A stretch of DNA of 64,000 bases from Methanomicrobiaceae archaeon. GTDB taxonomy: Archaea; Halobacteriota; Methanomicrobia; Methanomicrobiales; Methanomicrobiaceae. The notes under the pieces were generated by a model. That model was not told where the DNA came from. It saw nothing but the letters and a program-made list of their open reading frames with translations, and did no database searches. Shown here in pieces: positions 1-64,000 of the stretch (position 1 is its first letter; every line of letters starts with the position of its first letter). Location of the stretch: NCBI GenBank assembly GCA_029762625.1, contig JARVGI010000009.1, positions 1-64,000 on the forward strand. The letters run 5' to 3'. The translations under genes and the position numbers were made by a program.

Positions 1-444
1 GAAGTTGAGGAGGTAGTAGACGGTTTCAGGGCCGAACCGACCGTGCCAGGCGCCGATGACCTCCCCCTGCTCGTCGATCAGCTCGTTGGACGAGCCCACC
101 AGGTCGATCTCCGGGTGGCGCTCCATGAACGCATATTGGACTTCCAGGCGTTGCGGGAAGGAGATGTCGTCGGCGTCCATCCGGGCGATGTACCGGCCCC
201 GGGCGAGAGATAGCCCCCGGTTGGAGGAGCGGGGGCAGCCCATGTTCTCCTCGTTGGTCACCACCCGCACCCGCGGGTCGTCATAGCTCGCCAGGATTGC
301 GGGACTTGCATCGGTGGAGGCGTCGTCGACCACCAGCAGCTCGAAGTCGGAATAGGTCTGGGCCAGGATGCTGTCGATCGCCTGCCGCAGAAACCGCTCC
401 TCGTTGTACACCGTCATCAAAACGGTTATTGCCGGCGGATTCAC
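1..444 (-). CDS. Glycosyltransferase family 2, partial (N-terminal 148 residues)
   Basis: The reading frame runs off the left edge of the window, so only the N-terminal half is seen. It has the GT-A glycosyltransferase fold signature: a TVYNEERFL nucleotide-sugar entry motif at residues 11-19, a DDASTD motif at about 40-45, and the DADD metal-binding (DxD) motif at about 90-93. It should transfer a sugar from a nucleotide-sugar donor, probably at the cytoplasmic face of the membrane for surface glycan or N-glycan assembly. The GTG start overlaps the stop of the upstream glycosyltransferase gene by four bases (GTGA), so the two are translationally coupled. The acceptor and donor cannot be told from sequence. 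Confidence 0.88.
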   Translation of the reverse strand, partial: MNPPAITVLMTVYNEERFLRQAIDSILAQTYSDFELLVVDDASTDASPAILASYDDPRVRVVTNEENMGCPRSSNRGLSLARGRYIARMDADDISFPQRLEVQYAFMERHPEIDLVGSSNELIDEQGEVIGAWHGRFGPETVYYLLNF

Positions 445-1418
445 CGTTCACTCTCCGCGATCTTGAACTGGCCGAAGGAGCACCGGATACCCACGCAGGC
501 GCAGACCAGCCCAAGCCCCACGATCACCGGATTCATGCACTCGATCACCCAGGTGTGGTAATTCCTGTAGAGGGGCAGTTTGAGCACTGCCACGAGGGCT
601 TTATAGAGAATGAATGCGGAGAACCCCGCCGTGAGGCTGACTTTTTTGTAGATGTCGATCGGAGAAAAAACGGAATGAAGGCTCGACTGCCCCACCATGA
701 ACCGCCGCTTGAAGAAGTAGCGCAGGTTCATCTTGTCGGCCGGCACCAGGTGGTAGACCTTTAGATCGGGCGAGTAGTAGAAGAGAGAGTCTCCGTCAAG
801 TCCATCCCAGAGTTTGGAAAAAAACCCTGTTTCCTCGCCGAGGTTCAGGGTGTCGCCCTTCACCCCGAGATCGGTGTCGAACCCCCCGAACCGTGCCAGC
901 ACCTCCCGCGAAAAGACCATGTTCGAACCGGAGAAGAACTCACCCTTCTCCAGAAAGCGCGGCGCATCGCCCCAGGTGCGTATCTCGTACTCGTCGAGAA
1001 ACCAGTCGGGCTTCTCGGAGAGGTAGTAGGGGTAGATCGGGCCCCCGATGCCGATCGGCCGTGTATCGGAATGCTGTACAATGGCGCGGATTCCTGCGAT
1101 CCAGGCCGGATCCGCGCGCGCGTCGTCGTCGAGGTAGGCGACGTACTCGCCCCGCGCCTCCGCATACCCCCGGTTCCTCGCGTGGGCGAGGCCCTGCGCG
1201 GGTTCGAAGATGTAGCGGATCCCGTGGTCGGCATACCCTCCTGTGACGGCGGCGGTGTCGTCAGTAGAATTGTTGTCCACCACGAGAATCTCGAACGTGC
1301 CGGTCTCGCCGGTCTGCTGGAGAAGGCTTTCGATGGAGCCGCGGAGGATATCTGCGCGGTTGTAGGTGCAGATGACAACCGAGAGCCATGGATCGGGGGC
1401 GGGGTGCTGCGCAGCCAT
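441..1418 (-). CDS. Glycosyltransferase family 2
   Basis: This 325-residue protein opens with the GT2 motif VVICTYNRA (residues 14-22), followed by DNNSTDD at about 48-54 and the metal-binding LDDDA at about 96-100. The C-terminal 60 residues contain two hydrophobic stretches, suggesting membrane association. It is the first gene of a minus-strand pair with the next glycosyltransferase, overlapping it by GTGA. Role inferred: surface polysaccharide or glycoprotein glycan assembly. An AT-rich TATA-like element lies about 28 bases upstream of the ATG, so the transcript may be leaderless. Confidence 0.88.
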   Translation of the reverse strand: MAAQHPAPDPWLSVVICTYNRADILRGSIESLLQQTGETGTFEILVVDNNSTDDTAAVTGGYADHGIRYIFEPAQGLAHARNRGYAEARGEYVAYLDDDARADPAWIAGIRAIVQHSDTRPIGIGGPIYPYYLSEKPDWFLDEYEIRTWGDAPRFLEKGEFFSGSNMVFSREVLARFGGFDTDLGVKGDTLNLGEETGFFSKLWDGLDGDSLFYYSPDLKVYHLVPADKMNLRYFFKRRFMVGQSSLHSVFSPIDIYKKVSLTAGFSAFILYKALVAVLKLPLYRNYHTWVIECMNPVIVGLGLVCACVGIRCSFGQFKIAESER

Positions 1419-1440
1419 ATCACTGATAATATAATATACA

Positions 1441-1451
1441 GTATATTTATT
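1441..1451 (-). promoter_or_regulatory. TATA-like element upstream of the glycosyltransferase pair
   Basis: On the minus strand this reads AAATAAATATA. It is centred about 28 bases before the ATG at 1418, which fits an archaeal TATA box with a very short or absent leader. Position and composition are the only evidence. Confidence 0.45.
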
Positions 1452-1621
1452 TGATAAATAGATGTCGACGCAGGGGGAGATATGTATCAGAAATAGCCCG
1501 TTTGGTGATCGGATGTAATGGAGTGGTGGGATCAGGGTAATGTGAAAAAAGTGCAGGGTGAAGATGAAGCGGTGCAGGCTCCATTCGCGGGGAAGACCTT
1601 CGCCCGCAACGGCCCCACAGC

Positions 1622-2710
1622 TTACAGGATCCCCATCTCAGAAAGCCGGGTGGGCAGGTACTCCTTCGTCACGAAATCGAGGCCGCGGCTGGCGAAGGCC
1701 TGCTGTTCTGACTTGAGCTTCATCTGCAGCTGCAGGCCGATCTGCTTCTTCCAGTAGTCGGTGTCAAAGCGGGGGTCGGTGAGCTCGGCCTTGAGGGCCG
1801 CGATGTCACCCTCGGTGAGAGCGTCGGAGGGGAGGTCGTAATCGCTGATATCGGAGGGCTGCACCCCCACGAACTGCGCACCCGGCGTGGCCAGCAGCTC
1901 GGACATGTGGGCCGCCTTGATGGAGCCGTAGGCGATGCTGCCGAAGATGCGGTAGGACCACGGGTCGCCGTCGGTGAAGACCACCAGAGGCAGCCCCAGG
2001 TCCTCGTTCATCCGTTTCAGGGCGCGCCGGGTGGAGCGGGCGGGCTGGCCCTTGAGGTGGACGAGGACCGCCCCGTACTCCTCGTCGAACCCGTTCTCCA
2101 TCAGCCGGGCGTACATACCGCCGGTCTCGATGGCGATGACGAACTTCGCGTCATGCTCGAGGAACTCGATGTTCTCCACGTTGTTGGGGATGGGGTAGCC
2201 GGCTTCGCCCACGTCCTCCTGGCAGTGGATCTCCCGCTCCCCCCGCCGGGTCTGCTCGCGGAGTTTGAGGGGCCCGTAGATGGAGGCGCCGTCCTCCTCC
2301 GGCCGCAGGTGGAATGCCTCGCGGGAGAGCTCGGTGAGGATCTCCATGTCCTCGATCAAAAGATTGCTCTCGTCCTGCGCGGCGAACTTGGCCCGCTTCC
2401 ATCCTTCGGAGATGTAGTAGAGCTCCCTCAAGGTCGAGGAGCGGTTCTCCCGCAGCTGCTGCTTCAGGAACCCGATGACGTAGGCCATCTTGAGGATGTG
2501 CAGGGCGCTCTTGGCCGATCCCGCCGACCGGGTGCTCTCCCGCTCACCGTACTTCCACACCCCGCTCTCGTCGTCGTAGGCGATGTTCTGTTTGGTCCGG
2601 GTGGGCATGCTGATGGAGGGCAGATCCCCACCGGTCATCTGGTCGTACCAGAACCGGGCGATTCCCACCAGCCGTGTTTCGGCCAGCGCATCGGTCGTTT
2701 TCCTAGACAT
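1622..2710 (-). CDS. top6A: DNA topoisomerase VI subunit A
   Basis: Spo11-like catalytic subunit of the type IIB topoisomerase that cuts and passes duplex DNA to relax supercoils. The 362-residue length is normal for the family. The catalytic tyrosine lies in [11 protein letters not shown] (Tyr98/Tyr99), and the Toprim metal-binding motif is FTDGDPWSY near residue 260. Its ATG overlaps the end of top6B by eight bases, and hisS precedes top6B, giving a hisS-top6B-top6A operon. Subunits A and B form the A2B2 holoenzyme; A carries cleavage and B the ATPase. Confidence 0.97.
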
Positions 2711-4505
2711 CGAGATCCACCACCACTTTCACCCTGTCGTCCACGCCGCGCACATCGAGCGTCCCCCCGCCGCCGCCCGTATACCGGGCCCCCCACGACG
2801 CCTCCGGATCGAGCGCGCATTTCCAGACCTTGGTGTAGTCGTCCCCCACCCGGTCCACGAAATCGGGCTTCGGGATGGCGTCCTGTGCCGCATCCGGCGA
2901 GAGGAGGGAGAGGGAGAGAGAGACAGGCTTTGCAGTGTAGTTGTGAACGCTGAGCTCGACCTGCCCGTCAAGCGTCCGTTTCTTCGCCACCAGCCGGCGC
3001 ATGATCCGGCCCTCCAGCGGCGCGGTGTCCACGGGGGGCTGCTCGACGATCTCGCTCACCTTGGCGGCGATATCGGGGATGATCGAGCAGATCGCCCGGG
3101 CGCGGTCCTCCTGCTGCCGCGAGCGGTCCCGCCGGTTGAGGTAGGTCTTGAGCTCCCGCCCGAGCTCCTGCAGGGCGAGGGTGATCTCCTTCTCGATCTC
3201 GGGGATGGCCGCCACGGCGTCCTTGCTCTCGCTGGTGAAGGGGACGTTCGTTGAGGCCACGTGCACCAGCACCATGACCGCACCGGTGGGCAGGCCCTGC
3301 TGGGAGAGGTTGTAGGCCTTCCAGTTCACCCCGGCGACGGCGTTGGTGATGGCGCAGGCCCCCTGCTGGTAGAGGAGGGGGACGCGGTTGGCAAAGCGCA
3401 ACATCTGCGCCTGCCCCTCGGCGGGAAGCTTGCCCCCGTAGCCGAGCGCCGCCTCCACGATGAAGGGGTGGCCGGAGTGCACGCTGCTTTTTCTCGTCCT
3501 CGCCTTGATGAAGTCCACCGGGTACTCCTTCTCGATCCCCTGCACGATCAGCTCCTCGCCGATGGGGGAGAGGCACTGTGAAGCGGGCGGCGGCGGGACC
3601 TGCACCGCCTGCATCGCCTCGAGGAGAGCTTTGAGCTCCTGCGAGGAGAGCGCGGAGGCCTTCCTCGAGCCTTTCAGCCCGGCAACACCCAGGATCTCCT
3701 CTGCGCTCTTCCTGCCCACCCGGGAGAACCCCTCCACCAGGAACTCCTCGAGCTTCGCAGTGCTCGCTTCCGCCATCCGTTTCAGGAGCCCGAACTCGAT
3801 GCCGTGCGGGTGGGGGGCGATGGCTTTCGGGCACGGGGGCACCTCGTCGCTCACCCGCTCGAAGGTGCAGGGCTCGCCGTCGATCTCCCCCCGGATGCGG
3901 GCGTGGGGGTTGACCACCGCGGTGTAGCGCAGGTAGTCGAGCAGGCGCTTCTTTGCGGCGAGGGTGGCCTTGAATTCGATCTCCACCCGTGTACCGTGCA
4001 TGCGGTCCCACTCGATCTCCCGGTGCACCCTGATATCGGGCTCGTTGGTCTCGGTTTTGATCATCAGCTCGAAGGAGTGGGCGGGGGTGCGGGCACCGGT
4101 GCGGGAGATGACCTTCGTGGGCACGCCCGTCGTCAGCTGGGCGTAGAGCACCGCCGCGGAGATCCCGATGCCCTGCTGACCGCGGCTCTGGCGGATCTGG
4201 TGGAAACGGGATCCGTAAAGGAGCTTTCCGAAGACAAACGGCACGTTCTCCGGGACTATCCCCGGGCCGTTGTCCTCGACCACGATCCGGAAGACGTCCT
4301 TTTCCAGGCGGGTGACTGAAACGTATATGTCGGGGAGCACCTGCGCCTCCTCGCAGGCGTCGAGGGAGTTGTCCACCGCCTCCTTGATGGTGGTGATGAT
4401 GCCGCGGGTGGGCGAGTCGAATCCAAGAAGGTGCTTGTTTTTCTCGAAAAACTCGGCGACACTGATGCTGCGCTGCTGCTTTGCCAGGTCCTCAGCAAGC
4501 ACCAA
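2703..4505 (-). CDS. top6B: DNA topoisomerase VI subunit B
   Basis: GHKL-family ATPase subunit of topoisomerase VI, 600 residues. The Bergerat ATP-binding fold is visible: N-box EAVDNSLDA (about 42-50), DNGPGI (about 78-83) and [10 protein letters not shown] (about 109-118). An H2TH region and a transducer domain follow. ATP binding dimerises the B subunits and gates strand passage by subunit A. The start is either TTG at 4505 or the adjacent GTG at 4502; a GAGGTG Shine-Dalgarno sequence lies upstream. The start overlaps the 3' end of hisS by 14 bases. Confidence 0.96.
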
Positions 4506-5724
4506 CGCCCTTCACCTCGGCGATCGCCTCGTCCACCCCGCACTCACGCTGCTCCCCTGACTGCAGGTTCTTGAGGGTGACCGTGCCGCGTGCAAGTTCG
4601 CGCTCCCCGATAATGACGGCGAAGTCCGAGGATTTCGCCGCGTGCTTCATCTGGGCGCCGATCCCGCGGTCCATGAGGTTCAGCTCGGCGCGGACTCCCG
4701 CCTCCCGGAAGGCGCCTGCTACCTCGAAGGACCGGGTGCGGGCCTCGTTCGTGGAGAGTACCGCCACCACCGGGGGGCGGACGAGTTCTGTCTCGCCGAG
4801 GGAGACCATCACCCGGTCGAACCCGATGGCGAACCCGCACGAGGCCACGTCGTCGCCGCCGAAGAGGTGGGCGAGCCGGTAGACCCCGCCGCCCATGATC
4901 TGGTTCTCGGCCCCCAGGTTTTCGGCGAACGCCTCGAAGACCGTTCCGGTATAATAGTCGAGCCCGCGCACGATCCCCATGTTCAGGGTGTAGGGGAGGT
5001 CGAGGGCGTCGAGAATGGCAAACGTCTCCTCGATCCGCTCACGCTCGGGGATATCGCCGCAGATTGCGAAGGCTTCGTCGATAGTTTTGCTCTCCACCAG
5101 CCCGGTGAGCGATGCCAGCAGCTCGTCATGCCGCAAGTCGCTGAGGCACTGCGCGAGCCCCTCGACGTCGCGCTTGTCGAGCAGCCCCATGACCGTCTTC
5201 GCCACCGCTGCATCCAGGCTGCTGAGCATGGAGCGCATGGGGGCGAGGTGGCCGATGTGCAGGGTGAACTGCACGCCGGCGTTTTTGAGGATCTCGTGGC
5301 CGGCGAGGATGACCTCTGCCTCGGCGCTGGCCGAGTCCGCCCCGATCAGCTCGATGCCGAACTGCCAGAACTGGCGGTAGCGCCCCTTCTGCGGCCGCTC
5401 GTACCGGAAGCAATCGGCGAAGTAGCACCAGCGCAGGGGCCTCGGGAGCACTTTTCCCTCGTTGACGTACATGCGCAGCACCGGGGCGGTGACCTCGGGC
5501 CGGAGGGCGAGTTCCCGCCCGCCCTTGTCCTCGAAGGTGTACATCTCCTGGATGATCCCCTCGCCCGAACGCATGGTGAAGAGCTCGAGGGTCTCGAAGG
5601 AAGGGGTACAGACCTCACGGTACCCCCAGCGCATCGCCGTATCGCGCATGCGCTGCTCAATGATTCTCCGCCGCTCCATTTCCTCCGGTAAAAAATCTCG
5701 TGTTCCCCGCGGTTTCTGAAGCAT
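4492..5724 (-). CDS. hisS: Histidyl-tRNA synthetase
   Basis: Class II aminoacyl-tRNA synthetase that charges tRNA-His. The N-terminus KPRGTRDFLPEEM is diagnostic. The class II motifs and the histidine-specific segments GLDYYTGTVFE and GGGVYRLAHLFGG are present, followed by an anticodon-binding domain. I chose ATG 5724 rather than the upstream TTG at 5742 because a GGAGAT ribosome-binding site sits six bases before it; this gives 410 residues. It is the first gene of the hisS-top6B-top6A run and follows a small membrane protein gene closely. Confidence 0.96.
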   Translation of the reverse strand: MLQKPRGTRDFLPEEMERRRIIEQRMRDTAMRWGYREVCTPSFETLELFTMRSGEGIIQEMYTFEDKGGRELALRPEVTAPVLRMYVNEGKVLPRPLRWCYFADCFRYERPQKGRYRQFWQFGIELIGADSASAEAEVILAGHEILKNAGVQFTLHIGHLAPMRSMLSSLDAAVAKTVMGLLDKRDVEGLAQCLSDLRHDELLASLTGLVESKTIDEAFAICGDIPERERIEETFAILDALDLPYTLNMGIVRGLDYYTGTVFEAFAENLGAENQIMGGGVYRLAHLFGGDDVASCGFAIGFDRVMVSLGETELVRPPVVAVLSTNEARTRSFEVAGAFREAGVRAELNLMDRGIGAQMKHAAKSSDFAVIIGERELARGTVTLKNLQSGEQRECGVDEAIAEVKGVGAC

Positions 5725-5747
5725 TGACAAATCTCCTGCCAATATAT

Positions 5748-6074
5748 TTATTGTGAAGCCTTATCAGTCCTGCGCCGGACGCTGCCGAAAAACCGCTCCG
5801 TGGCGGTTTCACCGGTCCAGATGTTTGTTTCCCGGGGCGCTTCCCCCTGGAGATAGAGGGCGAGGAGCACCAGCCCGACCCCCACGAACTCGGACCAGAA
5901 ATTGGCAGCGGCGAGCCCTGCAAGGGAGAGTGCGGTGTAGAGCACCCCGCGGTAGGAGGCGGTGCGGTACCCGGAATACGCGGTGCGGGCAAAAATGCGA
6001 ACATCACGGAGCCAGAGAAACGCCACCGTGAACGTGCCGAACACTGCAACATAGAAGAGGATACCCTGAGCCAT
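5748..6074 (-). CDS. Small membrane protein, function unknown
   Basis: This 108-residue protein has an N-terminal hydrophobic segment (about 4-22), a second hydrophobic region (about 43-78) that could form one or two helices, and a charged C-terminal tail rich in Arg and Lys. I do not recognise the family. It lies 23 bases upstream of hisS on the same strand and may be co-transcribed with it. It is divergent from larB, with about 50 bases between the two starts. The coding call rests on the consistent hydrophobic pattern and fit between neighbours. Confidence 0.65.
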   Translation of the reverse strand: MAQGILFYVAVFGTFTVAFLWLRDVRIFARTAYSGYRTASYRGVLYTALSLAGLAAANFWSEFVGVGLVLLALYLQGEAPRETNIWTGETATERFFGSVRRRTDKASQ

Positions 6075-6123
6075 GGCGCGATACTTATTATGAGTTTCCC
6101 CTCCATAGTCTTATAACCAGACC

Positions 6124-7402
<1,279 letters not shown>

Positions 7403-7440
7403 AGAACCGGAATAAACGCGTGAAGAAAAGGAGTGGAGAT

Positions 7441-8763
7441 ATGGGAAGTTTTTTTGACCGGCTGTTCGGCAGAAAGCCCGAAGCACCGGTGCTGGTTCTC
7501 GAGTACGCAGAGATTCCGCAATGGCTGGATGGCAGGGAGATCGACGTGCGCAATGAAATGATCGGGCAGACGGCGGGTTCGCGCACTGCCATCGCGCATG
7601 CAATTGAGGAGGCCCGCAACAGGGTCAACCAGCTGCGGACGGTGGAGTTCGGGGACCAGACTCCGCCGAAACTCAAACGGGTCGTGGAGACGTCCCTGCA
7701 GCCCTTTGTGCGGGCGATGGACATCACCCTCTCCCGCCACTTCTCCTCCGATCCGATCGAGTTCTACAATGACGCCGTGGAGGTGCTCAAGGGGTGCATG
7801 AAGCACATGAAGGGGCAGGGGAAGTACATCGCCGCGGTGCTCCCCGAGGAGATGAAAGAGCTGCGCTCGTGCCTCAGCCACATCGGGACGGAAATCAACA
7901 AATTGACGGAGGAGATCGGGCGGGCGCAGCAGGTCATGGACAAAATACGGGAGGCCAGGGATGCCTACCGGGCGCTCGAGGAGGCGGCAGGCGAATGCCG
8001 CGCCAAAGGGATGCAGTGGAAAAGGCTCTGGAAGGATATCGAAAGGGACGAGGCACGTCTCACCGCCATCGCGGAAAAGGTCGCCGGGATCGAAACAGAC
8101 ACGAGTTATCGTGCGGCAAGGGAGCTGCAGGCCCGCGCCGGTGCCCTCGAACAGGAGCACAGGAACCTGCGCGAGCGGTACCATTCGATCGCTTCCACCA
8201 CTGGCGGGGTGCTCCGCAGGGCGGCATATGCTGCGGAACGTCAGGGAACCACGGAGTCGGCCCACCGCATCCAGAAGGTCATGCAAATGCTGGATACGCC
8301 GGCGACTCCCGGACCTGACATCCTCATCCGATCCGTTCGGGCCATCCTGCCCGATATACGGGCTATGGTTGATGGAAACATCATTGTACTGAAGAACAAA
8401 AGTGAACTGCACCTGTTTTCCGACGACGCCGTGCTCATCAAGGAGCTGGAAACGATCTGTCAGGGGCATGCGGATGTCGGGGACGAAATCGATGCCCTGA
8501 ACACCGCAATTGCGCACTCGGAGCCCCTCTCTGTCATGAGGGATTTAAAGCAGCGCGAAGAAGCCATTCGGGAGAAGCATGCGGGGGATATCGACCGGAT
8601 GGCAACGTACGAGAAGGAGATGTACGAGATCAGGGCCCGGATGCCCCATCTCAGCGAAGAGCTCGAACGCCGGATCCAGCCGATCGTCGGGGAAACCACG
8701 CGTCTCGACCTGCGCGGACTGCCGGTTTCGGAGGCCGAACCCCCTTCAGACTCGGCGGTGTGA
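7441..8763 (+). CDS. Predicted coiled-coil protein, function unknown
   Basis: A 440-residue cytoplasmic protein dominated by long charged helical stretches with heptad-like spacing, roughly residues 120-290 and 330-420, indicating coiled coils. There is no signal peptide or membrane helix. I chose ATG 7441 because GGAGTGGAGAT sits just before it; a GTG at 7420 is the alternative. I do not recognise a named family. It is followed closely by a small membrane protein on the same strand, so a membrane-associated scaffold is possible but unproven. Confidence 0.75.
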   Translation: MGSFFDRLFGRKPEAPVLVLEYAEIPQWLDGREIDVRNEMIGQTAGSRTAIAHAIEEARNRVNQLRTVEFGDQTPPKLKRVVETSLQPFVRAMDITLSRHFSSDPIEFYNDAVEVLKGCMKHMKGQGKYIAAVLPEEMKELRSCLSHIGTEINKLTEEIGRAQQVMDKIREARDAYRALEEAAGECRAKGMQWKRLWKDIERDEARLTAIAEKVAGIETDTSYRAARELQARAGALEQEHRNLRERYHSIASTTGGVLRRAAYAAERQGTTESAHRIQKVMQMLDTPATPGPDILIRSVRAILPDIRAMVDGNIIVLKNKSELHLFSDDAVLIKELETICQGHADVGDEIDALNTAIAHSEPLSVMRDLKQREEAIREKHAGDIDRMATYEKEMYEIRARMPHLSEELERRIQPIVGETTRLDLRGLPVSEAEPPSDSAV

Positions 8764-8809
8764 ATCAGCACGTAATTAACAGAGAAACGACCAACTCTAT
8801 TGAGGATTC

Positions 8810-9136
8810 ATGCATCGTGAGGAATTGCAGAAGTTTGCACAACAGAAGTACGCCTGGCTCCTTGTCCCGGCCATATCCTTCGGGGGAATCGCGCTCCGGT
8901 ATCTCGGCGACTCACTCATCATCGGCATTGCCGGGTGCGTGCTCGGATCGTTCATTCTCGGTGCGCTGGCGTACCTGAAGCCGCGACGGGATATCGTCTC
9001 CCTCCTTGCCCCGCTCTATGCGGTGATCATTTTTTACGGGCTTGAGAACGCGCCAAACGATTATACTGTATGGCTGTTCGCTGCATCCATCAGCATACTC
9101 GCGCTGCGGCTGGAAAAACGGTTCAGCTCTGCCTGA
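8810..9136 (+). CDS. Small four-helix membrane protein, function unknown
   Basis: A 108-residue protein with a short charged N-terminus and four predicted membrane helices at about 14-33, 35-56, 62-78 and 85-101. No family is recognised. It lies 46 bases after the coiled-coil protein gene and is followed by an eight-T run that looks like an archaeal terminator, so it probably closes this transcription unit. Confidence 0.7.
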   Translation: MHREELQKFAQQKYAWLLVPAISFGGIALRYLGDSLIIGIAGCVLGSFILGALAYLKPRRDIVSLLAPLYAVIIFYGLENAPNDYTVWLFAASISILALRLEKRFSSA

Positions 9137-9155
9137 CCGGATCAACCGGCCTGAA

Positions 9156-9163
9156 TTTTTTTT
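9156..9163 (+). terminator. Oligo-T terminator after the membrane protein gene
   Basis: A run of eight T residues about 20 bases after the stop codon at 9136 matches the T-rich intrinsic termination signals of archaea. No strong stem precedes it, which archaeal terminators do not need. Confidence 0.5.
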
Positions 9164-9219
9164 AACGACAACCCTTCGATACGAAACCAGTTGTTGGAAA
9201 AAAGAGTGGTGTGCGGTTT

Positions 9220-9540
9220 TCAGAGTGAATCGAGGCTGATCGAGCCGAACTCGTCGGCCATCTCCTTGATCTCCGCCACGCCGAAGGCCGTCTGCACGCT
9301 GGAGATCTGCAAGTCCACCGCCGCATCGCACATGTAATCGAGAATATCGATGGAAAGCTCGCGGCGCTGCTTGCTCTTCTTCATCTGGTCGAGCAGAAAT
9401 GAGATTTTGTCGGGCTGCTCCATGCGCAGCTTGGCGAGGCTCACCACGCACATATAAATTCGGGTGAGATTGCGATCCGGCCCGGTAATGCAGTCAAAAA
9501 AATTTTTGAGCACCTGGGCCTGGTACACCTCGCCACTCAT
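9220..9540 (-). CDS. Conserved-looking helical protein, function unknown
   Basis: This 106-residue, mostly helical, soluble protein is acidic at the C-terminus and has a basic central KKSKQRRE segment. No motif or family is recognised. The clean ATG start at 9540 and position between two unit ends support it being a real gene. It shares its strand with the downstream-facing GTPase gene (start 10770), whose stop lies 60 bases upstream, so it could be the distal gene of that unit. Confidence 0.6.
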   Translation of the reverse strand: MSGEVYQAQVLKNFFDCITGPDRNLTRIYMCVVSLAKLRMEQPDKISFLLDQMKKSKQRRELSIDILDYMCDAAVDLQISSVQTAFGVAEIKEMADEFGSISLDSL

Positions 9541-9600
9541 ACGTAGAAGAATGATTTTCTCAGCAGCATAAAAACATTGTGCTTTTCTCCCACCGCCCGA

Positions 9601-10770
9601 TCACCGGCGCGTGGAGACGATTTTGATGATGTCACCGTGTTCCAGCACATGGTCCTCCTTGATCCGCATTTTTTTCCGGGCGTCCACCGCGTAGAGGAAC
9701 CCCTCCCCGATATCGGTATGCACCTGGTACGCGAGATCGTGGGGCGTGCTCCCCCGTTTCATGAGAAAGGCATCCGGCAGCACCCGGCCCTGCCCGTCAC
9801 AGAACTTCTGCTCGTCCTCCACCGGGTAGACCACGATGCGATCGAGCATGCCGTACACCGCCGCGTCAATCGCCTTCTGTACCCCGGTCCCTCCCCACCG
9901 TTTCATGAAGGCGCGGATTGCCTCGAGACCCGCTTTTTGCGCATCGGTGAGGGGCGCCGTCTCGTTGACGGAGAAATCCGCATCACCCGCATGGTAGGTG
10001 ATGAAACTGCCTTCAGCCGCTTTCCGGAGTGCCAGCTCGCCGGCGGCACTGGCAAAGATGACTTCAGCGCCCTCCAGTCGATCGAGCAGCGGTCCGGGGG
10101 CCTGGTCGGCCTTGTTTCCGACGACGAGCATGGGCTTGCTGATCTGCACCAACCGCTCGCAGAAGGCGACCAGTTCCTCCTCCCCGATGCGCCGCAGGTC
10201 GATGGCCAGCTCATGCTCCACGTCCCGGACCTGTTCCGCCGTGACGCCCAGGCCCGCGAAGACATCGGCAACAGCCTGCGCGATCGAGTAGGTTCTCTGC
10301 TGCGATGAGCGCTGGATCTTCTGCCAGTGTTTCTCGATGATGCCGTAGACCCACATGGTCATCTCGCGCTCGATGAAGCCCACATCCTCGAGGGGATCAT
10401 GCTCGCCGATGCCCACCGGGTTGCCCTCCGCATCGGTGCCGCCGCTTGCATCGATCAGGTGCAGGATGGCATCCGCCTGCCGCAGGTGGTCGAGGAACTG
10501 ATTGCCGAGGCCCCGGCCTTTGTGCGCCTCGGGCACCAGCCCGGCCACATCGATGAGCGATACCGGGATGTACCGCACCCCGTTGTCGCAGACCTCGCAG
10601 GTCACCCCCAGTTCCCTGCACGGGCACTCGGTGCGCACGTAGGCGACGCCGTGATTCGCATCGATGGTGGTGAAGGGATAGTTGGCGATCTCCGCATGCG
10701 CCATGGTCGCTGCAGTGAAAAATGTGGATTTGCCGCAATTGGGCTTCCCGGCAATTGCTAGGGTAATCAT
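9601..10770 (-). CDS. YchF/OLA1-related GTP-binding protein
   Basis: TRAFAC-class P-loop GTPase of the Obg/YchF group, in the archaeal subfamily. The P-loop GKPNCGKST is at residues 8-16, the G2/G3 region includes FTTIDANHG and LIDVAGLV, and the G4-like NKAD lies near residue 220. A TGS-like C-terminus ends in VLEHGDIIKIVSTRR. It contains a CPCRELGVTCEVC cysteine cluster near residues 46-58, seen in archaeal members. ATG 10770 was chosen over an upstream GTG because it places the P-loop at the standard distance. It is divergent from the next gene by 40 bases. Likely role: ribosome-associated. Confidence 0.9.
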   Translation of the reverse strand: MITLAIAGKPNCGKSTFFTAATMAHAEIANYPFTTIDANHGVAYVRTECPCRELGVTCEVCDNGVRYIPVSLIDVAGLVPEAHKGRGLGNQFLDHLRQADAILHLIDASGGTDAEGNPVGIGEHDPLEDVGFIEREMTMWVYGIIEKHWQKIQRSSQQRTYSIAQAVADVFAGLGVTAEQVRDVEHELAIDLRRIGEEELVAFCERLVQISKPMLVVGNKADQAPGPLLDRLEGAEVIFASAAGELALRKAAEGSFITYHAGDADFSVNETAPLTDAQKAGLEAIRAFMKRWGGTGVQKAIDAAVYGMLDRIVVYPVEDEQKFCDGQGRVLPDAFLMKRGSTPHDLAYQVHTDIGEGFLYAVDARKKMRIKEDHVLEHGDIIKIVSTRR

Positions 10771-10810
10771 AACAATCTCTTTTAATGAAAAAAGGTACAA
10801 AAAAGTTACC

Positions 10811-11401
10811 ATGGGATATTCGGAGAAATCGATTTTCTATTTCGACCATCACGGGAAGGAAAACACCCGGGATGCGGCAAAATTCGCTGTATCGCGGGCA
10901 ATCGAACTTGGCCTGACCACGATTGTCGTCGCCAGCACCTCCGGATCGACCGCGGTTGCGTTCCACGAGGCCATGAAGGGCACCGATCTGCGGCTGGTGG
11001 TGGTCACTCATGTGGTGGGATTCCGTGAACCGGGCGTCTGGGAATTCGACAGCACCATTGCCGCGCGCCTCAGGGCCGAGGGGGTCACCATCATCGCCGG
11101 CACCCATGTGCTCTCCGGACTGGAGCGGGCGCTCTCCCGCTCCCCCAAGGTGGGCGGGGGTTCGAGGACCGAGGCAATTGCAGAGGCACTCCGGCGCACC
11201 GTCGCCGTCGGGCTGAAGGTCGCCGTGGAATGCGTGCTCATCGCCACCGACCAGGGCGTGATCGGGGTCGACGAGGAGGTCGTTGCGGTGGGAGGATGGG
11301 CGGAGGGCGCCGATACCGTCTGTGTCATCAGACCCGCGCATACGGCATCGTACTTCGACCTGCAGGTGCGTGAAATTGTGGCCATGCCCAGAAACCGCTG
11401 A
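10811..11401 (+). CDS. Pyruvate kinase alpha/beta-domain protein
   Basis: A 196-residue protein corresponding only to the C-terminal (allosteric, alpha/beta) domain of pyruvate kinase, without the catalytic barrel. Visible features are a central TTIVVASTSGSTA segment, a VVTHVVGF strand and a GVDEEVVAVGGW C-terminal strand. Stand-alone versions occur in methanogens and their function is not established; small-molecule binding is an inference. Its stop is two bases from the start of the following membrane protein gene, so the two are likely co-transcribed. Confidence 0.85.
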   Translation: MGYSEKSIFYFDHHGKENTRDAAKFAVSRAIELGLTTIVVASTSGSTAVAFHEAMKGTDLRLVVVTHVVGFREPGVWEFDSTIAARLRAEGVTIIAGTHVLSGLERALSRSPKVGGGSRTEAIAEALRRTVAVGLKVAVECVLIATDQGVIGVDEEVVAVGGWAEGADTVCVIRPAHTASYFDLQVREIVAMPRNR

Positions 11402-11403
11402 CC

Positions 11404-12237
11404 ATGGTACTCGCATCTTTGAAAGAAACCATCGGCCTCCTGCTGCACAAGCCGGTGCTCTGGATCAACGGCCTTGCGGTCGGCATACTCTCGGCATTGG
11501 AACTGCTGCTCTCGCTTGGCGATGCCGGGTTCTATGCCGAGCGGGTATGGATCCTCGAAGTGCTCGTCATGCCCTTCCTCGTGGGGGGGACATTGGGCAT
11601 GATCAGGGACCATGAATTCGCATTGTCGGCGTGGTTGAGGAACGGACGGAAATACTACTTTAACGTCCTGCTCCCCTCGCTGCTGATATTCTTCGCCGCC
11701 ATACTCACGGTCTTTCTGGCCGTGATCACCCTCACCGTGCTGGGGATCGGGCCCAGTCTCGATATCATCTCCTTCGTCGCCTTCGGCGTGATCGTACCGC
11801 TGGTGTATTTCACGTTTTTTTATGACGCCGTGGCAGTCTTCGAGCAGCAGAAGGTGTTCGAATCATTGAGGAGGAGCGTGGAATTTGTCATATCGGGTGG
11901 TTTCCGCACGTTCGGCTTTTTCATCGTGCTGATCGCCCTCTTCTTTGTAATCGGGATAGCGGCACTGGCGCTGTGGTCCGGGCTCCTTGCAGGACAGCTG
12001 GAGCCGCTGACGCAGATGTCCCCCGACCAGCTTGAGACCCTGATGCCGGAGGACATCACCGCCCTGATCGACACGACGGGAATATGGATCAGCGCGGGCA
12101 TCTACGCTGCGGCGCTCGCCCTCTACGTCACTATCCTCTACCCCTTCAAGGCGGTCTTCTACCGGAACTCGGTGCAACCCGCTGCAGACCCGCAGGGAGA
12201 GTACGACGAGAAAGGGCGCTGGTTCAAGTATACATAG
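11404..12237 (+). CDS. Polytopic membrane protein (DUF7847-like)
   Basis: A 277-residue integral membrane protein with about six hydrophobic segments, separated by a basic loop near residues 70-85 and an acidic loop near 195-215 (SPDQLETLMPED). The architecture resembles archaeal glycerophosphoryl-diester-phosphodiesterase-membrane-domain or DUF7847 proteins. No catalytic motif is visible. It follows the pyruvate-kinase-domain gene by two bases. After its stop come a C9 run and a T6 run. Confidence 0.75.
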   Translation: MVLASLKETIGLLLHKPVLWINGLAVGILSALELLLSLGDAGFYAERVWILEVLVMPFLVGGTLGMIRDHEFALSAWLRNGRKYYFNVLLPSLLIFFAAILTVFLAVITLTVLGIGPSLDIISFVAFGVIVPLVYFTFFYDAVAVFEQQKVFESLRRSVEFVISGGFRTFGFFIVLIALFFVIGIAALALWSGLLAGQLEPLTQMSPDQLETLMPEDITALIDTTGIWISAGIYAAALALYVTILYPFKAVFYRNSVQPAADPQGEYDEKGRWFKYT

Positions 12238-12296
12238 AGGCGGCCCCCCCCCAACCATTTTTTCCAAGATTCCATTCCCGTGAGAGAGTATCCCGC

Positions 12297-13487
12297 TTAG
12301 AGATAGAACAGAGCCGCAAAAAGCCCGCCCATCAGGGTTGCCACCAGATTGGTACCGGAATTTCCGATTTTCCCGCGGTTCTCCAGCGTCGCCCCAACCA
12401 CGCTGTCCACGTTGGTGCCCACGAACCCTGCGGCGATGCATACGATCAGCAGGGGGACATCGGCAACGCCAAGGAACAGAGCGACCATCCCCACCACCGT
12501 TGCGGCGCCCAGCGCGGCGACCTCGCCGACCACCGTCACCCCGCCGTTCGTGCCGGGCGGCACCCGCTCCAGCGTGGTGATCAGGAAGGGAGTCTCCCCG
12601 ACCACGCCGATCTCGCTGGCCACGGTGTCCGCGGCGGCAGAAGCAACGCTTCCCAGGAACAACGCCAGAAAGAGTTCATTCTGGAACACACCGTAGAGCA
12701 CTGCAGCGGCGACCCCGACAAGCCCGTTGGCGAAGACGTTGAAATAGCCCCGCACACCCCCGTGTGACTGAGCAACCCCCAGCTCGATCTTGCGCTCGAA
12801 GCGAAAACGGGTGCACGCTGAACCGAGGATGAGGAAGGCGAGCATGATCAAAAACCAGCGCACATCGGCAAACACGATAAGGATAATGCCGACGATTGCG
12901 GCGCTTACCAGCCCGCTCATGTCGGCCACCTTGAAGCGGTACGAGAAGTAGGCAAGGCTCGCGGCGATGATGACCGCAGCGAAAAGAAGCATGAGGTCGA
13001 CCTGGAAATTAAGCTCGTCGAAGAGAAACATGGTCATGGCGACGCCGAGGTGCTCGATCATGAGTGAATCGAAGCGGTCCTGCAGCGCCGACTTGAGAAG
13101 CACCCCGACGAGTACACCCATCAGGGGGATCAGAGGGGCTGCATGGCCAAGATACACCATGACAAATACCGACCCGATACTCGCCGCGGCGATATAGGCG
13201 AGGGAAGGGCGCATCATGTCCCCGGCAAGCCGGGCCGCGACCTCCCCGAAGACCACGATGGCAAGCGTCCCCGCAAACACAAAGAGGGAGAGAAATCCGG
13301 CACCATAGAGCAGGGCGATGACGGTGAGGGCGATGGCCGGTTCCTTGGTTCTCCTGATGAGGAAGAGGACTGCGGCGATGAGAATCGTGATGAGCGCAAG
13401 CACGATTGGCGGCTGGATATAGGGAGCGATGAGAATACCCCCGATTGTCGCACCCGCCGTCAGCCACAACACGAGCCTGCTCGTCAT
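12297..13487 (-). CDS. DUF92 family membrane protein
   Basis: A 396-residue polytopic membrane protein of the DUF92/TIGR00297 family. The C-terminal half has the family signatures GYFNVFANGLVGV, SVASAAADTVASEIG and GTNVDSVVGATLENRG. About ten hydrophobic segments are present. Plant and bacterial relatives (VTE6, phytyl-phosphate kinase) make a polyprenyl-related kinase activity plausible here, perhaps in isoprenoid salvage; that is inference. Start ATG 13487 gives MTSRLVLW before the first helix; longer upstream starts add a non-hydrophobic leader. Confidence 0.87.
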   Translation of the reverse strand: MTSRLVLWLTAGATIGGILIAPYIQPPIVLALITILIAAVLFLIRRTKEPAIALTVIALLYGAGFLSLFVFAGTLAIVVFGEVAARLAGDMMRPSLAYIAAASIGSVFVMVYLGHAAPLIPLMGVLVGVLLKSALQDRFDSLMIEHLGVAMTMFLFDELNFQVDLMLLFAAVIIAASLAYFSYRFKVADMSGLVSAAIVGIILIVFADVRWFLIMLAFLILGSACTRFRFERKIELGVAQSHGGVRGYFNVFANGLVGVAAAVLYGVFQNELFLALFLGSVASAAADTVASEIGVVGETPFLITTLERVPPGTNGGVTVVGEVAALGAATVVGMVALFLGVADVPLLIVCIAAGFVGTNVDSVVGATLENRGKIGNSGTNLVATLMGGLFAALFYL

Positions 13488-13601
13488 TCCATATGTAGTA
13501 CAGAATAAACCCTTAATTGTGTTCTGGTTCGTTGAGCGCAGGAAGACGGGAGAGGTGCAAAACGCAGCCTCATGAGAGGGTGAAATAGGCGAGATTGCGA
13601 T

Positions 13602-13609
13602 CACTATAT
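13602..13609 (+). promoter_or_regulatory. TATA-like element upstream of valS
   Basis: The sequence ACTATATG lies about 31 bases before the valS ATG at 13637, the distance expected for a TATA box of a leaderless or short-leader transcript. Confidence 0.4.
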
Positions 13610-13636
13610 GATGCCGTGCGAACAAACATTGATAAA

Positions 13637-16231
13637 ATGGCTCCAGCACAGGAAATCCCGAAACAATATCAATTCACAGAGGTGGAGGAGCGGTGGAAAA
13701 ATATCTGGAAGGATGAATCCAATTATTTCGACCCCGATTCGTCGAAACCACGATTCATCATCGACACGCCGCCCCCCTACCCGACGGGCAACTTTCATAT
13801 CGGCAATGCGTTCAACTGGTGTTATATCGATTTCATCGCCAGATTCAGGCGAATGCAGGGCTATAATGTCATGTTCCCCCAGGGCTGGGACTGCCATGGC
13901 CTTCCGACCGAGGTGAAGGTCGAGGAGATCCACGGGATCACGAAAAACGATGTGCCGAGGGCAGAGTTCCGCGAAATGTGCAGGGAACTCACGCTGGGCA
14001 ATATTGAAAAGATGCGCCGCACCATGCGCAGCCTCGGCTTCTCCACCGACTGGAGCAACGAATACATCACCATGCTGCCCGAGTATTACGGAAAAACGCA
14101 GCTTTCGTTTTTACGCATGCTCAAAGATGGCGAGATCTACCAGAGCGAGCACCCGGTCAACTTCTGCACCCGCTGCGAGACGGCAATCGCCTTTGCCGAG
14201 GTTGCCTACGAAGACCGCCGGACCACCTTCAACTACTTTGATTTCGACGGCGTCGAGATCGCCACCACCCGCCCCGAACTGCTCGCCGCATGCGTGGGCG
14301 TGGCGGTGCACCCCGAGGACGAGCGCTACCGGGGCCTCCGGGCAAAAAAACTCCGGGTGCCCATATTCGGCCACGAGGTGCCGGTGGTCGAAGACATTGC
14401 GGTCGATCCGGCGTTTGGCAGCGGAGCGGTCATGATCTGTACGTTCGGCGACAAGACCGATGTGCACTGGTGGAAGAAACACGACCTCGATCTCCGCAAG
14501 GCAATCGACCGCCAGGGGAACATGACCGTGATCGCAGGCCCGTACGCAGGCCTGACCTCGAAAGAGTGCAGGGAACGGATTCTTGTCGACATGCAGGAGC
14601 AAGGCATCCTGAAAGAGCAGGAACCGCTCGAGCAGCGCGTCGGCGCCTGCTGGCGGTGCAAGACACCCATTGAGATCCTCAGCGAGCGGCAGTGGTTCGT
14701 GCGGATCCACCCGGCGAAGATCCTTGCGGCGGCGAACCAGATCGAATGGGTCCCCGAGCATATGTTCATGCGCCTCGAGAACTGGGTCCAGCAGATGGAG
14801 TGGGACTGGTGCATCTCCCGCCAGCGGGTCTTCGCCACGCCGATCCCGGTCTGGTTCTGTGCACAGTGCGGGGAGATAATCCTTCCCGGGGAGGACGAAC
14901 TCCCCCTCGACCCGACCGAGACCCGCCCCTCCACACCCTGTCCCGCATGCGGGGCATCGGAGGTGGTCGGGGAGGAGGATGTGCTCGATACCTGGATGGA
15001 CTCCTCCATCTCCGTCCTCAATATCACCGGATGGGACGGCTCGGGCGTTCCTGCCATCTTCCCCTCGCAGCTCCGTCCGCAGGGCCACGATATCATCCGC
15101 ACATGGGCGTTCTACACCATCCTGCGCTCGGTGGCCCTTACCGGCACCTACCCGTGGGACGAGATCCTGATCAACGGCATGGTGCTCGGCGACGACGGGT
15201 TCAAGATGAGCAAAAGCCGGGGCAACATCATCTCTCCCGAGGAGATCATGGACAAATACGGCGCCGATGCATTCCGTCAGTGGAGCGCGGGTGGTGCCGC
15301 CACCGGCTCGGATATCATGTTTTCATGGAACGACGTGGTGGCGGCGTCACGATTCCAGACGAAACTCTGGAACATCGCACGGTTCGTGCTCATGCAGCTG
15401 CCCGACCGGATGCCGGAGGATGTGTCCGCCACCGCCCTCGCCGACCGGTGGCTGCTCGCCCGTCTCTCGGAGACGGTGCGGGAGACCACGGCGGCAATGG
15501 AGGGCTACCAGTTCGACCGTGCGCTGCGCGAGATCCGGGAATTCGCGTGGGCCGTGCTTGCCGACAACTACATTGAGCTCGTGAAGGGAAGGCTGTACGC
15601 CGACGACCACGGCAGACAGAGCGCAATTGCGGCGCTTTCCATCACCCTCGATGCCATCTGCCGCATGCTCGCACCCATCGCCCCCTTCTACGCGGAGGAG
15701 TGCTATGCCCATCTCAAGGGCGAGAGCGTGCACGACCAGCGCTGGGTCGACTTCGTGTACGAAGACGAGCGCGCCCTCGGACAGGGGCAGCTTCTCGTGG
15801 ATGTGGTCTCCGAGGTGAGACGGTACAAGCACGATGCCGGCATGGCGCTCAACGCCCCGCTGGGCATGGTGACCGTCTACGCTCCGGAGGATATCGAGGA
15901 TGCCGGCGATGCCGCCCGAGCGCTCAATGCAACAGTCCGGTGGCGGACGGAGCAGCCGAAACTCGAACGCGTGGTCGGGGATATCTCCTTCAACATGGCG
16001 GTCATCGGCCCCACCCTCCGGCAGAAGGCGAAAGGGTTCATGGAGGCCGTCCGCTCCCTCCCCGAAGAACGGATCGTCAATCCGCCCTCATCCGTTTCTG
16101 TGGACGGAGATGAGATCCCTGTGCCGGAAAATAGCTTTACCCCGCAGTTTGCCTTCACCGTTGCGGGCGAGACAGTGAATGTCCTCACGATCGGCGAGGA
16201 CGTGATCGTGACCATCCAGCGTGCCGCCTGA
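13637..16231 (+). CDS. valS: Valyl-tRNA synthetase
   Basis: Class I aminoacyl-tRNA synthetase that charges tRNA-Val, 864 residues. The HIGH-type motif is HIGN at 54-57 and KMSKS is at 523-527. The archaeal ValS signatures [15 protein letters not shown] and [12 protein letters not shown] separate it from IleS and LeuS. A CP1 editing domain, zinc-type cysteine pairs (CWRC; CAQC with CPAC) and a C-terminal anticodon-binding domain follow. I start it at ATG 13637 rather than an upstream codon at 13595 because a TATA-like element lies 31 bases before. Its last 47 bases overlap the 3' end of tmk on the other strand. Confidence 0.96.
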
Positions 16232-16805
16232 TATCACCGGCAACAAACGAAACAATCTCTTCTTTTTCCTTCATCGCGTCGACAATCACGAAGCGTCCCG
16301 GGTCTTCGGCGGCAAATGCGAGGTAGTGCCGCTGCACCTGCTCGAGAATGTCGGCCTGCTCGAAATGCTCCCGGTGGGCGCTGGCCTCCAGACGGCGCAG
16401 GGCATCGTCCACCGGGATGACCAGCAGGTAGGTCCGATCGGGGCGGACAGTCCACCCTTCGTGCACCTTTCGCAGCCATCCGACCGGATCGGGAAGATGC
16501 CCTGCGAGCGTGACCGCCTGGTAGGCATACCGTGAATCGCTGTAGCGGTCCGAAACCACAACCCGCCCTGCTTCGAGCGCCGGGCGGATGACGGCAGCAA
16601 GGTGCGCCGCATGGTCGGCCACAAAGAGGAGCGCTTCGGCGATAGGGTCGATCTCCTCGGCGATGCCGCGGCGGACCGCGTCCCCGACCCAGGTGATGCC
16701 GGGCTCCCGCGTAACGACCGGGTCGAGTTCGGCCAGTTCCACCTCGAGATCCCGGATGAGCGTCGATTTGCCGGACCCGTCGATGCCCTCGATGCTGATC
16801 AGCAG
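16185..16805 (-). CDS. tmk: Thymidylate kinase with a probable CTG start
   Basis: dTMP kinase that makes dTDP for DNA synthesis. The P-loop GIDGSGKST lies in frame upstream of the first GTG (16742), so that GTG cannot be the true start. The only initiation context covering the P-loop is a GGAGGG ribosome-binding site followed seven bases later by CTG at 16805 (or ATT at 16808), giving a normal N-terminus of [10 protein letters not shown] and 206 residues. The [11 protein letters not shown] motif and a lid region follow. It overlaps the stop of the HisA-like gene by seven bases and the convergent valS by 47 bases. Confidence 0.9.
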
Positions 16806-17470
16806 AATCGTCCCCTCCGGATCAGCTCGAGGGGGATCGCCCCTCTGTGCACTGCGGTGGCGACGACCGCCCCGTCAAATCCGAAATCTGCAAGAAGGGC
16901 AAGATCGTCGAGCGAGGCCACCCCCCCGCCAAAAAGAAGGGTGCGGGAGAAGACCGCGCGCATCTCCTCGAGAGGCAGGGAGGGGATGCCGGATTCTGTG
17001 CCCACCGACCCGAGATTGAGAATGATGCAGCCTTCGAAATACCATTCCTCGGCAACGGCGAGCAGTTGCAGGGGGTCTTCGCCCCGCGGGATGGCTCTTC
17101 CGTCCATGATGTCCACGCTCAGAAATCCGCCCTCGTATGCCGTGAGATCATCACCGGCGGTCTCGGTGCCGATGACCGGGACAATGCTCCCGGCGCCCAC
17201 CGTGTCGCCCGGTGACCGGATCCCCCGGTCGACGAAGCACCGGTCAACCATCCGGCTGCAGTTCAGAATCGCCTGATCGTGCGATCCCACTCCCTCGATG
17301 CGGTCGAGATCGGCGATATAGAGGTGCCGGGGCTGCAGTTCACGGACATACGCCACCGGGTCGGCCGAAGACGCAATGCCCCACGTGAGCGGACGATAGG
17401 TCGACCGCAGGCCTTTGCTGCCGTGCACCACGAGGCCGCCCATCAAATCAAGTGCCAGAATCAGGTCCAT
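16799..17470 (-). CDS. HisA-like (beta/alpha)8-barrel protein
   Basis: A 223-residue protein related to HisA/HisF phosphoribosyl isomerases. The N-terminal ALDLMGGLVVHGSKG keeps the first aspartate, and SVDIMDGRA near residue 120 keeps the second. The C-terminal LFGGGVASLDDL matches the phosphate-binding strand. Methanogens carry such HisA-related paralogues beside true hisA, and the substrate of this one is unknown. It is divergent from mfnB (45 bases between starts) and overlaps tmk. Co-location with mfnB makes a cofactor-pathway role conceivable but not shown. Confidence 0.82.
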   Translation of the reverse strand: MDLILALDLMGGLVVHGSKGLRSTYRPLTWGIASSADPVAYVRELQPRHLYIADLDRIEGVGSHDQAILNCSRMVDRCFVDRGIRSPGDTVGAGSIVPVIGTETAGDDLTAYEGGFLSVDIMDGRAIPRGEDPLQLLAVAEEWYFEGCIILNLGSVGTESGIPSLPLEEMRAVFSRTLLFGGGVASLDDLALLADFGFDGAVVATAVHRGAIPLELIRRGRFC

Positions 17471-17515
17471 ATCTTATTGCGCAATCACTATTAGGGGAAA
17501 TGACCAAAAAGAGTT

Positions 17516-18202
17516 ATGCAATTATTGGTCAGCCCCAGCAGTATTGAAGAAGCCAAAGATGCTCTTGCCGCTGATATTATCGATGTCAAAAAACCGTCTG
17601 AGGGCTCGCTGGGTGCGAACTACCCGTGGGTGATCCACGCCATCAAAGGACTGACCGACAAACCGGTGAGTGCGGCAATCGGTGACTTCAGTTATTTGCC
17701 CGGGGGCGCAGCACTGGCGGCGTATGGTGCGGCTGCCGCCGGCGCCGACTATATCAAAGTGGGGCTCAAGTTCGATGGAGCCGAGAAGGCGCGTGAGCTG
17801 ATAGAGGGGGTGGTGAAAGCCGTGAAGGGCGAATTCCCTGAAAAATATGTGGTGATTGCGAGCTACGGCGATCATACCCGCCTGAACACGATTTCTCCCT
17901 TTGATATGGCGCCACTGGCCGCGGACGCCGGCGCCGATGTCGCCATGATCGATACCGGCATCAAGGATGGACGCAGTGTATTCGAGTACTTCGACGAAGC
18001 CCGCCTCAACGAATTCGTCGCCATGAACAACGATCTGGGAATTACCACGGCGCTTGCTGGATCGCTCAAATTCGAGGACATCGACCCGCTCAAGAGGATC
18101 AACCCCGATATTATCGGTGTGCGGGGGATGGTCTGTGGCGGCGACAGGGGAAACGCCATCAGGCCTGAACTCGTCGAGAGAGCGTTGAGTATGATAGGGT
18201 GA
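17516..18202 (+). CDS. mfnB: (5-formylfuran-3-yl)methyl phosphate synthase
   Basis: MfnB condenses two glyceraldehyde-3-phosphate molecules into 4-(hydroxymethyl)-2-furancarboxaldehyde phosphate, the furan precursor of methanofuran, the first C1 carrier of methanogenesis. The 228-residue protein has the family motifs DIIDVKKPSEGSLGA (Schiff-base lysine region, residues 20-34), ADYIKVGLKF and ADVAMIDTGIKDG, and ends with GVRGMVCGGDRG. It strongly supports a methanogen host. guaB starts four bases after its stop. Confidence 0.95.
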   Translation: MQLLVSPSSIEEAKDALAADIIDVKKPSEGSLGANYPWVIHAIKGLTDKPVSAAIGDFSYLPGGAALAAYGAAAAGADYIKVGLKFDGAEKARELIEGVVKAVKGEFPEKYVVIASYGDHTRLNTISPFDMAPLAADAGADVAMIDTGIKDGRSVFEYFDEARLNEFVAMNNDLGITTALAGSLKFEDIDPLKRINPDIIGVRGMVCGGDRGNAIRPELVERALSMIG

Positions 18203-18205
18203 ATT

Positions 18206-19672
18206 ATGTATCTTGAAAAATTCGATATCCCGGTGGCTCTCACGTTTGACGATGTGCTGCTGGAGCCTGCCGAATCATACGTGGAACCGAACGAGGCGGA
18301 GATCTCATCCCGGTTTTCAAAGAATATCCCGGTGAACATCCCGCTGGTATCTGCGGCGATGGATACGGTCACGGAGTCCCAGATGGCGATCGCACTTGCA
18401 CGGCAGGGCGGTATCGGCGTGATCCACAGGAACATGACTCCCGAGAGGGAGACCGAGGAGATCACCCTGGTCAAACAGGCTGAGGATCTGATCGAGCATC
18501 ATGTGCTCACCGTGGAGGCCGATACCACCGTGGACGATGTCGACCGGCTCATGAAGGCCTACGCCATCAGCGGCGTGCCGGTGATGGAGCACGACCGGAT
18601 CATTGGGATCGTGAGCCGCCGTGATCTCAGGGGAATCGTGCCCGCGCGCGGCCATGAGAACATCCGTAAAGTGATGACCAGAGAGCCCATCACCGTGAAT
18701 TCTGATATCACCATGGAGCAGGCGCTCGAGGTGATGTACACGAACAAGGTGGAACGCCTTCCGGTGGTCGATGAGGATCGCCGCCTGCTGGGCATCATCA
18801 CCATGCAGGATCTCCTCGAAAAACGGCAGTATCCCCATGCAAACCGCGATGAGGAGGGAAAACTGAGAGTGGCGGCTGCGGTGGGTCCGTTTGATTTCAA
18901 CCGCGCCATGGTTCTCGACGAGAACGGTGCCGACGCTCTCATCGTGGACTGCGCCCACGGGCACAACATGAAGGTGGTGAAGGCGGTCGAGGAGATTAAG
19001 GCGAGCGTGAAAGCGGATGTGGTCGCCGGCAACATCGCCACGAAACCGGCGGCAGAGGCCCTCGCCGGGACAGTGGACGGACTGAAGGTCGGCATCGGTC
19101 CGGGATCGATCTGCACCACGCGGATCGTCGCAGGCGTGGGGGTGCCCCAGATCACCGCCGTGGCAAACGTTGCCGAAGTGGCAGGAGAACACGGAGTTCC
19201 GGTGATTGCCGACGGCGGCGTGCGCTTCAGCGGCGATATCGCCAAAGCAATTGCTGCGGGCGCGGACACGGTCATGCTGGGTAGCCTGCTCGCCGGCACC
19301 GATGAATCTCCCGGGCGCATCATCGCGATCAAGGGGCGGCGGTACAAGCAGTACCGCGGCATGGGATCGCTTGGCGTGATGAGCGGGGGGGAATCGAGCG
19401 ATCGCTACTTCCAGAAAAAGGAGATCGGGAGGACCAAGTACGTCCCCGAGGGCGTCGAGGGAGCCACCCCCTATGTCGGCAACCTCGCAGACGTGATCTA
19501 CCAGCTCATCGGCGGGCTGAAATCGTCCATGGGCTATACCGGCTGCCGGACCATCCGCGATCTCAAGGCAAAGGCCAGATTCGTGCGGATCACCTCCTCC
19601 GGACAGACCGAGAGCCACCCGCACAACATCCTCATCACCGACGAAGCGCCGAACTACCGGCTGTTTGATTGA
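18206..19672 (+). CDS. guaB: Inosine-5'-monophosphate dehydrogenase
   Basis: IMPDH oxidises IMP to XMP with NAD+, the committed step to guanine nucleotides. The 488-residue protein starts with ALTFDDVLLEP, has a pair of CBS domains at about 95-210 (for example KVMTREPITVNSD), and the catalytic cysteine loop GPGSICTTRIV. The flap signature YRGMGSLGVMSGG and the C-terminal GLKSSMGYTGCRTI are intact. It lies four bases after mfnB, suggesting co-transcription. Confidence 0.97.
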   Translation: MYLEKFDIPVALTFDDVLLEPAESYVEPNEAEISSRFSKNIPVNIPLVSAAMDTVTESQMAIALARQGGIGVIHRNMTPERETEEITLVKQAEDLIEHHVLTVEADTTVDDVDRLMKAYAISGVPVMEHDRIIGIVSRRDLRGIVPARGHENIRKVMTREPITVNSDITMEQALEVMYTNKVERLPVVDEDRRLLGIITMQDLLEKRQYPHANRDEEGKLRVAAAVGPFDFNRAMVLDENGADALIVDCAHGHNMKVVKAVEEIKASVKADVVAGNIATKPAAEALAGTVDGLKVGIGPGSICTTRIVAGVGVPQITAVANVAEVAGEHGVPVIADGGVRFSGDIAKAIAAGADTVMLGSLLAGTDESPGRIIAIKGRRYKQYRGMGSLGVMSGGESSDRYFQKKEIGRTKYVPEGVEGATPYVGNLADVIYQLIGGLKSSMGYTGCRTIRDLKAKARFVRITSSGQTESHPHNILITDEAPNYRLFD

Positions 19673-19743
19673 GCCGGACTCGTGTCCCCCATGGGACACA
19701 AGCCAAAATTATATTATATTCAGTTACCTAACATGAAGTAAAC

Positions 19744-20379
19744 ATGCTGGATGGTGAAGAGGTCTCCCGCCTTCTTGACATTCTTGGAAATCGGAACAGG
19801 CGGAGGATAATCCAGTTATTGAGACAGAAGCCCTGTTTTGTGACGGAGATATCCGACCGCCTGACGATAAGTCCCAAGGCCGTCATCGAGCACCTTCAGC
19901 TGATGGAGCGGGAGCATCTCCTCGCCTTTCACTGCGATGAACGGCGGAGAAAATACTACTACCTCTCGCGCGATTTCGACATCCTCATCCAGCTGCAGGA
20001 TCGTGATGAACCGGTGCCCAGCCAGATCACAGCATCCATCAATGGAGGGAAATTTTTCAATTCCCTGTACATGCTGAAGAGATTGATGATCGCCAGGGAG
20101 AATTTGATCGCCAATCTCGAGGGGCTGGAGAAGGATATCGAGCAGAAGATCGATGAACTGATGAAGTATGGTAAAGATAGAGTACAGAGTGAGGCAGAGC
20201 TGAACCTTATCCTTGCGCTCTCGAATTTTGACCTGAGATTCGAAGAGCTGAAGGAGGTTACCGGCATCAGTGAGGATGAGCTGCGAACGATGCTCGCCAA
20301 CCTGATGAACCAACGCATCATCGTGCGAACAGGCACCTATTACAAGGTCCGTGATCTATATGCCAACGAATCCGTATGA
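19744..20379 (+). CDS. ArsR-family winged-helix transcriptional regulator
   Basis: A 211-residue DNA-binding protein. Residues 8-85 form a winged helix (LLDILGNRNRRRIIQLL, then VTEISDRLTISPKAVIEHL as the recognition region). A helical linker with a coiled-coil stretch at about 118-145 and a second helical domain follow. It overlaps the downstream Hsp20-like gene by about 20 bases. ArsR plus Hsp20-like pairs are recurrent in euryarchaea and suggest stress-responsive autoregulation; the effector is unknown. Confidence 0.87.
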   Translation: MLDGEEVSRLLDILGNRNRRRIIQLLRQKPCFVTEISDRLTISPKAVIEHLQLMEREHLLAFHCDERRRKYYYLSRDFDILIQLQDRDEPVPSQITASINGGKFFNSLYMLKRLMIARENLIANLEGLEKDIEQKIDELMKYGKDRVQSEAELNLILALSNFDLRFEELKEVTGISEDELRTMLANLMNQRIIVRTGTYYKVRDLYANESV

Positions 20380-20782
20380 CGACGCCTTTCGCAATCTTGC
20401 GAAGGTGATGGAAGAGCTGCTTAATAACCTGTCACTGGACGAGACGCCACGCTTTGTGGGATGCACGATCATCACCGGTCCCGGAGAGGAGCCACGGATC
20501 ATCCAGTTCGATGCCACCGAAGAGGATGAGCTTGACTACGAACTCATCGAAAGCGATGAGTGCATCTATATCACCGCGGAAATTCCGCCCACAGTCTCCA
20601 ATGAGCCCTATGCCGACATTCAGGCGGATGCGGTGCGCATCTGCCTGGGATCCCTCCAGGTGACCGTGCCGCTGCCCTCGCCCGTCAACATCGCGAGGAG
20701 TTATTACGACGTGCGAAACGGCATCATGGATATCGTGTGCTACCGGCTCTGCCCATCGCCGGCATCCTCTCCCCGCCGGTAG
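20360..20782 (+). CDS. Hsp20/GvpH-like small heat-shock-related protein
   Basis: A 140-residue protein with an alpha-crystallin-like core: a DECIYITAEIP strand near residue 70 and a C-terminal NGIMDIVCYR strand. This resembles the archaeal Hsp20-like proteins found beside ArsR regulators and GvpH. ATG 20360 lies inside the end of the regulator gene, so they are coupled; a GTG at 20351 is the alternative. The last 43 bases overlap the convergent membrane protein gene. Chaperone function is inferred from fold resemblance only. Confidence 0.72.
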   Translation: MPTNPYDDAFRNLAKVMEELLNNLSLDETPRFVGCTIITGPGEEPRIIQFDATEEDELDYELIESDECIYITAEIPPTVSNEPYADIQADAVRICLGSLQVTVPLPSPVNIARSYYDVRNGIMDIVCYRLCPSPASSPRR

Positions 20783-21264
20783 ACCTCGACATCCTCGTTC
20801 TCTTTTTTCACCAACAGCAGCCATGCAACGGCGAACAGAAGCGGGATTCCCACGGGCACGGCAAACCCCGTGGCGCCGCAGAATGCAGGCCCGTAGTAGA
20901 CCATCGTGGCGATGAGCATGCATGCCGCTGAACCGGCAAGACAGATGCCGCCCGTGTTTTTCTGCCGCACTGCGCCGGTGTGGTACCAGGAGAGCATGGA
21001 GAGGATCGACCCTCCCAGCAGGAGCACGGCGATGCCCCATATAAGCGTAAACGGCACCGCTTTACCTCCCACCACGCCCCCGGATAGATATTCGAATTCG
21101 CGAAGGATGGTAATGAAGCTCCATCCCAGCGATGAATACTGCACCCGGAACAGGGGGAACTGGACTCCCGCGCAGATCAGCCCGCCGAACGCGTAGATGT
21201 TCACGGGAAGGCACAGCAGGAATGGTACACCGAGAGCTACCGGAAGTCTGTTGTTCATCAGCAT
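20740..21264 (-). CDS. Polytopic membrane protein, function unknown
   Basis: A 174-residue protein with about four hydrophobic segments (8-30, 70-92, 106-125 and 130-152) and a charged C-terminal tail with KKENEDVEVYRRGED. No family recognised. Two starts are possible, ATG 21264 or 21258. It is divergent from the radical SAM gene (36 bases between starts) and its 3' end overlaps the Hsp20-like gene on the other strand. Confidence 0.7.
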   Translation of the reverse strand: MLMNNRLPVALGVPFLLCLPVNIYAFGGLICAGVQFPLFRVQYSSLGWSFITILREFEYLSGGVVGGKAVPFTLIWGIAVLLLGGSILSMLSWYHTGAVRQKNTGGICLAGSAACMLIATMVYYGPAFCGATGFAVPVGIPLLFAVAWLLLVKKENEDVEVYRRGEDAGDGQSR

Positions 21265-21299
21265 AGATTATTCACGATGAGGGTATTGAGGGTACCGAT

Positions 21300-22286
21300 A
21301 TGGATCCGGAGGGTGAGCAGACTTCGTTCGAGCCTTGGTATATCCGCCTGCACCGGCGGGGAGAGCTGCAGGAACGTGTCGACCGGGCGCGGCAAATCCT
21401 CTCCTCGTGCACGCTCTGCCCGCGTTGCTGCAGGGTAAACCGCCTCGAAGGTGAGCGGGGCTGGTGCCGGGCGGGCGATGCGCCGGTGATCTCAAGCTAT
21501 GGGCCGCATTTCGGAGAAGAGCCCCCCCTTGTCGGCCGGTATGGCTCGGGAACCATTTTCATGACCTACTGCACGATGCGGTGTGAATACTGCCAGAATT
21601 ATGATATAAGCCAGCTGGGACGGGGCATTGAGGTTACCTGCGGAGATCTCTGCCGCATAATGCTCGCGCTGCAGGACCAGGGGTGCCTCAACATCAATTT
21701 CGTTACGCCCACTCATTTCGTCCCCCAGATCCTCGACGCGACCGCGCAGGCCGCAGGCGAGGGACTGCGTATCCCCCTCGTCTACAACACGGGAGGATAT
21801 GACCGGGTGGAGACGCTGGAGCTTCTGGACGGAGTGTTTGCTATCTACATGCCCGATGCGAAGTACGGACGCGACGAGGTGGCGCAGGCCCTCTCGCATG
21901 CGCCGGGCTACGTGGAAGCGATGCAGGCATCCATCAGGGAGATGCACCGGCAGGTAGGCGACCTTGTCATCACGGGGGGGCTTGCACGAAAGGGACTGCT
22001 CATCCGCCACCTCGTGCTCCCCGGAAACCTCGCCAACTCCGAACTGGTGATGCGGTTTATTGCCCGCGAGGTCTCGAAGGATTCGTACGTCAACGTCATG
22101 GACCAGTATCGGCCCATGGGCAACATCCTGCGCACCGGAGGGGCTGACCACCCCCTTCGTGCACACCTGACCCGACCGATCACAGGAGAAGAGTACCGGT
22201 ACGCGCTCGAGTGCGCGGCGGAGGAAGGGCTCCACAGGGGTTTTATACCACCCCCATCTACGTTTTCGACGCATAAGCATCCCTGA
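21300..22286 (+). CDS. Radical SAM protein, PflA/PflX-like
   Basis: A 328-residue radical SAM enzyme. The cluster motif CTMRCEYC (Cys91, Cys95, Cys98) binds the [4Fe-4S]-SAM centre. An N-terminal cysteine group (CTLCPRCC at 37-44 and Cys56) could hold a second cluster or zinc. The layout matches uncharacterised pyruvate-formate-lyase-activating-enzyme-like proteins (PflX/COG1313). The substrate is unknown. It is followed 27 bases later by a PP2C phosphatase and then a convergent HEAT-repeat gene. Confidence 0.88.
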   Translation: MDPEGEQTSFEPWYIRLHRRGELQERVDRARQILSSCTLCPRCCRVNRLEGERGWCRAGDAPVISSYGPHFGEEPPLVGRYGSGTIFMTYCTMRCEYCQNYDISQLGRGIEVTCGDLCRIMLALQDQGCLNINFVTPTHFVPQILDATAQAAGEGLRIPLVYNTGGYDRVETLELLDGVFAIYMPDAKYGRDEVAQALSHAPGYVEAMQASIREMHRQVGDLVITGGLARKGLLIRHLVLPGNLANSELVMRFIAREVSKDSYVNVMDQYRPMGNILRTGGADHPLRAHLTRPITGEEYRYALECAAEEGLHRGFIPPPSTFSTHKHP

Positions 22287-22312
22287 GCGTGTGCGAGGGG
22301 AGGGATCGCGGG

Positions 22313-23023
22313 ATGTCAATCGACTTTTTCGGGGTGACGGAACGGGGAAGGCGAGAAAGAAACGAGGATACCTACCTTGCCGAACGGCTGGGTGCCCTCT
22401 CCGTCTTCGCCGTGGCGGACGGGCTCGGCGGGCATGCGGCAGGAGATGTGGCCAGCCGGCTGGCGGTGAGCACGTTCAGGGAAACTCTCGTCCAGAGCGC
22501 CTCATTGCGTGGACCGGTTGCCATCCTCCAGCAGGCGTTTACCCTGGCGAATGCGCGCATCGTTGCGTACAACAGGGAGCGCGGGCTGAACGCGGGGAGC
22601 ACCCTCGTAGCCGTCATCCTGGAGCCATCCGGCCACTGCACGATCGGGACGATCGGGGATTCCAGGGCATTTATCATTTCAGTCGAAGATGTCTGGCACA
22701 CAAAGGACCACAGCTATGTCCAGACTCTGGTGGACCGCGGGGTTCTGTCGGAAGACGAGGCATTTGCCCATCCGAAAAAGCATATTGTTGAAAAAGCGCT
22801 CGGCCTCCAGGAATCGGCGGCTCCCGATATCTATGAAAAAGATCTGCAGGATACCACGCTGGTGCTCAGCACCGATGGACTGCACGACACCCTCAGGCCG
22901 CAACGAATTGCAGAGATCGCGGCCCGTCTTTCGCCCCGCGACGCGGCAGCGCACCTCGTCCGGGAGGCGCTGCGGCAGCAGAGCACGGACAATATCACGG
23001 TGGTCGTGGTGCGGGTCACGTGA
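22313..23023 (+). CDS. PP2C-family serine/threonine protein phosphatase
   Basis: A 236-residue metal-dependent phosphatase. The PPM motifs are complete: RNEDT (16-20), VADGLGGHAAGD (34-45), GSTLVAVIL, GTIGDSRAF, LSTDGLHDTL and DNITVVVVRVT, so the two metal-binding aspartates are present. ATG 22313 has a GAGGGGAGGGAT ribosome-binding site. PP2C enzymes are uncommon in archaea and usually reverse Ser/Thr kinase signalling; no kinase gene is nearby. It lies downstream of the radical SAM gene on the same strand. Confidence 0.92.
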   Translation: MSIDFFGVTERGRRERNEDTYLAERLGALSVFAVADGLGGHAAGDVASRLAVSTFRETLVQSASLRGPVAILQQAFTLANARIVAYNRERGLNAGSTLVAVILEPSGHCTIGTIGDSRAFIISVEDVWHTKDHSYVQTLVDRGVLSEDEAFAHPKKHIVEKALGLQESAAPDIYEKDLQDTTLVLSTDGLHDTLRPQRIAEIAARLSPRDAAAHLVREALRQQSTDNITVVVVRVT

Positions 23024-23028
23024 AAGGC

Positions 23029-23613
23029 TCACGACGAGCCGGGAGGGAGCACCCGGGTAATCGCTTTTCGAACCTCCGGGTGCTGCTCTTTTGTGAGCCG
23101 CGCACTGAGCAGGGCATGTGCGCGTGTCCCACCGATTGCGCCGAGCGTTCGTGCGGCCCTTGTTCGGACGTACTCGTTCTCATCCTCGAGGCAGGACGCG
23201 AGAACATCCACCGACGACGGCCGCGCATACCGTTCCAGCCCCTTGGCGGCCATGTAGCGCACATGGTCTTTTTCATCACCGAGCGCGTCTTCAAGGGAGG
23301 AAAGCGCCGCTTCGTCACCGATCCTTCCCAGCGCTTCGGCCGCGCGATAGCGCACCACCCACTGTTCATCGTTCATTGCAGCGATGAGGGCAGGAACCCC
23401 CCGTGCACCGATGCCGACCAGCCCCTCGACCGCACAGGCACGCACCTGTTTGTCCGGATCATGCAGCGCGTCGATAAGCCCTTCGATATGCGCCGCATTG
23501 GCGGTCTGGCCAAGCAGGACTGCCGCCATCTGGCGCACTTTCGGGTCCTGATCGGCCAGCGCTTCATGCAGTCCCTGCACACCCTCTTTCTCAAAGCGAA
23601 ATGTTCGAACCAT
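23029..23613 (-). CDS. HEAT-repeat (PBS-lyase-like) protein
   Basis: A 194-residue all-helical solenoid made of about five to six 30-residue HEAT repeats, each with the pattern L..AL.D....VR..AA..LG.IG. These proteins act as interaction scaffolds; the partner is unknown. It is convergent with the PP2C gene, with only five bases between stops, and is followed upstream by the first of three paralogous unknown proteins on the same strand. Confidence 0.88.
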   Translation of the reverse strand: MVRTFRFEKEGVQGLHEALADQDPKVRQMAAVLLGQTANAAHIEGLIDALHDPDKQVRACAVEGLVGIGARGVPALIAAMNDEQWVVRYRAAEALGRIGDEAALSSLEDALGDEKDHVRYMAAKGLERYARPSSVDVLASCLEDENEYVRTRAARTLGAIGGTRAHALLSARLTKEQHPEVRKAITRVLPPGSS

Positions 23614-23740
23614 TCACTCCATCTCCGCATTCTATGCCGATTCCATGCCCGGCGCGGTGGGACGCACACCCGTCCACCGCGCCCGGACAATTTGCAGAGG
23701 CACCATACGATGCCATGACGTCAAAAAAGGTATTCGGATA

Positions 23741-24142
23741 TTACTCAGCCTGCGCTTCAATGAAATTGTTGCGTTTCCACCAGACGATTTTCTCGTTGAT
23801 GCAGGCGAACCCCTTCAGTTCCATGATATCGAATTCATCCGGAACGGAGGAAACATCTGCACCTTCGGGGATGATGACCAGTTTTGTGGCGATCTTTCCA
23901 GCACCATTGGGCTTCATATCGGAGGAAAAGATGCCGAGATCATCTGCTCCGACCCGGGCATTCATGATAACCGCGGCGATGACGGATTCGGAAATACCCC
24001 TGCTTTTCCTCGAAATCTGGAATTTGGGTGCAGAATTTCCCGCAACAGTCTGACGCTGGATTGACCACCCTTCACTCGTTGGATACACCTTGCGCAAGGA
24101 GCGTTCTGCGTACGAATACACGATATCTGTCTGTGAACCCAT
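23741..24142 (-). CDS. Unknown protein, paralogue 1 of a three-member local family
   Basis: A 133-residue protein that shares a pattern with the genes at 26185-26589 and 26722-27126: an N-terminal YSYAERSLR, then EGWSIQR, then a C-terminal IPEGADVSSVPDEFDIMELKG and a final IVWWKR. This copy diverges most in the middle (residues 40-75) and has the serine-rich SRKSRGISES. No known family is recognised. The alternating beta-strand pattern with an acidic and basic core resembles small nuclease-like folds, but no catalytic set can be named. Its upstream AT-rich region is shared with the divergent exported protein gene. Confidence 0.75.
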   Translation of the reverse strand: MGSQTDIVYSYAERSLRKVYPTSEGWSIQRQTVAGNSAPKFQISRKSRGISESVIAAVIMNARVGADDLGIFSSDMKPNGAGKIATKLVIIPEGADVSSVPDEFDIMELKGFACINEKIVWWKRNNFIEAQAE

Positions 24143-24456
24143 TAGGAACTACCTCTAATCATCTTTCGTGTTTACTTTATATGAAACTTATTTTTCAGCA
24201 TTCGTGATACTCCGGGATATATGGAGTTCCGGCAAAACGAAAATGGAGCAGGTATTTATGTCACGGGGCGGAAGAGAACCATATTTTTTAGCATATATAG
24301 AATACATTAGAATAATAAAACACCCCCACGCCATTATTTTAAAAATCAAAGATAATTATGCCAGCCGATTGGTGGAACGACCACGATGATTGAAGCAATT
24401 CCAGGGCCGTTTTCCGAATTGCACTTCATAAACTTTTTTATTATTGATAACCAATA
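24143..24456. other. AT-rich divergent intergenic region
   Basis: About 314 bases between paralogue 1 (minus) and the exported protein (plus). It is clearly more AT-rich than its surroundings and contains several TATA-like stretches, including ATAAACTTTTTTATTATT around 24428-24445 just before the exported-protein start. A 73-codon frame at 24168-24389 has no protein-like pattern and I do not call it. Likely holds both promoters. Confidence 0.6.
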
Positions 24457-26148
24457 ATGCACCGGATGAAACGATCAGTTTTTCGACAATTCATACCAAA
24501 AAATACCCCACATACCAGGTTTTTCTTGCCATATCGCTTGATTGCAGTTGCAATCCTGGTGTGCATGGTGACGGGGCTGGCGGCCGGAAGCGCCGCTCCG
24601 GCGCAGACCGGTGCAACGTCGAACACAGCTCAGGATCAGAATGGTCGCACGTGGCTGCATGCGAGAATCGCCATCGACTCGCCCTCGCTTATGGACCAGT
24701 TCGGCGCATACAGAGGGGGAACATCACATTCACAGGAAAACCACAGCGAAAGGGAGGCATTCGAGAGTGCAATGCACACGGCATTTGAAGGTGCCGCCCC
24801 CCGCTTTGCGGGTGCGGGCAGGCAGATGACCGCCTATGATATCCACACATTCTCCCTGATCACCGATGACGACCTTGCCGATCCGTCCCACGCCGGAGGA
24901 GATCGGGGAGTGAAGGTCACCATCCTCTACGATACACCCGGGAGTCCGCACGAGGATTCTCTCTGGAGCCACGAAACCGATGCGACCACTGTCGCGCGAG
25001 CAGTGTATACGAGCGATGCCGAAGACAGGATCGGCACGCTGTCCGTCGTTTTCAAATATAGCGACCAGGAGGATTACCGCCTGAAACTGACCCTCGATGC
25101 AGCCGATGCGCAGAGGTTCGCTGATCGCTGGCAGGACGGGGGTTTCATATGCAGGATGGACTGGTCGGCAGTGGACATCAACGCAGGAATCATCCCCTAC
25201 GAACGTCCGGACAGGATCCTCGAACCCGATAATACTGCACAGACAACCAGGAGCGGCAGTCCGCAGATCGTTGCCACCAGACAGGAGACTTTTTGCAAGG
25301 AACTGTATTCTTCTACCATTCTCCTCACTTCTGCGGCCTCGGAGATTGCCCGGAATACCGAGGCCGAGCGGTTTGATCAGGCAGGAGCGCTCGCCAAAGA
25401 CCTGATCGATACATCCGATGCGGTCAGGGCCCATACGGAGAACCTCCGCATCGATGCGGACCTCGAGCCTGCCCGGCAGGAATACCTCCTCGGCGTGGAC
25501 GAATACCGGAAATCCGCCTCGTGCATCTGGAACGGATCGCGGTACACGGACAGCGAAGAGTTCGAAGCCGCACAGGCCTACCTGAAAGCGGGCGAGGCGC
25601 ACATCAACGCTGCATATGCCATGATCGGCATGGAGCCGCTCGACGGCAGGTCGTATACCAGGCCGCCATCCGATCCCTACCCCGGCGCGCTTGCCCCCGG
25701 GAAGCGGTTCGTCTATCGTGATGACCAGAGAGCAAACGACATCTCGGTCATCGTGGACCGCTACGAGATTAAAACCGGGTACACAATCAGGGATAACGGC
25801 ACCTCCCGGCGCTTCAATGCAGAATACGGCAATAAATTCCTCTACGTGGTTCTGCATGCAACCCACGTCGGGCACCGGGGCGACGGGACCGAGGAGATCA
25901 CGACCCCACCGGCGGATGCATTCAACCTGATCCTCGGAGGGGAGGAGTACCATCACAGCACCCCGGACACCTATGTAAAAGAATGGGGACAGCCCTATTC
26001 CGCAACAACCATCGGGAGAAAAGAGCGGCACAAGGGGTTCCTGATCTTCGCCATTCCGGAGACGTCGGATCCCCAGACCGCATATCTCAGGCTGAATCTT
26101 GGAGGAAAGGGACAACCGGTCTGGAATCTCGGGGCGAACCGCACCTGA
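24457..26148 (+). CDS. Exported or lipid-anchored surface protein with a C-terminal DUF4352-like domain
   Basis: A 563-residue protein with a basic N-terminus and a hydrophobic signal or anchor segment at about 27-46 (LIAVAILVCMVTGLAAG), then a Thr/Gln/Ser-rich stretch. The middle (about 90-260) is an alpha/beta extracellular domain and 280-390 is helical. The C-terminal 150 residues (KFLYVVLHATHVG, FLIFAIPET) resemble DUF4352/TRF2-like immunoglobulin folds of archaeal surface proteins. The start is ATG 24457 or 24466. It interrupts the row of three paralogous genes on the opposite strand. Ligand and role unknown. Confidence 0.78.
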   Translation: MHRMKRSVFRQFIPKNTPHTRFFLPYRLIAVAILVCMVTGLAAGSAAPAQTGATSNTAQDQNGRTWLHARIAIDSPSLMDQFGAYRGGTSHSQENHSEREAFESAMHTAFEGAAPRFAGAGRQMTAYDIHTFSLITDDDLADPSHAGGDRGVKVTILYDTPGSPHEDSLWSHETDATTVARAVYTSDAEDRIGTLSVVFKYSDQEDYRLKLTLDAADAQRFADRWQDGGFICRMDWSAVDINAGIIPYERPDRILEPDNTAQTTRSGSPQIVATRQETFCKELYSSTILLTSAASEIARNTEAERFDQAGALAKDLIDTSDAVRAHTENLRIDADLEPARQEYLLGVDEYRKSASCIWNGSRYTDSEEFEAAQAYLKAGEAHINAAYAMIGMEPLDGRSYTRPPSDPYPGALAPGKRFVYRDDQRANDISVIVDRYEIKTGYTIRDNGTSRRFNAEYGNKFLYVVLHATHVGHRGDGTEEITTPPADAFNLILGGEEYHHSTPDTYVKEWGQPYSATTIGRKERHKGFLIFAIPETSDPQTAYLRLNLGGKGQPVWNLGANRT

Positions 26149-26184
26149 CCGCGCAGGAGCCCGATCCCCCGACCACGGTGGTGG

Positions 26185-26589
26185 TTAGTGTTCGGGGTGA
26201 TGGAGCGCGGTTTTGCGCCACCAGAGGATGTCCCCCTCCTCCACCTTCAGCACCTTCAGGGGGATCACGTCAATGTCTTCGGTCACAGCCGAAATCTCGG
26301 CGCCGGTGGGAACGAAGAGAATCGGGCGTGTCACCTTCACATCCTGTGACGCAAGCGCTGAGAGGCGGTCCTGGAGATCGCGGACAACGTCCGCCGGAAC
26401 CTTTGTATCGATGCGCACATCCACCGGATACCGCTGAGTAGTGCCAAAACGCCTGCGCCAGACCTGGTAGTCGAAGGTCACCGAACCCCATGACGGATCA
26501 CGCTCGATCTGCCAGCCCTCCGCTTCAGGGAATTTTTTCTTCAATTCACGCTCAATGTATGAATGCATAGAATCTTGCGCAAAACCCAT
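26185..26589 (-). CDS. Unknown protein, paralogue 2 of a three-member local family
   Basis: A 134-residue protein with MGFAQDSMHSYIERELKKKF at the start, then EGWQIER, FDYQVWRRRFGTTQRYPVDV, FVPTGAEISAVTEDIDV and a final GDILWWRK. It aligns along its full length with paralogues 1 and 3. The central (R/K)RxG....VxV pattern and the closing W(W/T)xK are shared between this copy and paralogue 3. No known family recognised. It lies convergent to the exported protein (36 bases between stops) and downstream of paralogue 3 on the same strand, with a gap of about 130 bases. Confidence 0.8.
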   Translation of the reverse strand: MGFAQDSMHSYIERELKKKFPEAEGWQIERDPSWGSVTFDYQVWRRRFGTTQRYPVDVRIDTKVPADVVRDLQDRLSALASQDVKVTRPILFVPTGAEISAVTEDIDVIPLKVLKVEEGDILWWRKTALHHPEH

Positions 26590-26721
26590 CGATCACTCAC
26601 CTGAACAATCATACTGCTCGTGCACCCTTAAGCCTATCTCCACCATCGTCCCGGCGAGCACGGGAGTGCCGCTACCGCAACCACATGCAGCACAGGAAAG
26701 GTGGGGGGCGTGGTATCAGAT

Positions 26722-27126
26722 TCAGGATTCTGTGGCTCCGACGGTCCGCTTTTTTGTCCAGATGACGTCCCCCCCTTCCACCCGGAGGACATCGAGCGCG
26801 AGCACGTCGATATCGTCGGGCACTGCCGAGAGGTTCGCACCCTCCGGGACGACAAGAACAAGGGCTTCGATGGGGAGGAGGAGTTTCTCCATTTTTCCGG
26901 CATAGGCGGCAAGAGGCTCGATGTGATCCTCGGTGATGATCGGGACGAGGGCAACTTCAACGAGCACGCGGTGAGTCCTTCCGAATCGCTTTTTTTGCAC
27001 GAAATAGTCGGGTACCATTTCGTTGTCACGGGGGCGCCGCTTGATCTCCCACCCCTCGCGTTCCGGAAACATCCTTCTCAGACTTCGCTCCACATAGGAA
27101 TACAAAGCATCTTCTGCAAAGCCCAT
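26722..27126 (-). CDS. Unknown protein, paralogue 3 of a three-member local family
   Basis: A 134-residue protein: MGFAEDALYSYVERSLRRMF, EGWEIKRRP, DYFVQKKRFGRTHRVLVEV, VPEGANLSAVPDDIDVL, and VEGGDVIWTKK. The pattern of two N-terminal helices, then a strand-rich middle with KK.FGR....VEV, then a conserved acidic strand is reminiscent of restriction-endonuclease-like folds, but the catalytic residues are not clearly conserved across the three copies. I make no functional call. It is the first of the minus-strand copies after the tRNA genes. Confidence 0.8.
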   Translation of the reverse strand: MGFAEDALYSYVERSLRRMFPEREGWEIKRRPRDNEMVPDYFVQKKRFGRTHRVLVEVALVPIITEDHIEPLAAYAGKMEKLLLPIEALVLVVPEGANLSAVPDDIDVLALDVLRVEGGDVIWTKKRTVGATES

Positions 27127-27298
27127 GTTCGTTCAATCCATTCATTCGCCGTAAACTGGTTTAAGGGTTGTTACCGCCCGTATGCATGCCGGCACATCAA
27201 ACGAACGGCCAGTGCAGCCCTGAACACCCCGGTTTTCACAATCCGAGAACGGCCTGCACCGCTCGCCAGAGACTATCGCGAAAAAGAAGGATTGTGTA

Positions 27299-27371
27299 CG
27301 CCCAGGTCGGAATTCGAATCCGAGTCGTCGGCGTGACAGGCCGACATGATAGGCCCCTACACTACCTGGGC
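27299..27371 (-). tRNA. tRNA-Asp (GTC)
   Basis: The 73-base minus-strand sequence folds as a cloverleaf: acceptor GCCCAGG paired with CCTGGGC, D-arm GTGT/ATGT, anticodon stem CGGCC/... with loop CTGTCAC giving anticodon GTC, T-arm CTCGG-ATTCGAAT-TCCGA-like with TTCGA, and discriminator G. No CCA is encoded, which is normal in archaea. It lies in tandem with tRNA-Tyr, 15 bases away. Confidence 0.93.
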
Positions 27372-27386
27372 ACTCGCACATAGGTA

Positions 27387-27492
27387 TCCCGCCTCCCGGA
27401 TTCGAACCGGGGACATCGCGGTAGCCGCGCGGTCATCATTGACGATGAACCATACTACAGCCGCGCACTCTACCAGTCTGAGTTAAGGCGGG
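27387..27492 (-). tRNA. tRNA-Tyr (GTA) with a 32-nt intron
   Basis: The minus-strand gene has acceptor CCCGCCT/AGGCGGG with the archaeal tyrosine-specific C1-G72 pair, D-arm ACTC/GAGT, anticodon stem CGCGG/CCGCG and anticodon GTA. The exon is interrupted after base 37 by an intron at plus positions 27423-27454. Removing it gives a normal seven-base loop (CTGTAGA), a five-base variable region ATGTC and T-arm CCCGG/CCGGG. The mature length is 74 with discriminator A. The 37/38 position is the canonical site for archaeal splicing endonuclease. Confidence 0.9.
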
Positions 27493-27581
27493 TAAGTGCA
27501 CCATTCATATTGGCGGATCAGCGTATTAAAGATTCCGTTTGCTCGCCCCGATGAGAAAACCGGCGCGTCGTAAGCACCCCT

Positions 27582-27588
27582 TTTTATA
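27582..27588 (+). promoter_or_regulatory. TATA-like element upstream of leuA
   Basis: TTTTATA lies 25-31 bases before the ATG at 27613. This places transcription initiation almost at that ATG and argues that the ATG, not a later codon, is the real start of the leuA gene, even though its frame is interrupted 20 codons later. Confidence 0.5.
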
Positions 27589-27612
27589 GTAAGACAGCAA
27601 TACCCTTTGTTC

Positions 27613-29191
27613 ATGTCTCACATGACAACAGAGGCAGGGAACGTCACTCACGTGGCGGATCGTTTTCTTCGTTGAACAGCCCAACGCACCGAACAAGATT
27701 ACTGTTTTTGATACGACGCTCCGGGACGGGGAACAGACACCCGGTGTCTCCTTCACAATCGACCAGAAAATCGATATTGCCAGACAACTGAGCGATATCG
27801 GCGTCCATGTGATTGAAGCAGGATTCCCCGCATCTTCAGAGTCAGAATTTGAGACGGTAAGCAGGGTTTGCGCAGAAAACCTGGATGCAAATATATGCGG
27901 CCTGGCCCGGTCGATTCACGCCGATGTGGACCGCTGTATTGAATGCGGCGTGGATATGGTACATGTCTTCATTCCCACCTCCGAGGTCCAGCGCGTTTAT
28001 ACCATCAAAAAGAGCCAGCAGGAGGTGCTCGAGATCACCCGCGGGATCGTGGCATACGCACGCGAGCGCTGCGACCAGGTGATGTTTTCCGCGATGGATG
28101 CGACGAGAACGCGAGTGGATGCACTCGTCGACGTGTACCGCGCGGCCGTCGAGGCGGGAGCAACCGTCATCAATGTCCCCGATACCGTGGGCGTCATCAC
28201 CCCCTCGTCGATGAAGGCGCTGGTCGGGGAGATCGCCGCCGGCGTCGACTGCACGATCGATGTGCACTGCCACAACGACTTCGGGCTGGCGGTGGCCAAT
28301 ACCATCGCTGCCGTGGAGGCGGGGGCATCCCAGGTGCAGGTCACGGTCAACGGTATCGGCGAGCGCGCCGGAAACGCAGACCTTGCAGAGACCGTCATGG
28401 CGCTCGAATCGATTTACGGCATTGATACCGGCATTGCCACCCCGCGCCTTGTGGAAACCTCGCGCAAGGTGGCACGCTATTCGGGCATTTCTATCTCGCC
28501 CACTCAGCCGGTCGTGGGGGAAAATGCATTCTCCCATGAAAGCGGGATTCATTCGCACGGCGTCATTGCCAATACCAGCACCTTCGAGCCCGGCATCATG
28601 ACCCCCGAAATGGTCGGCCACCGCAGACGGCTGAAACTGGGCAAACATGCAGGAAGGCACGCCATCCACCAGATGCTGGAAGATGTAAACATCCACCCCT
28701 CACCCACCCAGCTCGACGAGATCGTGCAGAAGGTGAAGCATATCTCCGGGAGGGGAAAGAAGGTGACCGACAGCGACCTCTACGAGATCGCCGACACCAC
28801 CATGGGAGTGAACGGGCGCGAGAAGGCCATCAAGCTCGACGATATCGCCATCATCACCGGCAACCACGTCATTCCCACGGCAAGCGTCAGGGCGCATGTG
28901 TTCGGGGACGAACGCATCCTCTCGAGCACGGGTAACGGCCCGGTCGATGCAGCGATGAATGCACTGCTCGGGATGGCACGTATCCCCGTCCAGCTCAAGG
29001 AGTTCAACGTGGCCGCCATCTCGGGAGGCACCGATGCACTGGGGCACGTCACCATCGCGGTGGAGGACGAACAGGGGCGTATCTTCGATGCGAGCTCGTC
29101 GTCCGACGACATCGTCCTCGCATCAGTGGAAGCCATGATCAACGCGCTGAACCTGGTCTACAGGATCCGCGAGAACCGCACAGAAAAATAA
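27613..29191 (+). pseudogene. leuA: 2-isopropylmalate synthase (LeuA/CimA family), frameshifted near its 5' end
   Basis: Acyl-CoA condensing enzyme for leucine (LeuA; CimA/AksA are close relatives). The main frame encodes VFDTTLRDGEQ (27707-27736), the [12 protein letters not shown] metal-binding motif, NGIGERAGN, and a C-terminal LeuA-type regulatory domain. That frame has no ATG, GTG or TTG upstream of the catalytic RDGEQ motif. The ATG at 27613, placed correctly after a TATA box, is in a different frame that ends at TGA 27673-27675. Removing one T from TTTT at 27663-27666 joins them as ...VADRFFVEQPN... giving about 525 residues. It is a recent frameshift, a sequencing indel, or +1 recoding. 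Without a shift the protein lacks catalytic residues. Confidence 0.88.
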
Positions 29192-29194
29192 AAA
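29184..29194 (-). terminator. T-rich terminator after the prefoldin beta gene
   Basis: On the minus strand the bases after the pfdB stop read T-rich (TTTTTATTTTT), overlapping the 3' end of the convergent leuA gene. This fits the end of the long minus-strand superoperon. Confidence 0.4.
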
Positions 29195-29198
29195 GAGA

Positions 29199-29561
29199 TC
29201 AGGTCGCCGTGGGGGGGGCTCCCCCTTCCAGCGCACTTTTCACCTGCGCCTGCAGCTGTTCGAATTTGCCCGTAAGCGCGGTTTCCTGTTTTTCAAGTGA
29301 TTTGATGCGCAGCTCGAGGGTCTCCACTTTCTCTTCCAGCGACGAAAGAACCTTCTGGCGGTCCTGCTGCATGAGTACGGAACCGATATTGACAAAGACT
29401 TCCGAGTCGTCGGAGACATCTTTCAGTTCTTCATGGGCACGCTTTGCTTCCTTCACTGCCATCTCGAACTGGGCTTTCTGCGTCACCACGGTCTGCAGCT
29501 GCTGCTGGATCTGCTGCAGCATGACCAGTTGATTCTGGACTTTCGGGGGGATATTATTCAT
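29199..29561 (-). CDS. pfdB: Prefoldin beta subunit
   Basis: Beta subunit of the hexameric (alpha2 beta4) jellyfish-shaped chaperone that delivers unfolded chains to the thermosome. The 120-residue protein is two long coiled-coil helices (about 3-50 and 68-112) joined by a short beta hairpin around VNIGSVLMQQ, the family signature. ATG 29561 (MNNIPPKVQ) is the family-like start and overlaps pcc1 by eight bases. It is the last gene of the superoperon. Confidence 0.95.
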   Translation of the reverse strand: MNNIPPKVQNQLVMLQQIQQQLQTVVTQKAQFEMAVKEAKRAHEELKDVSDDSEVFVNIGSVLMQQDRQKVLSSLEEKVETLELRIKSLEKQETALTGKFEQLQAQVKSALEGGAPPTAT

Positions 29562-29793
29562 TTTCAACAATCTCCTGCATCTCTTTTGCGATATTTATCA
29601 AACGTAGCCAGGTGTTTAATGCCGCGCGAAGCGAAGGGAGATCGGCGGCTTTCACCCGGAGTACGAGGGTTTCATTCTCTTCCATCCAGAGCTCCGCACT
29701 GGATTTCCCCATGACCTCAAGTTCCGGTTTGACCGCGTCATAGATGCGTCCCATAGGGGATCCCGCGAACCTGAAGATGGCTTCGTGCTTCAT
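29554..29793 (-). CDS. pcc1: KEOPS complex subunit Pcc1
   Basis: A 79-residue small subunit of KEOPS, which with Kae1, Bud32 and Cgi121 makes the threonylcarbamoyl-adenosine (t6A) modification at position 37 of ANN-decoding tRNAs. The C-terminal LRAALNTWLRLINIAKEM is the hallmark. Pcc1 acts as the dimerisation module. Its start overlaps the Brix gene stop by ATGA, and its stop overlaps the pfdB start. Confidence 0.9.
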   Translation of the reverse strand: MKHEAIFRFAGSPMGRIYDAVKPELEVMGKSSAELWMEENETLVLRVKAADLPSLRAALNTWLRLINIAKEMQEIVENE

Positions 29794-30188
29794 TGGCTCA
29801 GTCTGAGGATGTAGTGTCTCCTCTGTGGACCATCGAATTCCAGCGTAGAAGACGCTCCTTCCGTCTTCAAAACATCTAGGTATCGTCCCAGAGATTCATA
29901 AAGCGTTTGGTTCCCCGTGCGAAGGCCGCGTACGAGATCGCCGCGGCGGGACGCCACCGAGAACGAGGAGAACGCAACGACGGCGACCACACCCCCCTCC
30001 CGGTACACCTCGAACATGAACTTCCGTCCCTGCTTGGAGACAAGAATCACAAGGCCATCCGGATCAAGAATCTCGGAGAGGCCGGCCTTGCCCCGGGGAT
30101 GGTACCGCCCTTCGAGGGTGAACGCAAGATCCTTTCCGAATGTCCGTAGTTCAGGAGCAGGTTTGCGGGAGGTGGTAACAAAGATCAT
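29790..30188 (-). CDS. Brix/IMP4-like rRNA maturation protein
   Basis: A 132-residue archaeal single-Brix-domain protein, related to eukaryotic Imp4/Rpf1 factors that assist ribosomal RNA maturation. Features: the N-terminal [18 protein letters not shown], then [14 protein letters not shown], the shortened form of the Brix domain, and its position between rpoP and pcc1, which is conserved in euryarchaea. The start overlaps the rpoP stop by ATGA. Confidence 0.88.
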
Positions 30189-30316
30189 CGGGCCTTGAGA
30201 TCTTTGATGCCGGCCCCGCGTTCCTTGAAAAGTATTCGGTGTCCGCAGTACGGACAGCGGACATTAACGTCGATTTCCACCCGGTGCTTGCACCGCGCAC
30301 ACTTGTATCCGGCCAC
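30185..30316 (-). CDS. rpoP: DNA-directed RNA polymerase subunit P (Rpb12 homologue)
   Basis: A 43-residue zinc-ribbon subunit of archaeal RNA polymerase. The protein has CARC and [14 protein letters not shown], i.e. two CxxC pairs, and a basic C-terminus, the standard Rpb12/P layout. It starts at GTG 30316, seven bases after the rpl37ae stop, and its stop overlaps the Brix protein start. It anchors the polymerase assembly platform with subunits D, L, N and P. Confidence 0.93.
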
Positions 30317-30322
30317 GCCCGA

Positions 30323-30613
30323 TCACTCCTTGATCAGCGAACGCTCGATTGTCCGGATGGCGACTTTCAGGTTCGGCGTTTCGGGGACGTATGCGCCGCC
30401 GGCGAATTTAAACCCGCATTTACGGCATTCCCAGATCCCCGTTCCCTTGCGGGAGACGGAGAGCGTATCGCAGCGGGGGCATACCTGCCGGGCGCGGGAG
30501 ATTTTCTCGATCTGGTTGACGCGCTTGCGGATAAAACGACCGTATCTAGGTCCAAATCGTCCCGAGCTCCCGGTTACCCGGCCTTTTGCCTTATGTTTGC
30601 CTTTCTTTGCCAT
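30323..30613 (-). CDS. rpl37ae: Large ribosomal subunit protein eL43 (L37Ae)
   Basis: A 96-residue zinc-finger ribosomal protein. The basic N-terminus contains GSSGRFGPRYGRFIRKRV, and the zinc ribbon is CPRC...CRKC (residues 45-68), both family signatures. It binds 23S rRNA. It lies between SBDS and rpoP in the conserved euryarchaeal order; the gap to SBDS is 52 bases. Confidence 0.96.
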   Translation of the reverse strand: MAKKGKHKAKGRVTGSSGRFGPRYGRFIRKRVNQIEKISRARQVCPRCDTLSVSRKGTGIWECRKCGFKFAGGAYVPETPNLKVAIRTIERSLIKE

Positions 30614-30665
30614 CTTCGTATTCCCCAGATATGTCTGTATAGATTATACGTCTCTCGTATTAATG

Positions 30666-31361
30666 CTAATCGAGGATTTTCACCTCGCCCTCCCCTTTCG
30701 TGAGGCGGTTGATAAGATCGTAGAACTCTTCCTGGATGCCCGCAGGGATGGTCAGCACGCAGATCCATGACCCGTCGCTCTGCCACTGCTCGCGCTGCAC
30801 CGATGTTGCAGCCTGAATCTCTCCGTATGCCCGCGCCGCATAATCGGGAGGGATTTTCACGGCGAACTTTGCCTCCGCGAACTTGATGGGGAGGATGGGC
30901 CGGAGCGCCTTGACAGTCTCTTTCACCTGCTCGTCCACGGGCTTGAAGGGATCGATATTCACCTTCGCCTCTTCCATCGCCATCTCCACGCGCTGCGGGG
31001 GGTGGGGCAGCTTCGTCTGTGGATTGATGGCGTTGCGGGCAATGAACGTGATGACCCGGCGGCGCTTCTCTTCGGTCATCCTCCGCCGCTGTTCGGCGGT
31101 GAGATGGATCTCCCCTTTCCTGATGATATGCCGTGCTATCTCCTCGAAATCCGTCGAATGGAAGACTTTTTTGAGGGATTCCTCGGGAGCCTTCTCCCCC
31201 CGGGAGGCGTTCTCAAAGACGAACTCCGCGGCGACAACCTCCTCCAGATCCATATCCTCCCCGTGGCGGATGCGGGCTGCCTCCTCAGGGTCGACAAGAA
31301 CCTCGAAACGCTCCCCGTGGCTTTCGAGCCTCGCCACGACAGCCCTATCGAGTGGTATCAT
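30666..31361 (-). CDS. Ribosome maturation protein SBDS (SDO1)
   Basis: A 231-residue three-domain protein of the Shwachman-Bodian-Diamond family. The N-terminal FYSH domain includes [21 protein letters not shown], the middle is helical ([28 protein letters not shown]), and the C-terminus is ferredoxin-like. SBDS works with elongation-factor-2-like GTPases to release eIF6 from the large subunit. It lies 12 bases after the proteasome alpha gene. Confidence 0.96.
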
Positions 31362-31373
31362 TGCGCTCGCTCA

Positions 31374-32099
31374 CTACTCGGCCTCGAAACGGTCCACGTA
31401 CTGCTTGACTTCGTCCTTGCCCATCTTGCGGAAGAGTTCGTCCTCTTTGACGATGATGCCGATCTCGACGGTGTTCACGTCGAACTTGCCCTCGGTTGCC
31501 GCATGGAGCGCTTTCAAGCCCAGCATGATGGCGTCGGAACAGGACATCGACGGGTCGAATTCCTCGTCAAAGGTCTTCATGACCGCCGGGCGGCCCGTGC
31601 CGATCCCGGTTGCCTTGTACTCGAGCAGCGTGCCGCTTGGATCGGTTTCGAACAGGCGTGGTTCACCATCGCTTATCCCGACGATCAGCAGCGCCGTACC
31701 GTAAGGCCGGGCCCCGCCGAACTGCGTATAGACCTGCATGTGGTCGCAGAGCTTTTTAGCGAGCGTCTCCACGTCGATCTTTTCATCGTAGGAGACGCGA
31801 TTGATCTGGGACTCGACACGCGCCCGGTCCACGAGCGCGCGTGCATCGCCGACAAGGCCTGAGGATGCGACGCCGATGTGCTCATCAATCCTGAAAATTT
31901 TTTCAATTGAGGATGGCTCGAGGAGACGGGAACTCACCCGTTTGTCCACGATCAGCACGATGCCCTCATTGCATTTGATACCGACGGCGGTGGTTCCTCT
32001 CTTTACCGCCTCCCTTGCGTATTCAACCTGATAGAGCCGTCCATCGGGGCTAAATACGGTAATTGCACGATCATATCCCATCTGATATTGCGGTTGCAT
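31374..32099 (-). CDS. psmA: Proteasome subunit alpha
   Basis: A 241-residue alpha subunit of the 20S proteasome. Its N-terminal gate region YDRAITVFSPDGRLYQVEYAREAV and the RPYG(T)ALL loop are diagnostic. The alpha ring controls substrate entry to the beta ring; beta is not in the window. The start is ATG 32099, in a TGATG overlap with the RNase P Pop5 stop; a TTG one codon earlier is less likely. Confidence 0.97.
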   Translation of the reverse strand: MQPQYQMGYDRAITVFSPDGRLYQVEYAREAVKRGTTAVGIKCNEGIVLIVDKRVSSRLLEPSSIEKIFRIDEHIGVASSGLVGDARALVDRARVESQINRVSYDEKIDVETLAKKLCDHMQVYTQFGGARPYGTALLIVGISDGEPRLFETDPSGTLLEYKATGIGTGRPAVMKTFDEEFDPSMSCSDAIMLGLKALHAATEGKFDVNTVEIGIIVKEDELFRKMGKDEVKQYVDRFEAE

Positions 32100-32581
32100 C
32101 AATCTACCTCCATCTCATCGCGAGTAAAATACAGTGTTTCCTGATTTTTAATACCTTTTGCATATAAATCAACCTTTTGACGCATGAATAGGATGCCCGC
32201 GTACTCCCTGCCGTCGATGTCCATCCCGTCCACGGTATGCCCCTCCGGAAGGGGGCGGATATGTTTCCTGAGCGCATGGAGCGTCCCCGAGGTGGCGATC
32301 GGGTGGAGCGCCACACGATCGCCGTCCACATCCGTGATCGTGGAGAGCGCCGTTTCAACGAGCGCTTCGGTGTTCCTCCGGCACCGGACGATGCAGTGGC
32401 CAGGTTCGCAGGAGATCACCGCCATCTGCAGCTCGGAGGCGCGGGCGTCCCCCCAGAGCGAAGTGAGCGCTTCAAAGGCGGCGATGTACATCTGCCGCGC
32501 CTCGATGCGGCGGTAATGCGGGACGATTCTGGCGAGGATATAGCGCCGTTTCTCCCTGAGCGTCGGCGGCCTCGGCTTCAC
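32099..32581 (-). CDS. rnp2: Ribonuclease P protein component 2 (Pop5)
   Basis: A 160-residue protein that pairs with Rpp30 in archaeal RNase P, which removes the 5' leader of pre-tRNAs. The N-terminal PPTLREKRRYILARIV and the RNA-binding-like alpha/beta core (CIVRCRRNTEALVETALSTI) match Pop5. It starts at GTG 32581, directly after the Rpp30 stop codon TAG, showing tight coupling. Confidence 0.93.
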   Translation of the reverse strand: MKPRPPTLREKRRYILARIVPHYRRIEARQMYIAAFEALTSLWGDARASELQMAVISCEPGHCIVRCRRNTEALVETALSTITDVDGDRVALHPIATSGTLHALRKHIRPLPEGHTVDGMDIDGREYAGILFMRQKVDLYAKGIKNQETLYFTRDEMEVD

Positions 32582-33223
32582 CTAGATCACCTCGACCGGC
32601 CCGGCGGGCTCGAGCAGCGCATCCACGGTGAAAAGCGCGTCCTCAACCTCATGTGGTTCCATGCCGAATACCGCGCAGAGACGGGTGATTTCCCGCACCG
32701 AGCGGAGGTCGAGCAGGGACCGCGCACCCGAAGAGATGGTAAGCGGAAAGGAAAACTTCCGGTGGAGCCGGAGCACGTCCCGGTAACAGCGAAGCGCTTT
32801 CTGCCGGGAGGCCCCCCGCTGATGGATGAGAGGAAAGAAATCGATGTCGATTGCAATCCCCTTATCCGCCGCATTTTTCGCCGAAACCTGATCGAATGCC
32901 CTTTTCGGGGCGGAACCGAGTCCGCGAAGGATATGCACCCCGCGGTACGAGAGCGCTGCACGGTTGAATGCGCCATCCCCCGCCCTGACCAGTATCAGGT
33001 CGGCGGTGCGCTGCTCCTTTTTCACGCGCGCGACAACCTCCTGCATCGATCCGGTTTCGATGATAACCCCCCGGCGCACGAGCACGTCGTGGATTTGGCC
33101 TCGTTCCACCGCATCGATGCACACGATCGAATCAAGCCCGAGGTTCCGCGCCTCGAGGCACAACCTCCTGAGGGACGTGTCGCCGTGCGGATAGGGAAAC
33201 ACACAGGCATCGGTGCACCCCAT
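32582..33223 (-). CDS. rnp3: Ribonuclease P protein component 3 (Rpp30)
   Basis: A TIM-barrel-like subunit of archaeal RNase P, 213 residues from ATG 33223, which has a GAAAGGTG ribosome-binding site; a TTG at 33238 is the alternative. The N-terminal MGCTDACVFPYPHGDTS and IAIDIDFFPLI segments, and the FSFPLTISSGARSLLDLRS strand, are typical of Rpp30. It pairs with Pop5 encoded next. Confidence 0.93.
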   Translation of the reverse strand: MGCTDACVFPYPHGDTSLRRLCLEARNLGLDSIVCIDAVERGQIHDVLVRRGVIIETGSMQEVVARVKKEQRTADLILVRAGDGAFNRAALSYRGVHILRGLGSAPKRAFDQVSAKNAADKGIAIDIDFFPLIHQRGASRQKALRCYRDVLRLHRKFSFPLTISSGARSLLDLRSVREITRLCAVFGMEPHEVEDALFTVDALLEPAGPVEVI

Positions 33224-33249
33224 ACCTGCACCTTTCAAAAAAGAGGTAT

Positions 33250-33840
33250 TTATTTGCCCCGATTCGCGTGGGAGCGAATACTCGGACGGGTCTTTTCAGT
33301 ACCCTTTCCTTTCCGCCGCATACCGCGCCCTTTCTGTCCCGCAGAGGTCTTTCCGCGCTCTGCACGACCTCTCTGGGTTGACGCGCCGATCCAGGAGAGC
33401 TGGCGGTCACTTTTTATCGCAGGGTGGTGGCCGTCGACCATGATGACCTCGTACCACTTTCTGCGTCCGTCCTCACCCACCCAGTAGGAGTTGAGCACCT
33501 CCATGTTGGGGAATTTGCGGGACGCACGCTCTTCGGCAATCCGCTGGATGCTCTTTCCGGGGGTCACGCGTGCCATTCCCATGGCGGCGGTCCTGCGTCC
33601 ACGCACGTACCGCGACTTGCGGCGCCCTCCGCGGCGGACTGCGACGCGCGCAACCGCGATACCCTGTTTTGCCTTGTAGCCAAGCGTGCGGGCGCGGTCG
33701 ATCCGGGTGGGCCGCTCGATACGCACGACGCTGCCCTGGCGGCGCCACTCCTGCATGCGGTGCCAGAGAAGCGTCTTGACCTCTGTGTCATCGGGACGCT
33801 TCCATGCATCACGCACGTATGCATACATCGATTTAACCAT
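33250..33840 (-). CDS. rpl15e: Large ribosomal subunit protein eL15
   Basis: A 196-residue, very basic ribosomal protein. The signatures [39 protein letters not shown] and [27 protein letters not shown] are conserved in eL15. It opens the minus-strand superoperon (eL15, Rpp30, Pop5, PsmA, SBDS, eL43, RpoP, Brix, Pcc1, PfdB). A 14-base palindrome and a TATA box lie upstream. Confidence 0.97.
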
Positions 33841-33888
33841 TGTACTATCACCTGCAAGGTTCAGCTCGTCAGAGCCACATTCCTTTCC

Positions 33889-33902
33889 CGGGACATGTCC
33901 CG
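33889..33902. promoter_or_regulatory. Perfect 14-bp palindrome at the superoperon start site
   Basis: CGGGACATGTCCCG is a perfect inverted repeat. It lies just downstream of the minus-strand TATA-like element at 33909-33918, about where transcription toward rpl15e should begin, and about 50 bases before the rpl15e start. This is the geometry of a repressor operator or of a 5' leader hairpin. No regulator is identified. Confidence 0.5.
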
Positions 33903-33908
33903 TGGTTC

Positions 33909-33918
33909 TTTATATTTT
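33909..33918 (-). promoter_or_regulatory. TATA-like element of the rpl15e superoperon
   Basis: On the minus strand this reads AAAATATAAA-like, about 70-78 bases upstream of the rpl15e ATG. It predicts a start site close to the palindrome and a leader of about 45 bases. Confidence 0.5.
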
Positions 33919-33972
33919 GAGCAGCAGTCCTATTAAAGCCCTGCGCCTGCACGGGCGTCCTGCCAGAGCGGA

Positions 33973-34437
33973 CTACCCTTTCCGCTTCTCCAGCACCCGG
34001 ACACCCTCGATGCGGGTGGTGGGGTACTGCCCCCCGGCATCCTTTTCCGCGGATTTGACCATATCCCAGACGGTCAGCAGCCCAACGCTTACGCCGGTGA
34101 GCGCCTCCATCTCGACTCCCGTCTTGCCGTACGAAGTTACGCGGACGCGGGCTTCGATGAATCCCTCTCCCTCATCAAACTCCGCCTCGACGCCGCCAAG
34201 GGCGAGTGGGTGGCACATGGGGATCAGGGAGGGGGTCGCCTTCACCGCCTGGATGGCCGCCACCCGCGCGGTTGCCAGCACATTGCCCTTGAGCACGTTC
34301 CCTTCCCGGATCGCAAGAAGCGTCTCTGGCCGGAGGTGGATGCGTCCCTCCGCAACCGCTTCTCTCATCACATCGCTCTTTTCGGAGACATCGACCATAT
34401 GTGCCCGGTCGTTTTTGATATGCGTGAACTCAACCAT
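33973..34437 (-). CDS. moaC: Cyclic pyranopterin monophosphate synthase (MoaC)
   Basis: Second enzyme of molybdopterin synthesis; converts the MoaA product into cyclic pyranopterin monophosphate. The 154-residue protein has the family motifs MCHPLALGGVEAEF and VEMEALTGVSVGLLTVWDMVK, with the conserved HPL, E and D/K residues. It lies 11 bases after the nnr gene on the same strand. It feeds the Mo/W enzymes, such as the formate dehydrogenase encoded later in the window. Confidence 0.96.
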   Translation of the reverse strand: MVEFTHIKNDRAHMVDVSEKSDVMREAVAEGRIHLRPETLLAIREGNVLKGNVLATARVAAIQAVKATPSLIPMCHPLALGGVEAEFDEGEGFIEARVRVTSYGKTGVEMEALTGVSVGLLTVWDMVKSAEKDAGGQYPTTRIEGVRVLEKRKG

Positions 34438-34448
34438 TGGCTACCATC

Positions 34449-35837
34449 TCACCCATAGAGTTCGGCGGGAATAGTATCAAGGAGATCGCTTGCCAGAAGG
34501 CCGTCCCCCCGCGTCTGCGCAGCCGCCATGCCCGCCCGCCCGTTGACGTAGGCGGCGATACACGCGGCCTCGAAGGCCGGCAGGCGGCAGAACAGCGCCG
34601 CGGCAACCCCCGTGAGGACGTCCCCGGTCCCGCCAGTCGTCATTGCCGCACACCCGGTGGTGTTGAACCGCACCCGTTCGCCATCGGATATGATGTCCAC
34701 CGCGCCCTTGAGGAGGACGGTGCCGGCGGTTGCATGCCCCTGTACCACCCTCCCGCGTGCCGCAGGATCCGCAGGCACCTCTGCGCCGAACATCCGGCGG
34801 AATTCACCGGCATGAGGGGTGTAGATCGAATCGCGGGCGCGGGGGAGGGGGTGCACGAGTGCGTCCGCATCAAAGACCGCCCTCGTCGCGCGGCCCGCGA
34901 GCCTGCAGACCACCTCGTTGCTCTTCTTGCCCAGCCCCGGCCCGAAGACCACCACGTCAGCCCACTTCACCGCCTCTGTCAGGTGGTCGAGGTGCGCATC
35001 GCCGATACGGTCCCCCTCCAGACGGTCCACGATCAGGTCAGGATAGGGGAGATAAGCCGTCGAGGCGATGCGCACCAGATCCGCTCCCGCGCGCAGCGCG
35101 GCAAGGCCGGCGAGGTAGGGGGCGCCCTGGTAGGGACCGCCGCCCACCACGAGCACCTTTCCGCCCGCACCCTTATGTACCCCACCCGCTTTCGGCGCAA
35201 GCAGCGTGAGGTCTCCGGGGCCCACGGTGCACTCCGCAGCGAGCGGGATCCCGATATCAACCACCTCGGAGCCTTCCACCTTGGGACGGTGGAATGCAAC
35301 GATGCGGTGCGCACGGATACCGGGGGTTGGAATGTCGGCGGCGATGATCTGCGCTGCGCTCCCGTTGGCCATGCGGACGCAGGAGGCGATGGGCTCTCTC
35401 GGCTCGCCGGACACCCCGATCCCGAGCAGGGCGTCGATAATGACATCCGCCGAAGAGAACAGGTCTGCGAGCCGTTCTGCATCCTCCCGGCAGCGGATCC
35501 GGTGGGTCCTCGCCGGTGATCCGGCAAGCGCCCGCAGTTGCGCCTGTGCATCTTCGGTGGCCATCCCCTCAGCCGGCACGATGACATCGACCCTCTCGCA
35601 CTGCTGCAGGTACCTGGCGGCAACAAGGCCATCGCCCCCGTTGTTCCCTTTCCCGCACAGCACCAGCACGCGCCCCGGGTGCACGGCATATGCCATCTCT
35701 GCAAGGGATTTTCCCGCACTCTCCATCAGCTGCAGCGGCAGCACCCCAAAATGTGCGGCGTTTCTGTCGATGACGCGCATGCGCTGGGGGCTGACCTGTC
35801 CGCGTTCACAAAACTCTTTCACATCCTCATACCGCAT
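34449..35837 (-). CDS. nnr: Bifunctional NAD(P)H-hydrate epimerase/ADP-dependent dehydratase
   Basis: A 462-residue repair enzyme for damaged NADH and NADPH hydrates. Residues about 1-215 are the YjeF-N epimerase (VLCGKGNNGGDGLVAARYL, with the AIGSG-like DALLGIG loop). Residues about 225-462 are the ribokinase-like dehydratase (VVFGPGLG, DADAL, AAMTTGGTGDVLTGVAAALF). The fused layout is the standard archaeal and bacterial form. It is divergent from the DHH phosphoesterase gene. Confidence 0.95.
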   Translation of the reverse strand: MRYEDVKEFCERGQVSPQRMRVIDRNAAHFGVLPLQLMESAGKSLAEMAYAVHPGRVLVLCGKGNNGGDGLVAARYLQQCERVDVIVPAEGMATEDAQAQLRALAGSPARTHRIRCREDAERLADLFSSADVIIDALLGIGVSGEPREPIASCVRMANGSAAQIIAADIPTPGIRAHRIVAFHRPKVEGSEVVDIGIPLAAECTVGPGDLTLLAPKAGGVHKGAGGKVLVVGGGPYQGAPYLAGLAALRAGADLVRIASTAYLPYPDLIVDRLEGDRIGDAHLDHLTEAVKWADVVVFGPGLGKKSNEVVCRLAGRATRAVFDADALVHPLPRARDSIYTPHAGEFRRMFGAEVPADPAARGRVVQGHATAGTVLLKGAVDIISDGERVRFNTTGCAAMTTGGTGDVLTGVAAALFCRLPAFEAACIAAYVNGRAGMAAAQTRGDGLLASDLLDTIPAELYG

Positions 35838-35972
35838 GCGACACTCCTTTTAGGCGGGACAGCGCTGCACAGGCCCCCCGCGGCGGTCGGCGCGGGGATC
35901 GCTGCTGGGCTATCACCTTCCATATTCACCCTTTGGCATGGTTTATTGATATACGATACCATAGTATACGCA

Positions 35973-37352
35973 ATGGGTTTCGATGCCGATATCTGCGCTG
36001 TTGTCGGGAAAATACTCGACGCCGACAGGGTTACGGTGGTTTCACACATCGATGCGGACGGGATCACCAGCGAGGCAATTCTCGGCCAGGCGATATCGAG
36101 GGCAGGCATTCCCGTCGAAACCGTGTTCGTCCGGCAGCTCGAACCGCTGTCGATGCGGCATGTTCCCGATGACGACTCGCTGAAAGTATTCATCGATCTC
36201 GGTGCAGGGCAGCAAAACCTCCTCGAAGAGCACGGGCTCGGCGAGAGGGATGTTGCCATTATCGACCACCACGTCAGGCAGGATACGGAAACGCCCTATC
36301 TCCAGCTCAACGCCCTCGATCACGGGCACGAAAAACTGAGTGCCGCCGGTCTCGGCTATCTGGTGGCGAAGGCCATGGATGATGCCAATATCGATCTTGC
36401 CAAACTGGCGGTGGTGGGCAACGTGGGCGATATGATGGCCCGGGAGCACTGCGGGCTCATCGGCCCCGCCCGCAGGATCGTCGATGACGGCGTTGCCTGC
36501 GGGGAGATCGAGGCAATCGAGAAAGACCTCAACTGCTACGGGATCTCGACTCGCCCCCTCCACGTCTGCCTCTCCTACAACGACGACCCCCACATCCCGG
36601 GATTGAGCAACTCCGCCGACAGTTCATTGAGGTTCTTGAAAAACCTGCGCACGGTGGAGCTGCGCCACCCGGACGGGCGGTGGCGCGTCTGGGAGGAGCT
36701 CGGTTTCGAGGAGAAGCGCACCATCATGAGCGCCCTCGTGCAGCAGCTGATCGCCCATAACGAACCCGTGGACCGCCTCTTTGGAGAGGCCTACCTCTTT
36801 CCCTCCGAACCCGCACAGACACCGCTTCGCAATGCATCGGAGTATGCAACACTCCTCAATGCCTGCGGGCGATGGGCCCGGGCGCCGGTAGGAGGGGCGG
36901 TATGCCGCGGGGACCGGGGCGTCGGCTACCGGGAGGCCGAACAGATGCTCCGCCATCACCGGAGCATCATCCGCGATCTGGTCTCCTATATCCACGATAC
37001 CGGGGTCGAGGACCTTTCCCATCTCCAGCATGTGCACGTGGGCCAGAAATTTCCCGATACCATTGTCGGCATCGGCGCAGGCATCGCCCTCTCCAAACTC
37101 AACTGGCAGAAGCCCATTCTCATCATGTGCTACCTGCCCGACGATCCCGAGCTTGTCAAGGCATCGATGAGGACCAACGAACGTATGGTGGCAAGGGGCA
37201 TCGACCTGCAAAAGGCGCTGCTCGTTGCCTCCGGGGAGGTCGGCGGCGCCGGCGGGGGGCACAGGATTGCGGCGGGTGCATTCATTCCCCGCGAGGCCGA
37301 AAAGGAGTTTGCATATCGTGTCAATGAATTACTCAAACAACAATGCCCTTAG
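35973..37352 (+). CDS. DHH-family phosphoesterase (archaeal RecJ-like)
   Basis: A 459-residue DHH/DHHA1 protein. The motifs are VSHIDADGITSEA (motif I), FIDLGAG, IIDHHV (DHH) and a C-terminal DHHA1 substrate-binding GGAGGGHRIAAGA. The archaeal homologues are single-strand-specific exonucleases or phosphoesterases, some binding GINS (GAN). The start ATG 35973 was chosen because the codons upstream do not match the family. The 3' end overlaps the PUA-domain gene; PUA, NAC and TrmI genes complete the operon. Confidence 0.9.
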   Translation: MGFDADICAVVGKILDADRVTVVSHIDADGITSEAILGQAISRAGIPVETVFVRQLEPLSMRHVPDDDSLKVFIDLGAGQQNLLEEHGLGERDVAIIDHHVRQDTETPYLQLNALDHGHEKLSAAGLGYLVAKAMDDANIDLAKLAVVGNVGDMMAREHCGLIGPARRIVDDGVACGEIEAIEKDLNCYGISTRPLHVCLSYNDDPHIPGLSNSADSSLRFLKNLRTVELRHPDGRWRVWEELGFEEKRTIMSALVQQLIAHNEPVDRLFGEAYLFPSEPAQTPLRNASEYATLLNACGRWARAPVGGAVCRGDRGVGYREAEQMLRHHRSIIRDLVSYIHDTGVEDLSHLQHVHVGQKFPDTIVGIGAGIALSKLNWQKPILIMCYLPDDPELVKASMRTNERMVARGIDLQKALLVASGEVGGAGGGHRIAAGAFIPREAEKEFAYRVNELLKQQCP

Positions 37353-37800
37353 ACGCGTGCGGACCATTGCGGATTACCAGTTCGGGGCGGGGGCGGGCAA
37401 CGCCCTCTTCCCGGACGAGTGTGAATTCGGCTTCTCGAGAACGGGAAGGATACGCTACGTGCTCCTTGGCGTCGAGCGGCTCGCGACGGTCCGCGCCGGC
37501 GACGGGCGGCTCACCCTGAGCTACGAAGGGGCGCACCGGCTCATGGCGGCGCTGGCGTCACCGGCATACCGCGTGGTGATCGACGAGAACGTGGTCGAAT
37601 TCGTGGGAAAAGGCAAAAACGCCATGGCAAAACATGTCATTGCAGCGGATGCGGAGATCCGGGCGGGTGACGAAGTGCTGGTGGTGAACGCCGCAGACGA
37701 TCTGGTGGCAACCGGCAGCGCAGCGCTTTCAGGTGAAGAGATGCTGGCATTTAATTATGGAGTAGCGGTAAACGTACGAAAAGGAAGGGATACGTCATGA
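37324..37800 (+). CDS. PUA-domain RNA-binding protein
   Basis: A 158-residue protein with a C-terminal PUA domain (VVIDENVVEFVGKGKNAMAKHV, then EIRAGDEVLVVN) preceded by an archaeal N-terminal domain with DYQFGAGAGNALFP. PUA domains bind structured RNA, often with tRNA or rRNA modification enzymes. Its start lies within the end of the DHH gene and its stop overlaps the NAC start by ATGA, so all are co-translated. The alternative start is GTG 37318. Confidence 0.88.
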   Translation: MNYSNNNALRRVRTIADYQFGAGAGNALFPDECEFGFSRTGRIRYVLLGVERLATVRAGDGRLTLSYEGAHRLMAALASPAYRVVIDENVVEFVGKGKNAMAKHVIAADAEIRAGDEVLVVNAADDLVATGSAALSGEEMLAFNYGVAVNVRKGRDTS

Positions 37801-38135
37801 TGCCCGGAATGAATCCAAAAAAGATGAAACAGATGATGAAGCAGCTCGGCATGACCATGGACCAGCTGGAGGATGTCCGGCAGGTGGTCATCTCTACGGC
37901 GAAGGGCAACTACGTCTTCGATCAGCCGGAAGTCGTCTCCACCACCATGCAGGGCATGACCACCTACCAGATCAGCGGGCAGGCGGAGTTCCAGCCGGCG
38001 GAGGTCCAGATCCCCGAAGAGGACGTCATCATGGTCGCCGAACAGACCGGAGCATCGCCCGGGGACGCACGTACCGTACTCAAAGAATGCAACGGCGATA
38101 TTGCGGAAGCAATACTCAAGCTGACCGGGGAATGA
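37797..38135 (+). CDS. nac: Nascent polypeptide-associated complex protein (NAC)
   Basis: A 112-residue homodimeric archaeal NAC that binds emerging chains at the ribosome exit. It starts with a Met- and Lys-rich ribosome-contacting segment (MNPKKMKQMMKQLGM), continues with the NAC beta domain (VVSTTMQGMTTYQISG) and ends with a UBA domain (EEDVIMVAEQTGASPGDART). It overlaps both neighbours by ATGA. Confidence 0.95.
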   Translation: MMPGMNPKKMKQMMKQLGMTMDQLEDVRQVVISTAKGNYVFDQPEVVSTTMQGMTTYQISGQAEFQPAEVQIPEEDVIMVAEQTGASPGDARTVLKECNGDIAEAILKLTGE

Positions 38136-38866
38136 TCGGGGAGAACGACCGCGTCCTCATCTCCGGCGAGGGGCGCGAGTACTGGGTGCGGGCGGGTGCT
38201 GGCCCGTTGAGCACCGATAAGGGGATGATCGATCTCTCCGCGCTCGTGGGCTGTTCTCCCGGCGACGAGATCCGCACGCACCTGGGATGCGCGTTTTTCG
38301 TGCGCATTCCCCGCGCCACCGATTTTTTTGTCCATGCACGCAGGAGCGGTGCGCCCATGCTCCCCAAGGACATCGGCATGGTCATCGCCTATACCGGTAT
38401 GAACCGGCGCGACACGGTGCTTGATGCCGGTACGGGCAGCGGTATCGCCGCCATCTTTTTCGGGGGGATTGCCGGAAGAGTGATCACCTGCGAGCATCGC
38501 GAGGAGTTCGCGCGGCTCGCCGCAGCCAATGTCGCCGACGCCGGACTCACATCCGTCGAAGTGGTCTGTGCGGACGTCATGGATGTCGAGGGCGAGTTCG
38601 ATGTGGTGCACCTTGATCTGCAGATCCGGGAGGAGCATGTCCTCCGGGCACACGAGCTCCTGCGTCATGGCGGATATCTCGCCACCTATACGCCGTTTCT
38701 CGAACAGACCAACCTCGTCATGGACAGCGCACGGGATCTTTTTTCGGAGGTTCATACCTACGAGATCATCGAGCGGGAACTGACGAGATCGCAGCGGGGA
38801 ACGCGCCCCTCCACCCGCGTCTGCCACAGCGGCTACATCACCATCGCACGAAAGGTGCACCGCTGA
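38132..38866 (+). CDS. trmI: tRNA (adenine-N1)-methyltransferase, TrmI-like
   Basis: A 244-residue SAM-dependent methyltransferase expected to make m1A at positions 57/58 of tRNA. The N-terminus is a small beta barrel; the SAM motif is DAGTGSGIAAIFF and the catalytic-loop region HLDLQ lies near residue 165. It begins within the NAC stop (ATGA), ending the DHH-PUA-NAC-TrmI operon. No C-terminal regulatory domain is present. Confidence 0.9.
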   Translation: MIGENDRVLISGEGREYWVRAGAGPLSTDKGMIDLSALVGCSPGDEIRTHLGCAFFVRIPRATDFFVHARRSGAPMLPKDIGMVIAYTGMNRRDTVLDAGTGSGIAAIFFGGIAGRVITCEHREEFARLAAANVADAGLTSVEVVCADVMDVEGEFDVVHLDLQIREEHVLRAHELLRHGGYLATYTPFLEQTNLVMDSARDLFSEVHTYEIIERELTRSQRGTRPSTRVCHSGYITIARKVHR

Positions 38867-38970
38867 ATTCCGGCATTCCGGCATTCCGTCAAACGCACCG
38901 GGGAGCGGGGGAGGCGAAGACAGATTATTTTTTACTGTAGCAGTGGAACAATTCCCTAGAAAGGGGGACC

Positions 38971-39867
38971 ATGTATCATATCATTTCTATTCTGGATTTT
39001 TCCCGCGAGCAGATCGACGACCTGCTGGAAAAGGCGAGAAGAATCGACGAAACCACAGAAATCGAGAGAAGTCTCGAGGGGAAACAGGTAGCACTCCTCT
39101 TCTTTGAACCCAGCACCCGCACCCGCATGTCCTTTGCCTCCGCAGTCTCGCGCCTCGGCGGCACCACGATCTGCGTGGACAGCGTGGAGGGGAGTTCGAT
39201 CATCAAGGGGGAGACGCTCGCCGATACCGTGCGGGTGGTAAGCGGCTACGTGGACGCCATCGTCCTGCGCCATCCCAAAGAGGGTGCGGCCCGCCTCGCG
39301 AGCGAATTTGCCACGGTCCCGGTCATCAACGCCGGGGACGGGGCGGGCCAGCACCCTTCGCAGACCCTGCTCGACCTCTACACCATCCGGCAGTCGATGG
39401 CGCTCGAGGGGATCAACGTGGGCCTGATCGGCGACCTCCGCTACGGCCGCACGGCCCATTCACTCGCCCAGGCGCTCTCCCACTACAATGTCAATCTCTT
39501 TACGATCGCTCCCAACGGGCTCGAACTGCCGGAAACCATCCAGATCGAGTTAAACGACATGGGAACGGAGATATGCGAGTGTGCGGAGGTCAAGGACGTC
39601 ATCCGCGATCTCGATGTGCTCTATGTCACCCGCCTGCAGCGGGAGAGGTTCCCCGACTCGGCCACGTTCGTCAATGTCCAGCAATCCTACCAGGTGACGC
39701 CCCAGCTCCTCTCCGGCGTCAGAGACAACATGATCGTGCTCCACCCCCTCCCGAGGGCGGGCGAGATCGACCCTGCCGTGGACAGTCTCCCCCATGCCCG
39801 GTACTTCGAACAGGCGCGCAACGGCATCCCGGTGAGGATGGCCATGCTCACGGAGGTGATGCAGTGA
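38971..39867 (+). CDS. pyrB: Aspartate carbamoyltransferase, catalytic subunit
   Basis: Joins carbamoyl phosphate and aspartate in pyrimidine synthesis. The 298-residue chain carries FFEPSTRTRMSF (phosphate binding), DGAGQHPSQTLLDLYTI and VLHPLPRAGEID. An AAAGGGGGA ribosome-binding site precedes the ATG. The stop overlaps the pyrI start as GTGA, so the two subunits are made in equal amounts for the c6r6 holoenzyme. Confidence 0.98.
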   Translation: MYHIISILDFSREQIDDLLEKARRIDETTEIERSLEGKQVALLFFEPSTRTRMSFASAVSRLGGTTICVDSVEGSSIIKGETLADTVRVVSGYVDAIVLRHPKEGAARLASEFATVPVINAGDGAGQHPSQTLLDLYTIRQSMALEGINVGLIGDLRYGRTAHSLAQALSHYNVNLFTIAPNGLELPETIQIELNDMGTEICECAEVKDVIRDLDVLYVTRLQRERFPDSATFVNVQQSYQVTPQLLSGVRDNMIVLHPLPRAGEIDPAVDSLPHARYFEQARNGIPVRMAMLTEVMQ

Positions 39868-40328
39868 CCGAAGGACCGCCTCGCCAGCTGCTCGTGAGCC
39901 CCATCAAGGACGGCACGGTAATCGACCACATCACCGCGGGAGAAGCCCTGAACGTGCTGAAGATCCTGGGAATTACGGGAACCACGAACGAACGCCTCTC
40001 TATTGCCACCAACGTGGTGAGCAAGGACATGCGGCGGAAAGATATCGTGAAGATCGAGGAGCGCGAGCTCATGACCGAAGAAGTTGACCGCATCGCCCTC
40101 ATCGCCCCGCGGGCGACCATCAATATCATCAGGGAATACCGCGTGGTGGAGAAGAAGGGCGTGGAAATACCCTCCATCCTCATCGGCGTGGTGCGGTGCC
40201 CCAATCCCGGGTGCATCTCCAATACCGAGGAGCCTATCGAGAGCAGGTTTGAGGTGGTCGAGAAAGGCCTCCGCTGCTACTACTGCGACAACCTGATCAC
40301 GCGCGACATCGCCCGCCACATCATCTGA
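39864..40328 (+). CDS. pyrI: Aspartate carbamoyltransferase, regulatory subunit
   Basis: Nucleotide-binding allosteric subunit (154 residues). The N-terminal KDGTVIDHITAGEALNVLKI binds CTP/ATP, and the zinc domain is CPNPGC...CYYC near residues 110-140. It starts with GTG inside the pyrB stop. It ends in an eight-base overlap with the convergent coaD. Confidence 0.97.
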   Translation: MTEGPPRQLLVSPIKDGTVIDHITAGEALNVLKILGITGTTNERLSIATNVVSKDMRRKDIVKIEERELMTEEVDRIALIAPRATINIIREYRVVEKKGVEIPSILIGVVRCPNPGCISNTEEPIESRFEVVEKGLRCYYCDNLITRDIARHII

Positions 40329-40779
40329 TCAGGTGTCCGTGGCGGTCGATCTCGCCGCGGTAGATCCGCGTGCTCGATATCCACCGACCGTCCTCGGCCA
40401 GCACACAGGACACCTGGTGGATATCCACTTTTTTCTTCCCGCGCTCGGTGCGTTTGCGGTTGATGTCCAGTGCGACGGGGAACGTCTCCTCGCTGACCAC
40501 CAGCGCATCGAAATCAGCATTCAGGGATGGCCCGTACCGGTCGCTGAGCGGCTCGATTATCCAGTCCGCAGAAAAATTCGAGGATTTGATATAGGCGACC
40601 AGCTCTTCCCGCCGCTGCTCGTAGGGAGTGATGGCATGGCTCTTTTTCCCTGCAAATGCATCCGTGGTCAGGCCGACAATCACGGTACCCCCGTCGCCGG
40701 CGAGGGAGAATGAACGCTCGATCAGTTTTTTGTGCCCATCATGCAGGGGATCGAAGGTGCCCCCTACCATAACTTTCAT
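40321..40779 (-). CDS. coaD: Phosphopantetheine adenylyltransferase (archaeal type)
   Basis: Transfers AMP to 4'-phosphopantetheine to form dephospho-CoA. The 152-residue protein has GGTFDPLHDGHKKL with the HxGH motif near residues 14-17, and a SSTRIYRGEID C-terminal ATP-binding motif. It belongs to the archaeal/eukaryotic PPAT group. It is divergent from the carbonic anhydrase gene by 30 bases and convergent with pyrI. Confidence 0.94.
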   Translation of the reverse strand: MKVMVGGTFDPLHDGHKKLIERSFSLAGDGGTVIVGLTTDAFAGKKSHAITPYEQRREELVAYIKSSNFSADWIIEPLSDRYGPSLNADFDALVVSEETFPVALDINRKRTERGKKKVDIHQVSCVLAEDGRWISSTRIYRGEIDRHGHLIR

Positions 40780-40809
40780 TGGATGGAGAGGTTAAACTCA
40801 TATACTATT

Positions 40810-41298
40810 ATGAATGCCGGTGAACCTCCCACATCCCCCCCGTTTCTTGCCCCCAATGCCACGATCGAGGGCGACGTGACGCTTCAAGATGACGTCAGCA
40901 TCTGGTTCGGTGCGGTCGTCAGGGCAGATAAGGACAGGATCCGTATTGAACGGGGGAGCAACATCCAGGACAATGCGGTGGTGCACACGACCACCGGCTA
41001 CCCGGTGCACATCGGGAGGTATGTATCGGTCGGGCACGGCGCGATTCTCCACGGCTGCTGCGTGGAGGACTCCGTGCTCGTGGGGATGGGTGCGATCGTC
41101 ATGAACGGGGCGCAGGTGGGCCATCATTCGGTCATCGGCGCCGGGGCGGTGGTGACCGAACATGCCAGCATCCCTCCGCATTCGGTGGTGCTGGGGGTGC
41201 CGGCGAAGGTGGTGCGGAGTATCACGAAAGAGCAGGAAGACCAGATAATGAAGAACGCATTGAGCTATATTGAACTTGCAGGGAGGTACCGGACGTGA
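40810..41298 (+). CDS. Gamma-class carbonic anhydrase-like protein
   Basis: A 162-residue left-handed beta-helix protein built from hexapeptide repeats. The metal-binding histidines lie in VVHTTTGYPVHIGRYVSVGHGAILHG. A helical C-terminus follows. It is of the short CamH/YrdA type without the acidic loop of Cam, so carbonic anhydrase activity is likely but not certain. Its stop overlaps the start of the HdrA-like gene as GTGA, suggesting a CO2/bicarbonate link to that enzyme. Confidence 0.88.
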   Translation: MNAGEPPTSPPFLAPNATIEGDVTLQDDVSIWFGAVVRADKDRIRIERGSNIQDNAVVHTTTGYPVHIGRYVSVGHGAILHGCCVEDSVLVGMGAIVMNGAQVGHHSVIGAGAVVTEHASIPPHSVVLGVPAKVVRSITKEQEDQIMKNALSYIELAGRYRT

Positions 41299-42569
41299 AG
41301 GACGTGGCGGTGATCGGGGCGGGCGTCGCCGGGATCCAGGCAGCACTCGATCTGGCGGACCACGGGGTGCACGTGCACCTCATCGAACGCGAACCCGGCA
41401 TCGGCGGGCACATGGCACAGCTGGACAAGACCTTTCCCACCAACGACTGCTCGATGTGCATCCTCAGCCCGAAGCTGGTGGACGTCGTCCGGCACCCCCG
41501 GATCACCATCCATACGATGAGCGAGGTGGAATGCATCGAAGGCGAGGTGGGGAATTTTACCGTGCATATCCTCAAACACCCCCGGTTCGTGGACGAGGAA
41601 CTCTGCAACGGGTGCGGCGACTGCGTCGAGGTATGCCCCGTGGAGGTCTACAACCGCTTCGATGCAGGGATAGGTGTCAGAAAAGCGATCTACAAGGCCC
41701 ACCCGCAGGTGATCCCCGACGTGGTGGTACGGGATGACGTCCACTGCATCGACTGCGGGCTCTGCTATGATGTCTGCGGGAGGGATGCCATCCTGAAGGA
41801 AGAACGGGAGAGAGCTCTGACGCTCGAGGTGGCCAGCATTGTGGTGAGCACCGGCTTTGATATCTTCAATGCCTGCGGCAAACCCCAGCTCAGTTATCTG
41901 GCCGTCCCGGACGTGATCACCAGCCTCGAACTGGAGCGCATGATCAATGCCAGCGGCCCGACCGCAGGCACGCTCAGCCGCCTCAGCGACGGAAAAATAC
42001 CCCGCAGCGTGGTGTTCATCCAGTGCGTGGGATCGCGTGACGCGTCTGTCGACCGCCCCTGGTGCTCCTGCGTCTGCTGTATGTACGCCATCAAAAACGC
42101 CATCCTCATCAAGGAAAAAGACCCCTCGACCGACGTCACCATCTGCTACATGGATATCCGCGCCTACGGGAAAGGCTACCAGGAATTCTACGACCGTGCA
42201 GAGGCAATGGGCATACGCTTCCTTCGCGGGTTGCCGGGGGAGGTGCGGGAAGGCCATGACAGCCTCGATCTCCCGGTGGAAGATACGGAAACCGGCAAAA
42301 TCCACCTGCTCCACCCCGACCTTGTGGTGCTCTCCGTCGGCATGGAACCGCCGGCGGATCTCAAAGCGCTGGCCGGGGCACTGGGCATCGAAGGCGACGG
42401 GAACGGGTTTCTGGGAGGGCCCGATCCAAAACTCGACCCGGTGGCGACCATCAAACCGGGCATCTACATTGCCGGAGCCGTGAACGCGCCAAAGGACATC
42501 CCCGACAGCGTCGCCCAGGGAGAGGCGGCCGCCATGCGGGCATTCACCGACGCGATACGTTCGGCGTGA
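41295..42569 (+). CDS. HdrA-like flavoprotein core with two ferredoxin-type clusters
   Basis: A 424-residue protein matching the middle of heterodisulfide reductase subunit A. It has the FAD-binding GAGVAG (8-13), the characteristic DKTFPTNDCSMCILSPK (44-60), one [4Fe-4S] set at Cys104/107/110/114 and another at Cys151/154/157/161, and a C-terminal FAD loop (PGIYIAGAVNAPKDIPDS). Full HdrA has about 650 residues; this copy lacks the N-terminal cysteine domain and the C-terminal double-ferredoxin domain. It is co-transcribed with a gamma-carbonic anhydrase and an MtnA-like isomerase. Partners are unknown. Confidence 0.92.
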   Translation: MKDVAVIGAGVAGIQAALDLADHGVHVHLIEREPGIGGHMAQLDKTFPTNDCSMCILSPKLVDVVRHPRITIHTMSEVECIEGEVGNFTVHILKHPRFVDEELCNGCGDCVEVCPVEVYNRFDAGIGVRKAIYKAHPQVIPDVVVRDDVHCIDCGLCYDVCGRDAILKEERERALTLEVASIVVSTGFDIFNACGKPQLSYLAVPDVITSLELERMINASGPTAGTLSRLSDGKIPRSVVFIQCVGSRDASVDRPWCSCVCCMYAIKNAILIKEKDPSTDVTICYMDIRAYGKGYQEFYDRAEAMGIRFLRGLPGEVREGHDSLDLPVEDTETGKIHLLHPDLVVLSVGMEPPADLKALAGALGIEGDGNGFLGGPDPKLDPVATIKPGIYIAGAVNAPKDIPDSVAQGEAAAMRAFTDAIRSA

Positions 42570-43615
42570 GCACAATGGATCGCGACACCATCGCATGGGA
42601 CGAGGAGATCGGCGTTATCGAATATATCGACCAGACCATGCTTCCGGGGGAGGTGCGGATCGTCAGGTGCGGGGATGTCGAACGGCTCGCGCAGGCCATC
42701 CGCAGACTGGAGATCCGCGGCGCGCCGGCGCTGGGCGTCGCGGGCGCGTACGGGGTGGCGCTTGCCGTGCACAGGAGCACTGCGCGGGACCTCTCCGCAC
42801 TGCAGCAGGAGGCCTCCCGCGCCGCCGACGTCCTCGCCGCGACACGGCCCACCGCCGTCAATCTCGCATGGGGAGCAGACCGGGTCCTCTCCCGCGTCAG
42901 GGCATCCACGTCGCCCGAACAGGCGCAAGACGCGGCTGTCCGCGAGGCCGCGGCGATCGCGGCGGAGGATGTGGACCTCTGCAGAACAATGGGGGAGCAT
43001 GGGGCCGCCCTGCTTCCCGACACCTGCACCGTGCTGACCCACTGCAACGCCGGGGCGCTCGCGTGCGTGCGATGGGGCACGGCCCTCGGCGTGATCCGGT
43101 CGGCGGTAGAAGCGGGAAAGCAGGTCTCGGTGATCGCCTGCGAGACACGCCCCCTCTTCCAGGGCTCGAGGATCACCGCGTGGGAGCTTGCGAACGATGG
43201 GATCGATGTCCGCGTGATTCCTGATTCCGCGGCAGCCCACCTCATGCGTCAAGGGCGGGTCGATGCGGTGGTGGTCGGCGCTGACCGGGTGACGCATGAT
43301 GCGGTGTTCAATAAAATCGGCACCTACATGCACGCCGTCTGCGCCCGCCACCATGCCATCCCCTTCTATGTTGCCGCTCCCTACTCCACCTTCGACGCGG
43401 CGTCCTCTGAGGGTGACGTGGTTATCGAACTGCGCTCCCGCGAAGAGATCGCATGGTGCGGTGAGCGGCAACTGCTGCCTGCGGGCATCGACGCACTCAA
43501 TTACGCATTCGATGCCACCCCCCTCGATCTGGTGACCGCGCTGATTACCGAGCGGGGCGTCTTTCACCCTCCCGTGAGCATCGAAGACCTGAACCGGGCA
43601 CGACAGACTATTTAA
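42566..43615 (+). CDS. mtnA: S-methyl-5-thioribose-1-phosphate isomerase (MtnA family)
   Basis: An aldose-ketose isomerase of the eIF2B/MtnA family, 349 residues from GTG 42566 (overlapping the HdrA-like stop as GTGA) or 346 from ATG 42575. Motifs: RGAPALGVAGAYGVA, THCNAGALA with the catalytic cysteine, ETRPLFQGSRITAWEL, and VGADRVTHDAVFNKIGTY with the catalytic aspartate. It acts in methionine salvage or, in some archaea, in related ribose-1-phosphate metabolism. The context with HdrA-like and carbonic anhydrase genes is unexplained. Confidence 0.92.
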   Translation: MSTMDRDTIAWDEEIGVIEYIDQTMLPGEVRIVRCGDVERLAQAIRRLEIRGAPALGVAGAYGVALAVHRSTARDLSALQQEASRAADVLAATRPTAVNLAWGADRVLSRVRASTSPEQAQDAAVREAAAIAAEDVDLCRTMGEHGAALLPDTCTVLTHCNAGALACVRWGTALGVIRSAVEAGKQVSVIACETRPLFQGSRITAWELANDGIDVRVIPDSAAAHLMRQGRVDAVVVGADRVTHDAVFNKIGTYMHAVCARHHAIPFYVAAPYSTFDAASSEGDVVIELRSREEIAWCGERQLLPAGIDALNYAFDATPLDLVTALITERGVFHPPVSIEDLNRARQTI

Positions 43616-43642
43616 TCCCTCACACCCAATGGACGAGAAGAA

Positions 43643-44344
43643 ATGGTTTTTGATGCGCCCCTCTGGAACCAGTTGATGGTTGTCGTCGGGGAACTGACGA
43701 TCATCATTGTCGTCGGGGCCCTCCTCTTTGCCTCGATGATTGTCATGGTGGCCATTTTATCCATTAAAAACGGCAGGTTCTATTTCCCCCGGCTTATGGC
43801 ATCCGGGCTGGTGATGATGGAGGGGACGGTCAAGGCAATCTGCAAATTGTGCGGACTTGACGACAAGGAGCTCACATTGTTTTTCATCCGCCTCCATAAC
43901 ACCATGAACATGTCAGCGTTCGGGGAGATCCCTCTCGAAAAACGGGCGATTTTTCTGCCGCAATGCCTGCGTTCAGCCCAATGCCCCGCCCACCTCACCC
44001 CGGAAGGACTGGTCTGCAGGCGGTGCGGGCGGTGCGGCATCGGACAATCGATCGACACGCTGGAATCGATGGGCTACCGGGTGTTCATCGTGCCGGGTTC
44101 GACCTTCATCAAGCGCATCGTGAAAAAATACCGGCCCGAGGGGATCATCGGCATCGGCTGCCTGATGGAAGTAAAAGAGGGATTCGAGATGACCGACCGC
44201 TTCGGGCTGGTTTCGATGGGGGTCGTCACCTTAAAAGACGGGTGCGTGGAAACCATCGTCGACTGGCACGATGTCCTCGAGGTGGCCGGCATAGGGATCG
44301 AGGAGCCTTCAATTGCCGAGCACCTTGACGTTCCGCCCGGTTAA
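43643..44344 (+). CDS. DUF116 membrane-anchored cysteine-rich protein
   Basis: A 233-residue protein with an N-terminal membrane anchor (about 14-42) and a DUF116 domain: FLPQCLRSAQCPA, CRRCGRCGIG, and GIGCLMEVKEGFEM. The cysteines suggest a metal cluster. Function is not established; DUF116 proteins often neighbour lipoate-, formyltransferase- or cofactor-related genes. Its last 36 bases overlap the convergent bactofilin-like gene. Confidence 0.88.
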   Translation: MVFDAPLWNQLMVVVGELTIIIVVGALLFASMIVMVAILSIKNGRFYFPRLMASGLVMMEGTVKAICKLCGLDDKELTLFFIRLHNTMNMSAFGEIPLEKRAIFLPQCLRSAQCPAHLTPEGLVCRRCGRCGIGQSIDTLESMGYRVFIVPGSTFIKRIVKKYRPEGIIGIGCLMEVKEGFEMTDRFGLVSMGVVTLKDGCVETIVDWHDVLEVAGIGIEEPSIAEHLDVPPG

Positions 44345-44719
44345 CCTGCCGCTCTTGATTTTTCCATACACAAAGATCGTCTCGTCGCTCTTCACCTCTC
44401 CGACCGTCACCCCGGGGCGCAGGACAATATTTCCCCCGGCGATCAGGCTGCGCACCCGGACCTCGTCGCAGACGGTGATATTTTCAAGTGCATGAAGGCT
44501 TCCTTTGATTTTTACTCCCTTTCCGATGACCGCATTCTGGCAGGTGATGCCCCCGCCCACCGTGGAATAGGGTCCGAGTTCGAGCGTTCCCCCGACATCG
44601 AGGCGCCCCCACACATGGGTCTCGGCAGGGAGAATCAAATTGCCATCGATTTTCACGTTCCCATCAAAAAATGAGCCTTTTGATGCAATACAGGTATCCC
44701 CATGCCGGTATAATTTCAT
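44309..44719 (-). CDS. Bactofilin-like polymer-forming protein
   Basis: A 136-residue protein that is almost entirely a right-handed beta-helix: repeats of small hydrophobic steps such as KIDGNLILPAETHVWGRLDVGG and TLELGPYSTVGGGI. It resembles bactofilins (DUF583), which self-assemble into filaments without nucleotide. In methanogens such proteins are uncharacterised. It is convergent and overlapping with the DUF116 gene. Confidence 0.8.
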   Translation of the reverse strand: MKLYRHGDTCIASKGSFFDGNVKIDGNLILPAETHVWGRLDVGGTLELGPYSTVGGGITCQNAVIGKGVKIKGSLHALENITVCDEVRVRSLIAGGNIVLRPGVTVGEVKSDETIFVYGKIKSGRLTGRNVKVLGN

Positions 44720-44797
44720 TCTATAAATCTCTCACCCTGTCGCATATTAAAGTTTCAACACCACGCCGGCGGTTGATGACCAATGCATCCCGGGCCC

Positions 44798-45640
44798 TCA
44801 GACGAAAATGGCGGCGATAATGAACACGAGGAGCGCAGCAAACATGCCGCCTTTGAGCAGTCCGGTGGCACAAGAGGATCGAATGCATGCCGGGGTACCA
44901 CACCGGAATCCGCGCAGCGCTCCGGCGAGGATGACCAGATCGGCAACGGTAATGGCCGCGAGATAGGCACCGCCCCACCAGCGCATGAGCGGCAGGTAAC
45001 TCATGATCACCGCGCCGAGGGCGGCGGCGAGGGCGACTGCGGCGGTCGCGCGGACACCGACGATCATCGGCAGGGTGCGCGCCCCTCCTTCGGCATCGCC
45101 TTCCATGTCCTCGACATCCTTCAAGAGCTCCCGCGAGAGCATTGCGAGCACCACGATACCGGCGAGCGGGACGTTCTGGAGAAGGCCGTCGATGCCGGCA
45201 AGTGCGCCGCCGAAGAGAAAGATGTTCGCGGCAAGATAGGCTACTGCAAGGTTGCCCACGAGAGGGACTTTTTTCAGCCGAGCCGCATACGCCCAGAGGA
45301 GCAGCGAGTTGAACACCGCCAGTGCCATACAGAGAGGGTTGGTGAATGTGCTCAGGCCGATGGCGGCGAGGAAAAGGACGGCGCTGTAGGCCCGCGCCGC
45401 TACAGGCGTGACCGCTCCCGATGGAATGGGGCGGTTGGGGCGGTTGATGCGGTCGATCTCCCGGTCGTAGTAGTCATTGATCACGTTCCCCCCGGCGGTG
45501 GCGAAGAACACGACCGGAACGAGAAGGAACGCCTCTGCCGCAATAGTCCCGACCGCGATCAGGTACCCGAGGAGGACCGCGATCCCGGCCACACAGGAAT
45601 TGAGCGGACGGATAATGGTGAAAAAGCCGGTGGGTTGCAT
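44798..45640 (-). CDS. UbiA-family prenyltransferase, likely digeranylgeranylglyceryl phosphate synthase
   Basis: A 280-residue, eight- to nine-helix membrane enzyme. The two aspartate motifs are NVINDYYDREIDRINRPNRP (about 50-69) and SRELLKDVEDMEGD (about 168-181). In archaea this group adds the second geranylgeranyl chain to geranylgeranylglyceryl phosphate in membrane ether-lipid synthesis. Other UbiA substrates cannot be excluded. It starts at ATG 45640. Confidence 0.9.
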   Translation of the reverse strand: MQPTGFFTIIRPLNSCVAGIAVLLGYLIAVGTIAAEAFLLVPVVFFATAGGNVINDYYDREIDRINRPNRPIPSGAVTPVAARAYSAVLFLAAIGLSTFTNPLCMALAVFNSLLLWAYAARLKKVPLVGNLAVAYLAANIFLFGGALAGIDGLLQNVPLAGIVVLAMLSRELLKDVEDMEGDAEGGARTLPMIVGVRATAAVALAAALGAVIMSYLPLMRWWGGAYLAAITVADLVILAGALRGFRCGTPACIRSSCATGLLKGGMFAALLVFIIAAIFV

Positions 45641-45776
45641 GGTTACCGCTTCATGAACGTGGGTTATCTCGCCCGGGGGATGGATGGGCTATTCCTGACG
45701 GTGCAATGGACGGGTCTGTTCGATATCGCAATTGCTTCTGTCTATATGCTTGATTGGTGTACGATAAAAAAGGATA

Positions 45777-47297
45777 TTATCCGGCGATGGCGCCGCCCGG
45801 CGCAACGCAGGAAACGGTTCCCTTCATCAGGTATTCATAGAGTTCTGAGAGAAATGACCGGATGTCACCCTCAACGAGTGCATTCCACATAGCGGCCCAC
45901 ACATCATCACACGGAACCCCGGTCGCATTGTGTGCGGAAACCGATGCATTCGAGGAGATAGTGGATCCGGGATCACGCAGTTCCCGGGTGATATTGTCCT
46001 CTCCATCGAGCCTCGACTCCATTCCCGACATAGTGCTTCGGTTAGCCGAAATTGACGCTTCCACCGGGCGAGACCGAACGACGGACGGAGCATCATCTCC
46101 ATTCCCGCCGCTATCCTGAACGGATATGCCTCCAGGTTTCCTCGAGGAGGCCATCTCAGGGGAGGTGCCGACGGCGGAAGAATCGTTTCCATCGCCGGAA
46201 TCTTCCGGGTCTGATTGTTCGGCCCCGGAACGACTCTCTCCGTCCGCAGCACAGATGGTGCACCCTTCACTCACGGGTGGAGCGGTGGTTTCCGGCTTCG
46301 ATGTCTCCGGGATGCGGGAATCGGCCGGGACGCCGCCAGAGGGATCGCCGCCCGCCATCACCATGAGCTCGCAGAGGCCTTCATTATCGTCGAACTCATC
46401 ATCGGGGGTGGTGATGAGTGCATAGACCACATACTGGCCTGCATCACCCATGTGCGTCTTCCATACGGCCGTCACCGACTCGTGTTCCCCTTCGCCGAGG
46501 CCCCGCACGGCCCCTGCGAGCACAACATCATCCCGGGAAAAGTTATTGGACCGGATCGCAACCTCCCACCCGATATCGCCCTCGCAGACAGCACCGTAAT
46601 TGCTGATGGTGAAATTGATATTCACCGATCCGCCTTCATAGACCTCTGCCGGAACGGAAAGTCCTGAAAGGGAAAATTCGGGCATGCCGACGATCACACA
46701 GGCTTCCTGCGCAATATTGTTGGCATACTCGATATCTCCGGTGGACTCGCCGGGATCCACGATGACCGTCACCATTCCCTCGTCGCGTGCATCGACCAGT
46801 ACATCCGCCATCATTTCCACGGTTATCGATTCGATCCGGCCCCGATCAAGCCCCTGAATCGATCCATACTCGAATGCATCGAGAACAGCCCCGCGATACC
46901 AGACCTCCCATCGGATATCCCCCTCATAGGAATCGCCCAGATTCTCCACGTCGAACAAGACCTCGTAGGGCGACTGTTCGGGGACGGATGCAGGCACGCG
47001 AAGGTTCGCGACGGCAAAATCCGGGCCTTCGGGCGTCTCCGGACCGACGGACAGACGGTCATCGACCGGCGTATCGATCCGGGCAGGATCGCGAGATTCT
47101 GCGAGATCAGCGGCCCCGTTCCCGGCAGCCAGCCCCCCGGCAAGCACGAGGATCCGGCCTTGCAAACAGGAGTCCTCTCCGTCAGACAGGGAAACGGGAT
47201 GACTCAATTCTGCCGCTGAAACGGCTCCGGTCAGGAGACCGGGCAGAATGAACGCTACAACAATCAATACCGGCATGTGATTTCGAAGACTCCCCAT
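45777..47297 (-). CDS. Exported surface protein with two CARDB-like domains
   Basis: A 506-residue secreted protein. After a signal peptide (MPVLIVVAFILPGLLTGAVSA) come two immunoglobulin-like CARDB domains (about 95-205 and 215-320; for example ADSRIPETSKP follows them), each with a pattern such as VPASVPEQSPYEVLFDVENLG. A long acidic Ser/Gly/Asp/Glu-rich linker follows, then a C-terminal region with two cysteines. GGAGGAG lies just before the ATG pair 47300/47297. Cell-surface role inferred. Confidence 0.78.
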   Translation of the reverse strand: MGSLRNHMPVLIVVAFILPGLLTGAVSAAELSHPVSLSDGEDSCLQGRILVLAGGLAAGNGAADLAESRDPARIDTPVDDRLSVGPETPEGPDFAVANLRVPASVPEQSPYEVLFDVENLGDSYEGDIRWEVWYRGAVLDAFEYGSIQGLDRGRIESITVEMMADVLVDARDEGMVTVIVDPGESTGDIEYANNIAQEACVIVGMPEFSLSGLSVPAEVYEGGSVNINFTISNYGAVCEGDIGWEVAIRSNNFSRDDVVLAGAVRGLGEGEHESVTAVWKTHMGDAGQYVVYALITTPDDEFDDNEGLCELMVMAGGDPSGGVPADSRIPETSKPETTAPPVSEGCTICAADGESRSGAEQSDPEDSGDGNDSSAVGTSPEMASSRKPGGISVQDSGGNGDDAPSVVRSRPVEASISANRSTMSGMESRLDGEDNITRELRDPGSTISSNASVSAHNATGVPCDDVWAAMWNALVEGDIRSFLSELYEYLMKGTVSCVAPGGAIAG

Positions 47298-47707
47298 CAT
47301 CACTCCTCCAGACATATCACCAGTTACACGAGAGAATTCCGCATGCTCTCCAGTGATGCAGCGGTAAACGGAGCATCATTGACGCAATTCCACCCGCCAT
47401 CCCTTGATCGAACGCCGGAAACGGAGAGAACGGGACGAACATCGCAGGTACTGAACAGGGGGCACTGCACTGATGCGGGGAGCTATGCTATCCTCTCACC
47501 AGCAATTGATTGCAGGGAAAGGATTTATATTTTTATTATTATACAATATATAGTATTTTTTATTCCTGAAATGAATTTCGCCCAGCCAAGCTGCCGCATC
47601 CCAGATTGGCCGATGAAGAATAGCGTGCACCTCCACGCATCAACGGGCAACGGAAACGGCGTGCCATTCGTTCGGAACGAGGCAGGACGTAAGAATAGAT
47701 ACAGACA
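47298..47707. other. AT-rich intergenic region between the surface protein gene and tRNA-Arg
   Basis: About 410 bases with no convincing gene. It holds the surface protein's ribosome-binding site (GGAGGAG) at its left edge and a strongly AT-rich tract around 47520-47570 with several TATA-like sequences. A frame of 149 codons here lacks protein-like patterning. Likely promoter region of the surface protein and of tRNA-Arg's end. Confidence 0.55.
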
Positions 47708-47782
47708 CGGGCTTGGGGGGATTTGAACCCCCGACCATTAGCTTAGGAGGCTAACGCCCTATCCTGACTAGGCCACAAGCCC
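47708..47782 (-). tRNA. tRNA-Arg (CCT)
   Basis: 75-base cloverleaf on the minus strand: acceptor GGGCTTG/CAAGCCC, D-arm GCCT/GGGC, anticodon stem TTAGC/GCTAA with loop CTCCTAA giving CCT (reads AGG), variable TGGTC, T-arm GGGGG/CCCCC with TTCAAAT, discriminator G. No encoded CCA. Lies 40 bases from trm1, which modifies G26 of tRNAs. Confidence 0.93.
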
Positions 47783-47793
47783 TCAAAGGTGCG

Positions 47794-47799
47794 TATAAA
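47794..47799 (+). promoter_or_regulatory. TATA box upstream of trm1
   Basis: TATAAA located 24-29 bases before the TTG at 47823, consistent with a leaderless or short-leader transcript from that start. It lies 11 bases from the 5' end of the divergent tRNA-Arg gene. Confidence 0.55.
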
Positions 47800-47822
47800 T
47801 TTCCACAGGAGAAGGTATAAGG

Positions 47823-48965
47823 TTGTCGAACATACACCTCAATGGTGCAATGGATCTTGAACGAATACGGGAAGGAATGACCTCGTTTTTTGCACCGCGT
47901 CAGGATCCGAACCATGCGTTCCCCCCTGCGAGCGCCGCCGTCTTCTTTAATGCACGGATGGAGCTCAACCGGGACACAACCGTGCTCCTCGTATCCCTCC
48001 TCAGGCCGGATCGCTATCTCGACGCCATGGGGGCGACCGGCGTTCGGGGCCTGCGCATTGCCCACGAGTGCGGGGTGCCGGTAACCATCAATGACCGGAA
48101 TTCCGACGCGGTCGACCTGATCGAACAGAACGCGGAGGGACTCGGCGAGCTGGTGCAGGTCACGCAGGCCGATATCAATGTCCTGCTCTCGGGACGGCGC
48201 TTCGATGCGGTGGACATCGATCCCTTCGGGACACCCGCCTATTTTGTCGATGCCGCCGCCCGCAGCGCATCACGCTACCTCTTCGTCACCGCCACCGATA
48301 CGGCACCGCTCTGCGGGGCGCACCTCAAGGCAGGTATGCGCCGCTATTTCGCCCGGCCCATGAATACCGAATACCACAGCGAGGTCGGGCTTCGCATCCT
48401 GCTGGGCTTCGTCGCGCGCGAGGTGGTGAAGTATGACCGGGGAGTGGAGCCGCTCTTCTGTTTTGCCCGGGAGCATTTCGTCAGGCTGCACCTCCGGCTC
48501 ACGAACGGCGCCGAGGCCGCCGACCGCACGCTGTCCCGCATCGGGTTCGTGCACCAGTGCCCTGCCTGCCCCGCCCGGGTTGAAGAGCACGGGCTCATCG
48601 CCCGCACGCATACCTGCCCCGAATGCGCATCGGTGCTCCAGCCGATCGGCCCCATCTGGCTCGGTCCGGTCAGCGACCGCCCCCTGCTCGCCTCCATGCA
48701 GGATCATTTGAATACGATGGAGCTCGGGAAAAAAACGCAGCTCCAGCGCCTGATCCAGACCTGTGAGGGCGAACTCGATACGGCGAGCTTCTATGACTAC
48801 CATCGCCTGACAAAACTATGGCGCGTCTCTCCACCGGGTAGTACCATCCTCCTCGAGCGACTGCAGGAGAAGGGCTTTGCCGCGTCGCGGACCCATCACG
48901 CGGGGACAGGATTTAAAACCGATGCCCCGATCGGTGTGATACAAGAAGTCCTCACGCGCGGGTGA
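47823..48965 (+). CDS. trm1: tRNA (guanine26-N2)-dimethyltransferase Trm1
   Basis: Methylates G26 of tRNAs twice using SAM. The 380-residue protein has ARMELNRDTTVLLVSLL, the SAM motif DAMGATGVRGLRIA, the catalytic DIDPFGTPAYFVDAAAR, and a C-terminal zinc-type CPAC...CPEC. Two starts are possible: TTG 47823, supported by a TATA box at the leaderless distance, and ATG 47850. The 3' end overlaps the convergent GTPase gene by 14 bases. Confidence 0.95.
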   Translation: MSNIHLNGAMDLERIREGMTSFFAPRQDPNHAFPPASAAVFFNARMELNRDTTVLLVSLLRPDRYLDAMGATGVRGLRIAHECGVPVTINDRNSDAVDLIEQNAEGLGELVQVTQADINVLLSGRRFDAVDIDPFGTPAYFVDAAARSASRYLFVTATDTAPLCGAHLKAGMRRYFARPMNTEYHSEVGLRILLGFVAREVVKYDRGVEPLFCFAREHFVRLHLRLTNGAEAADRTLSRIGFVHQCPACPARVEEHGLIARTHTCPECASVLQPIGPIWLGPVSDRPLLASMQDHLNTMELGKKTQLQRLIQTCEGELDTASFYDYHRLTKLWRVSPPGSTILLERLQEKGFAASRTHHAGTGFKTDAPIGVIQEVLTRG

Positions 48966-50064
48966 CGATGCTCAGGATGTCGCCGTCGTGCAGGGTGTGC
49001 GGCAGGCCCACCCTCTGGGCATCATGCTTGACCGAGCTCCCCCAGACCTTGGCATACCGGAATTTTTCCACGAACTCGCGGTGCAGCTTGTTGCACACCC
49101 CTTCCACAGTTGCCGGGGTGCGCACGATGAGCGGCTCTTCCAGGTCCGCTTTCCCCCCAGAGGGCTTGAGAAAGATGCGAATGAAGCCGAGCTGTTCATA
49201 GATGGTATCTTTTAGCTCCTCGATGTGGTAGCCGCTCACCGCTGAGACCATAATGGGGGGGGTGCCGAACCGGTCGACCATATCCTCTTCGATCGATCGC
49301 CTCATCTCCTCGTCGACCAGGTCTACCTTATTGACCGCGATGAACGCCGGGACGTAGATGCGGTTGCCGAACATGGCATCGATGAAGTCCTCCTGGGTCA
49401 CCTCGCCGCGGATGAGCACATCGGCATTCATGATCTTGTTCTCCGCGAGAATGGCGCGGATTTCCTCGCTATCGAGGCCGCTCCGGCCCACCGAATTGAC
49501 CCGGACGCCTCCCATGCCGGATTTCTTGATGGTGATATCGGGCCTTAGCCGGTTGATGCGGATCCCCGCATCATAGAGCTCCTTGATCAGGACATCGACA
49601 TGCTCCTGGTTGAAGACGTCGGCGAGGATGAGGATCATGTCGGCACCCCTGACCACGGCGATGACCTCCTTGCCCCGCCCCTTGCCCATCGCCGCCCCGG
49701 CGATCAGCCCGGGGATATCGAGGATCTGGATGTTGGCCCCGCGGTGCTCCATGGCGCCGGGCACCACGGTGAGGGTGGTGAAGGCGTAGTCGGCGGTCTC
49801 GCTCTCCTGGTTGGTGAGCTGGTTGAGCAGCGTACTCTTACCGACCGAGGGGAACCCGACCAGCACCACCGTCCCGTCGCCTGACTTGCGGACGGAGTAG
49901 CCCTCGCCGCCGCCGCAGGAGGCCATCGCCCGTGCCACGGCATCGTCCTTGATCTTGGCGAGTTTTGCCTTCAGCCGCCCGATATGCTTTGATGTCGCCT
50001 TATTGTAGGGGGTAGTTTTGATCTCGTCTTCGATCTCCCGTATCTGATCCTCGAGGCTGCTCAT
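48952..50064 (-). CDS. DRG-family GTP-binding protein (Rbg)
   Basis: A 370-residue developmentally regulated GTP-binding protein. The P-loop GFPSVGKST is at 70-78, the G3 region is DIPGLIAGA, NKVD is the G4 motif, and the C-terminal TGS domain ends in LHDGDILSIV. These GTPases bind translating ribosomes. The N-terminal helical region contains the characteristic lysine-rich HTH. It is convergent with trm1. Confidence 0.94.
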   Translation of the reverse strand: MSSLEDQIREIEDEIKTTPYNKATSKHIGRLKAKLAKIKDDAVARAMASCGGGEGYSVRKSGDGTVVLVGFPSVGKSTLLNQLTNQESETADYAFTTLTVVPGAMEHRGANIQILDIPGLIAGAAMGKGRGKEVIAVVRGADMILILADVFNQEHVDVLIKELYDAGIRINRLRPDITIKKSGMGGVRVNSVGRSGLDSEEIRAILAENKIMNADVLIRGEVTQEDFIDAMFGNRIYVPAFIAVNKVDLVDEEMRRSIEEDMVDRFGTPPIMVSAVSGYHIEELKDTIYEQLGFIRIFLKPSGGKADLEEPLIVRTPATVEGVCNKLHREFVEKFRYAKVWGSSVKHDAQRVGLPHTLHDGDILSIVTRA

Positions 50065-50336
50065 GGTGTGGTTATATATGTGGGTCGCGGGGCTACTTAT
50101 GCATGACTGTAGCGGTCATATCACGGGGATAGGCGGCGCTGCGCAATGCTGTGGCGTGCGGTCTCGGTGCCGCCGACCGCCACGCCATATTCTCCCTGCG
50201 CGGTTTTCCCATACCGCTTTCTGTGCGCCCCCTCCTCCGTCGGAATGCTCTTCGAAGCGGCCGATCGGGCCCGGATCGGACGGAAACCATCAGGTTTATG
50301 TAGCAGCGCGGTCAATATTGTAAGGCACAAATCCTT

Positions 50337-50411
50337 GCTGATATAGTGTAGTCCGGCCAATCATGCAGGACTCTCACTCCTGCGACTGGGGTTCGAATCC
50401 CCATATCAGCA
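50337..50411 (+). tRNA. tRNA-Glu (CTC)
   Basis: 75-base plus-strand cloverleaf: acceptor GCTGATA/TATCAGC, anticodon stem CAGGA/TCCTG with loop CTCTCAC giving CTC (reads GAG), T-arm with GGGGTTCGAATCCCC, discriminator A. The G1-C72 pair and the D-loop AGTCCGGCCAATC resemble archaeal tRNA-Glu. The upstream 270 bases contain no gene. Confidence 0.92.
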
Positions 50412-50543
50412 TTTGCTTGGCGTCCGGTTTTTTGTTCCATTTTACCCTCATAGTGTCCTTTGCAATTTCATCACAGTGCAATGCCCACCCACCTCGAGCC
50501 CCGGCACTGCAGGAACTGACCCATCATCAGAATGCCCCCACCC

Positions 50544-52195
50544 TCACTCCCCGTGATACTTCGCGGCGATGGGCATCCTTCTCCCCGAGCCGAACACCTT
50601 GGGGGTCACTTTCAGGCCGGTGGCGAGCTGCCGGTGCTTGTACTCGTTCCGGTCCACCCGGCGCACCACCCAGTCCACCGTGGCCGGGTCGAATCCCCGC
50701 CCGGTGATCTCCGCAGGGGAATCCCCCTCGTCGATGTACGCGTTCAGGATGCCGTCGAGGGTCTCGTACTGGAGCAGCGTGTCCCGGTCGAGCTGGTCCG
50801 GCCTGAGCTCCGCGGAAGGCGCTTTCGTGAGGATCGCATCCGGTATCACGGGCGATCTCCGGTTGATTTCTTGCGCCAGCCGATAGACCATCGTCTTCGG
50901 CACATCGGAGAAAACAGCGAGCCCGCCGGACATATCCCCGTAGAGGGTGCAGTAGCCCACTGCCAGCTCGCTCTTGTTGCCGGTCGAGAGGACAAGGTAG
51001 CCGTACTCGTTTGAGAGCGCCATGAGGATATTGCCCCGGATGCGTGCCTGAATGTTCTCGAAGGTGACGGTCACCTCACCCCTGCGACCGATGGTGTCTG
51101 CGAGCATATCCACATAGGCATCATACACTGCGGTGATGGGGATCTCGAGGAACTCTATCCCGAGATTCGCAGCAAGCACGGCCGAATCGCGTATGCTGCC
51201 CGCGGAGGAGTACGGCCCCGGCATGGTCACCCCCACCACCTGCCCAGGTCCCAGCGCCTCGACCGCAAGGCAGCAGACGACCGCCGAATCGATCCCGCCT
51301 GGCAGGCCGATGACCACCCTCGAGAACCCGCATTTTTTGACGTAGTCCCGGAGACCGAGCATCAGCGCACCATGGATGCTCTCCACCTCGGCAAGCGTCC
51401 GGTACGGATGAGGAGGGGCCGGCCGATCCGTATCCACGGTTACCACCGCCTCCTCAAATGCCGGGAGCATTGCGATCGGTTCCCCCCTGCCATCAAGGCA
51501 CATCGATCTCTCGTCGAAAATGAGCTCGTCATTCCCGCCGACCTGGTTGACGCTCAGGAAGGGGATGCCGTGCTTGCGGGCATGGCTCCGGTAGATAGTG
51601 AATCTCATGTGCTCTTTTCCGGCATGGAACGGCGAGGCGGAGATATTCACCAGCAGGTCCGCACCCATCCCGGCGAGAGTCGCCTGCGGGTCGGAAGGAT
51701 AGAACCTCCTCGGCCAGAGCCGGGGATCGTTCCAGGCGTCCTCGCAGATCGAGACCCCGAGGATTCGGCCCCCGAAACCGGTCACGTCCACCGAGGGTGC
51801 CGGATCAAAATAGCGCACCTCGTCGAAGACATCGTACATCGGCAAAAGAGACGTGTGCTGGGTGAAAGGCACCGCGCCGTCGCGGACCAGGAGTGCCGAG
51901 TTGTAGAGCCCCTTCCTGTCTCCTGCCCCGTGGGCCGGGGGACGCCGAAAAGGACACCGTTCTCGGGATAGTGTGTCGAGAGCTCCAGGACATCCCTCAC
52001 CGCCCGATCCGCCCTTTCGATAAACCAACGACGTTCGAGGAGGTCGCGGGGAGGATATCCGACCAGGAAAAGTTCCGGAAAGATGACAAGATCCGGCGCA
52101 TCAACCCTGCACCGGTGCAGTGTCTCCTCTATCCGCGCCACGTTGCCGTCCATATCGCCGACAAACGGGTTGAGCGGGGCAAGAGTAATCTTCAT
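50544..52195 (-). pseudogene. nadE: Glutamine-dependent NAD+ synthetase, frameshifted
   Basis: Converts NaAD to NAD using glutamine. The N-terminal nitrilase domain starts at ATG 52195 (LAPLNPFVGDMDGNVARI, catalytic FPELFLVGYPPRDLL). The frame then shifts by one base at a CCCC run (plus 51909-51912); the rest of the nitrilase (ISICEDAW-like GVSICEDAW) and the synthetase domain continue in another frame to 50544. The ATP-pyrophosphatase loop, normally SGGxDS, reads PGGIDSA here, a single base away from Ser. Two hits point to real decay, although an indel artefact is possible for the frameshift. Confidence 0.87.
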
Positions 52196-52656
52196 TCGGG
52201 CATCCTCCGGGCGTGCAGGCTGCTCTCATCTTATTTCGGCAGGGGGCATAAATACCCCTATCTCCCCGCCTTGCTTCCAGAGAGTTGTATACCTGCCTGG
52301 CGAACGAGGCATGTCTGTTCATGGGTGAAAATCCTCCCGGTGCGTATCTCCATCATCCGTTCATCGGGGAGAGGGGATTACGACCAGATATCCGCCAGGT
52401 CGCCCAGAAAAGATTAATCTTAAAATAAAATCAAGCAAAATACCTTGGTAGCGTTCCCGGCTCCGATGGTCAGGATCGTATCGTGCTTCCGGACTCGAGA
52501 ATTATTCGTGGCTTGAGAGAGGGACTATTGCAGTTCGGAAGGATCAGAACGATGGGCGGAGGAACGTATTCTCTTGCAGATGGATGCTTTTGCCGGCCGC
52601 ACAGGAGGCAATGGCACACCTGATAATTCACGGGAAAAGAGCGAGGTGCCTTCCGG
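52196..52656. other. Intergenic region between nadE and fdhD
   Basis: About 460 bases containing no RNA gene or convincing reading frame. An AT-rich stretch (AAAATAAAATCAAGCAAAATAC) near 52430-52455 may be a promoter element. The fdhD ribosome-binding region (GAGGTG) lies at its right edge. Otherwise nothing seen. Confidence 0.5.
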
Positions 52657-53466
52657 ATGAACCCGCACAGGATACACATGAAAAACCACACTGCCGCTTC
52701 AGGAACCGCCCTGACCCGGGACCACCGGATCATCGCGGTCCGGGAAGATGGCGCCGGGCCGGCCAACGTCCAGGTATGCATCGAAGAAACGGTCACTCTT
52801 TCCCTCAACGGGAGGCCGGTGATCACTCTCAAGATCACCCCCGCGGATCTGGAGAGTTTCGCCGTCGGGTTTCTCGTATGCGAGGGGTTGATTTCGGATC
52901 CATCCTGCATCGCTGCGGTGGAGATCGATCTCCCCATCATTGCGGTATCGGCCGATACTGACGCATGTGTTGGGAATGATCATCCCCTCGAAACCCGGAG
53001 CGCGGGCACCGGTATCAGGCACCCGCAGGAGATCGCGGGCCCGCCGCTCGGGAAGGGCATTACCATCGACAAGGCGGTCCTCTTCGAGGGAATCCGGCAG
53101 GTCCATGAGACCGCATCCGTCTGGCGGTCCACGGGTGGAACGCACTGCACCATCCTCGTGGATGCCGAAGGAACCATCCGGTCCTCGGCAGAGGATATCG
53201 GGCGGCACAGCTCGGTGGATAAAGCGGTGGGACACGCGATTCTCTCCGGCGTTACGCCGGGGGAGTGCTTTATGGTCTGCACCGGCAGGCTCCCGGGCGA
53301 TATGGTGGCGAAGGCGTACCATGCAGGGATCTCCATTGTTGTCAGCAACAATGCCCCCTTTTCGTCGGGGATTGCCCTTGCCGAACGGATGGCTATCACG
53401 CTCGTGGGATTCGCCCGGCCGCCACGGATGAGCATCTACACGCATCCGGAGCGCATCCGTCTCTAG
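52657..53466 (+). CDS. fdhD: Formate dehydrogenase accessory sulfurtransferase FdhD, lacking the cysteine pair
   Basis: FdhD delivers sulfur to the molybdopterin cofactor of formate dehydrogenase. The 269-residue protein has family landmarks: ADLESFAVGFLVCEGLI (63-79), STGGTHCTILVD, SSAEDIGRHSSVDKAVG (176-192) and the CTGRLPGDMVAKAYHAGISIVV-type substrate strand. The loop that carries a CxxC pair in E. coli FdhD, here about residues 114-133 (RSAGTGIRHPQEIAGPPLGK), has no cysteine. Cys164 in GTHC and Cys204/208 are the only nearby thiols. It lies next to fdhBA, on the opposite strand. Confidence 0.88.
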   Translation: MNPHRIHMKNHTAASGTALTRDHRIIAVREDGAGPANVQVCIEETVTLSLNGRPVITLKITPADLESFAVGFLVCEGLISDPSCIAAVEIDLPIIAVSADTDACVGNDHPLETRSAGTGIRHPQEIAGPPLGKGITIDKAVLFEGIRQVHETASVWRSTGGTHCTILVDAEGTIRSSAEDIGRHSSVDKAVGHAILSGVTPGECFMVCTGRLPGDMVAKAYHAGISIVVSNNAPFSSGIALAERMAITLVGFARPPRMSIYTHPERIRL

Positions 53467-53763
53467 AAGAGGGCCTGATGGCTGCTGCACCTCCGCGCTG
53501 GTGTGCTGACCGGGGTGAGTATACACCAGCAGAGAAGGACGTGCCATCAATGCATCTACGGCGCCCCAATGCACGCCATACGCGAGGAGTTGCCATCGGA
53601 TAAGCCGATCAAAAAAGTGTCTGGATTTGTTCAAATTCCGGGAAAGACCATATCCATGTAGATCTAGGCTGGAATTTCTGACACCTCGTAGTGCGAAATA
53701 CATTCCGTAAATAATGGTTGTGCTGCAGAGGGTATCGCAATATCTGCCGGATGAATAGTTCTC
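53467..53763. other. Intergenic region between fdhD and the fdhB terminator
   Basis: About 300 bases between two convergent genes. No convincing coding frame or RNA gene. The right-hand edge holds the oligo-T terminator of fdhB. Nothing else was seen. Confidence 0.5.
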
Positions 53764-53772
53764 AAAAAAAAA
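53764..53772 (-). terminator. T9 terminator after fdhB
   Basis: On the minus strand nine T residues directly follow the fdhB TAA stop (plus 53773-53775). This matches archaeal oligo-T intrinsic termination and fits the end of the fdhA-fdhB operon. Confidence 0.6.
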
Positions 53773-54927
53773 TTAGTTTGTATAGGGTGCTTTCCCGAGC
53801 TTGGGCTCAAATAACAGATCCCCTTCTGTGCGAATCGCATGGGAGAACAGGGCGAGCGGGATCTCCATCGGGCAGAGTTCCTCGCACTGTCCGCAGTTCA
53901 CGCAGGTGTCAGAGATATGGGCGAACCGACGCAGGTGGAACATCGGGTCGACCGGGAGTCCTCCACGCCGGATCATGCGTGAATCCTTCTGGAACTGCTC
54001 GGGGTCGGTGAAGCAGACCGGGCACTGGTCGATGCAGGAATAGCATTTGACACAGCGACCCGTTTCGCGTTCGATGGTACCCCAGAGATCCTCGTTCAGG
54101 GCCGAAAAGTCGCGGTCACGCCATTTCTGCCCGAGTTTCTTCATGGCCCCCTCGACCTTCCCCCGTATCTCGATCCCTTTCGGGTTTGCGGGTTCGGTGG
54201 CGATGGCGCCGGCTGCCATGGCTTTCGCCATAAGGTCGGATCCTTTGTCGCTGCATACCTCGACGAAGGTTGCTCTGCCGGCCTTGTCCCCGATCACGCC
54301 CCAATTTCCGCAGGCGAGATCGGCTTCCCGCGGGACCTTGTACAGGCACCTGCGGCAGTTGGACCGGCGGCCGTAATCTTCTTCTTCGAGGTCGTCGATT
54401 GAAATACCCTTGTGCTCACCGTCCTTGGTGATGACGATGAACTGGCCTTTGTCGATCTCCTCCTTGACCACGTCATCGGGGTTGATCCCGAACTTCTCCT
54501 TGATCATCTTCCGGGCCGTCACAGGGCTGACCGTACCGCCGCAGTTAAGACCGATCAGCAGGATATTGTCAAGATTGACCGCATCTCGCCTCGCGAGCTC
54601 GATCAGTCCCATCAGATCACAGCCCTTGACCGCCATGGCGATCTTCTTGTCCTTCATATCCTCAAGATACGTCGCGACCAGCTTGGAGAGGAGCAGGGTT
54701 CCGGTGTGGAGGGATCCTGCGGTCTTGTTGAGTTCTTCCGGATCGGTGATTACGACCGGGACTGCATCATAGAGATCCACCCCTTTCTTCACGGCGAGGA
54801 CCCCGTCCACCATTTTGTTCTCGAGAGCGAAGTGGAGGAGACCGGTCACCGCTCCCCCGCATTCCGCAGACTTCGCAATGTCTGCGTTGTTGGTCCAGGT
54901 GTAGAGCATATCGCCTTTTGCCACCAT
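53773..54927 (-). CDS. fdhB: F420-dependent formate dehydrogenase, beta subunit
   Basis: A 384-residue subunit of the FrhB/FdhB family that carries FAD and reduces coenzyme F420 with electrons from FdhA. The N-terminal F420-hydrogenase-beta domain includes AVKGCDLMGLIELARRD and IGLNCGGTVSP. A middle cysteine region SNCRRCLY and two C-terminal [4Fe-4S] sets CVKCYSC..C and CVNCGQCEELC complete the electron path. It starts at ATG 54927, two bases after the fdhA stop. Confidence 0.96.
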   Translation of the reverse strand: MVAKGDMLYTWTNNADIAKSAECGGAVTGLLHFALENKMVDGVLAVKKGVDLYDAVPVVITDPEELNKTAGSLHTGTLLLSKLVATYLEDMKDKKIAMAVKGCDLMGLIELARRDAVNLDNILLIGLNCGGTVSPVTARKMIKEKFGINPDDVVKEEIDKGQFIVITKDGEHKGISIDDLEEEDYGRRSNCRRCLYKVPREADLACGNWGVIGDKAGRATFVEVCSDKGSDLMAKAMAAGAIATEPANPKGIEIRGKVEGAMKKLGQKWRDRDFSALNEDLWGTIERETGRCVKCYSCIDQCPVCFTDPEQFQKDSRMIRRGGLPVDPMFHLRRFAHISDTCVNCGQCEELCPMEIPLALFSHAIRTEGDLLFEPKLGKAPYTN

Positions 54928-54928
54928 T

Positions 54929-56995
54929 TCACTTCGCCCCCTCGATCTTCTCGACCGCCACCGCACAGTGCTTGAGCTCCGGCATCTTGGACATCGGGTC
55001 GAGCGCGGTGTTGGTGAGTGCGTTGGCGCCGTTGGGGAAGTGCATGGTCATCATGAGGACGCCGGGCGCCACTTCGTCGGTGACCCGGGCAACAGGCAGC
55101 GACTCTCCGCGACGGCTGCGCAGTTTGATCTTCTCCCCGTTCTTAATCCCCAGTGTGTTTGCATCCTCGGTGTTGATCTGGACGTACCCCTCGGGCACCT
55201 CGTAGTCGAGAATCTTGGACCGGCCGGTCTGGGTTCTCGTGTGATAGTGGAAGATCAACCTGCCGGTCATCAGGGTGAAGGGATACTCGGCATCGGCGAC
55301 CTCGGCCGGAGGCCGGTACTCGATCCCGAAGAAGGCTCCGAGGCCGTCCGCGGCGGCGAACTTGCCCTGGTGCAGGATAGGTGTGCCCGGATGATCTTCG
55401 GCCGGACAGGGCCAGTGCACCGATTCAGGCTTTTCCATACGTGCGTAGGAGATCCCCGCCATGGAGGGAGTGCACCGGCGCACATCGTTCCAGATATCCT
55501 CCGGCGAGTTGAAGTCAAAGCCATTCAGGCCGAGCCTCTTTGCCAGTTCGACAAAGACCTGCCAGTCCTCCTTGGCATCGCCGGGGGGCTCGACTGCTTT
55601 CCTGATACGGTTGATGCGTCGTTCACCGCTTGTGAAGCAGCCGTCCTTCTCGGCGAAACATGCGCCGGGCAGGATCACATCGGCGTACTGGGTTGTTTCG
55701 GTCGGGAAGATATCATGCACGACCAGGAAGTCCAGTTTCTCCAGCTGCCGCTTGACATGGTTCGAATTCGGGTACGAGACCGCCGGATTCAACGCAAAGA
55801 TGTACATCGCCTTGATGGGATCGCCGCACTCGTCGATCTGTTCGGTCAGGGCTGAGCCGTACCACGGGGGAAGGTCGGTGACGCCCCAGAGGCCCTCCAT
55901 TTTATGCCGTATCTCGTCGACTTCGCACTTCTGGTAGCCGGAGTACACGTTCGGGTAGGCACCCATGTCGCAGGCACCCTGCACGTTGTTCTGGCCACGG
56001 AGCGGGTTGACGCCGACACCCGGACGTCCGATGTTGCCACAGAGCATCGAGAGGTTTCCGAGCGAACGCACGTTGTCTGTACCCGTGGTCAGTTCGGTGA
56101 TGCCAAGACAGTAGATGATCACCGCATTCTTCGCCGCGGCGTACTTGCGTGCCATCTCTTTGACCGTCTCGGTCGGAACGCCGGTGATGTTCTCGACATC
56201 CGCGTACTTCTCCACGGTCTGCTTCAGGTCCTCGAAGCCCTTCGTCCGGGACTCGATGAACTCTTTGTCATGCAGGCCCTCCTTGATGATCCAGTACATC
56301 ATCGAGTTGATGAGGGCGATGTGCGTCGAAGGGTTGAACCGGACCCACTGGTCGGCAAGCCGTGCGGTCGGGCTCAGCCTCGGGTCGACGACCATAATCG
56401 GGATCCCCTTCAGCTTCGCCTGAGCGATTCTCCTGCCGGCGAGGGGGTGCGCTTCGACCGGATTCGAGCCCCAGATAAGGATAAAATCTGAGTTCAGGAC
56501 ATCCTCGAACGGATTCGTCGCGGCACCCGAACCGAACGAGAGCGAGAGTCCGGCCACTGAAGGCCCGTGGCAGATCCGTGCGCAGTTGTCGATGTTGTTT
56601 GTCTTGAACGCCACGCGGGCCAACTTCTGCATGATGTAGCATTCCTCGTTCGGCGTCCGGCACGATACCTGGAATCCCAGAGATTTCGGCCCGTACTTCT
56701 CGTAGGTCTCTTTGAATTTCGAGGCGATAAGGTCAAGTGCCTCGTCCCAGCTCGCTTCCTCGAACTTCCCGTTCTTCTTGATCAGGGGTTTTGTCAGCCG
56801 GTCAGGGCTGTGAATATGCTCCCAGCACGTTGCGCCTTTCGGACAGAGCTTTCCCTCATTGATGGGGCTCCTGTGAAAGGGTGCCACACCGACCACCTTG
56901 TCGTCATTGACCACGAGGTTCAGGCCACATCCCACCCCGCAATAGGGGCAGGTGGTGGGCACGTATTTCAGCAGAGAATTGCTTTCATTACTCAT
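54929..56995 (-). CDS. fdhA: F420-dependent formate dehydrogenase, catalytic alpha subunit
   Basis: A 688-residue molybdopterin/tungstopterin oxidoreductase that oxidises formate to CO2. The N-terminal [4Fe-4S] motif is CPYCGVGCGL with KLCPKG. The active site reads NCARICHGPSVAGL, so the metal ligand is cysteine (Sec in E. coli FdhF). The lysine and His near the active site (CHGPSVAG) are intact. Molybdopterin-binding repeats run through the C-terminus. ATG 56995 (MSNES) is preferred; 57001 is possible. With fdhB it allows growth on formate. Confidence 0.97.
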   Translation of the reverse strand: MSNESNSLLKYVPTTCPYCGVGCGLNLVVNDDKVVGVAPFHRSPINEGKLCPKGATCWEHIHSPDRLTKPLIKKNGKFEEASWDEALDLIASKFKETYEKYGPKSLGFQVSCRTPNEECYIMQKLARVAFKTNNIDNCARICHGPSVAGLSLSFGSGAATNPFEDVLNSDFILIWGSNPVEAHPLAGRRIAQAKLKGIPIMVVDPRLSPTARLADQWVRFNPSTHIALINSMMYWIIKEGLHDKEFIESRTKGFEDLKQTVEKYADVENITGVPTETVKEMARKYAAAKNAVIIYCLGITELTTGTDNVRSLGNLSMLCGNIGRPGVGVNPLRGQNNVQGACDMGAYPNVYSGYQKCEVDEIRHKMEGLWGVTDLPPWYGSALTEQIDECGDPIKAMYIFALNPAVSYPNSNHVKRQLEKLDFLVVHDIFPTETTQYADVILPGACFAEKDGCFTSGERRINRIRKAVEPPGDAKEDWQVFVELAKRLGLNGFDFNSPEDIWNDVRRCTPSMAGISYARMEKPESVHWPCPAEDHPGTPILHQGKFAAADGLGAFFGIEYRPPAEVADAEYPFTLMTGRLIFHYHTRTQTGRSKILDYEVPEGYVQINTEDANTLGIKNGEKIKLRSRRGESLPVARVTDEVAPGVLMMTMHFPNGANALTNTALDPMSKMPELKHCAVAVEKIEGAK

Positions 56996-57218
56996 ATGCA
57001 TTCACCATTTCCAGAACACCGCCATTATCAAGCGGAACTAATTAACTAACGTTAATTGTTAAAAGGTTACCATTAAATTATTTAAACATAGGGAAATGAC
57101 CGATAGTATTATAAAGTATCCCGGGGTGTTCCGGGCCGGGTACACGGGTGTATAATTCAAAAGAGTTAATTCGATAGAATTGTTAGTACATAGGTGTTAA
57201 TTGGATGAGTGTTGCCTA
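56996..57218. promoter_or_regulatory. Divergent promoter region between fdhA and fmdE
   Basis: This AT-rich 223-base region has a minus-strand TATA-like TTTAAATAATTTAA at 57074-57090 for fdhA and a plus-strand TATAATTC at 57150-57157 for fmdE. GTTAATT occurs three times (57051, 57165, 57196), and the first is part of an imperfect inverted repeat with TAACGTTA at its core (57037-57064). These are good operator candidates controlling formate genes and the FmdE block together. Confidence 0.55.
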
Positions 57219-57854
57219 ATGATGACCGCAGAGAACGATTTATCAGCAATCATGGATTCACATTCTATCTCTCCAGTGATGAAAGGGCATTTTGACCGCT
57301 GCATCGACTTCCATACCTATCCGGCACCGGGCCTCCTTATCGGCGTATTCATGGTAGATTATGCGCTTGAGCTGCTCGGTGCTACGCCAGGGGAAAAACT
57401 CTACGCGGTGGCCGAGACATACAAGTGTGCGCCCGACCCGCTCCAGGTCATCCTGAACTGCACCTCCGGGAACCACCGTCTCCGCATCATCCCGATAGGG
57501 AAATTCGCAATCACGCTCAATCGACCGTCCACAGAGGCCCACACCGACGGATTCCGGGTTTTTGTGGATGCCGACAAGATAGGCCGGTACCCGGTCCTCG
57601 CGGCATGGTTCAGAAACGAGCCTACCTTCAAAAAGCAGTCCATGGAACAACAACTGCTCGACGAAATTTTCACTGCGAAGCGGGATATCCTCTCCGCCGA
57701 GAAAGTCCGCGTCGAGGTCACACCAAAGCAGAAATGGCAATCCGCGAAGTGCCCGATCTGTGGCGAGACGGTTCCCGGGGATATGCTCGAGGATGGCGTC
57801 TGCAGGGGATGCGGATCAATGACCTATTATCAGGCGGTTGAGGCGGTCGATTAA
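57219..57854 (+). CDS. fmdE: FmdE-family protein
   Basis: A 211-residue member of the FmdE family, whose founder is encoded with molybdenum formylmethanofuran dehydrogenase in methanogens. Signatures: HTYPAPGLLIGVFMVDYALELL, KCAPDPLQVILNCTSGNHRLRII and GKFAITL. A C-terminal zinc ribbon CPIC...CRGC ends the chain. The molecular role is not settled; it is thought to help assembly or regulate Mo/W enzymes. The adjacent start codons ATG 57219/57222 are both possible. The next gene begins within 40 bases and encodes a second FmdE-like domain. Confidence 0.9.
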   Translation: MMTAENDLSAIMDSHSISPVMKGHFDRCIDFHTYPAPGLLIGVFMVDYALELLGATPGEKLYAVAETYKCAPDPLQVILNCTSGNHRLRIIPIGKFAITLNRPSTEAHTDGFRVFVDADKIGRYPVLAAWFRNEPTFKKQSMEQQLLDEIFTAKRDILSAEKVRVEVTPKQKWQSAKCPICGETVPGDMLEDGVCRGCGSMTYYQAVEAVD

Positions 57855-57891
57855 TCAGATAATCGCCCTCAGGTTCGGGGAGCGGCGAGAG

Positions 57892-58716
57892 ATGGACTCT
57901 TTACAACTTGTTCCAGTGGGGGTGATTCACTCCCCGATCTGGTCACGAAAAGAGATGCCGGCGCTCGGCGTGGACGGTGCGATCGAAATTTTCCCGTCCT
58001 TTGCTGAAGCCCTGAAAGGCATCGAAAATCACTCTCATCTTCTTGTGATCGGCTGGATGCATGCCGCGGACCGCAGCGTCCGCAGGGCTGTTCCCAGAAA
58101 AATATCTCCCGACCTTCCCGAGAAAGGAGTGTTTGCCCTCAGGTCACCTGCCCGGCCAAACCCAATCTCCGTAACCGTGGTAGAGCTGCGCGAAGTGAAC
58201 GAGGATCGAATGCTCGAGGTATCCTTTCTCGATCTCATCGAAGGGACACCTGTACTCGATCTCAAGCCCTATCAGCCGGGGACCGATTGTGTATTCTCGG
58301 CAAGAAGCTTTGATCTCTCAAATAAAATTGGAAAAATTGCCCCGGAACGCTACCGGGAGGATCTCTCCCGGGCAGCAGTCGGATACCATGGTGAGTACTG
58401 CCCAGCCGTCGCGGTCGCGGTACGGATGATGATTGCCGCCACGCATTCACTCGGTGGTGATCTACGAAGACCAGAAATTATCGTTTCCCTCGGGCCTGAT
58501 CCCTGCATGAACGACGCCCTGATCGGCATAACCGGGGCACGGTTCGGAAACGGTCGGCTGATAATTCCTGACGATTGGCCCGGAACTTCGGTGTACACGA
58601 TTTCAGGACCTAAAATAACGTTGGAATTCAGTATCGTATCAATTCCCTGCGAAATGACGCAGGTGAATGCCGCACGAGATGAGGAATTATTCCTCCTCGA
58701 AGTTAAGAATAAATAA
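57892..58716 (+). CDS. TrmO-FmdE fusion protein
   Basis: A 274-residue two-domain protein. Residues 1-140 match TrmO (YaeB/TsaA), the methyltransferase making m6t6A37 in tRNA: VGVIHSPIWSR, GIENHSHLLVIGWMH and LRSPARPNPISVTVVEL. Residues about 164-255 look like FmdE: YHGEYCPAVAVAVRMM, then DPCMNDALIGITGARFGNGRLI, the same order as in the FmdE encoded just before. ATG 57892 has a GAGCGGCGAGAG leader. The context (FmdE, MoeA, FdhBA) suggests a role in Mo/W cofactor or enzyme regulation. Confidence 0.88.
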   Translation: MDSLQLVPVGVIHSPIWSRKEMPALGVDGAIEIFPSFAEALKGIENHSHLLVIGWMHAADRSVRRAVPRKISPDLPEKGVFALRSPARPNPISVTVVELREVNEDRMLEVSFLDLIEGTPVLDLKPYQPGTDCVFSARSFDLSNKIGKIAPERYREDLSRAAVGYHGEYCPAVAVAVRMMIAATHSLGGDLRRPEIIVSLGPDPCMNDALIGITGARFGNGRLIIPDDWPGTSVYTISGPKITLEFSIVSIPCEMTQVNAARDEELFLLEVKNK

Positions 58717-58819
58717 TTGATAATCTAAATTTGTCAATGGATGGTGGCAGAACTCTCCGGGCGAATTGCCGGCCCACACTTCCTGCAGGAGAACCACACG
58801 ACGTTAAAGGTTTGATTGA

Positions 58820-60736
58820 ATGAAGAAACAATACCTTTCATTGCGTAATCAGGGCGATGCTCTGGCCTTGATGAAGAACGCCTTTCCGCCTCCGGGGAGA
58901 TCCATCACCATCCCCCTTCTCGAATCGGAAGGCAGGGTAGTCGCGGATCCGATATATGCCCCCTATGCAGTGCCGGATGCGACAATTGCCGAAACAGACG
59001 GCATCGCGGTAAAGAGCAGCAACACCGCAGGTGCAGGAGAACAGCGCCCGGTGGTGCTCTCAGATTTTGTCAGGGTTGATACCGGGGATGTGATCCCACC
59101 GGAATACGATGCCGTAATCTCCTTCGAAGAGATCCAGCCCAAAGAAACGTTCTGTATTGCGCGAAAAGCTGCCCGTCTGGGCCAGGGTATCCGCTCTGTC
59201 GGACAGGACATTCGGAGAGGGGATCTGATCATTCCAAGAGGCCACCAGATCCGGTCTTCCGACATCAGTGCCCTCGCCTCTTATGGGTATGACCGGGTAC
59301 CTGTCAGAGCGGTCCGTGTCGGTATTATTCCCGTTGGCAACGAACTCGTCCCCATCGGGACCCTGCCGGAACCGGGCCAATTTGTCGAGAGCAACAGTGT
59401 CTTTGCCGCCTCATTCCTCTCCCGCCTGGGTGCACTCTGGACGAGGTATGCGATCGTGCCCGATGACCCTCTGGAAATAGAAAACTCGCTTGAAAAGGCG
59501 ATTTCCGAAAATGATCTTGTTCTCATCTCTTCAGGAACTTCGACGGGGAGGTACGATTACACCGCCGAATCAATCACCCGACTGGGCATGCTCCTCTTTC
59601 ACGGGATTGCCATGCTGCCCGGAAAACCCGCGATGGCAGGCGAGGTCGGAGGAAAGCCGGTAATAGGTTTACCGGGATATCCTGTCGGTTCGCAGACAGT
59701 GCTCCGTGAACTGGTCGCGCCACTCCTGATCTACTGGGGACTTGCTCCGGTGCCTGAATGGATTATCCCGGGAAGGCTCGCAAAAAATATGCCTTCCGAA
59801 CTTGGCTTTGACGAATATATTCCGGTATCGGTGGGTTCTGTCAATGGCTGTGCATGGGCATTTCCTCATCCGCGGGGTTCAGGTCTCCAGATGAATCTGG
59901 TCCGGGCCAACGGATATCTCCACATCCCCCCTCATTCAGAGGGATGGGAAGCCGGAGCGTGGGCTCACATTCATTGCACCTCTCTGCCACACCTGATTGA
60001 ACGGACACTGCTCTGTGTCGGGGCAAAAACCCCGGGAATTGCCCTTCTTGCGAATACTCTGGCCGACAATGCTATCAGTATGCACACATTTGCCGTCATG
60101 CCTGCCCGGGCGCTTCTCTATCTGCAAAATAACTCCTGCAATATTGTAACCCTGAGCACCCCTCAGATCAATCTCCTGCCTGAAATGAATCAGGGTCTCA
60201 GGAACCTGCCTTCGGTCAGCATTCATATCGGCCAGATGCAGATCGGCATCGTTTCGCGTGACGGGATCCGTATCGAAGATCTTGCCAACACCAGTCTGAT
60301 AAATGCGCCGAGGGGATCGACGGGAAGGATGCTCCTCGACAAATTCCTCTCAGCAGGAGATCTCCGTCCGGATCAGATCCGTGGTGATTTCCGCAACATG
60401 AAAAAGACCGAACACGCGGTGGTCGCTGCGGTCGCGAATGGCATTGCCGATGCAGGAATTTGCTCATTCGCGCTAGCTGCTGATTCAGGGTTATCCTTCA
60501 CACCGGTCACGCTTGAGTCGCATGATATCCTGATCCGGAGGGAATCACTCGACGATGAGAGGGTGCGTACCCTCATGCACGTGATGCAATCTCCGGAATT
60601 CACCCACATGCTGCAGACAAAAGGCAGGTATGTCACGACCCGTACAGGCCAGATCAAAGACTTTCTCCACGAACCGATCGGGGACACGTTCTCAGGTGAG
60701 AAGAAGATATGGACCTCTGAAACCGAAGAGAGCTGA
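58820..60736 (+). CDS. moeA: MoeA-type molybdenum insertase fused to a periplasmic-binding-like domain
   Basis: A 638-residue protein. Residues about 1-400 match MoeA, which inserts molybdate into molybdopterin: VADPIYAPYAVPDAT, ISSGTSTGRYDYTAESI, HGIAMLPGKPAMAGEV and GLPGYPVGSQTVLRE. Residues about 410-638 form a type 2 periplasmic-binding (LysR-substrate-like) fold (TLSTPQINLLPEM, LINAPRGSTGRMLLD, GIADAGICSFALAADSGL). The MoeA-PBP fusion is common in archaea and may sense molybdate or tungstate. It is downstream of the TrmO-FmdE fusion by about 100 bases. Confidence 0.93.
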   Translation: MKKQYLSLRNQGDALALMKNAFPPPGRSITIPLLESEGRVVADPIYAPYAVPDATIAETDGIAVKSSNTAGAGEQRPVVLSDFVRVDTGDVIPPEYDAVISFEEIQPKETFCIARKAARLGQGIRSVGQDIRRGDLIIPRGHQIRSSDISALASYGYDRVPVRAVRVGIIPVGNELVPIGTLPEPGQFVESNSVFAASFLSRLGALWTRYAIVPDDPLEIENSLEKAISENDLVLISSGTSTGRYDYTAESITRLGMLLFHGIAMLPGKPAMAGEVGGKPVIGLPGYPVGSQTVLRELVAPLLIYWGLAPVPEWIIPGRLAKNMPSELGFDEYIPVSVGSVNGCAWAFPHPRGSGLQMNLVRANGYLHIPPHSEGWEAGAWAHIHCTSLPHLIERTLLCVGAKTPGIALLANTLADNAISMHTFAVMPARALLYLQNNSCNIVTLSTPQINLLPEMNQGLRNLPSVSIHIGQMQIGIVSRDGIRIEDLANTSLINAPRGSTGRMLLDKFLSAGDLRPDQIRGDFRNMKKTEHAVVAAVANGIADAGICSFALAADSGLSFTPVTLESHDILIRRESLDDERVRTLMHVMQSPEFTHMLQTKGRYVTTRTGQIKDFLHEPIGDTFSGEKKIWTSETEES

Positions 60737-60833
60737 CCACGAAGAGGCCCCCCCCTGCGCCCTCTCTCACAACCAACACCATTTTATATCGCCCCGCCTA
60801 ATTCAAGATCCGTATTACTAGGAGTGCTAGAAA

Positions 60834-61139
60834 ATGCCAGAATTTGCTTCACCGTTTTCCGGTTTGGCGGCAGACAGGAAACTGACCAACGCGGAGCTCG
60901 TCCGGGCCATCCGCTACATGATTGCAGCAGAGTACGAGGCGATACAGCTCTACGTGCAGCTTGCCGAGTCCATCGATAATAATCTGGCGAAGGAAGTGCT
61001 GCTCGACATCGCAGACGAAGAAAAGGTTCACGCCGGCGAATTCCTCAGGCTCCTCAAGGAGCTTGCCCCCGACGAGGAGGGATTCTACGAGGAAGGCTAC
61101 GAGGAAGTCGAGGAAGAGATCGCAAAGATCAAAGGCTGA
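60834..61139 (+). CDS. Ferritin-like diiron protein
   Basis: A 101-residue protein with two long helices carrying a ferritin-like metal site: Glu33 in AAEYEAIQLY and the ExxH motif at Glu63-His66 in DIADEEKVHAGEFL. The C-terminus is strongly acidic. It matches the short encapsulated-ferritin-like/demethoxyubiquinone-hydroxylase-annotated family of methanogens, likely a dimer or decamer for iron or oxygen handling. No encapsulin shell gene is visible in the window. It follows moeA on the same strand with a TATA-poor gap. Confidence 0.85.
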   Translation: MPEFASPFSGLAADRKLTNAELVRAIRYMIAAEYEAIQLYVQLAESIDNNLAKEVLLDIADEEKVHAGEFLRLLKELAPDEEGFYEEGYEEVEEEIAKIKG

Positions 61140-61309
61140 AATTTCATCCAATCTCTTTTTCTCACGCACCATGCATCATCCTGTGCATTGCCGACGCTCC
61201 CCACACCAGCAGGCGCCTCATCGGCTAAAGAATGGGTAATCGTTCCGGATTTACCGTTTGTTCGGTACGCGGGTCATCGCATATTATCGTCCCGGTTTTC
61301 AAACATTCC

Positions 61310-62436
61310 TGCAGATTATCGTCCACTTCCACCTCGTTGTCACGGACCAATGCACCCTCTGCTGCTCCTATTGCAGGGGACGGATATTCGATTACCCCGA
61401 GCCGGAGAGCATCCCCACCGGGATCGCCGTCGATACCGATCTTCCCGTCGATCTCGACACTCTGTACGCCTTCCTCGCAAAGGATTAGGACGCCACCCTC
61501 ACATTCTGCGGCGGCGAACCCTTAATGCGAAGCGACCTCGTCGCCGAAATCGCCCTCAACGCGCCGGTGAAGGCATTCGGCATCCACACCAACGGCACCC
61601 TCCTGCACACCCTCGACCATGAAGTGAACGATCGCCTCTCCACCATCCTCGTCTCCATCGACGGGCAAGAGGAGCACACCGACCGGCAGCGGGGTGCGAG
61701 GACGTAAGCGCGGGTCACGGGTAATCTCAGAAAGATCAGGGATGATGGGTATTCAGGCGAGATTATCGCCAGGATGACGTTGACCGAGGCCACCGGTATC
61801 GCCGGTGCCGTGCGCTATCTCGCCGACAACGAGCAGTTCCCGTTTGCCTCGATCTACTGGCAGATGGATGCGAACTTCTGGTATGACTACCATCAGCGGG
61901 ATTTCGGGCGGTGGCTGATAGAGTACTACAACCCTGGGTATCACCCTCCTTGCGGCAGACTGGGTCGGGGCGATGCGGACTGAAGGCAGGGTGGTGCGCC
62001 TGTACCCCTTCCTCGACACCATGCAGGACATGCTCCTCGGGCGCCCCAGCCTCCTCCGCTGTGGCTGCGGCCATTCGGATTACAGCATCATGACCGACGG
62101 AATGTATCCTACCCTGCCCCATTATGGCAGGTATGAAGGACTGCTGCGTCGGCCACATCGCCACCGCGCACCCCCTCCACCTCCCCCGCGTCGATGTCGA
62201 TGCCTCCCTGCCCCGGCTGCGTGCTTCGGGATTTCTGCGGCGGCAGGTGCCTGTATGCCAGCATCACGAAACCCTGGCCGGAAGAGAGGAGAGACCAGGT
62301 CTGCAGCAGCGTCGCGCACCTCCACCGGCCAATGAAGGACGCCGTTCCGGAGGTGCGGCGTCTCATCAGGTGCAACGCCATTTCCCTTCAGGACTTCGAC
62401 CACGAAAAATTCAACAGCTGCGAGATCATTCCCTGA
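61310..62436 (+). pseudogene. Decayed radical SAM protein (AF1577-type peptide-modifying family)
   Basis: The remains of a radical SAM gene are recognisable across three frames. VVTDQCTLCCSYCRG carries the cluster cysteines, TLTFCGGEPLM the GGEP motif, then NEQFPFASIYWQMDANFWYDY, RTEGRVVRLYPFLDTM, CPIMAGMKDCC, and finally CPGC..DFCGGRCLYASI with the auxiliary cluster cysteines. Lesions: TAG at 61486-61488 and TAA near 61705 in the first frame, then frameshifts near 61938, 62108 and 62195. A proper start codon is not found upstream of the first motif. The ancestor was probably a peptide-modifying enzyme of the AF1577 type. Confidence 0.85.
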
Positions 62437-62491
62437 GTGTTCACCGCCGGAACCCGTGCGAAAAGACCCTCATCCCGGCGAACACCATGAC

Positions 62492-63460
62492 TCAGAACCC
62501 CTCAGGCCGCACGCACACCTCTCCTTGTTCTTCGATCTCGATGGTTGCGTGGCTGACCCCCATCTCCGCCGCACGCAATTTTACCCTGCACCTGATCTCC
62601 CGGATCGCGTCGCTCGGTGTGTCGGCATCGATCACCACGTGAGCGGTGAGGATATGGTGCTCGCCGTCGAGCGACCAGATATGGGTATCGTGCACCTCGC
62701 AGACGCCGGAGAGCGCGACGAGCGCCTCTTCCACCGCGTCAATAGAGATGGCAGGGGGTACGCCCTGCAGGAAGATGAGCAGTGTCCGGCGCAAATTCCG
62801 GATGATATTCAAGAGCACGAACAGCGTGATCAGGATAGAAAGCGCAGGATCCAGCCATGGAATGTCCCGGAACAGCAGGACGATGCTCACCACCAGCACG
62901 GCCGCCCAGCCGAGCACATCCTCGAGGAGGTGCCAGGTAACCACCTGCTCGTTGAGGGTTTTCCCGCCCCGCATCCGGTACACGGCCACCCCGTTGACCG
63001 TGATGCCCAACAGCGAGAGCAGGAACATACCCGGGGCATCTGGAGTGCCGGGGGAAAAAAGGCCCGGAACTGCCATAGAGAGGATAAGGAGCGACCCTCC
63101 GATCAGCACCACGGCGTTGATGAGCGCGGCGAGGAGCGAGAAACGCCGGTAGCCGTAGGAGAAGAGAGGCGAAGGCTTTTTTTGCGCGATTCGCTCAAAA
63201 TACCATGCCAGGCCGAGGGAAAACGAATCGCCCAGGTCGTGGAGGGCGTTTGCAGTAATTGCCAGGCTCCCCGTATAGATCCCCCCCGCCACCTCGACGA
63301 TGGTGAAGAGGAGGTTGAGGATGAATGCCGTCCGGATGTTCGCCTCACTCCTGCCCGCGGCACGGACGTGCACCATGGAGAGGAATACATCCCCGCCCAG
63401 ATGAATATTGCGGGCACCGCGGGAAATGCCCGTCTCGGCCTCAGCGCATTCCCTTTTCAA
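62492..63460 (-). CDS. Cation diffusion facilitator (CDF) metal transporter
   Basis: A 322-residue six-helix transporter that exports divalent metal such as zinc in exchange for protons. Metal-site motifs are ALHDLGDSFSLGLAW (HxxxD) and WHLLEDVLGW (HxxxD). A cytoplasmic C-terminal domain carries VHDTHIWSLDGEHHILTAHV with several metal-binding histidines. A shorter start at ATG 63376 (MVHVRAAG) is possible; the 29 residues before it look non-membrane. It is nine bases from the mntP-like gene. Confidence 0.92.
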   Translation of the reverse strand: MKRECAEAETGISRGARNIHLGGDVFLSMVHVRAAGRSEANIRTAFILNLLFTIVEVAGGIYTGSLAITANALHDLGDSFSLGLAWYFERIAQKKPSPLFSYGYRRFSLLAALINAVVLIGGSLLILSMAVPGLFSPGTPDAPGMFLLSLLGITVNGVAVYRMRGGKTLNEQVVTWHLLEDVLGWAAVLVVSIVLLFRDIPWLDPALSILITLFVLLNIIRNLRRTLLIFLQGVPPAISIDAVEEALVALSGVCEVHDTHIWSLDGEHHILTAHVVIDADTPSDAIREIRCRVKLRAAEMGVSHATIEIEEQGEVCVRPEGF

Positions 63461-63469
63461 GATCCATGG

Positions 63470-64000
63470 TCAGAACATCGCCACGTGCTCGGCAAGCACT
63501 CTCACACCCAGCAGGATGAGGATGAGACCGCCGAGAATGTCCGCCCTGCTGCCGACCAGGCGCACCAGCTTTCTTCCGGACAGAACACCAGCAAATGAGA
63601 AGAGAAGGGATATCATGCCGATGATCGCCGCCGGAAGATAGGGGGAGTGATCGAGCACCGCGAAACTGATGCCGACGGCAAGCGCATCGATGCTCGTGGC
63701 GACCGCAAGGCTCAGCACTGTCAGCGCGGCGAGTGCCGGCCTTGCCGCTGCCGGCGGCTCATCTCGAAGCCCTTCATGGATCATCTTCAGGCCGATGATC
63801 AGGAGCAGGAAAAACGCGACCCAGTGATCGTAGGCCGAGACGATCGATGCAAACCCCACGCTGAGAGCCCACCCGAGAAGACACATGCCTGACTGGAAAA
63901 ACCCGAATGCAAGGGCGTATGCAGACGCGAGTTTGAGGTGTTCTGTCGGGTATGACGCGCCTGCGGAGAGCGAGACGACAAAACAATCCATCGCAAGCCC
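63470..64000 (-). CDS. mntP: Manganese efflux pump MntP, N-terminally cut by the window
   Basis: The frame is open to the window edge, and the visible upstream codons give GLA before MDCFVVSLSAGA, matching the family GLAMDAFAVSL, so the start lies beyond the window. About 177 residues are visible. Six hydrophobic helices and the second repeat AVATSIDALAVGISFAV with the conserved D are present. It likely exports Mn(II). It is followed by the CDF gene on the same strand, suggesting a metal-efflux pair. Confidence 0.93.
   Translation of the reverse strand, partial: GLAMDCFVVSLSAGASYPTEHLKLASAYALAFGFFQSGMCLLGWALSVGFASIVSAYDHWVAFFLLLIIGLKMIHEGLRDEPPAAARPALAALTVLSLAVATSIDALAVGISFAVLDHSPYLPAAIIGMISLLFSFAGVLSGRKLVRLVGSRADILGGLILILLGVRVLAEHVAMF

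Follow-up and report, generated by a model that had tools for sequence, protein, structure and literature searches.

A TrmO-FmdE fusion subfamily linked to Mo/W genes in methanogens and bacteria and to Moco riboswitches in bacteria

A gene in the formate dehydrogenase locus of a Methanomicrobiaceae archaeon joins a TrmO domain, of a family known for tRNA methylation, to an FmdE domain, and the question is what such a protein does there. Accounts of the core Mo/W-cofactor pathway usually present it as complete. E. coli TrmO uses SAM as methyl donor and needs a DPRxxY domain to methylate tRNA; no archaeal TrmO homolog has this domain, m6t6A has never been found in archaeal tRNA, and the authors of that study suggested another RNA or a protein as the archaeal target (PMC4132733). 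Here, we follow the fusion from the window, meaning the whole analysed stretch of 64,000 nucleotides (contig JARVGI010000009.1, positions 1 to 64,000), to its relatives in archaea and bacteria.

In the window, the fusion gene (57892..58716, + strand) lies between a stand-alone FmdE of 211 aa (57219..57854, +; Pfam FmdE E 6e-29) and a MoeA, of molybdate insertion, with a C-terminal PBP-like domain (58820..60736, +; Pfam/NCBIfam). An intergenic region (57002..57218) separates this FmdE/fusion/moeA transcription unit from the divergent fdhAB unit, which encodes the formate dehydrogenase alpha subunit FdhA (54929..57001, − strand; TIGR01591 above cut-off) and the F420-linked beta subunit FdhB (53773..54966, −; Pfam), and the formate dehydrogenase accessory sulfurtransferase FdhD is encoded at 52657..53466 (+; Pfam/NCBIfam). 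A preliminary description of this DNA had taken the gene before the fusion for an FmdE with a zinc ribbon, and both the Pfam match and the cysteines (CPIC...CRGC) confirm an FmdE that keeps its C-terminal zinc finger, although the Pfam finger model stays below its cut-off. The same description aligned an HGxxCP motif in both proteins, which is not borne out: the core metal site of the stand-alone FmdE is degenerate (FHTYPAPG), the protein reads FHTYPAPGLLIG, with neither the Cys of HGxxCP nor the second metal His, as is also the case for its PDB relative 3d00, and the motif is found in the fused protein only. Elsewhere in the window, at 50544-52195 (−), a NAD synthetase-like gene runs, by eye, over two overlapping frames, which suggests a frameshift or sequencing error.

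The fusion protein itself has 274 aa, and its identity was established with Pfam, NCBIfam, an AlphaFold2 model and a tree. Residues 27-132 (57970..58287, +) match TrmO_N (PF01980) at E 4.4e-28, and the NCBIfam equivalog model TIGR00104 scores 123 bits against a cut-off of 93. Residues 166-237 (58387..58602, +) match FmdE (PF02663) at E 2.4e-10, with 41.0 bits against a gathering cut-off of 22.9, in a partial alignment that covers positions 2-71 of the 133 in the profile. Hence, the joining of the two domains in one protein, first noticed from the letters alone, holds on profile search, including the assignment of the second domain. Among solved structures, phmmer ranks AF0241 (2nv4) and further TrmO proteins best by sequence and gives FmdE 2glz a marginal match. 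The AlphaFold2 model, built from a 38-row alignment, has a mean pLDDT of 91 and a pTM of 0.73, and in Foldseek it matches AF0241 with bound SAM (2nv4; E 1e-14, TM by target 0.89), P. aeruginosa TrmO, FmdE 2glz (E 8e-6, TM by target 0.60) and 3d00, so that the structure prediction recovers the TrmO and FmdE folds. The DPRxxY motif is absent from the fusion sequence, the remainder beyond TrmO_N being FmdE, and the fused FmdE domain also has no C-terminal treble-clef finger, a feature of some FmdE members that the neighbouring stand-alone FmdE has. In one Methanoculleus-type genome (G223; L024/L053), the reading frame of the fusion is lost behind the TrmO domain, near residue 134, so that the gene may be frameshifted or a pseudogene there.

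In the phylum, of which 393 genomes were searched, families f1, f2 and f3 (the window's order) and f14 have full-length relatives, f7 has more distant ones, and f9 and f17 have longer fusions with a complete FmdE. The fusion frame is unbroken in dozens of genomes, and a gene-prediction artefact was rejected. A scan of GTDB genome contigs with a single protein found no relatives; a scan with an alignment, from which any count of taxa is to be read as "at least", did find them, among the matches listed being Methanoculleus sp., a Chloroflexi MAG, Desulfosporosinus, Syntrophomonadaceae, Pelotomaculum, Bryobacteraceae and Dethiobacter. For the phylum of Desulfosporosinus, 15 of 398 genomes carry relatives at E < 1e-45, and 14 of these 15 are full-length. 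In a tree of 177 TrmO domains, the short fusions from methanogens, f7 and bacteria (54 rows), which we call class A, form one clade with support of 100/99, apart from stand-alone TrmO. The long fusions, class B (Archaeoglobaceae and Firmicutes), share the order of TrmO then FmdE but have a full FmdE with FHGHxC and zinc finger and adjoin BtuCDF-type transporters, and their TrmO domains fall in at least two other places of the tree, which implies that TrmO and FmdE were joined at least three times independently. The two are also often separate neighbours, as in the BtuF-BtuC-ABC-TrmO-FmdE arrangement of loci L236, L237, L240 and L241. That the two have been fused repeatedly and often adjoin each other speaks for TrmO and FmdE being functional partners.

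Axelrod et al. 2010 (PMC2954224) listed an FmdE + UPF0066 architecture in which the two domains stand in one protein, as they do in the fusion; they name it as an architecture only and propose neither a function nor a clade, a link to Mo/W or control by a riboswitch. In the literature searched, no paper mentions TrmO and FmdE together. What is new here, with the architecture already on record, is class A as a Mo/W subfamily with riboswitch control, for which we found no precedent in the literature searched.

Both halves of the fusion carry conserved residues at the positions of known binding sites, with one replacement in each. By alignment to AF0241, the SAM-contacting Arg82, Asp111 and Lys122 correspond to R84 (58141-58143, +), D114 (58231-58233, +) and K125 (58264-58266, +), and these positions are invariant in all 54 class A proteins. 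The equivalent of Gln22 is kept in nearly all archaeal class A proteins and lost in most bacterial members; in the fusion it is Leu25 (57964-57966, +). For the FmdE part, with the ligands His15, His17, Cys19 and Cys55 of 2glz as reference (positions from PMC2954224), the putative metal ligands are H166 (58387-58389, +), E168 (58393-58395, +), C170 (58399-58401, +) and C205 (58504-58506, +), and the conserved Asp is D208. Of the class A proteins, 53/54 retain the first His and 49/54 have Glu or Asp in place of the second; the Cys19 equivalent is present in 49/54, the Cys55 equivalent is Cys or His in 49/54 and the Asp58 equivalent is found in 54/54, giving a class A metal signature of H-x-E-x-C...C. 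As judged from sequence conservation, the SAM site and the metal site both look selected, which favours working sites.

Compared with the TrmO/YaeB/TsaA proteins (class VIII SAM methyltransferases, including AF0241, 2nv4), the fusion shares the beta-barrel fold and the SAM-contacting Arg, Asp and Lys but is without DPRxxY, has lost the Gln22 equivalent, belongs to a separate clade in a Mo/W context and has FmdE appended. Compared with FmdE (2glz, 2gvi, 3d00), it shares the core fold, the His, Cys and Cys ligand positions and the conserved Asp, whereas Glu replaces the second His, the treble-clef finger is missing, the profile match ends at 71/133 and TrmO is joined. In 20 of 20 methanogen loci, the fused FmdE with its metal site and without finger is accompanied by a stand-alone FmdE with a degenerate FHT(Y/F) core and a cysteine finger. 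FmdE is known to dimerise by domain swapping (PMC2954224), which makes it plausible that the fusion and the stand-alone FmdE form a heterodimer.

The same residues bear on whether the barrel is an enzyme at all. In a non-catalytic sensor or metallochaperone, SAM or another nucleotide would be a signal bound by the barrel, and an FmdE domain that carries or senses the metal would gate the delivery of Mo/W to MoeA and FdhD. Such a protein would explain why the SAM pocket is kept while the Gln for the SAM amino group is degenerate, in the fusion too, and FmdE family proteins do adjoin metal transporters (PMC2954224). However, the equivalents of R82, D111 and K122 are conserved beyond what would be expected for lost activity, and the characterised relative is a methyltransferase (PMC4132733), and we regard a purely non-catalytic role as unlikely.

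What sets class A apart is where its genes lie. We defined the neighbourhood as 7 kb on either side of the gene and searched it by tblastn with a panel of Mo/W markers, with references mostly checked by HMM; tblastn counts were used because plain ORF calling gave antisense false genes in GC-rich Methanoculleus-type loci. Mo/W markers were found in 20/20 methanogen class A loci, 14 of which are close kin from one genus and hence not independent, in 0/7 loci of f7 and in 10/27 bacterial class A loci, compared with 1/11 for class B and 3/32 for stand-alone TrmO controls (Fisher against stand-alone TrmO, with relatedness ignored, p 1e-11 for methanogens and 0.014 for bacteria). For 9 of the 27 bacterial class A loci and for f7 (0/7), no Mo/W, Ni or metal-transport genes were found within about 7 kb. 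The Mo/W contexts vary by lineage, with ModABC-ModD and TupABC among them. The order is fdhAB/FmdE/fusion/MoeA in f1 and f2 and fdhAB/FmdE/fusion/FdhD in f3, followed in two f3 genomes by ModA-TrmO-ModB-ModC and a formylmethanofuran dehydrogenase B gene; in f14 there are MoeA, two FdhD, Fmd/Fwd-type subunits, FmdE, a MOT1 molybdate transporter and a TOBE protein. Among bacteria, we find ModA-ModD-FmdE-DUF364-fusion (L074), FdhA-like-XdhC-fusion (L204), FdhA-MoeA with FdhD adjoining the fusion (L077), TupA (L076, L212), ModD (L215, L220, L221), AOR (L217) and MOT1 (L222). The concern that the fusion might be a generic TrmO extension is thus settled in favour of a distinct class A clade linked to Mo/W genes in both archaea and Firmicutes.

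Another, stand-alone TrmO paralog, flanked by ModA and ModB, is part of a molybdate ABC operon in L260, L258, L038 and the window's genome (L066:8619-13308), in the last also near a MOT1 transporter. Five class A fusions (L206, L209, L219, L222 and L210) adjoin a secreted protein, c16, with a Pfam-orphan N-terminal domain and in some cases S-layer domains, for which we found no informative PDB match.

Moco riboswitches link class A to the Mo/W cofactor independently of gene annotation. Scanning with Rfam at gathering thresholds placed RF01055 in 10/25 bacterial class A loci, compared with 1/8 class B or BtuCDF-type loci and 0/8 stand-alone TrmO loci (Fisher p 0.03). It heads the fusion operon in six Firmicutes loci (L074, L204, L205, L210, L215 and L221), where it lies 1.8-3.1 kb upstream in the orientation of the fusion and every intervening gene is on that strand too. 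At the background density of 220 riboswitches in about 64.5 Mb from 20 such genomes (about 1 per 293 kb), some 0.13 riboswitch-headed cases would be expected among 26 loci (binomial p ~4e-9, or 9e-6 counting four independent lineages only). This density and the stand-alone TrmO controls led us to reject chance adjacency. Class A very probably belongs to Mo/W handling.

A bacterial protein family that we call DDTD also recurs in class A loci (L076:8488-9240, −; L204; L082:14543-15427; L211), with three copies upstream of the FdhA-like gene in L204 and a Moco riboswitch at its head in L076. Its profile matches TiaS, the archaeal tRNA-Ile2 agmatinylcytidine synthetase (4rvz and 3amt, E ~1e-5; Pfam TiaS_TCKD, 9e-7), and DDTD may be a further case, after TrmO, of a tRNA-enzyme fold that occurs in Mo/W loci.

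The link to formate dehydrogenase is close without being obligatory. FdhA is present in 99/120 genomes of the order and the fusion in 24, which makes the fusion an optional addition to an FmdE-Fdh core and led us to reject a requirement for all formate dehydrogenases. All 24 fusion genomes have an FdhA of a subclass at least 72% identical to that of the window, a subclass seen in 11 of the 96 others. FmdE is still divergent to fdhA in 8 of these 11; of the remaining three, one contig (L269) ends inside the TrmO domain, so that the fusion may be there, and two are cut short.

A tRNA methyltransferase tuned by a metal-binding FmdE domain, conveying Mo/W status to translation, would fit the TIGR00104 score above the equivalog cut-off and the methylation of t6A37 by E. 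coli TrmO (PMC4132733). We consider this quite improbable, since archaeal homologs are without the DPRxxY domain and m6t6A is not known in archaea (PMC4132733), the window's genome has another TrmO paralog, which groups with AF0241, and class A sits in Moco-riboswitch operons with Mo genes. The role of class A is probably a step in Mo/W handling rather than tRNA modification, because it recurs beside Mo/W enzymes, transporters and Moco riboswitches. The preliminary description had proposed that the TrmO part acts on something other than tRNA; a TrmO part that does not make m6t6A would agree with published work (PMC4132733).

A general metal-uptake helper, serving Ni, Co and Fe complexes too with the Mo/W contexts as a subset, would accommodate the BtuCDF-type ABC transporters beside 9/11 class B and 9/32 stand-alone TrmO loci, sometimes with cobalamin riboswitches (L228, L234, L239) or larB/larC/nikR, and the ECF transporters in some class A loci, but class A alone is the clade linked to the riboswitch and to Mo, and each of its methanogen loci outside f7 has Mo genes, which leaves this explanation highly improbable for class A. 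TrmO paralogs may serve the uptake of several metals, with class A as the Mo/W branch. At L225:8433-13775, a class B TrmO-FmdE stands amid larB, larC, nikR, TupABC and a Moco riboswitch, with nickel and tungsten genes together.

On balance, we lean towards the class A fusion being a SAM-dependent Mo/W accessory factor for formate dehydrogenase and related enzymes, acting in their supply with Mo or W. The N-terminal TrmO-type beta-barrel would bind S-adenosylmethionine, and the C-terminal FmdE domain would hold a metal in its H-x-E-x-C...C site. The fusion would work with MoeA, FdhD and the stand-alone FmdE, possibly pairing with the last in a heterodimer to which this partner contributes the zinc finger. 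SAM could then donate its methyl group to a small ligand, or to a thiol or metal-bound group, at the FmdE site, a transfer that would free Mo/W from its imported form or ready Mo/W or the pterin for insertion. More tentatively, and as a possibility that we put forward without favouring it, class A TrmO-FmdE could be a missing enzyme of the Mo/W-cofactor pathway, responsible for a so far overlooked step of cofactor assembly or of the release of Mo/W in which it methylates with SAM or consumes SAM in another way. TrmO and the TiaS-like fold would make at least two folds of tRNA-anticodon-loop enzymes that have been repurposed into Moco-riboswitch loci.

Several paralogs appear to serve metal uptake, and automatic annotation as "tRNA methyltransferase TrmO" probably misnames them; this may explain why archaea have many "TrmO" genes despite m6t6A not being found there. 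Operons and the Moco riboswitch wire a SAM-binding family into the Mo/W-cofactor pathway and, if the fusion is catalytic, it would add an undescribed methylation to Mo/W handling.
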